Source of the DNA: a virus
IMG/VR virus record: IMGVR_UViG_3300025131_000098
Span: 1-42,285 of that record
Length of the DNA stretch: 42,285 nt
Direction: 5' to 3' (one strand)
Below, one piece after another: positions 1 to 42,285 of this stretch. Position numbers and translations under genes: made by a program. Numbering within the stretch: the first letter of the stretch is position 1; the number at the start of each line of letters is the position of its first letter. The notes beneath the pieces were generated by a model, which worked only from the letters and a program-made list of their open reading frames with translations, searched no databases and was not told the DNA's origin.

Positions 1-46
1 AACTAGAAGGTTAGTGTTGGAACTCACGGAGGTGAAAACGAGCTAA
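1..46 (+). CDS. 3' end of tail nozzle-like gene (partial, variant copy)
   Basis: This is the C-terminal tail of the same gene that ends at 42186. Reading from base 2, the last residues are TRRLVLELTEVKTS, followed by TAA at 44-46. The right-hand copy reads TRRLYLELTEVKTS. Bases 1-19 differ from 42141-42159 at several positions, mostly synonymous plus one Tyr/Val change, whereas bases 20 onward are identical. The fragment therefore seems to come from a closely related strain in the sequenced population. Confidence 0.85.
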   Translation, partial: TRRLVLELTEVKTS

Positions 47-145
47 TGGCAAATGAATTTAAACATGATAGTGTAGGTACCCAGCTTACACAAGCAGAAT
101 GGGAAGATGTCGGAGGGCACGTTTTAGACTCTCAGGCAACTGGAG
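20..145. repeat. terminal direct repeat, left copy (assembly overlap)
   Basis: These 126 bp are identical to 42160-42285. They cross the stop of the tail nozzle-like gene and the start of the next fibre gene in both copies, as expected when a circular or circularly permuted genome is written linearly with redundant ends. Both copies lie inside continuous coding sequence, so a physical terminal repeat or att site is less likely. Confidence 0.9.
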
Positions 146-2289
146 ATCTTATATACGCTACTTCTTCTTCTCAATTATCAAGATTAGGTATAGGCAGCAC
201 GGGAGCTATACTTACAGTTACAGGTGGAGTTCCAGTTTGGGACACTACTTGGACACCAACAGGGCATTTAATACCAGCTTCTGATGATTCTTATGACTTA
301 GGTTCATCATCGGCAGCTTGGCAGGATTTATTTTTAGAAGGTGATATCACCCTTACAGATGCTGGAACATTGGCTACATCTGCTGGAGCATTAACTATTA
401 CATCAGCTGCAGCAGCAACTTGGTCTACAAGTGCTGGAGCATTGACTCTTACCTCAGCAGGAGCACTTAATTTAAACCCTGCATCAGGGTCTGCGATTGT
501 TCTTGACAGCACAATTAACGTAGATGCTGGTGTTGTAACAGGAGCTACATCTATTACATCTACGGCATTTGTAGGAACATTGTCTACAGCAGCTCAAACT
601 AATATTACATCTTTAGGTACATTAACTACCCTTACTGTAGACAACATAATCATTAATGGGACAAACATAGGCCATACCTCAGACACAGATTCAATAGCTA
701 TTGCTAGTGATGGAGTTGTGACAATGAACCAGATACCTGTATTTAGTGCAGGTATAAATGTTTCAGGTGGAAGTATAGCAGGTACTCTTTCAACTGCAAG
801 TCAGACTAACATAACAGGAGTTGGTACTATTTCAACTGGTACTTGGCAAGGAACTGCCATAGCTTCTACTTATATAGCAGCAGATGCGATTACAGGAGCA
901 AAGATAGCCGATGACGCTATAGATAGTGAACATTACACAGACGGATCAATAGACAACGCCCATATAGCAGATGATGCTATTGACAGCGAACACTATGCTG
1001 ATGGCTCGATAGATAATGCCCATATTGCTGATGATGCAATCGATAGTGAGCATTACGCAGCAGGTTCGATTGATACTGCTCATATAGCCGATGACCAAGT
1101 TACTCTTGCAAAAATGGCAGGATTAACTAGAGGTAGCATTATATATGGTAATGCAAGTGGCAATCCTACTGCATTAGCAAAAGGTTCTGCAAACTATGTA
1201 TTGACATCAGATGGTACAGACATTGCTTGGGCAGCAGCTCCTGATGCAACTAACTCATCGCATGTCTTAGTAACAGATAACGAAAGCACAAATGAAGAAA
1301 ACTTAGTTACTTTTGTTGAAGGTGCTACAAGCTCTACTGGTAACGTAGGATTAGAAATGGATGGCAATCTTACATATAACCCTAGCAGTGGAACATTAAC
1401 GGCAACAGCATTTGCTGGAGCGTTAACAGGTGCTGTAACTGGTAATGCTGACACAGCAACTCTTGCAACTACAGTAACTATTACAGACAACGAATCTACG
1501 AATGAAGATAATGCAATTATATTTACTGCTGGTGGAGATGTTGATGGTGGTAACTTAGGCTTAGAATCAGATGGTACTTTAACTTACAATCCTAGTACAG
1601 GAAAAATAACTGCTACTGGGTTCATAGGTGCATTGACAGGTCAAGCTGATACAGTAGCAACCATTGCAGGTTTAGCACCAAATACAGCAACAACTCAAGC
1701 AACTCAACCTAACATAACAAGTCTTGGAACATTAACGACTCTTACTGTTGATAATGTAATTACAAATGGTACAACTATTGGTCACACTAGCGATACAGAT
1801 TTAATGACGTTAGCAGATGGTTCTTTAACTCTTGCAGGTGATTTAACACTAAGTGATGATAAATCAATAACACTTGGTGATGAAGGTATGGTTATTTTTA
1901 GTGATGTAACACCAGACACAGATGACAAAGGTACAGGAATAGTTATAAAAGGAGTAGCAACATCAAATGTTGAATCAGGAGATGCGCTTTACTTAAAGGC
2001 AGATGGTCAGTATGAAAGAGCAGATAAAGATGCAGAAACTACAATGCCAGCAGTAGGTGTAGCGTTAGCAGACGGAGATGGTTCTGCTGAAATAAATATT
2101 TTAATTTATGGTGTGTATGTAAACGCAGGTTTAAGTTTAACTAGAGGTGAAGAATTGTATGTGTCTGACGATGGAGCAGTATCTCATACAGTACCTGGAT
2201 CAGGAGATTTTTTACAACGAGTAGGTGTAGCATTATCAACTACAAGCGTATTGTTTATGCCAAGCCTTGATGTTATAGAACACGCATAA
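46..2289 (+). CDS. repeat-rich tail fibre protein
   Basis: A 747-aa low-complexity protein rich in Thr, Ala, Ser, Gly and Asp, of the kind common as tail fibres in aquatic phages. It is built from repeats. The 'NITSLGTLTTLTVDN...GHTSDTD' block occurs near residues 185 and 555. A 'TDNESTNE...LTYNP' block occurs near 410 and 480. A 20-residue unit (ADDAIDSEHY...GSIDNAHI) occurs three times around 288-347. The last ~100 residues lose the repeats and look like a compact C-terminal domain (GDALYLKADGQYERADKD...). The ATG overlaps the previous stop as TAATG, and the next gene begins the same way, so translation is probably coupled. The role in host attachment is inferred from composition and position after the tail genes; no enzymatic motif is visible. 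Confidence 0.8.
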   Translation: MANEFKHDSVGTQLTQAEWEDVGGHVLDSQATGDLIYATSSSQLSRLGIGSTGAILTVTGGVPVWDTTWTPTGHLIPASDDSYDLGSSSAAWQDLFLEGDITLTDAGTLATSAGALTITSAAAATWSTSAGALTLTSAGALNLNPASGSAIVLDSTINVDAGVVTGATSITSTAFVGTLSTAAQTNITSLGTLTTLTVDNIIINGTNIGHTSDTDSIAIASDGVVTMNQIPVFSAGINVSGGSIAGTLSTASQTNITGVGTISTGTWQGTAIASTYIAADAITGAKIADDAIDSEHYTDGSIDNAHIADDAIDSEHYADGSIDNAHIADDAIDSEHYAAGSIDTAHIADDQVTLAKMAGLTRGSIIYGNASGNPTALAKGSANYVLTSDGTDIAWAAAPDATNSSHVLVTDNESTNEENLVTFVEGATSSTGNVGLEMDGNLTYNPSSGTLTATAFAGALTGAVTGNADTATLATTVTITDNESTNEDNAIIFTAGGDVDGGNLGLESDGTLTYNPSTGKITATGFIGALTGQADTVATIAGLAPNTATTQATQPNITSLGTLTTLTVDNVITNGTTIGHTSDTDLMTLADGSLTLAGDLTLSDDKSITLGDEGMVIFSDVTPDTDDKGTGIVIKGVATSNVESGDALYLKADGQYERADKDAETTMPAVGVALADGDGSAEINILIYGVYVNAGLSLTRGEELYVSDDGAVSHTVPGSGDFLQRVGVALSTTSVLFMPSLDVIEHA
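907..1086 (+). repeat. three tandem 60-bp coding repeats
   Basis: Three consecutive 60-bp units (907-966, 967-1026, 1027-1086) each encode a 20-residue module of the form ADDAIDSEHY-x-x-GSID-x-AHI. A partial fourth (ADDQVTLAKM) follows. The units differ mostly at synonymous positions, so they are old repeats maintained at protein level rather than a recent expansion. Confidence 0.9.
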
Positions 2290-3710
2290 TGGCTAACGAA
2301 GTAACAAAATTAAATGGAATAGCAATAGCAAGTATTACAGATGTAAATGGTATTACTGATGCAAACTTGGCTAAAATCAATGCACAGGAGTTTACTGGTT
2401 CTACAGACGCTGAATACGTTGCATTTACTACTCAGGATACAAGTGATAGTGCAATAGATGGTGGTACTGGATTTAATACCAATAGGTCTGAAGGTACATC
2501 ACTTGCTTTTGACCCTGATACTGACCAATTTATTCTTTCTTTTAGTGATAATGGTAACAGTACTAGAGCTACAATTATGATTGGAACTGTATCGGGAACA
2601 ACAATTACATTTGGTGACAAAATTGTAGTTAATAGCAGTCATACTGGAGTAACAGCTACAGGTTGTCATTATGATAAAATAAATGATAGATTAATCGTAA
2701 CTCAAAGTGACCCATATTCACCGTATAGTGGTACTGGTGGTGTATATGCAACAGCATTTGAATTGAACGCAAGCAGAGGTGTTGATACAACTGGCACTAC
2801 AGCAGAGATTTTCCATTCTTCTTCAGGGCATGCAATATCACGTCAAAATCTTTCAGAAATACAAGACCATGATGGAGTTGTAGACGTACTATACGAAGAT
2901 AAAAGCGATGGTAATGATAACTATGTAAAAACAGTTTATATAGATGATGCTAGTGCTTGCAGTTTAACAGTAAGTTCTGGTCTTGAATTTGATGATACTG
3001 ATAATAATTACTATGGTATTGCTTATAGTCCAGATGCAGAAAAAAGTGTTGTTATATACCCTGACGGAAGCACTTTGAAAGGAAGAACTATTTCCCATTC
3101 TTCTGGTAGCCCTTCTTTAGGTTCTGAAGCCAGTTATGATTTAAGTGATAGTTATTTAAATATTACCCCTCATGGTGGAAGCGCTATGATTTATGACACA
3201 GAACATGACAAATTTCATTTCATATATAGATATGAAGGATCAACAGCAGGTAATGCTACACATGACAACCTTTATATTGGTAACCTGTCTGTTTCAGGAA
3301 CTACTGTAACATTTGCAAGCACTAGTGGTACAACTATGAACAATACTGTAGAAATTGATGATTTAATCATTAGTCCTGCCAATTACAGCAACTATTCTGG
3401 TGCTGGTTTAATATATAGCCACCAAAGGCAAAGAATTATAATGCACGGAAATAGTTCAGCTTCAGCAACAGGATCTAATAAAAAGTTCCATGTTATAGAT
3501 TTCGATGGTTCTGCGTATACAATATCAAGCAGTCCTACTGATGTATTTACAGCAAGTGGTGCTCCTTGGGATACTGGAAGTATTAGAACAGATGATGCTT
3601 CAGGTACATTTGGAAATGTAAACTTAATTTCATATATGATATACGGTGGAACTAATGACGGAAAAACATATATGGCAGGTATAGATGCAGGAGATTCAAC
3701 AATAAGTTAA
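2289..3710 (+). CDS. beta-propeller tail fibre / receptor-binding protein
   Basis: A 473-aa protein with blade-like repeats of a pattern I recognise from aquatic phage fibres: an 'aspartate-rich turn, short beta strand, G-T-V-S-G-T-x-I-x-F-G' unit. Examples are FDPDTDQFILSFSDNGN...GTVSGTTITFG near residue 75, YSPDAEKSVVIYPDG near 248, YDTEHDKFHFIYRYEG near 300 and YSHQRQRIIMHGNS near 375. This is consistent with a kelch- or sialidase-like propeller displayed at the tail tip. Its N-terminus (MANEVTKLNGIAIASITDVNGI) probably attaches to the virion. It is linked to the genes on both sides by TAATG overlaps. Surface binding is inferred, and no hydrolase residues are identifiable. Confidence 0.7.
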   Translation: MANEVTKLNGIAIASITDVNGITDANLAKINAQEFTGSTDAEYVAFTTQDTSDSAIDGGTGFNTNRSEGTSLAFDPDTDQFILSFSDNGNSTRATIMIGTVSGTTITFGDKIVVNSSHTGVTATGCHYDKINDRLIVTQSDPYSPYSGTGGVYATAFELNASRGVDTTGTTAEIFHSSSGHAISRQNLSEIQDHDGVVDVLYEDKSDGNDNYVKTVYIDDASACSLTVSSGLEFDDTDNNYYGIAYSPDAEKSVVIYPDGSTLKGRTISHSSGSPSLGSEASYDLSDSYLNITPHGGSAMIYDTEHDKFHFIYRYEGSTAGNATHDNLYIGNLSVSGTTVTFASTSGTTMNNTVEIDDLIISPANYSNYSGAGLIYSHQRQRIIMHGNSSASATGSNKKFHVIDFDGSAYTISSSPTDVFTASGAPWDTGSIRTDDASGTFGNVNLISYMIYGGTNDGKTYMAGIDAGDSTIS

Positions 3711-4003
3711 TGGCTACAATAATAAGAAGAAAATCAGATAATACAATTACATTTTTTGCACAGTCGGCTGACTTTGATGCTGGATATTTAATATTTATTG
3801 GTACAGATGGTATTAGAACTCATGTCATGGATACAACATCTGACACTCATGAAATTATAAATGATGTTACTTTACCAAAAAAATATTATGCAGATTGTAT
3901 AACTTATATTGACGGAACATATACAATACTTACAGATGTAGTAGATACAGTAAATGAAAAATATGCAGAAGCTGGTGCTGAAGCAATAGAAGTAGAATTA
4001 TAG
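3710..4003 (+). CDS. small protein downstream of tail fibres, unknown
   Basis: A 97-aa protein starting MATIIRRKSDNTITFFAQSADFDAGYLIF, predicted mostly beta with an acidic C-terminus. The start overlaps the preceding stop (TAATG). Its size and place right after two fibre genes would suit a fibre-assembly chaperone or minor fibre subunit, but no family motif is recognised. Confidence 0.7.
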   Translation: MATIIRRKSDNTITFFAQSADFDAGYLIFIGTDGIRTHVMDTTSDTHEIINDVTLPKKYYADCITYIDGTYTILTDVVDTVNEKYAEAGAEAIEVEL

Positions 4004-4011
4004 GAGGATAT

Positions 4012-4200
4012 ATGACTACTGAAGAACAAACTAAACAAGATTTACTAACCTTAATACAAGTTAGAAATCAAAGAATAGCAGAGCTTGAGTTGCAAAACTT
4101 AGCTCTCATTAGAAACCAATGCAACTGCGAAGGAGAATGCAATGCCAATGGGAAAGCCGTACAAGGCGAAGAAAATCAAAGTAAAAAAGAGAAAGCCTAG
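4012..4200 (+). CDS. small hypothetical protein with Cys cluster
   Basis: A 62-aa protein preceded by a strong AGGAGG at 4002-4007. Residues 1-35 are helical with heptad-like Leu spacing (LLTLIQVRNQRIAELELQNLALI), suggesting a short coiled coil. They are followed by CNCEGEC (residues 37-43), a possible metal-binding or disulphide cluster, and a charged tail. A second, shorter frame (4142-4216) with its own ribosome binding site lies inside the 3' end. Function unknown. Confidence 0.65.
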   Translation: MTTEEQTKQDLLTLIQVRNQRIAELELQNLALIRNQCNCEGECNANGKAVQGEENQSKKEKA

Positions 4201-4216
4201 TAAGAGGAAGAAATGA
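4142..4216 (+). CDS. 24-aa highly basic peptide, nested and overlapping
   Basis: A short reading frame, MPMGKPYKAKK to PSKRKK, in which 13 of 24 residues are Lys or Arg. It has an AAGGAG at 4130-4135 with six bases to its ATG, although this lies inside the preceding 62-aa frame. It ends with an ATGA overlap onto the 77-aa gene at 4213. The ribosome binding site and the coupled stop argue for real translation. Such a basic peptide could bind nucleic acid or act at a membrane, but this is inference. Confidence 0.5.
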   Translation: MPMGKPYKAKKIKVKKRKPSKRKK

Positions 4217-4446
4217 TTATGAAACTATTTACATCACTAATGCCATTAATACCACAACCTTACAAGAACATCGTTAAGTTCTTTCTATCTACACTTAAAA
4301 ATGTAGATGAAAAGGAAGAACTGGAAAGAATAGGTAAACTATTCGCTGATATTCTTGAAGATGGACACGTTAGTCCTCAAGAGTGGTTGTCACTAGCAGG
4401 TAAAAATGGATTAGGAATACTGTCAGGTAACGGCTCAAAGAAATAA
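4213..4446 (+). CDS. small hypothetical protein, amphipathic N-terminus
   Basis: A 77-aa protein. The N-terminal ~30 residues are hydrophobic and basic (MKLFTSLMPLIPQPYKNIVKFFLSTL), followed by an acidic helix and a 'DGHVSPQEWLSLAGKNG' segment resembling small proteins found near holin-like genes of aquatic phages. The ATG at 4219 is an alternative start. The preceding frame ends in ATGA at this start, and the stop is TAATG with the next small membrane gene, so the run 4012-4998 is one translationally coupled block. Membrane association is likely; a lysis role is only suggested by context. Confidence 0.65.
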   Translation: MIMKLFTSLMPLIPQPYKNIVKFFLSTLKNVDEKEELERIGKLFADILEDGHVSPQEWLSLAGKNGLGILSGNGSKK

Positions 4447-4595
4447 TGGGTAAGTTTAGACCACAAATATTCTTGGCTATAATAGTTCTAGGTACATTAG
4501 CAGTCGTAGGACTATATCAGGGTATACCTGAAGTTAGTACAGCAACTATTGGAGGAATTATAGCTCTAGGAATGAAAATTTTAGAAGATGAATAA
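4446..4595 (+). CDS. 49-aa membrane protein, holin-like
   Basis: A 49-aa protein starting MGKFRPQIFLAIIVLGTLAV and ending MKILEDE. It has two hydrophobic stretches (about residues 8-24 and 33-43) separated by a short turn, with basic residues at the N-terminus and acidic ones at the C-terminus. This is the architecture of the smallest holins, but also of other phage membrane peptides. Its start overlaps the upstream stop and its stop overlaps the next start, both as TAATG. No endolysin is recognised nearby, so 'holin' is a hypothesis. Confidence 0.65.
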   Translation: MGKFRPQIFLAIIVLGTLAVVGLYQGIPEVSTATIGGIIALGMKILEDE

Positions 4596-4876
4596 TGGAA
4601 GTACAAGTAGGTAAAACTAAATACAATATCACATTCGGCTCAGTATTATTCGTATTAACCACATTAGTAGCAATCATAGGTACTTATGTTACTTTGCAAA
4701 CTAATATAGCCACAATGCAACAAGACATTGAAACTCTCCAAGCTGAAGTAAAAGAAGTTAAACAAAACTCAGGTGCAACTGGGATTATTGAACTAAGAGG
4801 ATTACTTGATGTCACATCTACTAAACTTCAGTACATAGAAAAAACACTAGATGCTCTTGACTCAGCTATAAGATGA
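4595..4876 (+). CDS. single-pass membrane protein with coiled coil (possible spanin)
   Basis: A 93-aa protein. A short cytoplasmic N-terminus (MEVQVGKTKYNITFG) leads to one transmembrane helix at about residues 16-34 (SVLFVLTTLVAIIGTYVTL). A predicted coiled coil follows at about 35-90 (IATMQQDIETLQAEVKEVKQ...). This topology fits an inner-membrane spanin or another periplasmic tether. It sits between two very small membrane genes and overlaps the next start as ATGA. No lipoprotein partner was found, so the spanin idea is tentative. Confidence 0.65.
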   Translation: MEVQVGKTKYNITFGSVLFVLTTLVAIIGTYVTLQTNIATMQQDIETLQAEVKEVKQNSGATGIIELRGLLDVTSTKLQYIEKTLDALDSAIR

Positions 4877-4998
4877 GTAAGAAACGTAAAGAAGTAGATT
4901 TAAGAAAAAAGACTAAAAAGAAACTATATGTTTCTACCTTTTTACTCGGCTTGTGTTTAGCAGGTATGATAATAATAGGAGAAATAAACGCAAGATGA
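4873..4998 (+). CDS. 41-aa basic single-pass membrane protein
   Basis: The frame begins at ATG 4873, overlapping the previous stop as ATGA. It encodes a strongly basic N-terminus (MSKKRKEVDLRKKTKKKLYV) and one transmembrane helix (STFLLGLCLAGMIIIGEI). It ends at 4998, where ATGA again couples it to the next gene at 4995. Two-sided coupling supports it as real. Function unknown; it may belong with the neighbouring membrane proteins in a lysis or host-membrane function. Confidence 0.6.
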   Translation: MSKKRKEVDLRKKTKKKLYVSTFLLGLCLAGMIIIGEINAR

Positions 4999-6287
4999 AG
5001 TTACCTAAGGTACATATACCATTCAGGAAAATAGGAAGTTATATCCTAGCAATCTTTACTTTTCTCTTTGTTGTAGCAGGTTCACTAGGCCTTGCTATTA
5101 CTCTTATTAATCCAGTTAACCTATGGTGGACTATATCCCCTATTGAAACAAGATACTTCGTTGTTGGTTACTCTTTGGTTATAGAGTACCTGGAGTTCGT
5201 ACAATTATATTATTGGTATAGCATTGGCTTATCTGCAAGTTTAATAGTATTTGGGTACTCCATACACATTAGGAGCATAAAAGCGTTATATGAGGGAATT
5301 AAGGCTTCTCCGAGGGCATTATTGTATTCTCCGATAACTATATATAGAGAACTTGTAGAGTTTAGGGACTGGTTATTTGAAAAGATTGAATATCTAAATG
5401 GTGAGTCAGCTAAGTGGAGAAAATTCTTTAATGTAATGAAATCTCCATATTCTTTGCTTCGTAGCTTTGGATTAAGTCCTCAGCTTGCAATTACGCTGTT
5501 AGTAGGTGCAGGTGCTACAGGTACAGCAGTAGGAGTAGCAGAAGTTATACAGGAAAGAAGTTTCTCAAATGGGGATGCAGGTATATATCTTGCGCCTTCA
5601 AACTTACCTAACGAGGATTTAGAAAGAGAAATGGCGTTCAGAAAAGACGGACCAGACAATACGCTTAGAGTAATTTTAAATGAAACTCCTGTTGAGGAAG
5701 TAAATATATCTAACGTAAACCTAGGAACGTCATTCGCAAGCAATGGGCAACCATCTGCCCTACCATCAGGTAAGACTGAAGCAATATTAATAGACGGAAA
5801 CGGAACTAGGATTGAGATAGGAAAGCTGACGTTTTCTAGGAACAGTTGCAAGACTCTTAATTTAGAAAATATAAACGCAAATAAGATAACCATTAAGGAC
5901 AACCAGGCAGACGGATTGTCTATATATCAAAGCGCAACATCTACACAGCCAAACCTAAGGGTAAGTGGTGGAAACTACATGAGTGATTTGCTAGAAACTT
6001 CTGGTGGTACTTATGACCGACTTTGGATTGCACCTTTAGATAGTCTTACTACATCAGTTACTAGAGTTAATACAATGATACTGGATAATATCGTATCTAG
6101 TGGTGGAACTTGTGATTTAAAGAAATTAAATATTGGAGAACTTGTTATTGAGTTCAATCGTATTGGTGGAGATTCTAGCTTGCTTACGAAGGCTCTAACT
6201 GTAAGTTCTACTGTTTTATCTGCCAGTTGGAATGTTACTGGAAATTTGGAAATCCTTATGGCAGAGGTAGCAAGGCAGCCAGACTAA
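4995..6287 (+). CDS. membrane-anchored protein with beta-rich C-terminal domain, unknown
   Basis: Starting at the coupled ATG 4995 gives 430 aa beginning MKLPKVHIPFRK. A GTG at 4953 would add 14 residues but has no overlap support. The N-terminal third is membrane-embedded, with hydrophobic helices at about 14-40, 55-70, 75-95 and, further on, 160-185 (LAITLLVGAGATGTAVGVAEVI). The last ~220 residues are soluble, rich in Asn, Ser and Thr, with short repeated strands (VNISNVNL, LNLENINANKITI, LKKLNIGELVIEF) suggesting a beta-solenoid. I do not recognise the family. A membrane-anchored fibre or host-surface modifier is one possibility. Confidence 0.7.
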   Translation: MKLPKVHIPFRKIGSYILAIFTFLFVVAGSLGLAITLINPVNLWWTISPIETRYFVVGYSLVIEYLEFVQLYYWYSIGLSASLIVFGYSIHIRSIKALYEGIKASPRALLYSPITIYRELVEFRDWLFEKIEYLNGESAKWRKFFNVMKSPYSLLRSFGLSPQLAITLLVGAGATGTAVGVAEVIQERSFSNGDAGIYLAPSNLPNEDLEREMAFRKDGPDNTLRVILNETPVEEVNISNVNLGTSFASNGQPSALPSGKTEAILIDGNGTRIEIGKLTFSRNSCKTLNLENINANKITIKDNQADGLSIYQSATSTQPNLRVSGGNYMSDLLETSGGTYDRLWIAPLDSLTTSVTRVNTMILDNIVSSGGTCDLKKLNIGELVIEFNRIGGDSSLLTKALTVSSTVLSASWNVTGNLEILMAEVARQPD

Positions 6288-6445
6288 TGCCCGCGTATGA
6301 TTACATTTGTAAAAATGACGACTGCCAAGAAAAATTCTTTACAGTTTTAAAAACAGGTTTTGAGGACTCGTGGGAAAAGTGTCCTAAGTGTAAGAAAAAA
6401 ACCAACAAGCGTAAAAAGTTCTACCAGTTTTCCTTTACTATTTAG
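6287..6445 (+). CDS. FmdB-like zinc-ribbon protein
   Basis: A 52-aa protein. The opening PAYDYICKNDDCQEKFF and the later CPKC give four cysteines at 8, 13, 32 and 35, the pattern of the short FmdB-type zinc ribbons. The C-terminus is basic (KKKTNKRKKF). The start at 6287 overlaps the preceding stop (TAATG). The 72-aa frame that begins further upstream is an extension into the previous gene. In bacteria these proteins are small putative regulators; here it may bind nucleic acid. It is the last gene before the methyltransferase block. Confidence 0.7.
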   Translation: MPAYDYICKNDDCQEKFFTVLKTGFEDSWEKCPKCKKKTNKRKKFYQFSFTI

Positions 6446-6463
6446 CCTGTAGCTGCGACAATA

Positions 6464-6476
6464 CTCCTATAAGGAG
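6464..6476 (+). promoter_or_regulatory. hairpin occluding the methyltransferase ribosome binding site
   Basis: CTCCT at 6464-6468 pairs with AGGAG at 6472-6476 across a 3-base loop. The second arm is the core of the AAGGAGG Shine-Dalgarno that serves the overlapping genes starting at 6479-6485. In RNA this would partly hide the ribosome binding site and could keep translation low until it is opened. Five base pairs is short, so the strength of control is uncertain. Confidence 0.45.
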
Positions 6477-6478
6477 GA

Positions 6479-7552
6479 ATGAATGTGGTTACACATACCG
6501 AAAACGTATTATCCTTGTACGCAGGCGGAGGCGGCCTCGACATTGGATTCAAAATGGCTATACCAGCAGCTAGAACAGTCTGTTACATTGAGAGAGACAT
6601 CGCATCAGTCGCAGTACTGGCGCAAGCAATCAAACAAGGGCACTTGGATGACGCGCCTGTTTGGTCAGATTCCCGAACCTTCGACAGCAAACGCTGGCGT
6701 GGAAAAGTGGATTGGGTCATTGGCGGATTCCCATGCCAGCCATGGTCGGTTGCGGGGAGTCGCGCAGGCGAAAAAGATGAAAGGTGGCTCTGGGATGACA
6801 TCAGCAGCATCATTCGCAGCATTCGACCCTGGGGCATCTTCCTGGAAAACGTTCCAGGTCTCATTACTGGACATGGAATTGATACCATACTCGGAGACCT
6901 TTCCCAAATGGGGTACGATGCTGAGTGGGGAAGCGTCAAGGCCGCAAGCGTGGGCGCAAATCACAGAAGGGAGCGTGTCTTCATCTTGGCGTACAGCCGC
7001 GGCTTCCGATGGCGAAGGTGGGGTGAAGAAAATGACCGAAGGTTCGAACAGCAAATACAAGCTGCGGGATCACTCAGTAGAGATGATGATTCAATGGATG
7101 ACCCCAAACACTTTGGATGGGATAGCTGCAAGATCCATCAAGGCGATCAAAAAACAATTTCAGACAACTCGCAAGGGCAGAAACACGCCTGCAAATCTGC
7201 GCGAGCAGGTGCTACCGCAAATGCACCCAAGCGCGTGGGCAAAGAAAAAAACAGTAAAAAATCCCCTGGCAGAAGATGCAGCTCTTCAGAGGCAGCTGAA
7301 TTTCCAGTTTTTCCCCCAGGACCAGGCGCCAGCGCGTGGAAACAAATACTCCGTACTTACCCGCATTACGCGCCCGCAGTGGAAAAAACTACGCCTGAAC
7401 CCAATGTTCGTGGAATGGCTAATGGGTTGGCCGCGGGGCTACACAGACTTGACAGGCTTAGAGTACTCGGAAACGGGGTCGTACCTGCGCAGGCAACTTA
7501 CGCACTTAGGTTGCTTATTGAACAAGCAAAAAAAAAGGACGCACGAAATTAA
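6479..7552 (+). CDS. dcm: DNA cytosine-5 methyltransferase
   Basis: It transfers a methyl group from S-adenosylmethionine to carbon 5 of cytosine in a specific DNA site. Motifs in order: I, VLSLYAGGGGLDIGF (10-24); IV, GGFPCQPWS with the catalytic Pro-Cys (85-86); VI, LENVPG (122-127); VIII, NHRRERVFIL (161-170); a variable target-recognition region (about 172-275); and X, LRVLGNGVVPAQA (327-339). At 357 aa it is full length. The ATG at 6479 is only one base after GGAGG; the GTG at 6485 has a seven-base gap and may be the true start. The gene is visibly GC-richer than its neighbours, which suggests transfer. It probably protects phage DNA from host restriction, as no partner nuclease is seen. 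A second 360-aa frame covers the same DNA. Confidence 0.93.
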   Translation: MNVVTHTENVLSLYAGGGGLDIGFKMAIPAARTVCYIERDIASVAVLAQAIKQGHLDDAPVWSDSRTFDSKRWRGKVDWVIGGFPCQPWSVAGSRAGEKDERWLWDDISSIIRSIRPWGIFLENVPGLITGHGIDTILGDLSQMGYDAEWGSVKAASVGANHRRERVFILAYSRGFRWRRWGEENDRRFEQQIQAAGSLSRDDDSMDDPKHFGWDSCKIHQGDQKTISDNSQGQKHACKSARAGATANAPKRVGKEKNSKKSPGRRCSSSEAAEFPVFPPGPGASAWKQILRTYPHYAPAVEKTTPEPNVRGMANGLAAGLHRLDRLRVLGNGVVPAQATYALRLLIEQAKKKDARN

Positions 7553-7565
7553 CGTGCGTCCTTAA
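6483..7565 (+). CDS. overprinted protein in the methyltransferase gene, 'SWKT / FVEWLMGWP' family
   Basis: A second frame is open for 360 codons across the whole methyltransferase gene. Its ATG is five bases after AAGGAGG, better placed than the methyltransferase ATG. It carries motifs I remember from a widespread phage protein group associated with cytosine methylases: GASSWKTFQVSL (117-128), SETFPKWGTM (137-146), WMTPNTLDG (205-213), NLREQV (238-243) and NPMFVEWLMGWPRGYTDL (306-323). The SWKTFQVSL motif is the out-of-frame reading of methyltransferase motif VI (LENVPGL). The FVEWLMGWP motif lies opposite the segment before motif X. The frame continues 13 bases beyond the methyltransferase stop, through the terminator hairpin. 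With equal base frequencies the chance of 360 stop-free codons is about 3 in 10^8. Function unknown; no catalytic residues are assigned. Confidence 0.7.
   Translation: MWLHIPKTYYPCTQAEAASTLDSKWLYQQLEQSVTLRETSHQSQYWRKQSNKGTWMTRLFGQIPEPSTANAGVEKWIGSLADSHASHGRLRGVAQAKKMKGGSGMTSAASFAAFDPGASSWKTFQVSLLDMELIPYSETFPKWGTMLSGEASRPQAWAQITEGSVSSSWRTAAASDGEGGVKKMTEGSNSKYKLRDHSVEMMIQWMTPNTLDGIAARSIKAIKKQFQTTRKGRNTPANLREQVLPQMHPSAWAKKKTVKNPLAEDAALQRQLNFQFFPQDQAPARGNKYSVLTRITRPQWKKLRLNPMFVEWLMGWPRGYTDLTGLEYSETGSYLRRQLTHLGCLLNKQKKRTHEINVRP
7535..7563 (-). terminator. intrinsic terminator for the leftward operon
   Basis: A perfect 11-bp stem (AAGGACGCACG at 7535-7545, CGTGCGTCCTT at 7553-7563) with a 7-base loop. 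On the minus strand it is followed by a run of T (the A-run just left of the stem). It should stop leftward transcripts before they enter the methyltransferase gene antisense. The stem also encodes the C-termini of both overlapping proteins, and the methyltransferase stop codon lies in the loop. It has no U-tract in the rightward direction. Confidence 0.8.
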
Positions 7566-7575
7566 TATTCAAAGG

Positions 7576-7639
7576 AGAATCATGAACTATGATTCTGCTT
7601 AGATTTTATTTTAGAATGTGTCCTGTGTCAACGAGGACA
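7576..7639 (+). other. convergent intergenic region with two hairpins; possible weak rightward terminator
   Basis: An 8-bp stem, AGAATCAT (7576-7583) with ATGATTCT (7589-7596), overlaps an AAAGGAG and a six-codon frame that resembles the ribosome-binding leaders of the leftward operon. A 6-bp stem, TGTCCT (7619-7624) with AGGACA (7634-7639), is followed by TTTGATTTTA. The second is the best candidate for ending rightward transcription, but it is weak. Confidence 0.35.
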
Positions 7640-7666
7640 GTTTGATTTTATGCTTTTCGGAATGAT

Positions 7667-8050
7667 TTATATCGGAACATCTCTAGTTGATTCCAAACTT
7701 TTCTTTATGCGCATTTCTTCTTTACGTATTGGTGTAGTTAAGTCCAAGAATGTCTCTAAGTCCATTGTAACTAAGTGAACTGCATTATTATTGTTTACCT
7801 TGTGTGTTTGAGCAACTATAGGTATTTTACCTGTAGACCTGCCTGCTTTTAGCGCCTGATCCACTGCTTTTAGAGTTCGTGAACTCACAACTTTACCTGC
7901 TTTAACCTCAACTGCAAACTTAATTGTCTCTACGTCAGGCGTATCTCCTGAGTGCCTTCCTGTTACAGGATTGCGTTTCGCATTAACTCTGTCGCCACCA
8001 AGCGTAGCCACCCACCAGCGTTCCCATTTTTTCCAAGTTTGTCTATCCAT
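7667..8050 (-). CDS. PD-(D/E)XK-type nuclease, Holliday-junction-resolvase-like
   Basis: A 127-aa protein. The visible motif is a conserved acidic Glu in the first helix (E10), then GDTPDVETIKFAVEVKAGK with Asp39 and Glu48-x-Lys50. This is the D...ExK catalytic signature of PD-(D/E)XK nucleases and matches small phage resolvase-like proteins in size. It is the last gene of the leftward operon, next to a helicase loader and a RecT-like protein, so a role in resolving replication or recombination intermediates fits. The start overlaps the preceding stop by one base (TAATG). Exact substrate unknown. Confidence 0.65.
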   Translation of the reverse strand: MDRQTWKKWERWWVATLGGDRVNAKRNPVTGRHSGDTPDVETIKFAVEVKAGKVVSSRTLKAVDQALKAGRSTGKIPIVAQTHKVNNNNAVHLVTMDLETFLDLTTPIRKEEMRIKKSLESTRDVPI

Positions 8051-8955
8051 TATCTTGTTGCGTTTCTCCTTACGCTCTTCCCTTTCATTATCACAGTTTT
8101 TGCAAGAGCATGATCTTGTAGTCTGTCAGCACATGCACTTCCCAAATATTGAGCCCAATCAGATTGATTAATATTTGTGGTAATAAGAGTGGGGTTTTTG
8201 GTTTCATAACGTGTATCTATTATGTCGAACAAGACTTGTCTACTCCAATCAGTAGCATACTCCTGCCCTAAGTCGTCTAACACAAGATACTGTATATTTT
8301 CCAAATTTTCAAGATACTTTATCCATTTTTCATTTTCTTTAGTGCTAATCCAAGTCCTGCTTTTATTGAGAATATCTCGTACTGTTGCGTAAATCACAGG
8401 ATTGCCCATGCCTACAAGACTGGCAGTCGCGCCTTTTGCCAGGTGTGTTTTGCCTAATCCTGGAGGACCTACTAACACAAGCCATGGTTCTGCGCCTTTG
8501 TCCATCCAACTTATGACTTTATTCTTGGCATATTCTGCATCCTCAGATAATTCAGGCTTAAATTCAGACAACTTCGGTAAAGCATCTGATCGACTCAAAC
8601 CTGAATTTGCCCAAAGATAATCGTGGGTCTTGCCTTGTTGTTCAGCTGCATAGCAACTACACGCTATAACAACTTGGCCGTCAGGATGACTATGATGAAA
8701 CACTTTTCCATCTACTGTAGGCTTTAGCCATAAAGTTCCATCGCAACAACAAGGTTCGGTTAATGGTAACTGCAATCCTTGCTTGTAATAGTTTCTGACC
8801 CTTATTTGAGGGTCTGTAATGCGTTCCTCTGCCATAACCTCTTGAAGGCTATAACCTTTTGCTAACCTTTTTATGGGTAGCACAGGCTTAGTAAAATCCC
8901 TATTAGGATCGGCTCTAGGGTCTTCCTTGTCAAACAAGGGTTTAAATTCGCTCAT
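8050..8955 (-). CDS. dnaC: DnaC/DnaI-like AAA+ helicase loader
   Basis: A 301-aa ATPase that should load the host replicative helicase onto phage DNA. The N-terminal region holds a Cys cluster (CCC at 69-71, CSC at 99-101), possibly a zinc site as in DnaI-type loaders. The AAA+ domain has Walker A GPPGLGKT (163-170), Walker B YLVLDDLG (223-230), a sensor-like TLITTN (256-261) and CADRLQD (275-281) toward the sensor 2 region. No phage helicase, primase or polymerase is visible, so it likely recruits host DnaB. IstB-type transposition ATPases are related, but no transposase is present. The start overlaps the upstream 59-aa gene's stop as ATGA. Confidence 0.85.
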   Translation of the reverse strand: MSEFKPLFDKEDPRADPNRDFTKPVLPIKRLAKGYSLQEVMAEERITDPQIRVRNYYKQGLQLPLTEPCCCDGTLWLKPTVDGKVFHHSHPDGQVVIACSCYAAEQQGKTHDYLWANSGLSRSDALPKLSEFKPELSEDAEYAKNKVISWMDKGAEPWLVLVGPPGLGKTHLAKGATASLVGMGNPVIYATVRDILNKSRTWISTKENEKWIKYLENLENIQYLVLDDLGQEYATDWSRQVLFDIIDTRYETKNPTLITTNINQSDWAQYLGSACADRLQDHALAKTVIMKGKSVRRNATR

Positions 8956-9131
8956 TCTTTCTCCTGTTCTGGATATTCTCCATCTTTAGTTAATACCTGA
9001 TCTAGTTCAGGTGGATTATCTTTAATCCATTGATGCCATCCACCTTTGTACTCGCCATTTTCTATCTTCCAATAATCACTTTTATTGATATAACTTGAAC
9101 CAAAATCTACTATGTAGTGTTCTTCGCTCAT
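8952..9131 (-). CDS. 59-aa hypothetical protein
   Basis: The frame begins MSEEHYIVDFGSSYINKSDY and is acidic, with a Trp/Gly-rich middle (WKIENGEYKGGWHQWIKDNP). An AAAGGAGAAAGA lies just upstream of its ATG, and it overlaps the helicase-loader start as ATGA, so it is a coupled operon member. No family recognised. Confidence 0.7.
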   Translation of the reverse strand: MSEEHYIVDFGSSYINKSDYWKIENGEYKGGWHQWIKDNPPELDQVLTKDGEYPEQEKE

Positions 9132-9198
9132 TCTTTCTCCTTTTTTTATATACGTCCTACGTTCTAAGAATAAAACGTAAAGACCTTAAGTACTATAC

Positions 9199-9228
9199 GT
9201 TCTACGTGCGCTTGCACGCACGTAGAAC
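9199..9228. repeat. 12-bp perfect hairpin between RecT-like and 59-aa genes
   Basis: GTTCTACGTGCG (9199-9210) pairs with CGCACGTAGAAC (9217-9228), loop CTTGCA. It lies just after the RecT-like stop in the direction of transcription. It has no U-tract, so an RNA-processing, 3'-stabilising or attenuating role is more likely than simple termination. Related ACGTTCTA/ACGTCCTA words recur in the ~60 bases to the left. Confidence 0.6.
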
Positions 9229-9237
9229 TCATCAGAC

Positions 9238-10305
9238 TTACAGCATTTCTTGTTGCTGTACTTCCGTATCGGATTGGGTTTCTTCTTGTGTTTCTTGTAA
9301 TTGCTCTTTTAGAGAATCTTCTTCAAGTTTTGCAATTAATTCACAGTTTTGGTAATTAAAAACTTTGTCACCTGACTGTTTGCTTTCAAAACTTAACTTT
9401 ACCAACACCTTGTCGCCTTCCTCTAGCGCCCTGTAATCATCGGCTTTTTCCTGATATACCCAGTATGAAACTGAATATTCGGGCCACCTAACTTCTACGC
9501 CTTGAACCGAAAGTGCCTCTAGGAACGTAATTTCTCCCATCATTTCCCCTGATTTAGTTTGCTTTTCAATGCAACTAGCAACAGTCAATTCAATGGCATC
9601 AGTGATTAACTTGCCCCCTTCCTTGTTAGTTGGGATAGAATCGCCAGTTGGTTGTGTAGCTGCCTCAGCAAAATTAGGCAGACCATTAGCCTTATATGCC
9701 TTCTTTGGAGTTTCTTCGTACACACCCTCAGGTTCAGGTGCACTCACAACAGTTTGCGTACCGTCCTCTGCCCACTCTACGACTGCACCTAATTCAGATG
9801 GTTCGTATGCACCAGTTCCATGAAACGCATCAGGACAATACCATTTAGCGCCATTAGTCATGGCTCTTGCATAAAGCATGTTTCTTGGGTATTTCTTAAA
9901 GTTCGGGTTTTTAAGTAAGTCAGCCTTTTCTGCATCTTCAAGTGTAAATGTTGAGTTACCTATTTTTTTCCAAGAGGTTTCCTCGCCACCTACACTAGAA
10001 CGTCTTACTTGTTGTTCCAGAAAGTCTATTGAACACAATTTATCAGTGTGTTCTTCGACCTTGTAGTCATATTTCCCAGACCTTTTTATCATGTCAGCAA
10101 ATTTATGTGAGTAAAACGAAGGTTTTCCTTGTACTACATACATACTTGTGATTGCTTCAAAAGGTCCTAACCCAAACTCACGTCCAGCCATTATTGTAAC
10201 TAACGCTTGTTCAGGATTTCTGAATTGTGCGAAAAGACCTGATTTAACAAAGTCTTTTGCAATTCCTTTCATGTCGTTATACGACATCGGTAGATCATTA
10301 CTCAT
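9238..10305 (-). CDS. recT: RecT-like single-strand annealing protein
   Basis: A 355-aa protein. The segment at about 20-80 (FAQFRNPEQALVTIMAGREF, then GLGPFEAITSMYVVQGKPSF and YSHKFADMIKRSG) and at 115-175 (FKKYPRNMLYARAMTNGAKWYCPDAF) is typical of phage RecT-family recombinases, which coat single strands and anneal them to complementary DNA. The C-terminal ~100 residues are separate, with a beta-rich stretch and a Gln/Glu-rich tail (KEQLQETQEETQSDTEVQQQ) that may recruit partners. No RecE-like exonuclease is adjacent. It overlaps the upstream gene by 8 bases, and its AAAGGAGAAAA lies in that overlap. Confidence 0.75.
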   Translation of the reverse strand: MSNDLPMSYNDMKGIAKDFVKSGLFAQFRNPEQALVTIMAGREFGLGPFEAITSMYVVQGKPSFYSHKFADMIKRSGKYDYKVEEHTDKLCSIDFLEQQVRRSSVGGEETSWKKIGNSTFTLEDAEKADLLKNPNFKKYPRNMLYARAMTNGAKWYCPDAFHGTGAYEPSELGAVVEWAEDGTQTVVSAPEPEGVYEETPKKAYKANGLPNFAEAATQPTGDSIPTNKEGGKLITDAIELTVASCIEKQTKSGEMMGEITFLEALSVQGVEVRWPEYSVSYWVYQEKADDYRALEEGDKVLVKLSFESKQSGDKVFNYQNCELIAKLEEDSLKEQLQETQEETQSDTEVQQQEML

Positions 10306-10798
10306 GATTTTCTCCTTTTAATCTTTTAATAGCCTCTTTGGCTATTTTGTCTTGTATTACACGATTGGTAGAAATTGTTAAGGACACGCCTCTTTCTTCC
10401 CTAGCCTGTTCTATTCTCTTGGCTACAGTACCCCCATACTTAACCTTGATGCTATTGAGTTTAACCCCATTAGCCTTTTTCACAGGTGGGTGGAAGAGTT
10501 CAGTTTTATCCTGTTCGCTTACTCCATCTATCGTTGTTATAGTTTGTATTATGTCAGCATTCCAGTCAACACTTTGGGGTTTTAATCGTAACTCAAAGTC
10601 TCCGACAGTCATGCCTGTTAGTTCGTCCTCACTTCCCGACATACCTTGCTGTATGTTTTGCTTTAAGGCCCTGGCTTTCGATGCCAACATCTTGGCCATC
10701 GCGTCTAACACCATGAACTCCTCTACTTGCTGACTTGTTGTCATGGGTATCGCAGATTCTTGATCCTCTGCGATACCAATTAGTTCGTCCTCACTCAT
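10298..10798 (-). CDS. hypothetical protein upstream of RecT-like gene
   Basis: A 166-aa protein. The N-terminal half is helical (VEEFMVLDAMAKMLASKARALKQNIQQ), the middle has DFELRLKPQSVDWNADII, and the C-terminus is basic (KIAKEAIKRLKGENHE). It is coupled at both ends: ATGA with the gene before and an 8-base overlap with the RecT-like gene after. By position it may be a recombination accessory protein, but no nuclease motif is visible. Confidence 0.7.
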   Translation of the reverse strand: MSEDELIGIAEDQESAIPMTTSQQVEEFMVLDAMAKMLASKARALKQNIQQGMSGSEDELTGMTVGDFELRLKPQSVDWNADIIQTITTIDGVSEQDKTELFHPPVKKANGVKLNSIKVKYGGTVAKRIEQAREERGVSLTISTNRVIQDKIAKEAIKRLKGENHE

Positions 10799-11214
10799 AG
10801 TGGCATATCCCCCTCTTCCATTTCAACGTGTTTAGATTCAAACACTACTTCCTCGTCATCTTCGGAAGAAATTGATTCCTTTTCTTCCTCTGTTAACGCA
10901 TCATTTTCCTCTTGCATTTCCTCGTCAGTTACTGCCTTACCCTCTACAACTTCCACCTCAGCCTCCTCCAGTTCTTTTACGGCATCATCTTCCTTAGTCT
11001 CGGTGATAATGTTGTCCGCTTGATCCTGAACATCAAACACAGAAACCTTTTCGGTTTGTAGTGTTATCATTCCTGTGCCCTTGCAAGGAACACATTCTAT
11101 TGCTTCTACGGGGGTATTTTCTTTGATACGTTTGTCTCCGTATCTTACGATTTTCTGCTCATACAAGTTCCCGTAACCCTTGCATTCCTCACAGTATTTA
11201 GGTTGTCCTGGCAT
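10795..11214 (-). CDS. DnaJ-type zinc-motif protein with acidic tail
   Basis: The start at 11214 is chosen because AAAGGAGGAAC lies just upstream; the longer frame reaches into the preceding gene. It gives 139 aa. CEECKGYG (8-15) and CVPCKGTG (41-48) are two CxxCxGxG motifs, as in the zinc-binding domain of DnaJ, and could form one zinc site. The rest is extremely acidic (EELEEAEVEVVEGKAV, TEEEKESISSEDDEE), as in DNA-mimic or chaperone-interaction tails. No J-domain is present. A role in assembling host or phage replication proteins is inferred. Confidence 0.7.
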   Translation of the reverse strand: MPGQPKYCEECKGYGNLYEQKIVRYGDKRIKENTPVEAIECVPCKGTGMITLQTEKVSVFDVQDQADNIITETKEDDAVKELEEAEVEVVEGKAVTDEEMQEENDALTEEEKESISSEDDEEVVFESKHVEMEEGDMPL

Positions 11215-11224
11215 AGTTCCTCCT

Positions 11225-11788
11225 TTACCAGTCTGTTGGCAACGTAACATCTTTATAAAGATAATGCTTAAAGTCGCCCACTTTTCTACCAAGATTTCCG
11301 TCTCGGTCTATTATGTTTAGGTTTATGGGAGCCGCATAAGACATTAAGTCTTTGCCTTTACACCCCATTTGTATTAGTGAATAGTCCTGAAGATTATCAG
11401 GGTGGATGTTAAAGAACTCGCCTTTAGCCTCCCTGTATACCTCCAACTTTGCACCAAATGCTTCTGACATGACTGCATACATTAATGACTTCGTGTCATT
11501 AAGAGCCATGCGAAGAAAATCTCCCCAATTTGACACCTTAGGTGGCAACGGGGCAAGAACGGGATAAGGCAGGTCTTTTGGCCTTACCCCGAACTCTTTT
11601 TCAAGGTCATCAAAGAAGTCATTGTGACCATGTGGTTCTTTTCCGACTGTCTCGAAAAGTTTATCCTTATCAGCCATCATCATGACCACAGAAGGTTGCT
11701 TGCCTTTTCCTCGAACCATTGCTTTTGAAAAGGTCATTGTTGATTCAAGCAATACCCTTCCTACTTTATTCATCATTTCATCTTCCAT
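11225..11788 (-). CDS. hypothetical protein of MoxR-VWA gene block
   Basis: A 187-aa protein, Met-rich at the N-terminus (MEDEMMNKVGRVLLESTMTF) with a 'LPYPVLAPLPPKVSNWGDFLRMAL' middle. It follows the von Willebrand A gene with a 2-base gap, and GGGGGTAATT serves as its ribosome binding site. The tight spacing suggests it works with the AAA+/VWA pair. No family is recognised. Confidence 0.7.
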   Translation of the reverse strand: MEDEMMNKVGRVLLESTMTFSKAMVRGKGKQPSVVMMMADKDKLFETVGKEPHGHNDFFDDLEKEFGVRPKDLPYPVLAPLPPKVSNWGDFLRMALNDTKSLMYAVMSEAFGAKLEVYREAKGEFFNIHPDNLQDYSLIQMGCKGKDLMSYAAPINLNIIDRDGNLGRKVGDFKHYLYKDVTLPTDW

Positions 11789-11790
11789 AA

Positions 11791-13659
11791 TTACCCCCTT
11801 AAGAAGTTGAATACTTGGTTTATGTGTTGTGATGTAACCCCGTTATAGTGATCTATATGAACCGAAAGGTCGGTGGGAAGAGAACCGATGTCATACCTGC
11901 TATTTATTATGAGGCTCGCAAATCTAACCCCTCTGTTTCTCCACAACTCGGCTCTTGTTCTAACACAATCATCTGCATCACCACTATGACAACTGTTTGC
12001 ATCGCCATCAGTGATAATCAAAACTCTTGCATTATGTAGCTGAAACATGTCCTCGAGACCCTTCATGGCGCCACATAACGGAGTGCTACCACCCTTTACA
12101 TCAGGAAACCTAGACGGAATGATAGGATATAACGCTGAGTTTACGTTTCTCCTAGCCTCACGTTGTTCTTCTAAGTCTTTTGCATATTCTTCTGTTACAG
12201 ACTCAAATTCTTTTAGTTCCTCCTCTGTTGGAATCCTAGAACCAGGACCCCCAAGAGGACTTGCGTTATTTTTGAACTTCTCATAATCCTTATCGCACTC
12301 CCACGCCCACTTTCTCCTATGGCGATCCATGTACATGAAGTTTCCGTTTTCATCCTCTTTATCTGCAAGTTCATCGTACTTTTTAAAACGCTTTGATCCA
12401 GGATTCGTGAACCCAAACGCTTTAGAGTCCCCAAATCTCTTTTGGATTGCAGTAACAACGTCAGCTGCCTTTCTAAGCCTAGAGTAATCACTATCAATCT
12501 TCCCCATTGAACCTGACAAGTCTACCAACGTAATTAACTCAGCACTTGTAATCGGGTTCTTTTTAAACACATTGGGGTCTCCTAAAATAGGAAGCCTCCA
12601 AGAGTTTCTAATAAGTCTGTGACCTGTATTCCCAAGCAGTTTTGAGTTAATGTCGTAAGCAGAATCTAGTTGAATACTGCTAGCGTCTAGGCTTGGAGTC
12701 CAATCCATAGTATGCATGTCATCCACAAAAACGGCTCCACAACGCTCTGCACGACTCTCTTTCGCCTTCTTGATTGCTTCTTGATTATCTACTTGATCGT
12801 TAACCAAGTCGTCAAACGTAATGTCTTCAGGGATAGGCTCAAGTCCTGCCTGAATCCTCTCGGTAGAATTTGTATGGTCTTTAATCTCCTCTACAACAGC
12901 ATTTTTTACATCCTCTGTCAATTCCTCAGCCATTTCCTGTTTTTGCTCGTCAGTAGTAGAGTTAGGAACACCACTAGGGTTATTGGATTGCTTTCCGTAA
13001 TCTTCAATCTGATGCATCTGAAAACTCGATGCTACTTCCAAAGCCGCAAGTATGCTAGTCGTAGGGTTCATGCTCATGAAAGAGTTACTTAGAACCTGTC
13101 CGTGTTGTTTTATGATGGACTCTATGATTGGGTCAGAAACATCTGATTCATCTAAAAAGCCATATAACCAACCTCGCAACTCATTCCACTTAACGTTGTA
13201 CTGATGAACCCCAACAGTTGTTCTGTAGCCAAACTCGTTGCTTGCGTTTTCCACTTCTTTTAAGTGTTCTCGTAGTATCTTGGGTCTGTGAAAGTGAGCA
13301 GATGCCCTGTTCGCGCATCTTTTTGTTTCAAGCATGCTGTAAATAGCATCATAAACTTTCACGCTCCCATATACTGATCCCACAGACTGTTCTAGTTTGT
13401 CCCTAGCAATACTGGAAACCCTTAGATTGGAAAACTTAACCTGACCTGCTGTAAGCAAGTTAGCGTTAAACGGAATCCTCCCCTTAGGCTTCTTGATTGT
13501 GAGCCAACTATTATTTTCTGCCTCAATACTCGAATCAAACTTACCTGTTCCTTCCTCTACATCAAACGTATCAAACGAAAGCTGTTTGTTACCTGCAAGA
13601 TGTTGTAAGAAATTCTTGTGGTCTCGATTCTCGTCTTTTGGTTTTTTCCATATTTTCAT
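11791..13659 (-). CDS. von Willebrand factor A domain protein, CobT-like partner of MoxR ATPase
   Basis: A 622-aa protein. The C-terminal VWA domain (about 370-622) has a complete metal-ion-dependent adhesion site: DLSGSMG (Asp380, Ser382, Ser384), Thr526 in GGSTPL and Asp551 in ITDGDANS. A charged insert of ~100 residues (about 420-510) splits the domain. The N-terminal ~360 residues are helical and acidic, as in CobT-like proteins. Immediately upstream is a MoxR-type AAA+ ATPase, and the two families commonly form a chaperone-like machine that remodels or inserts metal into a target. The target here is unknown. Cobalt chelation is possible by analogy, but no cobalamin gene is present. Confidence 0.8.
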   Translation of the reverse strand: MKIWKKPKDENRDHKNFLQHLAGNKQLSFDTFDVEEGTGKFDSSIEAENNSWLTIKKPKGRIPFNANLLTAGQVKFSNLRVSSIARDKLEQSVGSVYGSVKVYDAIYSMLETKRCANRASAHFHRPKILREHLKEVENASNEFGYRTTVGVHQYNVKWNELRGWLYGFLDESDVSDPIIESIIKQHGQVLSNSFMSMNPTTSILAALEVASSFQMHQIEDYGKQSNNPSGVPNSTTDEQKQEMAEELTEDVKNAVVEEIKDHTNSTERIQAGLEPIPEDITFDDLVNDQVDNQEAIKKAKESRAERCGAVFVDDMHTMDWTPSLDASSIQLDSAYDINSKLLGNTGHRLIRNSWRLPILGDPNVFKKNPITSAELITLVDLSGSMGKIDSDYSRLRKAADVVTAIQKRFGDSKAFGFTNPGSKRFKKYDELADKEDENGNFMYMDRHRRKWAWECDKDYEKFKNNASPLGGPGSRIPTEEELKEFESVTEEYAKDLEEQREARRNVNSALYPIIPSRFPDVKGGSTPLCGAMKGLEDMFQLHNARVLIITDGDANSCHSGDADDCVRTRAELWRNRGVRFASLIINSRYDIGSLPTDLSVHIDHYNGVTSQHINQVFNFLRG

Positions 13660-13661
13660 GC

Positions 13662-14477
13662 TTACACCTCAAAGTGTGCTGATGCTGAAGTCATAAGAAT
13701 TGATCTCTTGTCCTCAGCAATTTTATCTCTTAGGTTGATTGTGATGGCATCTACTGCATCAAATCCTCTACCTACCATTTTTGCTAAGTAACACAAGTCT
13801 CTTGTTGAGATTGCAGTACTTGGGTCTTTCCTCATGTCATCAGCCCAATTCAAGAAAGCACCTGTGTAGGCCTCGTCTCCACCCAATATGTCTGATAATG
13901 TTGCTCGTTCATCACATAGTGGCGCTGAAATATACTTGTAAATCATCGCTCTTGATTTCAAAGCCTCATCAAGATTCACTACGTTATATCCTGCAGCTGG
14001 TGGGTTTGCAGTCGCTATCATTTGGAAGTTCGGATGAACTTTTATAGTCTCAGCGCCATTCTCTGTAAGAGTAAGTAGTCTGGTTTCATCAAGTGAACCC
14101 ATAAGTCTACCTATGTGTTGCTGATTCAATCTTGTAATCTCATCCATAAGTATGATTGAGCCGTTTCGTGCAGCCCTTGTGTAAGGACCGTCAGTCCAAC
14201 TTGTCTTAGGACTCCCCCCTTCGTCACCTTTTAATTGCCAACCACCGATTACGTCAATTATGTCTAATCCTGGATGGCATCCTATATGCTCAGAAGAGTG
14301 TTGGTTTCTTCGTATATATTGCTCAACTACTTGTGTTTTACCTGTGCCAGCAGGTCCTAGCAATATAACGGGATAAGGGTGGACAATTTTCATATATTCT
14401 ATGAGTTGTTCTCCCTCTTGAGTGAAGTGATTTCTGTGTCGCCTTTCACTCACAGGCTTAAGTTTCATATGTGCCAT
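13662..14477 (-). CDS. MoxR/CobS-type AAA+ ATPase
   Basis: A 271-aa ATPase. Walker A is GPAGTGKT (41-48), Walker B is SIILMDEI (107-114), the sensor 1 region is IATANPP (154-160) and a helical lid follows. The segment NQQHIGRLMGSLDETRLLTL between Walker B and sensor 1 is typical of the MoxR branch (CobS, GvpN, MoxR). An AAAAGGAGAATCAT leader precedes the ATG, and the VWA gene follows after 2 bases. With the VWA protein it likely forms a hexameric remodelling machine. CobS-like proteins are known in several aquatic phages, but their role there is unsettled. Confidence 0.85.
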   Translation of the reverse strand: MAHMKLKPVSERRHRNHFTQEGEQLIEYMKIVHPYPVILLGPAGTGKTQVVEQYIRRNQHSSEHIGCHPGLDIIDVIGGWQLKGDEGGSPKTSWTDGPYTRAARNGSIILMDEITRLNQQHIGRLMGSLDETRLLTLTENGAETIKVHPNFQMIATANPPAAGYNVVNLDEALKSRAMIYKYISAPLCDERATLSDILGGDEAYTGAFLNWADDMRKDPSTAISTRDLCYLAKMVGRGFDAVDAITINLRDKIAEDKRSILMTSASAHFEV

Positions 14478-14500
14478 ATGATTCTCCTTTTGAATTTAAT

Positions 14501-14677
14501 TTATTTATTGTATAGTTTGTGACCTTCGTAAACAGCATCTTGGAACTCTTCCTTGATTGCTTTATACTGAGTTGTCTGTGTAAAGTCAGGTATTAATAGT
14601 GGCTCTGTTTCCATCTTTTTGATGAGTTCCAAGCCATTATTCGCTAATGCCTGAACCTTTTGCCCTAGATTTGGCAT
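14501..14677 (-). CDS. 58-aa hypothetical protein
   Basis: The frame MPNLGQKVQALANNGLELIK to EGHKLYNK ends in TAA at 14501. Upstream lies ATAAAGGAGAATCAT, nearly the same leader as for the MoxR-type gene. It is largely alpha-helical and without recognised motifs. It fills the otherwise empty space between the MoxR-type gene and the 118-aa gene. Confidence 0.7.
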   Translation of the reverse strand: MPNLGQKVQALANNGLELIKKMETEPLLIPDFTQTTQYKAIKEEFQDAVYEGHKLYNK

Positions 14678-14719
14678 ATGATTCTCCTTTATTGTTCAAG
14701 TTTAACATATCTTGTAAAT

Positions 14720-15076
14720 CTAAACAAGATATTCTTCATCATCAACAGGACTAGAATTGTCGCTGTTGTTATTTTCCTGGACCTGGTGTTGTTCCTGATT
14801 TTCAGGTTCAACTTCAGCGTCCTCAGCAATAACAGGTTCTACTACTGGAGTAGGTGTGCTTACTTGCTGAAAACCCATTGGCTTGGGTTTTGGCGCAACT
14901 ACTGTTGCTTGTGGTACAGGATGTTTTAATAGTGAATTAACATCTATATCGTTACCTTCACATATTTTTACAACTTCGTACCAAGAAGTCTTTTCGTCTA
15001 TTTCTAAACCTAACGCTCTAAGTTTAGGAATAACAATAGACCTTTTCTCAAATCTGCTCATTGAGATATTAGCCAT
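14720..15076 (-). CDS. hypothetical protein with Pro/Glu/Gln-rich C-terminus
   Basis: The ATG at 15076 (MANISMSRFEKRSIVIPKLR) has AAGGGGGTGAT upstream and is preferred over the in-frame GTG at 15085; it gives 118 aa. The N-terminal ~55 residues look like a compact helical domain (ALGLEIDEKTSWYEVVKICE). The remainder is a disordered Pro/Val/Glu/Gln/Asn tail. Function unknown. Confidence 0.65.
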   Translation of the reverse strand: MANISMSRFEKRSIVIPKLRALGLEIDEKTSWYEVVKICEGNDIDVNSLLKHPVPQATVVAPKPKPMGFQQVSTPTPVVEPVIAEDAEVEPENQEQHQVQENNNSDNSSPVDDEEYLV

Positions 15077-15116
15077 GAATATCACCCCCTTTCGTGACTA
15101 AAAATTTGGATTTCTT

Positions 15117-15180
15117 TACCCTACCCTTCTCTTTTTTCTTCTTCAATGTTCCATTGAAGAAAAAAGAGAAGGAGTAGGTA
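15117..15180. repeat. long purine/pyrimidine hairpin 1
   Basis: The left arm 15117-15148 and the right arm 15152-15180 pair over about 28 bp around a 3-base loop (TTC). They have a 3-base CTT bulge in the left arm plus two single-base bulges. One arm is almost pure pyrimidine, the other purine. It lies between two leftward genes, upstream of the 118-aa gene. The architecture matches the hairpin at 16962-17019. Likely an RNA-processing (RNase III-type) or attenuation element. Confidence 0.7.
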
Positions 15181-15186
15181 TTCGCA

Positions 15187-15489
15187 CTAGTCTTCTCCTT
15201 TTAAAATCCTGTTTATTTCTACTGGATTGTCTATTAGACCTTCTCCATGTTCATCTTTAAGTTCTCCGTCTACATCTGCCACCACAACTATATTTGCGCT
15301 TTCTATATGGTCATCTATATTATCTATAAATTCCTGTCTTGCTTCTTCTGAATATTCAAAAAAACATACTGAACATTTTTGTTCCTCACAATCGCCATAC
15401 CCTTCTCTCTTATCTACCTCTACTGGTATTTCTACTTGTATTTCTATGGGTTGCATAGTTACTTTGTATTTTCTTATAAATGTAGTCAT
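15187..15489 (-). CDS. small acidic hypothetical protein
   Basis: The ATG at 15489 overlaps the preceding stop as ATGA, with GGAG five bases upstream, and is preferred over the ATG at 15498; it gives 100 aa. The N-terminal half is beta-rich (MTTFIRKYKVTMQPIEIQVE), then CEEQKCSVC gives three Cys in a possible metal site, followed by an acidic helical region. No family recognised. Confidence 0.65.
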   Translation of the reverse strand: MTTFIRKYKVTMQPIEIQVEIPVEVDKREGYGDCEEQKCSVCFFEYSEEARQEFIDNIDDHIESANIVVVADVDGELKDEHGEGLIDNPVEINRILKGED

Positions 15490-16034
15490 GTTCTCCAATT
15501 TTCGCTATTTGTTTCTCTAATGGTTTTAATGTCAGGAGTATCGGGACTGTCTATTGCAGCAACTCTCTTTGCATATTCCTCATCGGTTTCTATATGAGGA
15601 GTTGTATCAGGCTTTTTCTGTTCCTTTTCCTCCCAATATCTCCTGTCCTCTAAAGGTGGTTTCCATTCTCCCCATGAGTTAGCTTCTACAATGTTCCACA
15701 TAAGTATGCTTATATCTTCCCACCCCTCTAGTTCCTGAATGATACACGAATAGAAACGCCCTTTGGCGCGATTTTCGTCATGATAATCTCCTAGTATCTC
15801 TATCCTATCTCCAGCCCATGAACCTGCTAGTTGCTCACTATCGTAAGGCATTTGCATATCATCAGGCATAGAAAAGTCCCCACTTTCACTTAGTGGAGAC
15901 GCTAGTAAAAATCCTAATGCTGACATAGTTCCCCTGCCACCTATAAATTCAGTCGCTTTTAAGCCTTCACCAAATTTATGTGGGTGTAAGAATTGTTTTT
16001 TATCGTAGTTTACGGGCATAAAATATTGTCCCAT
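15486..16034 (-). CDS. hypothetical protein, Trp-rich
   Basis: A 182-aa protein starting MGQYFMPVNYDKKQFLHPHKFGEG. This resembles small phage proteins with a conserved GQYF-x-P-V-N-x-D beginning, seen in other phage accessory regions, whose function I do not know. It is rich in aromatic residues and Gly early, with a charged C-terminus. The ATG overlaps the previous stop (TAATG) and follows a strong GGAGGTG. No catalytic motif identified. Confidence 0.7.
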   Translation of the reverse strand: MGQYFMPVNYDKKQFLHPHKFGEGLKATEFIGGRGTMSALGFLLASPLSESGDFSMPDDMQMPYDSEQLAGSWAGDRIEILGDYHDENRAKGRFYSCIIQELEGWEDISILMWNIVEANSWGEWKPPLEDRRYWEEKEQKKPDTTPHIETDEEYAKRVAAIDSPDTPDIKTIRETNSENWRT

Positions 16035-16291
16035 TATGACACCTCCTTAAAGTATCTTAATATTCTTGTTTCTATTTCTGAGTAGATGCTCTCGAAAAGT
16101 TCCTGACCTTTTTCTGTATATCGTGTCATTGGATTTTCAACAGTAGAATCAGGACTCTCTTCAATTAAGTCTTCTTCCTTTATGTGAGGTCCGTATTCTT
16201 CAAGAATCCATTCCGATATATCACTAGCAAGTGCAATTCTTGTGCTATTACCTATTTCTGGAACGTTTTTATTGTCAAGTTCCTTAAACAT
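16034..16291 (-). CDS. small acidic hypothetical protein
   Basis: The start at 16291 (MFKELDNKNVPEIGNSTRIA) follows AAAGGGGGAAAA and lies within the 3' end of the previous gene; it gives 85 aa, mostly helical. The longer frame from 16312 lacks such support. One-base stop/start overlap with the next gene. No family recognised. Confidence 0.6.
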   Translation of the reverse strand: MFKELDNKNVPEIGNSTRIALASDISEWILEEYGPHIKEEDLIEESPDSTVENPMTRYTEKGQELFESIYSEIETRILRYFKEVS

Positions 16292-16568
16292 GTTTTCCCC
16301 CTTTATATACAAGGTTTTCTATGGTTTCAGTGCCACTCCTGAAGGTTTTCCATACTTTGATGGTTCTTTTCTCGTGGCCATCTATTGTTTTTGGTGACGC
16401 TGCTTTAATAACGCCTTTTGCTTTAGCAAGTTCAATCCACCTAATATCGCTAAGATGTGGATTGGCTAACTCTGTCGGGACAAAGAACGCTCTTTTTACA
16501 GCAGTGTTCTGAACGTCCATCTCAAAACTGCTTGGATTTTTTATCCAAACCTTTTCATGTTTATTCAT
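16284..16568 (-). CDS. small hypothetical protein
   Basis: A 94-aa protein, MNKHEKVWIKNPSSFEMDVQ. It has a beta-rich core with a KRTIKVWKTF segment, predicted soluble and basic. A GAAAGGGGGTAG lies upstream of the ATG. It overlaps both neighbours by 8 bases, the usual spacing in this operon. It could be a small DNA-binding or host-takeover protein by position near the start of the early operon, but no motif proves it. Confidence 0.65.
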   Translation of the reverse strand: MNKHEKVWIKNPSSFEMDVQNTAVKRAFFVPTELANPHLSDIRWIELAKAKGVIKAASPKTIDGHEKRTIKVWKTFRSGTETIENLVYKGGKHV

Positions 16569-16953
16569 AACTACCCCCTTTCAAGTGATAGTAACGTGAA
16601 TCACCATCATCAGACTGAGTATCTCGGTCTAATTGATCGTAATCAACGTCTTGGTTGTATTTATCAGTGTCTCTTGCAATTATCTTTCCGTTTTGCGTTA
16701 CACTGTCGTAGGCTTCGGCAAACTGAAGCACATCTTGTGGGTCATTGTAAGTCATTACTTCTTCGGCACTACCAATGTAGGATGCCTTGTCGTCATTACC
16801 AATCGCACGAGACAACTCAACTGTATCGTGAGCTGCTTCCTTTAAGTCCTGTTTAGTTTGTCTAGCCACTCCTAGTTGTAACCTAAGAGCATCGTACTCA
16901 TCACGAGTAAGTATTACTTTGTTGTTTATATTATTGTTAAGAATTAAAACCAT
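16561..16953 (-). CDS. first gene of main leftward operon, hypothetical
   Basis: A 130-aa protein. The N-terminus is hydrophobic/Asn-rich (MVLILNNNINNKVIL), followed by a helical, charged region (TRDEYDALRLQLGVARQTKQ) and an Asp-rich C-terminus. Its ribosome binding site (AAAGGAAAT) forms part of the large purine hairpin at 16962-17019, so translation may be controlled by that structure. No family recognised. Confidence 0.65.
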   Translation of the reverse strand: MVLILNNNINNKVILTRDEYDALRLQLGVARQTKQDLKEAAHDTVELSRAIGNDDKASYIGSAEEVMTYNDPQDVLQFAEAYDSVTQNGKIIARDTDKYNQDVDYDQLDRDTQSDDGDSRYYHLKGGSYE

Positions 16954-16961
16954 TTGGTTAT

Positions 16962-17019
16962 TTCCTTTCTTTCTTTTTCTTCTTCTCTAATTCTTAGAGA
17001 AGAAAAAGAAAGAAAGGAA
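16962..17019. repeat. long purine/pyrimidine hairpin 2, over the first gene's ribosome binding site
   Basis: The left arm 16962-16990 pairs with 16994-17019 over 26 bp, loop TTC, with one 3-base TTC bulge in the left arm. In the leftward transcript the 3' arm ends in AAAGGAAAT, the ribosome binding site of the 130-aa gene, which would be buried. It has the same architecture as hairpin 1 (15117-15180). Melting or RNase III-type cleavage could switch translation. Confidence 0.7.
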
Positions 17020-17040
17020 TATATATGCGCAGGTGCACAA

Positions 17041-17088
17041 TCATTCCCTGAATTTATACATTGTTAACATGGTTGTATTTAGTCCCAT
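17041..17088 (-). CDS. possible 15-aa leader peptide
   Basis: Within the leader of the leftward operon, AAAGGAA precedes ATG 17088. The frame MGLNTTMLTMYKFRE then ends at TGA. The ribosome binding site sits in the loop of a 6-bp hairpin (17087-17105). It could be a leader peptide, but it is short enough to be chance. Confidence 0.25.
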   Translation of the reverse strand: MGLNTTMLTMYKFRE

Positions 17089-17114
17089 AGTGTTCCTTTC
17101 ACTATTCTCTATTT

Positions 17115-17146
17115 ATTATACCTAAATCATTCTGTTCTTTGCACAA
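17115..17146 (-). promoter_or_regulatory. candidate promoter of the main leftward operon
   Basis: On the minus strand there is a perfect TATAAT (17120-17115). The best upstream hexamer is TTGTGC (17146-17141), 20 bases away, longer than the usual 17. It would start a transcript near 17108 with a leader of about 155 bases reaching the 130-aa gene through hairpin 2. The -10 is convincing and the -35 weak. Confidence 0.45.
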
Positions 17147-17462
17147 GATGTTCACAATTAGCATATGATAACCAAGCCAAAAGATGCACAAATTACGGGC
17201 CTGGCCTAACGTACGCTGCACGCTGCTACGCAATTTCCTTGCGCTGCCCTGGGGGAAGTTAAAGGGAAGTCGGCTACTTAATAAATTTTACCCCCCTTTT
17301 AACACACAAACTGGGGGTAATTTAGTTCAGGCATAATAAAATAAAATTGCGTCTTTATTACTTGTGTACTCTTGTCTTCTTTTTGCGTTATGACCACTCG
17401 TGGTCTTATGCGAAGGTTTACAAGGGGTTTTTCTAATGCGCGCTAGACGCGCATTATAAAAA

Positions 17463-17527
17463 TTCTCTATTAAAAACTAGGGGCGTAGCCCAGGACCTGG
17501 CTCGGCAGGTCCTTTTTTAATAGAGAA
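17463..17527. repeat. nested three-way hairpin
   Basis: An outer 14-bp stem (TTCTCTATTAAAAA at 17463-17476 with 17514-17527) encloses two hairpins. One is GGGC-GTA-GCCC (17481-17491); the other is GGACCTG (17493-17499) with CAGGTCC (17506-17512). The result is a compact three-way junction. The U-rich right side of the outer stem after the GC hairpin could also act as a rightward terminator. Confidence 0.75.
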
Positions 17528-17741
17528 GGCATCACGCCTTAGGATATTTTTTAAAAAAAAATATCCTTAAACGAAGCGCCAGCGTACGCTTCGTTAGGTC
17601 CTTTGAGTATCAAAGGACCAGGGCTTGGAACAAGCCCAATCCACTTTTTTTACGCTGGAAAAAAATGGATTATTACTTTTTATCTTTAAAAAGTAAACAA
17701 AAAAAGTTATGATAGGCGCACTTAAAGCGACTATCATAAAA

Positions 17742-17773
17742 AAAGGAGTTAGGGTTTAATCCCTAACTCCTTT
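17742..17773 (-). terminator. intrinsic terminator downstream of the 18.6-17.85 kb genes
   Basis: A perfect 13-bp stem (AAAGGAGTTAGGG at 17742-17754, CCCTAACTCCTTT at 17761-17773), loop TTTAAT. On the minus strand it is followed by a run of T. It lies just beyond the two small leftward genes and should end their transcript before the main leftward operon, which appears to have its own promoter. Confidence 0.75.
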
Positions 17774-17852
17774 AACTTCTTACGTGACAGGGCAATGCCC
17801 AGCCACGCAAGAACGATTAATCGTTTATGTTTCTTTACATCAACTGTCACGA

Positions 17853-18113
17853 TTAATCTAATAGATGCCCCAATGTTCCTTTTCGAAACATTGTAACATC
17901 TAAACCTTCAGCTTCCATATCAGATACAGCCTGCACGAAGCATGCTCTATCTAATCTGGCTTGTTTCACTTCATCATTAAGTGAATCAAGTTCATTCACG
18001 TCTAACACAACAAAGTTTGATGTGTTAGATTGGTCTGGAAGACCAACCCCTGACGCAAGTGCGTCAGGGGCTATTTGTTCATTCAACTGAAGGTTATCCA
18101 ATTTTGGCTCCAA
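17853..18113 (-). CDS. small hypothetical protein encoded through tandem hairpins
   Basis: An 86-aa frame with a TTG start at 18113; no ATG is available and the ribosome binding site (AGGA) is poor, so the true start is uncertain. The C-terminal part (VVLDVNELDSLNDEVKQARL and beyond) looks like an ordinary helical acidic protein. It overlaps the upstream gene by 20 bases. Its coding DNA contains four perfect hairpins (17871-17893, 18001-18029, 18030-18046, 18047-18070), so the sequence seems shaped by structure as well as by the protein. No family recognised. Confidence 0.5.
   Translation of the reverse strand: MEPKLDNLQLNEQIAPDALASGVGLPDQSNTSNFVVLDVNELDSLNDEVKQARLDRACFVQAVSDMEAEGLDVTMFRKGTLGHLLD
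18001..18070. repeat. three back-to-back hairpins inside a coding sequence
   Basis: TCTAACACA (18001-18009) pairs with 18021-18029. TTGGTCT (18030-18036) pairs with 18040-18046. CCCCTGACGCA (18047-18057) pairs with 18060-18070. The stems are 9, 7 and 11 bp, all perfect, with no bases between the hairpins. They translate in the leftward gene as APDALASGVGLPDQSNTS and following residues. Confidence 0.85.
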
Positions 18114-18588
18114 TCCTGAATGTCGCTTTTTTGGTCGGGTCAGCCTTCCCAGCCTTCTGGACTGACTTGAGTGAACCCCTTAAAGACTCAAGGTCTTTAT
18201 GCGCGTTCCTAGCGTCAGTACCAGTTGACCACTTACAGTGTGCTAGGTGATAAACACCTTTCTCACTGAAAGTCTTCCCATCGGCTGACTTAATCGCCCA
18301 AAAGTATGGTGTTGCCATAGTCACTTTAGGCTTGTTGTCAGAGGCCATTGGTAATGACGACTGGAGAATTTCGATGTTCTCACCAATTATTTCCGATTGT
18401 GTCTTCTTAATTGGTTGAACAACCCCCACCTGCACAACAGGTATTTCAGTTGTCACCACTGGACTTTCAACTACAGTAGTAGTCGATGCCACTGGCTCAA
18501 CTCCTGAAGTGCCACTGATGTCTGAAAGTTTCAAACCTAGTTTTTCGGCTGTTGCCATAGTAATTGTCACAAACTCTTCTTGAGTCAT
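18094..18588 (-). CDS. hypothetical protein, first gene of the short leftward unit
   Basis: The ATG at 18588 (MTQEEFVTITMATAEKLGLK) has AAAGGAGCAAATC upstream; the longer frame to 18645 adds an unsupported extension. It gives 164 aa. Residues 1-25 are helical, 26-60 form a Val/Thr/Pro-rich linker, and the C-terminal part (ATPYFWAIKSADGKTFSEKG, then HCKWSTGTDARNAHKDLESL) is a small, perhaps DNA-binding or structural, domain. Short inverted repeats occur in this gene too (for example 18181-18199 and 18245-18259). Function unknown. Confidence 0.65.
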   Translation of the reverse strand: MTQEEFVTITMATAEKLGLKLSDISGTSGVEPVASTTTVVESPVVTTEIPVVQVGVVQPIKKTQSEIIGENIEILQSSLPMASDNKPKVTMATPYFWAIKSADGKTFSEKGVYHLAHCKWSTGTDARNAHKDLESLRGSLKSVQKAGKADPTKKATFRIGAKIG

Positions 18589-18649
18589 GATTTGCTCCTT
18601 TGAATAAGGATTTCGTGGGGGAAAAACTCCCAACCACATGTCCACTTCA

Positions 18650-18681
18650 ACATACCTTGGCGCTGTGCTTATTCTGTCAAC
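18650..18681 (-). promoter_or_regulatory. candidate promoter for the short leftward unit
   Basis: A perfect TTGACA (18681-18676 on the minus strand) is followed, 20 bases later, by TATGTT (18655-18650). The spacing is long, so the -10 is uncertain. The -10 region also forms one arm of a 10-bp inverted repeat, AACATACCTT (18649-18658) with AAGGTATGTT (18747-18756), which could be an operator or a cruciform arm. Confidence 0.4.
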
Positions 18682-19219
18682 CGCTCTTGCGGCGCTAAAC
18701 GCGTCCTTTATTTTCTTCTTCAGAAAAAAAAGGATTGACCTAATAAAAGGTATGTTACACTTCGGACATCAAGAGAGGAGAGATTTGACGTTAACTTATT
18801 AAAAGTTAACGCTTTTGATTCTTTTAGGATTTGCTGTGTAAATCTGTTAAAAAGAATATCAGTGATTCATCTCAATTTTCATTGCGTTGGGAACGCAATT
18901 AAAATCCGCCCTTATGCAAGTGCTTGTGCTTCAAGCACTGGCATGTGCAAGTTATACGTTAACTTGCACGCGGTCTAATGATTAGTTTATGGCATTTTAT
19001 GAGCTGCGCTCCCTTGTCGCCAGAGGCGAACAAGGCAAATGCTGTAAACTAAGGGATTAGTGCCACGCTGTGCGTGACACGCCCCGCAATTATGAGCCCA
19101 CTTAGGCTCATAAAGCGTCATTAGATGAGATGAATCTCAACGTCACCCCCCACCAGAGCCTTTCGTAACGTTGTGCGTTACGAAAGGATAATCTTCAGCA
19201 CAATGCTTCGATTATGGGG

Positions 19220-19298
19220 AAACCTAAGGCTCCTTGCTTACGCTGGAGCCATAAGAACTAAGGGCTCAATGCCCTTAGGTCTTATTAGCCTTAGGTTT
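19220..19298. repeat. multibranch (cloverleaf-like) structure with CCTAAGG words
   Basis: The outer stem AAACCTAAGGCT (19220-19231) pairs perfectly with 19287-19298. Inside, ATAAG + CTAAGGGC (19251-19265) pairs with GCCCTTAG + CTTAT (19271-19285) around loop TCAAT. A GGCTCC/GGAGCC hairpin (19228-19250) competes with the outer stem for GGCT, so two alternative folds are possible. It lacks tRNA features such as an acceptor-length stem, T-loop consensus or CCA. Confidence 0.75.
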
Positions 19299-19608
19299 GG
19301 GAGAGCACGTCCCCGTGCTCTCTGGCTATCGTAGGGGCTCAATGCCCCTGCTCTAGCCCTGGTCCTGCTCTCGCAGGACCTTTACGGCGCCCCGTTTGGG
19401 CGCCGTTAGGCGTGATGCCCCCCTTGTAAACCTTATGGTGGTTCTCAGAGCGCTGAGTACTTCCTACCTATTGCCAGGGAACTATAAGGGTGATACGCGT
19501 GTGCCCGCCTAATGCGCTACGTTAAGAGCCCTAAGTACTTCCGTATCTCTTATCCCCTAAAGAAAAGATATACTACGTATATCCAAAAGAAAGGGTCCTT
19601 TTCTCTTT

Positions 19609-19637
19609 TTGACGAATGCTTCAGAGTACGCTATTAT
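19609..19637 (+). promoter_or_regulatory. sigma70-like promoter of the rightward late operon
   Basis: TTGACG (19609-19614), exactly 17 bases, then TATTAT (19632-19637). Each hexamer matches the consensus at five of six positions. Transcription should start around 19644-19645, at the ATG of the first gene. It follows directly on hairpin array B and precedes the first rightward gene. Confidence 0.7.
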
Positions 19638-19644
19638 GCCCTAC

Positions 19645-20343
19645 ATGGAGTCTACGGATATAAATGAAATAGTTTACTTTCTTTACAGCAATCATCACGT
19701 AAAGATTGGCAAGGTTACAGCTAAAGACCAAGACATAAAGTCTAGGGACAATGAAGATGCTGTTGTAAGTAGATTAAAAAGTTGTCAAACAGGCAACCCT
19801 GACAAAATATATCTTTTAGGCTACATGTTTGGGAGTGAGTCGCACTGGCACAAACACTTTGAAGAACACAGAGGCAATGGTGAATGGTTTGGTTTTTACG
19901 ATAATGTTAAACATGCAATAAGCAAACTACCGCTCTATGTTAGCCAAGCTTACTTAATTGACTCAATGGTTGAATTAGGTAACTTCCAAAAACGAATACA
20001 AGAATACGAAAACAACAAAGCAAAGTTCAATGATTACCTTTGGGAGAAAGACCGTGTTTTTGATTCCTACGAAAACAAAGAAGAAGATTTAGAGTTTGCA
20101 AGAAAACATTGTTTTGAAATCGGCTGGTTTTTATCTGAAATGTTTAGTGCAGGTCATATGCACTTTGCAGAAAAAAGAAAAACAAGAATAAAAGATTGGT
20201 TCGGAGATATTATTGAAGTCGGCGATAATTATTTTTCAGCAAACTCTTCTGTGTCGGCTGAAGGCATAAGCGTAAAAAACGCAGTATTGTTGTTTAAAAA
20301 TGCAAAAAAATATTTAGAACTTAAAGAGATGGTAAATGGCTGA
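19645..20343 (+). CDS. GIY-YIG (T5orf172/MUG113-type) nuclease-like protein
   Basis: From ATG 19645 it is 232 aa, beginning MESTDINEIVYFLYSNHHVK. An in-frame TTG at 19609 coincides with the promoter's -35 and is not preferred. The segment IVYFLYSNHHVKIGKV, then VVSRLKSCQTGNPDKIYLLG, ESHWHKHFEEHRGNGEWF, follows the T5orf172 variant of the GIY-YIG fold: Tyr, Lys-x-Gly, the RL...GNP segment, and His/Glu before GEWF. The C-terminal ~120 residues are helical and charged. It may nick or cut DNA, as a homing-type enzyme or for packaging, being just before the terminase. No Shine-Dalgarno is visible; it may be leaderless. It overlaps the next gene by 8 bases. Confidence 0.7.
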   Translation: MESTDINEIVYFLYSNHHVKIGKVTAKDQDIKSRDNEDAVVSRLKSCQTGNPDKIYLLGYMFGSESHWHKHFEEHRGNGEWFGFYDNVKHAISKLPLYVSQAYLIDSMVELGNFQKRIQEYENNKAKFNDYLWEKDRVFDSYENKEEDLEFARKHCFEIGWFLSEMFSAGHMHFAEKRKTRIKDWFGDIIEVGDNYFSANSSVSAEGISVKNAVLLFKNAKKYLELKEMVNG

Positions 20344-21010
20344 CTCAAATAACCCATACAGAAAGAAATCGAAAAGATTGGTGCCTAGTGCCACTAAGAC
20401 ATCTAAAAGATTGTCTGGCTTAACACCAGATGGCCTGAGAAAAAGAGTTCTTGATGCACTGCCCTACTGGGAGAGATATCCTAGACTGTTTAGAAAGGTA
20501 TTGATTCTGCTGCCGACTCATGGTGATTTGGAGTCCATTGCTGAAGAGTTGAAGATGGAATATGACGATTTGGTTATCAGGGTTGAAAAGAAGCCTACCT
20601 TCTCTAAACTTGTGAATTTCATCAAGGATAATGGCCACTACCCCAAATGTGAAACAAGTGGTGAATATCTAAAGCATGCCAACCTGGTTGAACACTATGC
20701 CAATGAAAGTACCGTATCTGCTGTGATAAACTTGGAAACAAATGCTGGACAAGCACCAATTAATCACAAGATAGTCGATAATGCGGGATGGTTTGCAAAT
20801 ATTGAGTATGATACTGAAAGATTTAGGCGTGGAAAACAGCATTCACTTGACAAATACCAGCAAAAAATAGATTCTGAAGCTGCGGTAAGTGAAGCAGAAG
20901 AGGTTGTCGAAGAGGGATTACAGCCGTTTGTAAGGGACATTAACCCTGAGGAGGAAAATGCCGAGACAGAGAAGCAAGAAACTGAGGCCAAGAAACCTAG
21001 TAGCAAGTAA
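20336..21010 (+). CDS. probable terminase small subunit
   Basis: A 224-aa protein directly upstream of, and overlapping by 53 bases, the large terminase. The basic N-terminus (YRKKSKRLVPSATKTSKRLS), a helical region with DLESIAEELKMEYDDLVIRV that looks like a helix-turn-helix, and an acidic disordered C-terminus (PEEENAETEKQETEAKKPSS) suit a DNA-recognising small terminase. The role would be binding the packaging site and handing DNA to the large subunit. The assignment rests on position and composition; I see no diagnostic signature. Confidence 0.6.
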   Translation: MADSNNPYRKKSKRLVPSATKTSKRLSGLTPDGLRKRVLDALPYWERYPRLFRKVLILLPTHGDLESIAEELKMEYDDLVIRVEKKPTFSKLVNFIKDNGHYPKCETSGEYLKHANLVEHYANESTVSAVINLETNAGQAPINHKIVDNAGWFANIEYDTERFRRGKQHSLDKYQQKIDSEAAVSEAEEVVEEGLQPFVRDINPEEENAETEKQETEAKKPSSK

Positions 21011-22526
21011 AGCTGTTCCTAAATACACGCCATCTCCATGGCAAGATTCTTTGCACAGAAACCAATCTAAACGTAAATGGGTGTGGGCTGGTCGTAGAGC
21101 AGGTAAGGGAAGAGCAGCTATTCAGGAAGCCATATCTACAGTACTTGAAGCAAGCAAAACCAAATTCATTGTCAACGGCAATGATGTAACAGATACCCTG
21201 GTACCTGAAATACACATATGGACAGTTGCGCCAACCAAGGCACAGATGAGACAGGTATGGAATGAGATGAAAGCCTTTATTCCCAAGTATATGTGGAAAG
21301 ATTATTCCAGGGCAGGTGGCCGCGGGTCATGTTGGCACGAAGATGAATATTATGTAGAATTGGAAGTAAGACAGCCCAACGGGGCTTTCTCACCCGATAC
21401 TGTCCGCAGAAATGTTTTATGGGAACTGCGATCAGCAGATAATCCTGAAACACTACAAACTGTGGGTCTTGATTTTCTGCATATTGCCGAATCTCAAGAC
21501 GTTAAGGCTGTAGCTTGGGACAAGGTGGAATGGGTAACTGAGTCACCTGGTCGTATGGGTAGAATATTTGCAGAAGGCATCCCCCCTATATCCAGATCAC
21601 ACTGGTTCTCCAGGCAGTTCATGTATGCAGAAAACAACCCTTCGCTTCAAAATTATGCAGTCAGAGCTACAAGTTTTGACAATATGTATCTGACCGAGCA
21701 ACAGAAAAAGAACATACATGACCAGAAATACACCACAGCAGAGTGGATATGGGAACGAATGGTTATGGCGAAACAGCCAGATGTAGGTGGTGGTTTCTTT
21801 AGAAAAATTGATGAAGCTGCAAGGGGAACAGAAATAGCCAGGCCTAGAGAAGGACACAAGTACGTAGCAGGCCTTGACCTTGGAAAACAGGTTGACCCTA
21901 CTGTTCTTATTATAAAAAACCGAATTACAAGAGAATCTGTACATTCCATGGAAATGCTGAAAACAGACTGGGTTATACAGAAAGAAGCTATTATTGCCGA
22001 AACTAAAAGATGGGGCTGTGAGACTGTAATGATGGACTCATCAGGTATGGGTGGTGACGTACTATTTGACGAATTATTAAATCTCGGCGTCCCAGTAATT
22101 GGCCAGAAGTTCACTCCTCAGACCAAATACCAGTTGTTCCTGAACTATGCTGTAGCTTTGCAAAATGGCACTACGTCCTTTCCTCCTGAATGGTCAAAGC
22201 TCCAGATGGAATTAGATGCGATAGAAGTTAGACAAGCTGGACTCGGCTATAGCTTCGATCACCCTAATTCACCTCATGATGACTGGGTGGACGCCGAGGT
22301 GCTAGCGCTTATGGCGTGCGATCCTGCTGAAGCCATGGAAGAAGACTACAACCCAGTTTATTCAATTAAAACAGTTGCGCCATTGTCAAACAATGGTGTA
22401 TCTTATACAGAAGGACGCTTGATGCGATGGAGACGTCAAAGAAAAGCAAAGCAACTTGAAGAAATGCGGAAATTGACAGACATCAGCACAAAGCAAGAAT
22501 CAATACTATTAGACGCGATGGAATAA
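20958..22526 (+). CDS. terL: terminase large subunit
   Basis: The 522-aa motor and nuclease that pumps DNA into the capsid. The ATPase domain has Walker A AGRRAGKGRA (44-53) and Walker B LDFLHIAE with catalytic Glu (171-178). The RNase H-like nuclease domain shows Asp307 (AGLDLGKQVDPT), Asp360 (VMMDSSGMGG) and Asp442/Asp445 (HDDWVDAEVLAL). An AGGAGG three bases before the ATG supports this start, inside the 3' end of the small-subunit gene. The C-terminal ~60 residues are charged and helical, possibly for portal binding. All key residues appear intact. Confidence 0.93.
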   Translation: MPRQRSKKLRPRNLVASKAVPKYTPSPWQDSLHRNQSKRKWVWAGRRAGKGRAAIQEAISTVLEASKTKFIVNGNDVTDTLVPEIHIWTVAPTKAQMRQVWNEMKAFIPKYMWKDYSRAGGRGSCWHEDEYYVELEVRQPNGAFSPDTVRRNVLWELRSADNPETLQTVGLDFLHIAESQDVKAVAWDKVEWVTESPGRMGRIFAEGIPPISRSHWFSRQFMYAENNPSLQNYAVRATSFDNMYLTEQQKKNIHDQKYTTAEWIWERMVMAKQPDVGGGFFRKIDEAARGTEIARPREGHKYVAGLDLGKQVDPTVLIIKNRITRESVHSMEMLKTDWVIQKEAIIAETKRWGCETVMMDSSGMGGDVLFDELLNLGVPVIGQKFTPQTKYQLFLNYAVALQNGTTSFPPEWSKLQMELDAIEVRQAGLGYSFDHPNSPHDDWVDAEVLALMACDPAEAMEEDYNPVYSIKTVAPLSNNGVSYTEGRLMRWRRQRKAKQLEEMRKLTDISTKQESILLDAME

Positions 22527-24455
22527 ATGGTAACTTCAAACAAGGGTTACAAAGCGAATACAAGTGAATCAGAAGCAGCGGCAGAAGAGACTGTAAATCT
22601 TCTTTCTGCCCCTCCTTTAGATGAGCCTGCACTTAGCGAAGGCTGGGTAAGGACACAATTATCAAGAGGTGGAGCTGCGGACAGATTTACTAAATTTTAT
22701 GATAACTGCGCAGAAGCAGACGAATTTTATTTGGGGGAGTTTGATTTCTCCGTTCCCCTAGGCGGAAACAAAGTAAATCTCGGAACCTTTCATTCCATCA
22801 TCGAAACTTTAGTTGCTCACGCTTCCCCAAGATTTATGGACATTGATGTTCCAACGCCAGGACCGAGAGCGACTGCTAGAGCAGAACTTCTTGAAAAGTT
22901 TCTGAACGGCGCACATCACATGCTTGAACAAAACACTCCAGTTAAAAGAGAAATTGTAAAACACCAGGGGCTATATGGAGTTTCTCTTGTTAAATTTGAA
23001 TTTGCTGGTCATCAGTGGGGAGAGATGCCAGAGCCACCTCCAGAAGGTGGAGATATGGCCGAATATGAAAAACAAGTCAAAGAGATAACAGAAAACAGAA
23101 AATTTAAATTTCCCATAATTTCAGAAGTCATCAATCCACAAGAGTGTGTTTGGGACACTGCCAGTACAAATCCACGCTGGATTATAAGAAATTCAGAAAT
23201 AGATTCTGAGTGGATAATGGCACATTTCCCAGACTACGAAGGGCCAGTAAATGACGGCAAATGTGACTTTGCTGAAGTTTGGACATCAACTCACGTTGCT
23301 TACATGGCAAACGGACAATGGTGTATGTCCCCGCGCAGGCACGCGTATGGGCGAATCCCATGGATTATATTCCACCCTCAAACAGGAATTAAGACTGTAG
23401 GCAGCAAGCCTGAGCATTTATACAGAGGAATAGGTTCTGGTAACTTTGGAATGATTAGGGCAGAATCAAGACTAGCATCTCAATATTTAGATATTGTGTC
23501 TAGGAACGCCTGGTCATCTTTAAACTTTAAAGGGCCAAGAGGTATGACGGAAGAAGTCATGCAGGAATTTTCACAGGAACCTGGCGCTAGAAACTATGTT
23601 CCACCAAACGTAGATATTGAACCTCAGGATGTCAGCGAAGCTCCTCAAAGTATTTTAGCTGCAATGAGTACACTGGAAAGAGCAATCGAAGCAAATACAG
23701 TTCCAGCTGTGGCTAGAGGTGAGAGGCCAGTTGGTGCTGCAAGTGGATATCACACTGCTGTTTTAGCAGGTATTGCAAGTTTGAACTTTGGTGCTGTGGT
23801 TGATGCCACAGAACGAGGACTACAGGAATCAAACGAAATTATTTTAAGAATTGTTGAAAACGTAATCGGAGACACGGTTACTGTATTCGGAAACACAGAA
23901 GCTGGGGCAATAGATGCCAAGATTAAACCTAATGACGTAAGGGGTCATTATGTAAGTACAGTTCGTTTAACATCCACAAGCCCTGAAGAACAAGAACGAA
24001 AACTGTCATTATGGAGAGATACATGGAGAACTGGTTTCGTAGATTGGACAACTGCTCTTAGAAAAGCAGGTGTATCTAATCCACTTGAGGTTGTTGGGAA
24101 CAGAATTGCAGAAGATTTCTTCAATCTTCCTCAAATACAGCAAGCATTTAGCATGTTGGCTGCACAAAGTTTACCGATTCTTCAGCAGGCAGTTATGGCG
24201 GCTCAAGCTGGAGCAGGGGGCGGATTTGACCCATCGCAACTTATAGATAATATAATGAATACGCAGGGTGGTATGCAGTTGCCTAATGCTGGAAACTTTC
24301 AGCAAGGTAACCAGGCAGGGGTAGGCGGTGGCCCAGTAAGACCAGTAATGCCTGGCAGCGTAGAAGAACAAAATCAAATTGGAGCTCAAATGGCAGGACC
24401 TAGAAGAGGGCCTCAGCCAACGCAAGGCGGAGATATTCCGCCAGGATTAGGATAA
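22527..24455 (+). CDS. portal protein
   Basis: A 642-aa protein that should form the dodecameric ring through which DNA enters and leaves. It is placed right after the large terminase with TAA-ATG adjacency. The N-terminal region (FTKFYDNCAEADEFYLGEFD), a long alpha/beta core with VINPQECVWDTASTNPRWII, and the later helical stem (SRLASQYLDIVSRNAW) resemble large podovirus-type portals. The C-terminal ~80 residues are Gly/Gln/Pro-rich and probably disordered. The size is within the upper range for the family. Identification rests on position, length and general pattern. Confidence 0.8.
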   Translation: MVTSNKGYKANTSESEAAAEETVNLLSAPPLDEPALSEGWVRTQLSRGGAADRFTKFYDNCAEADEFYLGEFDFSVPLGGNKVNLGTFHSIIETLVAHASPRFMDIDVPTPGPRATARAELLEKFLNGAHHMLEQNTPVKREIVKHQGLYGVSLVKFEFAGHQWGEMPEPPPEGGDMAEYEKQVKEITENRKFKFPIISEVINPQECVWDTASTNPRWIIRNSEIDSEWIMAHFPDYEGPVNDGKCDFAEVWTSTHVAYMANGQWCMSPRRHAYGRIPWIIFHPQTGIKTVGSKPEHLYRGIGSGNFGMIRAESRLASQYLDIVSRNAWSSLNFKGPRGMTEEVMQEFSQEPGARNYVPPNVDIEPQDVSEAPQSILAAMSTLERAIEANTVPAVARGERPVGAASGYHTAVLAGIASLNFGAVVDATERGLQESNEIILRIVENVIGDTVTVFGNTEAGAIDAKIKPNDVRGHYVSTVRLTSTSPEEQERKLSLWRDTWRTGFVDWTTALRKAGVSNPLEVVGNRIAEDFFNLPQIQQAFSMLAAQSLPILQQAVMAAQAGAGGGFDPSQLIDNIMNTQGGMQLPNAGNFQQGNQAGVGGGPVRPVMPGSVEEQNQIGAQMAGPRRGPQPTQGGDIPPGLG

Positions 24456-24694
24456 TGGCTAACACAGATAGTACAAAAAAATCAGTAAAAGGACTAAGCC
24501 CTATAGAAGCAGGGTTTGTTAGGTTTTTTGAAAATATGGAAGTAGCGTTTAAAAAAATAAACGAAAATTATAATAAAATAGAAATGCCTGACCCTACTGC
24601 CCAGGCTAAGCCTGTGGTTAGAAGACACCCTAACAGGCCAGTATACGATCATCTTCAACAAACCCCATGGGGCGGAGGAATAGTAGGAGAATAA
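24455..24694 (+). CDS. small hypothetical virion-region protein
   Basis: A 79-aa protein. A helical core (GLSPIEAGFVRFFENMEVAF and KKINENYNKIEM) is followed by a Pro/Arg-rich tail (RRHPNRPVYDHLQQTPWGGG). It is joined to the portal gene by a TAATG overlap and precedes the 1018-aa protein by one base. Possibly a portal accessory or internal head protein; no family recognised. Confidence 0.65.
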   Translation: MANTDSTKKSVKGLSPIEAGFVRFFENMEVAFKKINENYNKIEMPDPTAQAKPVVRRHPNRPVYDHLQQTPWGGGIVGE

Positions 24695-24695
24695 T

Positions 24696-27600
24696 ATGGC
24701 GAATGGTAATCAACAATATCCTTATTTATTTCATGTAAGAAGTCATGATAAACCTGACCCCAACGATCCTAATAAAATGGTTCCAGGGACGTCAGGACTA
24801 GAAACTGCTTATGGGGTAAATGAGCAAGAAGCTCAAAATGCTCTTTTTTCTCGTATTGGGCAAGATTATGATGTTAGGTCAGAAGGAATTGATCCCTTAT
24901 TTACATATAGGCAAAGTATTTCAAATAACTATAATGCACAAAATCCTTACTTTAGCGCTGGACAAGGTTTAGTCAACACTGGATTTACCCCAATGTATGC
25001 AAACCAACCTAATCCTTATATGCAAAACATGGGCATGCAGAACAGTTGGTTGCAGAATTTTGCACCTACTCAGACTACAAGAAGAACTGAACCTCAGAAT
25101 CCTTGGACTGCTGCCTTAAGCCAACAAGATGCACCACAAATGCCTCAAGCTCCTAGATATGATCCTCGATTAATGGGAGGCCCAACTGCCCCCCTTCCTT
25201 CTCAGGCAGGTACGTTTGAAAACCCATATGCTGCACAGTGGCAACAGCCAATTCCATATGAACCAGGCGTAAGCCGAGGTGGCGGAGGAGGATATGCCAT
25301 TCCAACTTATGGAGCACCTGGTAACATAGGCGCGGATTTTCCTTTTGAAGCTCAATACTACGGAGAAGGAGCTCCAAATATTACTGAAAGGCCTGGGGGC
25401 TTATTTTCATTCGGAGAAGCAGGAGATATAGAAAGAGATATTTATACAGCCCAACAAGAACAACAAAATATGGAACTTGGCATACAGCAAGGTTACCCTA
25501 AGGAATACTTTACGAGTTTTACTCCTGATGAAAAAGCAAATTATGATAGTCAAGTAAAGAATTTGCGTCAAAGTCTAAAAGAGTTGTTGCCTATTACTTC
25601 TGCTATGTCTAGTCGTTCTCCATGGCAAACTGCAACTCCTAGATTTGGTGGTGGTGGAATGGGTGTAGACACTGAAGCAATCCAAGCACTTGGAATTGAT
25701 CCTAACGTGTTATATTCAGCTGACAAAGACGTGTTGTTATCTACTATAGAATCTTTAAAAACTAACCAAGCAATTATAGACAGATTTGGCGGAAACCAAA
25801 GTATAGTATCTAATGCAATAGATTCAGCAATTACTAATGCTGCTACTAATGTTCCTGTTGCTATGCAAGAAGGAACTGGCGTAGAAGAAACAGCCGAAGA
25901 ACAAGACGAATATATGCAAACAACAATTACGCCTTCAATATTCTCTGACGCATTAAACGCCGTTAGAGAGGCTCAGGCTGGAAATAATAATGCACGGCTA
26001 CCAGAAGAAATAGTAGAAGAAGGATTTAGAAGCCCTGAAGGCATATCTGGGCAATTAGTAGCAGACTTTGCTAGAGCCCTAGGAAGAACTACTCCTTATG
26101 GCATTGCGGAACAACAAAGAGAGGATATTCTTGAGGAAACTACATCTATAACAATTCCTCAGCAAGACATACAGCGTCACCTTGATGTTGCTGGCATGAA
26201 TAACAGGTCACAGGACTACAGAACTGCTGTAGGGTTTGCTAGTGAACAGATGCAAGCGCAGTCACAGGAAAGGATGACCAATGCTTCAATTAGAAGTTCC
26301 GAAATGATTGCACAGGCTTCCAATATGTCAAATGAATATATAGCAGAACTTCAGGCAAACACAACCTTGGATGTTGCAAAAATGAACAATATGACTCAGG
26401 AGCAAGTAGCTTTGATTAGTTCAAGAAGTGCTGCTGAGGTTGCTGAAATTACTGGAATGAGCCAAAGAGATGTTGCAAACATTAAAGGTCAATGGGAAGA
26501 CAGGATTGCCAACGCAACTAATCTTTCCAGAGAAACTATACAAAGATTGCAAAATGATTCTGCAAGAGAAGTGGCCAGCATTTCGGCAGGCAGCGCTCAA
26601 AATGTAGCGACAATTAATACAATGGCATCTATTGCGATTGCTGAAGATAGTAATGCAACTCAAGCAGAAATAGCCGAGCTACAGACTGAAGCCACAACTG
26701 CTGTTGCTGAAGCCAATAACACTAGCGAAAAAGAAATAGCCGAGCTAATTTATTCCACAAAGGCTTATGACCTTAGAGAAGTTGAATTTGAGGAGCAGGA
26801 AGCGTTTATGGATATTCAGCAGGAGTACGCAAAAGAGTTGGCTAAACTTGGTGCGGCGGAAGGAATACAAACCACCGAAGAAGCTATACTTAAGGCAAAC
26901 CTAGAGGCCACAAACGAATTGCAAGACGCGCAGTTAGAGTATGAAAAAGGCAAATACGAATATGAAGGTGAAGCTAGAATAGAGGCAGAAAGGCTCCTTG
27001 CTGAAGAACGACAAGATATAAGGGATGAACAAAAAGAAGCAGCTGAACAAGTCAGAGACCAACAACTTGAAGACGCAGAAACCCTTAGAACCCAACAACT
27101 TGAAGACATTGAGGATGAATACGAAAGGTCTGACCAGTTACTTGAAGCTCAGCAACAAAGAGAAGATGACTTAAGAGAAGCTGAACAAGATTATCAGGAA
27201 ACCCTTGCAAAATCTGAACAAGATTATCAGGATGAAGTTAGGGGAGATATTCAAGAATTTCAAACTCAGGAAAGAGAAGGCCAAGCAGAAACAGCCGAAG
27301 AACTTGAAAGGCTTAGAGTTTTGGGTGGTTATAATAATCCGCAAGAATGGCAAGAAGCACAAATTGAGTTATCAAGAGGTGGATTAACAGTTGAAGAAAA
27401 TGAAAGTTTACAGGCATTGCTTGCTAGAGGTGGATTAACACCAGAGCAAAGGCTGACTGAAATAAGCTCTGAAACTAGATCAGCAGAAATGAACTCATTG
27501 TTGGCTTTGCTTTCTAATCCACAAGCACTCGGTGCATTTGTAACTATACTTACAGGAGAAATGCCGTTTGATGTGGTTCCTACTATGGGTCAGTTAACTG

Positions 27601-27752
27601 AAATGACCCCAAGCAGAATTGAATATTTACAGGGAGCATTATCTGCAATAGGTATTGACCCTCAAACATTTATAAGAATGGCGCAGGATGTAACTCCACA
27701 AGCATTCCAAGAAAGTGGTCCATTTGGTCAACTATCAGCAATGATTGCGTGA
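24696..27752 (+). CDS. large virion protein with long coiled coil (probable ejection protein)
   Basis: A 1018-aa protein. Residues 1-250 are rich in Pro, Gln, Tyr and Asn (low complexity). About 250-500 is mixed. About 500-690 is a repeat array alternating 'N-x-S/T...I/V-A-x-I/L' (for example SNEYIAELQANTTLDVAKMN and SRSAAEVAEITGMSQRDVAN). About 690-860 is an extremely charged Glu/Gln/Asp coiled coil. The C-terminus is again globular. Together with the 2282-aa neighbour it lies between portal and scaffold, where podoviruses of this kind may encode internal proteins ejected with the DNA. A tape-measure role is less likely, as no long tail tube genes are present. AGGAGA precedes the ATG. Confidence 0.65.
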   Translation: MANGNQQYPYLFHVRSHDKPDPNDPNKMVPGTSGLETAYGVNEQEAQNALFSRIGQDYDVRSEGIDPLFTYRQSISNNYNAQNPYFSAGQGLVNTGFTPMYANQPNPYMQNMGMQNSWLQNFAPTQTTRRTEPQNPWTAALSQQDAPQMPQAPRYDPRLMGGPTAPLPSQAGTFENPYAAQWQQPIPYEPGVSRGGGGGYAIPTYGAPGNIGADFPFEAQYYGEGAPNITERPGGLFSFGEAGDIERDIYTAQQEQQNMELGIQQGYPKEYFTSFTPDEKANYDSQVKNLRQSLKELLPITSAMSSRSPWQTATPRFGGGGMGVDTEAIQALGIDPNVLYSADKDVLLSTIESLKTNQAIIDRFGGNQSIVSNAIDSAITNAATNVPVAMQEGTGVEETAEEQDEYMQTTITPSIFSDALNAVREAQAGNNNARLPEEIVEEGFRSPEGISGQLVADFARALGRTTPYGIAEQQREDILEETTSITIPQQDIQRHLDVAGMNNRSQDYRTAVGFASEQMQAQSQERMTNASIRSSEMIAQASNMSNEYIAELQANTTLDVAKMNNMTQEQVALISSRSAAEVAEITGMSQRDVANIKGQWEDRIANATNLSRETIQRLQNDSAREVASISAGSAQNVATINTMASIAIAEDSNATQAEIAELQTEATTAVAEANNTSEKEIAELIYSTKAYDLREVEFEEQEAFMDIQQEYAKELAKLGAAEGIQTTEEAILKANLEATNELQDAQLEYEKGKYEYEGEARIEAERLLAEERQDIRDEQKEAAEQVRDQQLEDAETLRTQQLEDIEDEYERSDQLLEAQQQREDDLREAEQDYQETLAKSEQDYQDEVRGDIQEFQTQEREGQAETAEELERLRVLGGYNNPQEWQEAQIELSRGGLTVEENESLQALLARGGLTPEQRLTEISSETRSAEMNSLLALLSNPQALGAFVTILTGEMPFDVVPTMGQLTEMTPSRIEYLQGALSAIGIDPQTFIRMAQDVTPQAFQESGPFGQLSAMIA

Positions 27753-27760
27753 GGTGAATA

Positions 27761-30700
27761 ATGCCATTAACACCTTGGAGTGACAGATCACCTTGGACAA
27801 CAACACAAGAAATAGCCCAAAGAACTAGAGAAGAAGAAGAAAAGAAAAGAAAGCATCAAATAATTGTTCGTCTTGCTAATGAAGCCAGGCAGGGTGGAAT
27901 TGGTTCTGAACAATCTACCATTTTACAGCAAATAAGACGTAACTATCAACAGGAACAGGAAAATCAGCAGAAAAGATATAGAGGTATTCTAAGCGGACCT
28001 GCAAACATTTTTACTGAAAACGGCATTAGCGCCCCTCCTGGAGCTCAAAGGGGTTACCAGGAACCTACAGATTCGGGATTTAATCCGTTCAAAAGCATTT
28101 TAAGGGGGGCTCAGGTTGGCCTCGAAAAATGGCAAGAAGCTACTGAGGCGACAGCTGGAGCAACAGGTCAATTATTCAGTGAACAGGTAAGAACGAATCT
28201 TAGAAAAGGACTGGGTTATGGAGAAGCCTGGAGGCAATCACAATTTGCAACTACAAGAATTGGAAAAGAAAAAGGCGAAGGTTTTGGTTTTGATGTAGGA
28301 GTTAAAGGTGCGTACGAAATGCTTGTCGATCCTGTTGGTTGGGCAGCAATGGCTCTTCCTTTAGGACTTATAATGAAACCCTTTGGTAAAGGCGCAAACA
28401 AACTTCTTAATATAACCCCTCAAGCAAAAGCAGGAAAAGCAGCAAAAGAAAGAATGGTAAAAGGAATAGATGCGGAAGTTTTAAGCAAATTAAAACTTAA
28501 AAAAGGGTCTAAAGGAGAACTTGCAAAATTACTTAAAGGAACCGCTCTTACTCCAAAACAGCAAAAAGAAGTACTTCAAAGAGGGTTTACCTCTAAGCAC
28601 ACCCACGCTTTTAGAAAACTTGGGGAACTGGATCTTAAAACTCCAAACAATAAGAGGATAACCGAAATTATGAACTACGATGAAATACTTGAACAACGTG
28701 GTTTGTTAGATGAAAGTTTTAAAGGTAATTTACTTAGATATATAAACGACCCTGAATCACAAAAACAAATGTGGATGACAGCTAAACCGTTTTGGCTTGG
28801 GCTTAGGAATGTCCATAAACTATTTAATCCTGCGTATAACAAAGGTGCAACACAACACGGAAGATTATCTTTGGCTTATAATGGCGAACTTGGTGCAATT
28901 TCATCTAAAGTTGACTCTTTAGTTGCTACTTATGGTCAGCCAGGTCATAGTCTTAATTCGCTTTTTCGTACACATACTTTTGATAGCAAGAAAACAGTCA
29001 AAGACGCTGCTACCAATCAAGAATTTAATTTTAATATACTCCGAACGGACCTTACAGCAGGGATTAATCAAGCCCCTATTAAAGGTATAACAACTGAATT
29101 TTCCAGAAAAACACAGAGAGACATACTTAAAAGGTCGGCTTCAGATTTATCAAAAGAGTCAGAATATTTAATTAACATGACGCCAAACGGAAAAGTAATT
29201 GTTTGGGAGCCAGGGGTAGGCGCTATTGCAACATTTAAAGCGTATGATACCCAAAACAAATTAGCTAAAAACTTAATAGAAGGTTTTGACAAATCTGAGG
29301 ATTTGGTGGACCAAGTGACAAAGCTAGACAATTTTAATCAAAATCTTTCCGATGCAAGGTTTATGTCTATGCAAGATAGTTCTATGGGGCAAGCTGTTTC
29401 AGGAAAAACAGGAGCTACTCAAACAAGAGCTGGAAGAGCAGGGCAAATAACATCATTTGACAATAGTTATTTAATGCTTCCTGAAAAAATGAAGTTTAAG
29501 TCTCCTATTGATCTTCCAGGCACAGCCATTACAAAAGGCAAAAGCACAACTCCTGACCAATATGTTCAGGGCTTGTTTGATAGCAGGCTAGGCAGGATGG
29601 AGCAAATTGATAAACAAATGGTAAAAATATCTCCATCAAGTAAAAAATACAAGGCATTAGACATAGAAAGCAGAAAAGAATTAAAAGAATTTAAAAAAGA
29701 TTTTGTTGGATTTTTAAACGTTATGTCAAGAAACCAGATCTATGGCAAGCAAAAAAGTACATTTAAAAAGAATCCTAGACAGCCCATAACAAAAATTATA
29801 TCTGGTGGACAAACAGGAGCAGATCAATTTGGAATAGAGGCAGCTATGGATCTTGGTATAGACTATGGCGGATCGGTTGCTTTAAACGATAAAGGAAAAT
29901 GGATGTTGGCTGACGCAGCCGTATCACCAAGGTATGGAGAAATTAATCTTTCTGGAAAATTTGATGATTCTATAAGAGTTGCTGACATGCCAGGCAGAAA
30001 TATGAAAGAAAAATCAGCTGAGGCGTACAGACGAAGAACTGCGAAAAATGTGGCTGAATCTGACGGAACTATCTATTTTTCAAACAATTTTATGGAAAAC
30101 GCAGAAGATTTAGCAAAAACCAGGGGGATTTCTATTTCAAAGGGTGGCGCTCCAGGAGAAGCTGGGGCAGAGAAAGTAGTTAGAAAAACCAAAAAGGGTC
30201 TTCCAGGAGGGGCAGTAGACTCGGAGCCAGCGTTCAAAAAAATCGGAGTTGATCCTAAAACTGGCAAAAACATATGGGAAGAGAATAGGCGTAAAATAAA
30301 GATAAGGGCGTCAGGCCAAAATAAGAGGTTACTAGAGGAAGAAAATTTAAAAAGGTCATTGATGGGTCTTGGTCCAAAATCAGTTAGGCGTGAGCCAAGC
30401 CCTGGGCAAAAATTAACATACAGAATATCTAAGGAGCAGGGCAAGCCGTTTTTGCTAGACCCAACCCCAAATCAATTAGCAGACTGGATTAAGCAACATA
30501 GTATAAAAACTTTAAATGTTGCAGGAAGCAGAGGAGACTGGCGTAAAATAGGTACTAAGCAAACCGCAGGAGGCCGAAGAGTTAGGCAAATAATTAGCGA
30601 AACGCTTGGGATGCAAACAAAAGAATCTACGTTTGATTTTGCTCCTAGATCACTTTCAAGAGAATGGAACAAAGATGTAAGCGGCAACTTAATAACTTCG

Positions 30701-33700
30701 GTAAGAGAAACAGTTCCTGATGAGGGCATGATATCTAATGTACAAGATGCGCTTGCTTTTCTTATTCCTAGCGGCAGAGGATCGGCTCCAGGAAACTTAA
30801 ATAAGGCAGTTGACCATATTATGGACTTTAGCACAGCTGCTAACGCAATACGAACAATGAGAGAAGGGTTAAAAAGAAACAGGCTTTATATGACGGTTCC
30901 AGGTAAAAAAATAGACAACCTGGGGCAGTTGTTTGCAAACTCTGACGTTGAAAAAGCAGTTATTGGCAACATGATGAGGGCTTTTGATAAATCTGGATTT
31001 ACTGGAAAAAGGCAAATAGACGCATTACTTTATAAAGATACTAAAGGCCAAACTCAATTTTTACACAGAGCTATGGGAGACCTTTATGACAAATTCCCTG
31101 GGGGCTTTAAAGAGCTTCCTGCTCATGTACAAGAAAAATATCCTCAGTTAGCCACTATGGGGACTGCTCAAGGCGTAAAAGAAGTTACTATGTCTGCTCT
31201 TGATTTTCTTGATACAGGTGCTCAAGTAGTAGGATATAACAATTCACTTCAAAGACCGATTAGAAAGTACAACCATATCTTTGACCTTAACCCTGCTCAA
31301 ATAGAGTTTTTAGAAAGCTTTTATAATGATTTTGATGAAGGGGCTAATCTATTAACAGCTCATGGCATTGATTTTGAAAATATATTTGAGAATACTACTG
31401 GAAACTATATTCACCATATGGTTGAAGAGTTTGGTGACATAGAAGAGCTGATCCAAGACCAGACTCTTTCTCGTCTATTAAACAACGCTGCAGTTACCCA
31501 AAAAGCTGCCTTTAAAAACCAAAGAAAAAATCTTTACGCTTCAGAGGGGATAGAAGAGCAAGGCTTATTGTATAACTCAGAACCCACTCATATATTAAAA
31601 GCATTTTTAACTGGTGTTTATAAAGAAATAGCTCAGAAAAAATATGTTGATAACATAGAGCTAGTTGCTGAGAAAGAAGTAAAAGGGATTGCTGGGCAAA
31701 TTGAAATGCTTGGTGAGTGGAAAGGAGCCCTTCCCAGCCTAGAAGAGCAGCAAAAAGTATTTAAGAATATAGGGGGAGCGATTGATTCAGGATTAATAGA
31801 TGAGGTGGCTATGCCAGCCATAGATAAAATAGATGAATTAATGAAAAATGTAAATTTAGGAGCAATAGTTGCTGACGAAGCAAGCGCTGAAAGTTGGAGC
31901 CAAATTAGAGGTCGTTTGCAAGATATAGCTCAAAGAGGAGGGCATTCAGATGAAATCCTTGAAGTTTTGAACAACTGGAATAAAACCATTGAAAAGGGTT
32001 ATCAGAAAAGAATAAATTATTTTGCAGGGCTTGCAAAAAAATATGACGCATCAGGAATAAAAGGAAACGAGTACACCAAGAAGCTGGGAGGTCTTTACAA
32101 AAGGGCTGTGAATTATAGGGCAGTAAAAGACCAAAGAAATCCTTATGCAGTAGAAGTTAAGGCTTTAAACGAAAAGCAATTATTTTTTGACGACATAACT
32201 GCTAGCGCTATAGAAGCAGACTTAGGTATTGATGCCAAGAAATGGTTTGACGAAGCTATTTCTTCTACTTCTAAGTATAACGATACATTAAGAACTATAC
32301 AGACAGGATTTGACGGAGGTACTGCCATGTTGCATGGATTACCTACTTTATTATCAGGACTAGGCCGAGTGCACACAGGAACGGGCAGGCAGTATTTAAG
32401 CGGCTGGGTCCAGGGAACCAAAAAGATGATTGGAATGATCGCTTTAGGAGCAACTAGGCATGGTAGATATGCTCCAAAGCTGCACGCAAAGCATGTTGCA
32501 GACAACTTTGATACATATCAACAAATGGCTCAATATGGGGTTTTAATTAGTGGATCAGGAAACGACTACTTTAAATCCAAAGGAAATGATTTTATTGTTC
32601 AGAGAGTCCTTAAAGAAGGTAGGTTTAGCAAAAGGGACAAAATAGGGGCGCTTCCTGGATTTGAAAGCGCAAAGCCGTTTATTGATGAAGGCGGAGCTTT
32701 TCTTGATGGTTTTCAAACAAGTTTTGAGCTTTATGGAGATATTATTAGAGAAACGTTGTGGAACGCTCATTACAATCAAATAGTTAAGTCTGGGTCAGAT
32801 AATGTAGAAAAAGAGCTGCTTCAGCTTGCAGAATATGTTAATGGCATGAGTGGTGCGTTTTCTAGTAAAAAAGCTGGAATAAGCGCAAGGCAAGCCAACA
32901 TAGAAAGCTCTATCGTATTTTTCTCTCCTTCGTATACTAGAGCAAGTTTGGGGCTTGTAGGAAGTGTGTTTAGTGGAGGTTTGCAGGGAGACGAAGCAAG
33001 AAAGTCAATCAGGGCAATGATGGCAGCAGGGCTAATGACACATAGTGGTGTGGCTATATCGCAAGCAAAAGCTGAAGCTATAGCAACTGGTAAAAAAGTT
33101 CCTTGGGATAAATATATTAAACTTGATCCGTCAAAAGCAGATTTTCTTACAATGGATCTACATGGAGTTAATGTTGGTTTTGGTTCAACATGGATGTCCT
33201 TGGCCAGAACATTAAGCAAAATTACCAAAGATCCAGCGTTTAGAGGAGATTTACTAGACTCTCCTATGTTGATGACTGGAGCTGGGCGAGGTCAAGCAGG
33301 ATTTGACGAACAAGGAATAAAAGACATTTTGGCTAACAATCAACTTGCGTATTGGTTAAGATCAAGAAGTTCTCCTGCTGGGTCTACAATGTGGAATTTA
33401 GGCATGGGGGCAAACTTTTTAGGAGACGAAATGCGTTTTGCTAGTGGTGACCACATATCAGAGACGCTTAAAGGTTTTTCTCCTTTTTGGGCGCAATCAG
33501 GTTTTGAGCAATTAGCAGAAGGAAATGTCAGGGAAGGAATATTAGGCGCTGTAGCTGAATTTGGTGGATTCAGGAATGTACCTGTAAGTAACTGGGAAAA
33601 AAGAAGCCAGGTTAGAGATATGTTGGGCAAACAACATTTTGGTAGTTCGTGGAGAGACCTAAATGATGTTCAAAAAAGGCATCTAAATAAGTCTGATATA

Positions 33701-34609
33701 TTTGAAACTGATGTTAACAGGCAAAGGCTTTTAGAACTTGACGCAGAAATAAAAGAAAAAAGAAGAGTTGTTGGCGGAGGAGAGTTAGATGGAAAAATAG
33801 ATGAATACGAATGGGCAATAGATGACGCAAGAGAAGTTTATAAGCAAACTATAGCAATGCACGTCTCTGAGTTATCTGAAGGTAATATGAGTCTTACTCA
33901 GTACAGAATACAAGAAAGAAGGGCCAGGGCTGATTACGGAAATGCGCTTCAAAGACAAAGTGAAAACTATGAAGATGTAACTGCTTATTTTGAATCTGGC
34001 AAAGGAAAGCTAAATGACACCGAAAGGTTTGAAGACTTTGCGTCTGACGAATACGCCGAAATTTATTTTAACGAAGAATGGGACTTGGGATATATGTTTG
34101 ACTACCAAGCCAGGGAGAAAGCTCTTTCTGAGTGGAGAGATATCTGGGGTCCTGAATTTGAAGAATACGCTAAAACAAGACTTTTTGGCCCTAGGTGGAA
34201 TGCAAACGGATTTAACCAGGAATATTATAATTACAGAGATCACTTTTTCCCAAGGTATTTTGAAGAAACAAGGAAACAAATTTTTCAAAGTAGATGGCAG
34301 GGTCAATTAGATACTGCTTATCAGCAGTGGTATAAAGCAAAACACAACCCTTTAGTTCAGGCCATGTTATTAAAAAGCAATCCTAATTTAAAAAAGGCAA
34401 TGAACGAATGGGATCAGTTAAAACTAGAATTTAGAAGAAAAGACCCTGAGTTAGATGCGTTTTTGTACAGATGGGGTCACACAAGTGTTTTAGAACACTC
34501 CTGGAACTCAGGACGAGAGCTTGAATTAAAAGCTCCATTTCCTATGCAAATATACGTTAGAGGGTGGCCTGGAGGCATTGGGAAAGGGTTTAAGGTTGCA
34601 GGAGAATAG
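27761..34609 (+). CDS. giant virion protein with inserted YpsA-like (MoCo-carrier-like) domain
   Basis: A 2282-aa protein, about one sixth of the genome. The N-terminal ~100 residues are charged and helical. A hydrophobic region occurs at about 185-215 (PVGWAAMALPLGLIMKPFGKG). Residues ~677-930 contain SGGQTGADQFGIEAAMDLG (681-699), an RT-x-x-NV segment and SDGT (767-770), then after an insertion of ~100 residues GKPFLLDP and LNVAGSR (918-924). This is the order of the circularly permuted YpsA/molybdenum-cofactor-carrier (SLOG-type Rossmann) family, which binds nucleotide-like ligands. The remainder is mostly helical and unrecognised. It is likely an internal or ejected protein with several functions. 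GAGGTGA precedes the ATG. No lysozyme-like domain was found. Confidence 0.8.
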   Translation: MPLTPWSDRSPWTTTQEIAQRTREEEEKKRKHQIIVRLANEARQGGIGSEQSTILQQIRRNYQQEQENQQKRYRGILSGPANIFTENGISAPPGAQRGYQEPTDSGFNPFKSILRGAQVGLEKWQEATEATAGATGQLFSEQVRTNLRKGLGYGEAWRQSQFATTRIGKEKGEGFGFDVGVKGAYEMLVDPVGWAAMALPLGLIMKPFGKGANKLLNITPQAKAGKAAKERMVKGIDAEVLSKLKLKKGSKGELAKLLKGTALTPKQQKEVLQRGFTSKHTHAFRKLGELDLKTPNNKRITEIMNYDEILEQRGLLDESFKGNLLRYINDPESQKQMWMTAKPFWLGLRNVHKLFNPAYNKGATQHGRLSLAYNGELGAISSKVDSLVATYGQPGHSLNSLFRTHTFDSKKTVKDAATNQEFNFNILRTDLTAGINQAPIKGITTEFSRKTQRDILKRSASDLSKESEYLINMTPNGKVIVWEPGVGAIATFKAYDTQNKLAKNLIEGFDKSEDLVDQVTKLDNFNQNLSDARFMSMQDSSMGQAVSGKTGATQTRAGRAGQITSFDNSYLMLPEKMKFKSPIDLPGTAITKGKSTTPDQYVQGLFDSRLGRMEQIDKQMVKISPSSKKYKALDIESRKELKEFKKDFVGFLNVMSRNQIYGKQKSTFKKNPRQPITKIISGGQTGADQFGIEAAMDLGIDYGGSVALNDKGKWMLADAAVSPRYGEINLSGKFDDSIRVADMPGRNMKEKSAEAYRRRTAKNVAESDGTIYFSNNFMENAEDLAKTRGISISKGGAPGEAGAEKVVRKTKKGLPGGAVDSEPAFKKIGVDPKTGKNIWEENRRKIKIRASGQNKRLLEEENLKRSLMGLGPKSVRREPSPGQKLTYRISKEQGKPFLLDPTPNQLADWIKQHSIKTLNVAGSRGDWRKIGTKQTAGGRRVRQIISETLGMQTKESTFDFAPRSLSREWNKDVSGNLITSVRETVPDEGMISNVQDALAFLIPSGRGSAPGNLNKAVDHIMDFSTAANAIRTMREGLKRNRLYMTVPGKKIDNLGQLFANSDVEKAVIGNMMRAFDKSGFTGKRQIDALLYKDTKGQTQFLHRAMGDLYDKFPGGFKELPAHVQEKYPQLATMGTAQGVKEVTMSALDFLDTGAQVVGYNNSLQRPIRKYNHIFDLNPAQIEFLESFYNDFDEGANLLTAHGIDFENIFENTTGNYIHHMVEEFGDIEELIQDQTLSRLLNNAAVTQKAAFKNQRKNLYASEGIEEQGLLYNSEPTHILKAFLTGVYKEIAQKKYVDNIELVAEKEVKGIAGQIEMLGEWKGALPSLEEQQKVFKNIGGAIDSGLIDEVAMPAIDKIDELMKNVNLGAIVADEASAESWSQIRGRLQDIAQRGGHSDEILEVLNNWNKTIEKGYQKRINYFAGLAKKYDASGIKGNEYTKKLGGLYKRAVNYRAVKDQRNPYAVEVKALNEKQLFFDDITASAIEADLGIDAKKWFDEAISSTSKYNDTLRTIQTGFDGGTAMLHGLPTLLSGLGRVHTGTGRQYLSGWVQGTKKMIGMIALGATRHGRYAPKLHAKHVADNFDTYQQMAQYGVLISGSGNDYFKSKGNDFIVQRVLKEGRFSKRDKIGALPGFESAKPFIDEGGAFLDGFQTSFELYGDIIRETLWNAHYNQIVKSGSDNVEKELLQLAEYVNGMSGAFSSKKAGISARQANIESSIVFFSPSYTRASLGLVGSVFSGGLQGDEARKSIRAMMAAGLMTHSGVAISQAKAEAIATGKKVPWDKYIKLDPSKADFLTMDLHGVNVGFGSTWMSLARTLSKITKDPAFRGDLLDSPMLMTGAGRGQAGFDEQGIKDILANNQLAYWLRSRSSPAGSTMWNLGMGANFLGDEMRFASGDHISETLKGFSPFWAQSGFEQLAEGNVREGILGAVAEFGGFRNVPVSNWEKRSQVRDMLGKQHFGSSWRDLNDVQKRHLNKSDIFETDVNRQRLLELDAEIKEKRRVVGGGELDGKIDEYEWAIDDAREVYKQTIAMHVSELSEGNMSLTQYRIQERRARADYGNALQRQSENYEDVTAYFESGKGKLNDTERFEDFASDEYAEIYFNEEWDLGYMFDYQAREKALSEWRDIWGPEFEEYAKTRLFGPRWNANGFNQEYYNYRDHFFPRYFEETRKQIFQSRWQGQLDTAYQQWYKAKHNPLVQAMLLKSNPNLKKAMNEWDQLKLEFRRKDPELDAFLYRWGHTSVLEHSWNSGRELELKAPFPMQIYVRGWPGGIGKGFKVAGE

Positions 34610-34656
34610 ATTGAATATTATAATCAAAAAAAGATAATGATTGGGAGGCTACGGCT

Positions 34657-35466
34657 ATGACCACAGAAAAAGATAATATTGAACAAGTTGATGAAACTAA
34701 GGTTTCTGATTCAGAGCCGACTGGCGAAGCAGTTGCTGAAGAAGCAAAAACTGAAGAACCAGCGGTTGATACTTTAGAGCAGGCAGTAGAAAGTTTTGAG
34801 GCTAAGGCAGACCAAAACGAAGAACAGCCCTCTTACCTAACAAAAGATGACTTGGATAAGGTACTGGAAGAACGAAAGAGTGCGTTTGATAACGCACAAG
34901 GTCGTGCTCAACAGTACACTAACCAAAAGGTTCAGGAAATTCAGGACGGAGCTAAGGCTCAAATATCAGAATTTATGAATGACTTTTCGTCTATATTGGA
35001 TGAAGAGCAAAAAGAGATCTTAGAAGAAAAGATACAGGAAAGGGAAAGATTAGCAAAAGAAGCTAAACTTGACCAACTTTTAGAAAAGATGGACAACCCT
35101 CAGAGCCAAGGCTCAAACTTAACTCCTGAAAATCTTGAAGATTTAGATTCTGTTGTTAGGGACACAGCTACAACTTTAGGTTTAAATAGCTTAGATGTTA
35201 GAAATGACAATCGAGTTTGGAAAGGCTGGAACCAAGGCATGACTTTTAGTCAGTCGGTTAAATTAGCTAGCCAAAACCTAAAAAACATAGCTGGTGAAAA
35301 TAAAACGGTAGCAAGAGAACCTGCGGCGCAAAAGGTGCCGCCGACAACTCAAGGAGCTCCTACACAACCTAAAAGGGCGTATAGGAACCTAACAGACTTG
35401 TCTTCGGCATTTGCTAATGGCCAAGTTGATGCTACTCAATACAGAAAATTAAAAAAAGACCTTTAA
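34657..35466 (+). CDS. capsid scaffolding protein
   Basis: A 269-aa acidic, helical protein immediately before the major capsid gene, the usual place for a scaffold. The N-terminal ~60 residues are disordered and Glu/Ala/Val-rich. The middle is a coiled coil (LDKVLEERKSAFDNAQGRAQ and EEQKEILEEKIQERERLAKE). The C-terminal ~45 residues contain a basic helix (YRNLTDLSSAFANGQVDATQ, then YRKLKKDL) suited to binding the coat protein. It would guide procapsid assembly and then leave. Ribosome binding site GGGAGG. No protease gene was found. Confidence 0.75.
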   Translation: MTTEKDNIEQVDETKVSDSEPTGEAVAEEAKTEEPAVDTLEQAVESFEAKADQNEEQPSYLTKDDLDKVLEERKSAFDNAQGRAQQYTNQKVQEIQDGAKAQISEFMNDFSSILDEEQKEILEEKIQERERLAKEAKLDQLLEKMDNPQSQGSNLTPENLEDLDSVVRDTATTLGLNSLDVRNDNRVWKGWNQGMTFSQSVKLASQNLKNIAGENKTVAREPAAQKVPPTTQGAPTQPKRAYRNLTDLSSAFANGQVDATQYRKLKKDL

Positions 35467-35484
35467 AAATAGGAGATAAATAAA

Positions 35485-36384
35485 ATGGCAACAGGATTGA
35501 CATTATCGTCAAGTTCATCGCTGTCAGATATGTCGAAAATTATCATAGCCTCGGCTATTGCTAATATAGAGCCTGCTGGTCCTACAAACCAGTTGGTTTC
35601 TCGATATGACATTCCAAAAGGTGCAAAGCAAGTTAATATTCCGATATGGGGTAGAAACGATGCTGCAGCTCTTACGGAAGGTGTAGATATTAATACACCA
35701 CAACAACTTTCTGTTACTGTACAGAGCATTACTGCTTCTGAACACGGTATTATGACTTTTGTTTCTGATAGGTTAACTAGACAAAACAACGAAGACATTC
35801 TTTCTCACGTAGGTGATGTACAGGGTGGTGCTTTAGGAAGGCTTCTTGAAGACGACCTAATTGTGTTGTTCGATGGGTTCTCAAACTCAATCGGATCAGC
35901 AGGTAGCTACCTTACTTTTTACCACGTTGCAGGAGCAGTGTCTTACTTAAAAACTGACAACGACTCTTCTTATGGTATGGCTCCTGGAACACCTAATGGT
36001 GTATTCCACCCAGAACAAATAAGAGCATTCGTACAAGAAGTAACTGGTATCCAAGGTGGTGGATCAACTGGTATGGCTGCACAGCCAATTCCAGATGGTA
36101 TAACTTCCGAAGTGATACAAAACTATTTCAGAGGTAACGAAAAAGTATTTGGTGTTCCAATTTACCAATCAGGTGTATTAAGCCGAGATGGTTCTGGTGA
36201 TACTAAAGGTGCTGTATTCGTACCGCAGGCTATTGCTTTAGCTATGGCTCATGAAATGGAAGCTGAACAAGAAAGAGATGCATCACTAAGAGGTACTGAA
36301 GTTGTGATGGTTGGTGAATGGGGAGAAGCCGAAGTGGCTGACCCTTGGGGTGTTGAAATGCTTGGTGCAGCTGACGCACTATAG
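35485..36384 (+). CDS. major capsid protein
   Basis: A 299-aa protein located after the scaffold. The features fit a short HK97-fold coat: an N-terminal arm (MATGLTLSSSSSLSDMSKII), FVSDRLTRQNNEDILSHVGD and ALGRLLEDDLIVLFDGFSNS as the spine-helix region, PNGVFHPEQIRAFVQEVTGI in the peripheral domain, and a C-terminal strand region ending DPWGVEMLGAADAL, with the 'GEWGEAEVADPWG' ending typical of coat proteins. There is no obvious prohead protease site. A strong AGGAGA ribosome binding site agrees with high expression. The assignment rests on position and pattern. Confidence 0.85.
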   Translation: MATGLTLSSSSSLSDMSKIIIASAIANIEPAGPTNQLVSRYDIPKGAKQVNIPIWGRNDAAALTEGVDINTPQQLSVTVQSITASEHGIMTFVSDRLTRQNNEDILSHVGDVQGGALGRLLEDDLIVLFDGFSNSIGSAGSYLTFYHVAGAVSYLKTDNDSSYGMAPGTPNGVFHPEQIRAFVQEVTGIQGGGSTGMAAQPIPDGITSEVIQNYFRGNEKVFGVPIYQSGVLSRDGSGDTKGAVFVPQAIALAMAHEMEAEQERDASLRGTEVVMVGEWGEAEVADPWGVEMLGAADAL

Positions 36385-36392
36385 GAGATTAG

Positions 36393-36713
36393 ATGACTAC
36401 TCAACAGGACTACTATATAAAAGAGATTGAAAACAATGACGATCACTTATATACAGTTATCTACGATTCAATTAGTGGCGACCCTTTCCGTGTAAAAACA
36501 GATAGGGTTGGTCATTACTTGTCTAAGGTAAAAAGAAGGTCTGAGTTGAGTGGAGAAAGATTGGTCTTCAATGGCGACTGGATAAAAGCATTCGTCAAAA
36601 CTAAACAAGAAATTATTGGTTCTCCGTCTTCCAGCGTGGCCGAGAGGGTTGCTCCTCAGAGTCAGGTTAAAGCTGGGAAGCGAAGAAGAGGTAGGAGAGG
36701 TAGAAAGAAATGA
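36393..36713 (+). CDS. small head-region protein with Arg/Lys-rich tail
   Basis: A 106-aa protein. The N-terminal ~75 residues are acidic/beta (DYYIKEIENNDDHLYTVIYD), followed by a linker and the strongly basic C-terminus KAGKRRRGRRGRKK. The tail might contact packaged DNA or rRNA. AGGAG precedes the ATG, and the next gene overlaps as ATGA. Possibly a minor head protein. Confidence 0.65.
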   Translation: MTTQQDYYIKEIENNDDHLYTVIYDSISGDPFRVKTDRVGHYLSKVKRRSELSGERLVFNGDWIKAFVKTKQEIIGSPSSSVAERVAPQSQVKAGKRRRGRRGRKK

Positions 36714-37093
36714 CTATCGCACAGACAGAACGATGGAATACCATTGTGAAAGAACTCAAGTTTGAAAATCGTTGGAATAAAACCCTTGAGAAACATCTTA
36801 AGGATAATAACCTAACTGATCTTCCTGAACCTGAGTGGACTGACGACCCTACTATGGCTTACATATATCTACCTGCTAAGTCCCTTAATGGGAAACAAGT
36901 CAGAATGGATAGAACCAGAGCACGAATGTTTCCAGAAAGCATCGTTGGGTATCTTGATAAAGGCGGACTGATGAAGCTCCCTGCAAAGGTTGAAGTATCT
37001 CAGAGCTCGCAAATCAAAGAGCAGCTCCCCAAGATGGAAACGGAGAAACCAAATAAATCTGAAAAAATTAAACTACCTAAAATAGGAGAATAA
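36710..37093 (+). CDS. small head-region hypothetical protein
   Basis: A 127-aa protein with helical N-terminal half (IVKELKFENRWNKTLEKHLK), a beta-like YIYLPAKSLNGKQVRMDRTR segment and a Lys-rich tail (EKPNKSEKIKLPKIGE). Coupled to the preceding gene by ATGA. A head-completion or structural role is suggested only by location. Confidence 0.65.
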   Translation: MTIAQTERWNTIVKELKFENRWNKTLEKHLKDNNLTDLPEPEWTDDPTMAYIYLPAKSLNGKQVRMDRTRARMFPESIVGYLDKGGLMKLPAKVEVSQSSQIKEQLPKMETEKPNKSEKIKLPKIGE

Positions 37094-37098
37094 AAGTT

Positions 37099-37488
37099 AT
37101 GAGTAATACGATGGGTAACAAATATGACTCGTCTGCAGCTGAAACTCTCTCTGGCACTAAAACTTTGGCAGTAACTGATGCAAAGCACCAGTTTCTTGAC
37201 CCAGGAGGAAGTGCTAGAAACGTTGATTTGCCTGACCTAAGAAACCAAACTACAGATTCAAACTCTGAAGGAACTGGTACTTACGGAACAGACAGATACG
37301 TTGACATGCATGGTGCTTCATTTATTATCAGTAATACTGCTGATGCATCTGAAGTAATCACTGTTAGAGGCTGGAACGGATCATCAACGACTGGTACTAT
37401 CTGTACTCCAACACAAAATGAAACTGCTATCCTTACATGGACAGGAGCTACTAATGGTTGGATCGGTATAGCTGGATCAGACGCATAA
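37099..37488 (+). CDS. capsid decoration-like protein
   Basis: A 129-aa soluble protein, Thr/Ser/Gly/Asn-rich and predicted all beta (for example GASFIISNTADASEVITVRG and ETAILTWTGATNGWIGIAG). It has the look of a small trimeric head-decoration or turret protein, and follows the coat gene cluster. AGGAGA lies upstream. No signature is decisive. Confidence 0.65.
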   Translation: MSNTMGNKYDSSAAETLSGTKTLAVTDAKHQFLDPGGSARNVDLPDLRNQTTDSNSEGTGTYGTDRYVDMHGASFIISNTADASEVITVRGWNGSSTTGTICTPTQNETAILTWTGATNGWIGIAGSDA

Positions 37489-37504
37489 AAACCGAATAGT
37501 TTAT

Positions 37505-37572
37505 AGCAGGAGAGGCTTTAGTACATTGATTGTTGACTAAGGTTTAATAAGCCTTTCATTTCCTCTCCTGCT
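37505..37572 (+). ncRNA. structured intergenic element in the head gene cluster
   Basis: AGCAGGAGAGG (37505-37515) pairs perfectly with 37562-37572, closing a 46-base interior. CTTTAGT (37516-37522) can pair with ACTAAGG (37536-37542), with one G-U. AGGCTT/AAGCCT is an alternative. No U-tract follows, and the next gene's AGGAGA begins a few bases later. It may be a processing site or a partial attenuator setting expression levels after the coat genes. Function inferred. Confidence 0.5.
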
Positions 37573-37588
37573 TGAATAGGAGAAATAC

Positions 37589-37894
37589 ATGGCATTTGGA
37601 CATGAAAAATTAACTGTTGATGCTACAGTAAGAGCACTAACAGTACCTGCTGACGTAAACTTTGCAACTGTAAAAGTAGAAACAGCAGCATTAAGATACA
37701 GAATAGATGGCACAGACCCAGCAACTGCTGTAGGTGTGCTAGTTAGTGCTGGTGACACCATGACTGTTTATGGCAGAGATGCTTTAGATATGATTAAAAT
37801 GGTTGAAGCTACAAGTACAGACTCAGTTATAAATGTATCTTATGGTACTGCCAATACTGGAATACATGGCGTTATTATAAATACAGCAGCGTAA
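37589..37894 (+). CDS. small beta-rich virion protein
   Basis: A 101-aa protein: AFGHEKLTVDATVRALTVPA, VETAALRYRIDGTDPATAVG, GDTMTVYGRDALDMIKMVEA. The '(Y)RIDGTDPTxxxG...G(D)...' pattern is one I associate with small phage head or tail decoration proteins. It lies between the structured element and the tail genes, with AGGAGAAA before the ATG. Structural role inferred. Confidence 0.65.
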   Translation: MAFGHEKLTVDATVRALTVPADVNFATVKVETAALRYRIDGTDPATAVGVLVSAGDTMTVYGRDALDMIKMVEATSTDSVINVSYGTANTGIHGVIINTAA

Positions 37895-37901
37895 TAGGCT
37901 T

Positions 37902-38366
37902 ATGGGTAAATATACTAAAGCCAACGTAAACAATATATTTAAAGAAGAACCTGAGATATCAGTTTCAGAACATACTGTCACTAAAAAGGGCAGAAGACTG
38001 AAAATGGTTATACCTGAAGGCAAGATTGGGTATGGTGATAAAGAGTCACACGCCCAAATTGCAGGTGAACTTGCAGCTAAACACTCCGACGATACTAAAG
38101 CTGGAGATAGAGTTTACGAAGAAGCAAGAAGGCACAGAGAAGATGGTAATGGTTCTACTATAGAAGAACATAGAGTGCAGATGGCACAGCAAAAGATGGC
38201 AGGAAGAATGCCAGTGTTAAATACTTATTCAATTACTGATCCAAAGACTGGAGAAATAATAGCTCAGGAAATACTATTCATGAAAACAGATAAAAGTGGC
38301 TTAACAAGGCCTCTTAAAATAAGGGTTGATGCCCAAACAGGCAAGACCGAGGAGGTTCCTTTATAA
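37902..38366 (+). CDS. hypothetical virion-region protein
   Basis: A 154-aa charged protein: GKYTKANVNNIFKEEPEISV, KHSDDTKAGDRVYEEARRHR and SGLTRPLKIRVDAQTGKTEE. No recognised motif. It follows the beta-rich gene and ends in a TAATG overlap with the 450-aa adaptor-like gene, so it may act in head completion. The upstream ribosome binding site is weak. Confidence 0.65.
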   Translation: MGKYTKANVNNIFKEEPEISVSEHTVTKKGRRLKMVIPEGKIGYGDKESHAQIAGELAAKHSDDTKAGDRVYEEARRHREDGNGSTIEEHRVQMAQQKMAGRMPVLNTYSITDPKTGEIIAQEILFMKTDKSGLTRPLKIRVDAQTGKTEEVPL

Positions 38367-39718
38367 TGGCAACTACTACTACTTTATCTGCAATACTTCC
38401 TAAATTTGGAAGAAGAATAGGTTCATACATAGGTTCTTTTAGTACAACAACTGCTGTTGGAGGAACAGGATCATTAACTGTAGTAATTTCTACAGAGCTT
38501 AGAGATATAGGTTTTACAGATGATGATGTTCTTAATGATTCTTTTTTAAAAATTACAAGTGGTAATAATTTAAACGAAGTTAGGCTTATATCTGATTACA
38601 CAGGAAGTAGTGGAACAATTACACTTACAGGAACTGATTTGACTGGAGATAGTAGTACAGGAACTACATTTGAAATTTACAGATATGATCCTGACCAATT
38701 AAGAGATTCACTTAATGATGCAGCCGATCAATCATTCCCTGCTTTATTTAAAAGAGTAGATGATAGGTCTCATACAATAGCCCCAGGGCAAGCAAGGTAT
38801 GCAAGGCCTAGCTCAATAGAGCCTGGTTATGTACGCCAGGTGTACTTGGTGCCTAAGATAGAATCTAAAACATTCTCAGAAAATGTTATTAATGACCAGA
38901 ATTGTGATTTTGAAGAAAGTTCGAGTGCATTAACTGATTGGACTGACACAGCTAACATTACGGCTGCAGTAGAGGCTGATACAACGTCTCCAAACAACTT
39001 TATGGTATACAGGGGTCAAAGATCAGCAAAACTAACGTGTGCTGCAACCAGCACAGGAACTTTTACATTATCTGCAACCGACCCTACTAATTATGAATCA
39101 GAAGAGTTAAACTTTTCAATATGGGTATATTCAAAATACGCAAGCCTTGTATCGCCAATAATACAAATAGATTCGGATACAGCTACATCAGGTACTGCTC
39201 ATTCAGGCGGTGGATGGGAAAGATTAACAGTATCAGCAACTTCCTCAAACGTAGGAAGCACGATAAAGGTGGGTCTCACCTTTGCAAGCAACAGCGCTAT
39301 ATATACTGTATATGCAGACGAAGCTATCCTTACCTCTGGTTCGAGTGAAACACCTAAAGGGTACGAATCAGTTATATTTGATTGGACAGAAGAAGGAGAT
39401 AACTTAGCTTTCTTAACTGCTCCGCCATCTCATTACAATTTACATATAGTAGGTTGTGGTGCTTTAGAAACATTAACAAGTGGTGCAGATACAATTACCC
39501 TTGAGCCACATCGTGTCAACCTTTTGATAGATTATGCGGCTTTGACTTTTTTTGAGGGAGAGTTAGATCAGACTTCTGCTGAAGACCAGAATGCTATATT
39601 AAGACAAATAACTCATTACAGAAACAAGACGCAGAATGGTAAAGGCGAGATGACAGCGCCTTCATTAAAAAAGAATTTATTGCCAGCTGGGAACATAAGT
39701 AGCTATGGAGTTATATAA
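38366..39718 (+). CDS. tail adaptor-like protein with inserted carbohydrate-binding-like module
   Basis: A 450-aa protein in two parts. Residues 1-170 and ~330-450 look like a podovirus tail adaptor or gatekeeper: DPDQLRDSLNDAADQSFPAL early and EPHRVNLLIDYAALTFFEGE late, both helical and adjacent to the tail nozzle gene. Between them (about 173-330, from NDQNCDFEESSSALTDWTDT to VYADEAILTSGSSE) sits a jelly-roll domain with the 'N-F-E...W...G..S..L' start and 'DEA..' end of carbohydrate-binding modules. The insert probably projects from the tail and binds surface sugars. TAATG overlaps at both ends. Confidence 0.7.
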   Translation: MATTTTLSAILPKFGRRIGSYIGSFSTTTAVGGTGSLTVVISTELRDIGFTDDDVLNDSFLKITSGNNLNEVRLISDYTGSSGTITLTGTDLTGDSSTGTTFEIYRYDPDQLRDSLNDAADQSFPALFKRVDDRSHTIAPGQARYARPSSIEPGYVRQVYLVPKIESKTFSENVINDQNCDFEESSSALTDWTDTANITAAVEADTTSPNNFMVYRGQRSAKLTCAATSTGTFTLSATDPTNYESEELNFSIWVYSKYASLVSPIIQIDSDTATSGTAHSGGGWERLTVSATSSNVGSTIKVGLTFASNSAIYTVYADEAILTSGSSETPKGYESVIFDWTEEGDNLAFLTAPPSHYNLHIVGCGALETLTSGADTITLEPHRVNLLIDYAALTFFEGELDQTSAEDQNAILRQITHYRNKTQNGKGEMTAPSLKKNLLPAGNISSYGVI

Positions 39719-42186
39719 TGCCTGCAAATTACGATGTCAAAATAACAAAAACTGACGGAAGTAGCAACGAAGTATTACTTAGTTTAGACAGAACCGAAGA
39801 AGGCGGAGGGTACGCATTAGAACATATATCCCCTGCCCCACCTAACCAGGCATCTGATGCAGCAAACTATCAACAGCAATCCCCTGACTTAGGCCTTGTA
39901 TTGGACCAGGACACGTTTCATAGGGGATTTGGACAATCTCTATTAGAGCGTTTTGATGACGCAAGTACAGCTAATGCTGCTAAAAGTCGTTACGCCTACT
40001 CTGACAAGGTGTTAGGCATGTTTAAAGGTGAGTTAGTAATGGGTTACAAAGAGGATGATGTTGGAGTTATATTAAAAAATGGTTCTTTAGAAGATGGGAC
40101 TGTAACAGATTGGACAGGAAGTAGTGTTACTGTAGCTATAGAATCCACAACAGTTCGTACTGGAAGCTATAGTTTAAAGGCTACCCTTGGTTCAAGCGCT
40201 GGTACAGTTAGTCAGGCTTACGGAGGAACTGTAAGTGTGTTAAGAAGCAGAGAAGTTACATTTTCTGCTTTTGTAAGAAGGTCAAGTGGTTCAGGGACTA
40301 TTACAGCTAAGATTACAGATAGTGCAGGCACTACTACAGGTACAAGTTCTACAAGTGCTGCAGCTAGTGATTGGGAAGCAGTATATGCAACCAAAACTAT
40401 TGATTCTGGTGCAACAAGTCTTACCTTTACTCTAACTGGAAGTGCTGATGAGGATGTATTTTTTATAGATGACATTAATGTAACTCCTTCTGGTGGCACA
40501 ACATGGACAACTCCTCAAGAATTTGGTGGTAATGTGTATGCTGCAGCAGGTAGGTGTGTATATAAATGGGATGATTCTAGCGAATATTGGCATGTAGTTT
40601 ATGCTGATGCTGCTTACAATATTACAGATATGATTAGTTTTGATGGAGCTTTGTATATAGGGTTCGGGACAAGTCAGGTATATTACAGAAGCACAGATGG
40701 AACTACATGGGCAGTACCTAGTACTAATACAGGCAATAATAGGTTTGCTACATATTTTGAAAGAGCAAGAAATGCTAGTGGAAATTATGCTTTATTTAAA
40801 AATAGAGCTAACACAGTTAATGTAACAACTGATCCAAGCGATACTGCTAACTGGGGTTCTGAAATAACTGTAGGTGATTCAGACAGGGATATAACTAGCC
40901 TTACGTCTGCTAATGATATTTTATATGTAGGCCGTGAAGACGGGTTGTTTTCTTATGATAGATCAACTCAAAAATTCAGAGACCTGCAACCTGAAGCAAA
41001 CTTTTTCCCAGATTCAAATAACTTTAAGGCATCTATAGGTAGAGCAGGAAGTTTGTTTGCATCTGGAGGAGATCAATCTTTTTGGTCTATATCTGACGGA
41101 TTCTTTGATGGAGCAAAAAACTGGGAAGACTTGTCTTATTTATTTAAAGCAGCAGGTATACGAGGGTATGGAGGTAGAGTTACAGCAGTAACTCAAGATA
41201 GAAACAATTTATTTGTAGCTTTAGCTGATGACTTAGAAGGAGATGCAGGGTTTGGTTATACTTTCCCTTTTACATTTGCAGGAGCTGGAAAATCTAAAGC
41301 TGTAAAGTTATTGGGAGTAAGAACTCAACGTGAATCAGCAACTGATAATCCTGAAACAGTAGCTCATTCTATATCTAACTTTGATGTATCTGAGATTACA
41401 TCCATGGGTAAATTTAAAGGTACAGACGCAGTAAGAACGAGTTTGTTTGTGCTAGGAAATAAGATCGAAGATGATTTGGCTGCAATATCAAACGACACAA
41501 GTTTAAGAGCAATCAGGCTTAGAATGCCTATAAGAAACGAAAACCCTGCTCTTAACTCTTTATCTGAACACAGTTTATCTGGAGCCTTTTATACATCCTG
41601 GGTTAACTTTAACTTTCCAGATGTTCAAAAAAGCGCAGTAAAAATAAATATAACTGGAAAAAATTTAGATTCAAATAAATATGTAACTGTTTATTATAAG
41701 ACTGATGACGACACCGATGATGATACCTCAGGTTGGACTGTGTTTGGTTCTGATGGTAAAGCAACATCAGCTTCTACAACTATAACTTCAAGTATTCAGC
41801 TTAACTTTAAACGTATTAGATTTAAATTAGCATTTACCACTAATGATGCTTCAAGTTCACCAATCATTACAGGTTTTGTATTTCATTCTATGTGGAACCC
41901 TATTGAGTTTAGAAGGTGGGGAGTTGTGGCGAAATTAAGCGATAAACGTAGTTTGGCAATGAGGAGAGTTAGGAATCAAACTCTACGAACAGCTGACCTT
42001 AACAACCTGGAGACCTTGAGAAAAGAACCACTTATACTTTATACTGATCTTGATGGCTCAAGTCATTACGTTAGTATGCGATATCGAGATGAGTTAATCA
42101 AATCTCGTATACAATCGACAAGAAATGTACAACTTGACCAAACTAGGAGATTATACCTAGAACTCACGGAGGTGAAAACGAGCTAA
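39718..42186 (+). CDS. tail nozzle-like protein with beta-propeller and carbohydrate-binding-like module
   Basis: An 822-aa protein. Residues 1-118 form a conserved virion-binding part. A jelly-roll module follows at about 119-260, with KNGSLEDGTVTDWTGSS at the start and FFIDDINVTPSGG at the end. The core of about 260-620 has propeller-like repeats (NVYAAAGRCVYKWDDSSEYW, ALYIGFGTSQVYYRSTDGTT and ILYVGREDGLFSYDRSTQKF). The last ~200 residues are beta-rich. Order after the adaptor-like gene and size fit a podovirus nozzle protein. The module interrupts the first propeller blade, so it looks inserted. The gene continues across the circle: its end recurs at 1-46. Confidence 0.7.
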   Translation: MPANYDVKITKTDGSSNEVLLSLDRTEEGGGYALEHISPAPPNQASDAANYQQQSPDLGLVLDQDTFHRGFGQSLLERFDDASTANAAKSRYAYSDKVLGMFKGELVMGYKEDDVGVILKNGSLEDGTVTDWTGSSVTVAIESTTVRTGSYSLKATLGSSAGTVSQAYGGTVSVLRSREVTFSAFVRRSSGSGTITAKITDSAGTTTGTSSTSAAASDWEAVYATKTIDSGATSLTFTLTGSADEDVFFIDDINVTPSGGTTWTTPQEFGGNVYAAAGRCVYKWDDSSEYWHVVYADAAYNITDMISFDGALYIGFGTSQVYYRSTDGTTWAVPSTNTGNNRFATYFERARNASGNYALFKNRANTVNVTTDPSDTANWGSEITVGDSDRDITSLTSANDILYVGREDGLFSYDRSTQKFRDLQPEANFFPDSNNFKASIGRAGSLFASGGDQSFWSISDGFFDGAKNWEDLSYLFKAAGIRGYGGRVTAVTQDRNNLFVALADDLEGDAGFGYTFPFTFAGAGKSKAVKLLGVRTQRESATDNPETVAHSISNFDVSEITSMGKFKGTDAVRTSLFVLGNKIEDDLAAISNDTSLRAIRLRMPIRNENPALNSLSEHSLSGAFYTSWVNFNFPDVQKSAVKINITGKNLDSNKYVTVYYKTDDDTDDDTSGWTVFGSDGKATSASTTITSSIQLNFKRIRFKLAFTTNDASSSPIITGFVFHSMWNPIEFRRWGVVAKLSDKRSLAMRRVRNQTLRTADLNNLETLRKEPLILYTDLDGSSHYVSMRYRDELIKSRIQSTRNVQLDQTRRLYLELTEVKTS

Positions 42187-42285
42187 TGGCAAATGAATTT
42201 AAACATGATAGTGTAGGTACCCAGCTTACACAAGCAGAATGGGAAGATGTCGGAGGGCACGTTTTAGACTCTCAGGCAACTGGAG
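42160..42285. repeat. terminal direct repeat, right copy (assembly overlap)
   Basis: Identical to bases 20-145 (offset 42140). It begins in the last codons of the nozzle-like gene and runs 100 bases into the fibre gene. Confidence 0.9.
42186..42285 (+). CDS. 5' end of repeat-rich tail fibre gene (redundant partial copy)
   Basis: The first 33 codons of the fibre gene that is complete at 46-2289, identical in sequence. It is cut by the window edge and is a duplicate arising from the circular overlap, not a second gene. Confidence 0.9.
   Translation, partial: MANEFKHDSVGTQLTQAEWEDVGGHVLDSQATG

Follow-up and report, generated by a model that had tools for sequence, protein, structure and literature searches.

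The DNA analysed here, referred to below as the window, is the full length of the IMG/VR virus record IMGVR_UViG_3300025131_000098 (42,285 bp). The record is classed linear, but its two ends are near-exact repeats of each other, like those of several relatives, so that it looks circularly closed; the genome looks to be one of about 40 kb from an uncultured marine phage group. The rightward genes start at 19.6 kb, include the terminase gene (20958-22526) and continue past the contig end as far as 7.5 kb. Those in leftward orientation extend from 17 kb down to 7.7 kb, and their products include a DnaC-like loader, a RecT-like annealing protein, an AAA ATPase and a protein with a weak VWA match. 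The hairpin tract lies at the divergence point of these early and late operons, a location given in an initial annotation of the sequence and borne out by the gene directions. The rightward operon is preceded by a sigma-70-like promoter on the plus strand (19609-19637; TTGACG, 17 nt, TATTAT), whose TATTAT ends about 7 nt upstream of an ATG (19645), so that the rightward mRNA would be nearly leaderless. Between this late promoter and the terminase genes, an ORF at 19609-20343 has a weak MUG113 (GIY-YIG-like) match; the segment 19632-20361 is 97.4% identical to the related record G013, whereas the neighbouring genes are less than 80% identical, and it is thus probably a mobile insertion. Elsewhere in the window, the interval 6479-7565 is taken up by a pair of ORFs (357 and 360 aa) that lie in different frames and overlap almost totally, the first matching a C-5 cytosine DNA methylase, and a late-operon protein of 2282 aa (27761-34609) matches a circularly permuted YpsA SLOG domain.

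Long perfect hairpins sit in the leaders of leftward genes, immediately ahead of the start codon, and their sequence varies by genome. In the window, a perfect leader hairpin of 22 bp or more on the minus strand (16962-17019) holds the ribosome-binding stretch of the minus-strand gene 16561-16953. Equivalents of other sequence were seen by eye at approximate positions 4785-4835 in L008, 4790-4840 in L007, 5690-5745 in L003 and 50-110 in L001. Between minus-strand genes lies a first, mostly non-coding hairpin array, A1 (about 17385-17851), delimited by stem counts and folding. It contains the probable terminator of a two-gene minus-strand unit (17742-17773; a 13-bp hairpin and a T run on the minus strand), and sites resembling it were likewise seen by eye in L001, L003, L007 and L008. 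The two small minus-strand genes are ORF2 (17853-18113), whose 3' half is similar to the 61-64 aa ORF2 of relatives, and ORF1 (18094-18645), which has no family match. A second, non-coding array, A2 (about 18780-19406), also recognized from stem counts and folding, includes a multibranched domain at 18864-19136. It is followed by a sequence-conserved, weakly structured block (19435-19600) that contains the element TAAAGAAAAGATATACTACGTATATCCAAAAGAAAGG at 19558-19594.

The initial annotation described hairpins lying end to end, each with its own sequence and several of them nested, and named shuffled sequence as the control. Hairpin density proved far above that control. Perfect Watson-Crick stems of at least 7 bp with loops of 2-12 nt numbered 26 in 17080-19590, against 1.46 +/- 1.06 (maximum 4) in 50 shuffles; non-overlapping stems of at least 5 bp with loops up to 10 numbered 47 and covered 36% of the region, against 17.4 +/- 3.7 and 11.5%; and there were 15 stems of at least 9 bp with loops up to 20, against 0.05. 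Stems of at least 8 bp occurred at 8.0 per kb in the tract and at 0.30 per kb in the rest of the window. The dense perfect stems are therefore real, but the tract is not continuous, as A1 and A2 are split by the two minus-strand ORFs, which are themselves mildly hairpin-enriched; hairpins are few in 17080-17384 and in the conserved block. Nesting is present as described: the 14-bp stem 17463-17476 / 17514-17527 has hairpins inside it, the multibranched domain of A2, closed by the perfect 11-bp stem 18864-18874 / 19126-19136, encloses several branches, and the longest mid-range stems of A2 are nested without overlapping the hairpins. The hairpin sequences are mostly unrelated, and many copies of one hairpin sequence, the trait of a repetitive element, were not found in the tract. 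However, the word GGGCTCAATGCCC occurs twice, and A1 and A2 have three inverted words in common, so the claim that each hairpin has a sequence of its own holds only in the main.

Searches with the terminase and the element gave 16 related records (G001-G016), with the locus covered in 14 and cut by the contig end in G001. No similar DNA was found among isolated phages, whose terminase relatives are 22-30% identical over parts only; no relatives were found in genome_contigs, and a protein search of viral contigs yielded none for ORF1. The locus was hairpin-rich in all six relatives measured, with 1.9-3.0 stems of at least 8 bp per kb against 0.22-0.40 elsewhere, and the sequences of these loci are unrelated. 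The relatives thus have a pairing habit in common and not a primary sequence, in line with the initial annotation. What is conserved in sequence across relatives is the block of about 166 nt at 19435-19600. G008, G010 and G012 are more than 93% identical in the block next to A2, yet their A2 sequences cannot be aligned: A2 is hypervariable between conserved flanks. The same arrays, identical or nearly so, are found in independently assembled records (G003/G004, G011/G012 and G015/G016), which rules out an assembly artefact. In G008 the gene at the position of ORF1 is zinc-finger-like (below the Pfam cut-off), and its counterpart in G012 has its cysteines in a similar pattern; that of the G003/G015 clade is unrelated. 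The small gene differs by clade, as in an exchangeable cassette. An element of the form TAAAGAAAA-stem-CCAAAARGAAAGG was also found in another group of viral contigs (L017, L019, L026, L041 and near-identical contigs), after a TTGACA promoter-like site and immediately before the start codon. This group has in common only the element TAAAGAAAA, and the two contigs tested gave no terminase match.

When A1 was compared with the reverse complement of A2 in the window, three collinear words of 15, 12 and 12 nt were found; shuffles gave 0.135 matches of at least 11 nt. Word a (19420-19434) is the perfect partner of a' (AAGGTTTACAAGGGG, 17413-17427), word b (19408-19419) pairs with b' (GGCATCACGCCT, 17528-17539) and word c (19355-19366) pairs with c' (AGGACCAGGGCT, 17614-17625). 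The outermost word, a, lies about 123-144 nt before the conserved element, a near-fixed distance in relatives. The a/a' word came from the window scan and was then sought in all genomes: G001, G003-G008, G011, G012, G013, G015 and G016 each have their own inverted pair of clade-specific sequence, and G009 and G010 have none at 10 nt exact. Far longer complementarity exists in G001, G008 and G009/G010, where the non-coding right arm is complementary to the left arm of the same genome, gene included. The z values for a genome's own arms were 49 (G001), 37 (G008), and 28 and 26 (G009/G010), and non-self values mostly fell within +/-3, the exceptions being the close pair G009 vs G010 (23-25) and the G010 left arm vs the G008 right arm (7.7); all are rough, since the matrix was built with hand-set split points, 8 shuffles per cell and a standard-deviation floor. 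The scores of a separate scan, for which the split point was the best of 15 and the shuffles were not re-optimised, were not used as evidence, and gap-lenient alignments, which favour gaps, were not used for indel claims. With ordinary blastn, G001 is the only genome in which the long inverted copy is recovered (E = 3e-20). For the window, pairing of the whole arms was rejected (z 1.2, not significant), and whole-arm complementarity gave no signal in the window and seven other genomes. Genome-specific inverted copies of neighbouring sequence are thus present in three lineages, and the window has short words.

Comparison of the long arms of G009 and G010 revealed 47 breaks, 6 gains and 3 double changes, with pairs defined on G009, which favours the detection of breaks. 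Pairs are lost one-sidedly, which suggests that the long pairing is decaying, and selection keeping the long arms paired was not seen between these two genomes. Short hairpins hold their pairing better than the long arms: clearly aligned ones in G003, G005 and G006 changed on both sides, and the leader hairpin of G008/G010 is compensated with respect to that of G012, on both sides and with three adjacent bases changed at once; both observations comprise few cases. The window arrays are without a close relative, so their hairpins cannot be dated. An excess of G+T in 5' arms, predicted by one template-switch model, was 130:100 in the window (p = 0.056) and was not seen in relatives (p = 0.56).

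Folding was very strong on both strands. Minimum free energy z scores against shuffles on the plus and minus strands were -19/-18 for A2 and -11/-17 for A1, the fold energies of the two strands were nearly equal, with -0.47 kcal/mol/nt on both for the A2 core, and a fold of A2 with DNA parameters gave z = -23.5. G-U pairs made up 3-5% of the minimum-energy array folds on either strand, compared to about 13% in shuffles and about 15% on the sense strand of E. coli 16S and 23S rRNA folded in the same way, for which the antisense folds were clearly weaker. Pairing is therefore Watson-Crick and equal on both strands, as the initial annotation had it, and selection for very stable hairpins might likewise account for the low G-U content. 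Single mismatches inside window helices (2 G-U, 3 A-C and 6 other) showed no preference for G-U, and strand assignment from G-U vs A-C mismatches was dropped, the counts being too few or mixed.

Such folding could reflect selection at the RNA level, with A2, and perhaps A1, forming a large structured minus-strand RNA that would be the leader of the two small genes or a separate non-coding RNA. The nested multibranched domains and the short hairpins that keep their pairing through double changes would fit this reading, as would the A2 minus strand, in which three of three tetraloops are GNRA and unpaired positions are A-rich, RNA-like signals that were picked out among several features examined and weigh less than their nominal chance. 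However, the loop and A/T signals favour different strands in different relatives, several relatives have only a modest fold excess, and neither the locus nor, in a consensus analysis across relatives, the conserved block yielded a common fold. Both strands carry terminator-like sites between the words, which weakens the case for a single a-to-a' RNA helix as the organising principle. A tRNA is commonly, not obligatorily, found near GOLLD, ROOL and OLE RNAs, and the window contains none. A covariance-model scan of the window with all Rfam families gave no match at the gathering threshold, and GOLLD, ROOL and OLE were absent among relaxed-E-value Rfam matches in the window, L007 and L008, the GOLLD negative resting on these all-family scans. 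Nor did the arrays have the strand-specific fold with normal G-U content that is expected of these RNAs. The region resembles GOLLD and ROOL in being large, elaborately folded, phage-encoded and non-coding, and GOLLD in particular in its conserved 3' part and variable 5' part (PMC12286853); unlike them, it has no covariance-model match, no nearby tRNA, no strand asymmetry and few G-U pairs, and its conserved block is the weakly structured part. Low G-U, strand symmetry and the lack of an Rfam match argue against a conventional ornate RNA like GOLLD or ROOL, analogues that the initial annotation had brought in and that our results do not support. A large structured RNA read from the minus strand appears to us rather unlikely.

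Equal pairing on both strands and the DNA-parameter fold of A2 would be expected of a selected DNA foldback, in which the hairpins and a/a' sites act as single-stranded or cruciform DNA in replication initiation or packaging, or as paired sites for a regulator or recombinase. The clade-specific inverted a/a' sites lie near both divergent operons in most relatives, and the cassette gene, which would encode the regulator or recombinase, differs by clade and is zinc-finger-like in one (below the Pfam cut-off). A GC-skew minimum lies near the tract, but the skew also follows gene direction, and iteron-like GGGAAGT repeats, weak and not universal, are found in the window, G003, G005 and G007 only. 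Proximity to an origin could explain the place of the tract, the evidence for an origin being weak. Three records bear on a possible packaging or genome-end site. In the closed assemblies G011 and G013 the break lies within 200 nt of the conserved element, and contig G002 stops about 310 nt away; this may reflect a real end, or else difficulty in assembling variable sequence. The assemblies of the window, G003, G005 and G007 break elsewhere. Against a selected foldback, the architecture is not conserved, the long arms of G009/G010 lose pairs one-sidedly and the window has no long-range complementarity, and we hold this explanation to be improbable. We also give little credence to a locus kept globally self-complementary, in which all that lies between two inverted, co-changing sites would fold back, whether into arrays of local hairpins or into a single long rod that pairs the non-coding arm with the coding gene; continual templated copying would maintain the locus in this state, and the phage would use it as a folded element. 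That the tract is a mere accumulation of ordinary intrinsic terminators and leader hairpins is very improbable: terminator-like sites number 11 against 2.9 expected and one terminator and one leader hairpin look functional, but most of the 47 stems have no T run, hence are not terminators of the GC-rich stem and T run type, and the nested domains and the gene-region inverted copies in three lineages also stand against it.

The reading we favour, with a probability of roughly 0.45, is that the divergence region is a fast-evolving one, into which inverted copies are written by template switching, a few of its hairpins being ordinary terminators or leaders. Replication-associated templated copying would repeatedly write nearby sequence, inverted, into non-coding stretches. 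At short range this would produce perfect local hairpins such as those of A1 and A2, and at long range inverted copies of the neighbouring gene region such as those of G001, G008 and G009/G010; the same copying may also keep short stems perfect. A minority of hairpins, such as the terminator at 17742-17773 and the leader hairpin at 16962-17019, would have ordinary jobs. The initial annotation had proposed DNA-level structure or template-switch repair, and if hairpins are made or repaired by template switching, inverted copies specific to each genome and changes on both sides of a stem, once of three bases, are readily understood. The strand-symmetric Watson-Crick pairing with few G-U pairs, the mismatches without G-U preference, the collinear inverted words of A1 and A2 and the hypervariability of A2 also speak for this reading; we infer that template switching is the cause, that it recurs and that most hairpins are by-products. 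We count against it that no event was caught in the act, that the G+T bias is borderline or absent, and that the GNRA loops and the nesting are RNA-like; a neutral process should, moreover, leave more half-decayed stems than are seen.

Template-switch mutations are known to give rise to hairpins and to repair them (Monttinen and Loytynoja 2022, PMC8794818), with perfect stems and inverted copies of neighbouring sequence like those described here, and with multi-base double-sided changes, for which the phage group offers a few aligned cases. There, they were inferred from single events in RNA gene histories, whereas here a dense phage intergenic tract with gene-scale inverted copies is seen without a reconstructed event. 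Mitochondrial double-hairpin and repetitive hairpin-forming elements (e.g. PMC2800124) also fill intergenic DNA with dense hairpins, but they are repeated families, and in the tract hardly any two hairpins are alike in sequence. Origin-dependent inverted-repeat amplification (PMC10766183) likewise involves template switching at forks that gives inverted copies around an origin; it has been described for large inverted copy-number variants, whereas the phage copies are short and degenerate and an origin at the tract is only putative.

If the favoured reading holds, dense perfect hairpins and a very strong fold z score do not on their own point to a structured RNA, and the G-U fraction and strand symmetry should be checked. 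The origin and upkeep of perfect stems is an open question in RNA evolution. If template switching is indeed at work in this locus, the phage group would offer a natural hot spot for watching it build perfect stems, and a fast-replicating phage would make the question testable.
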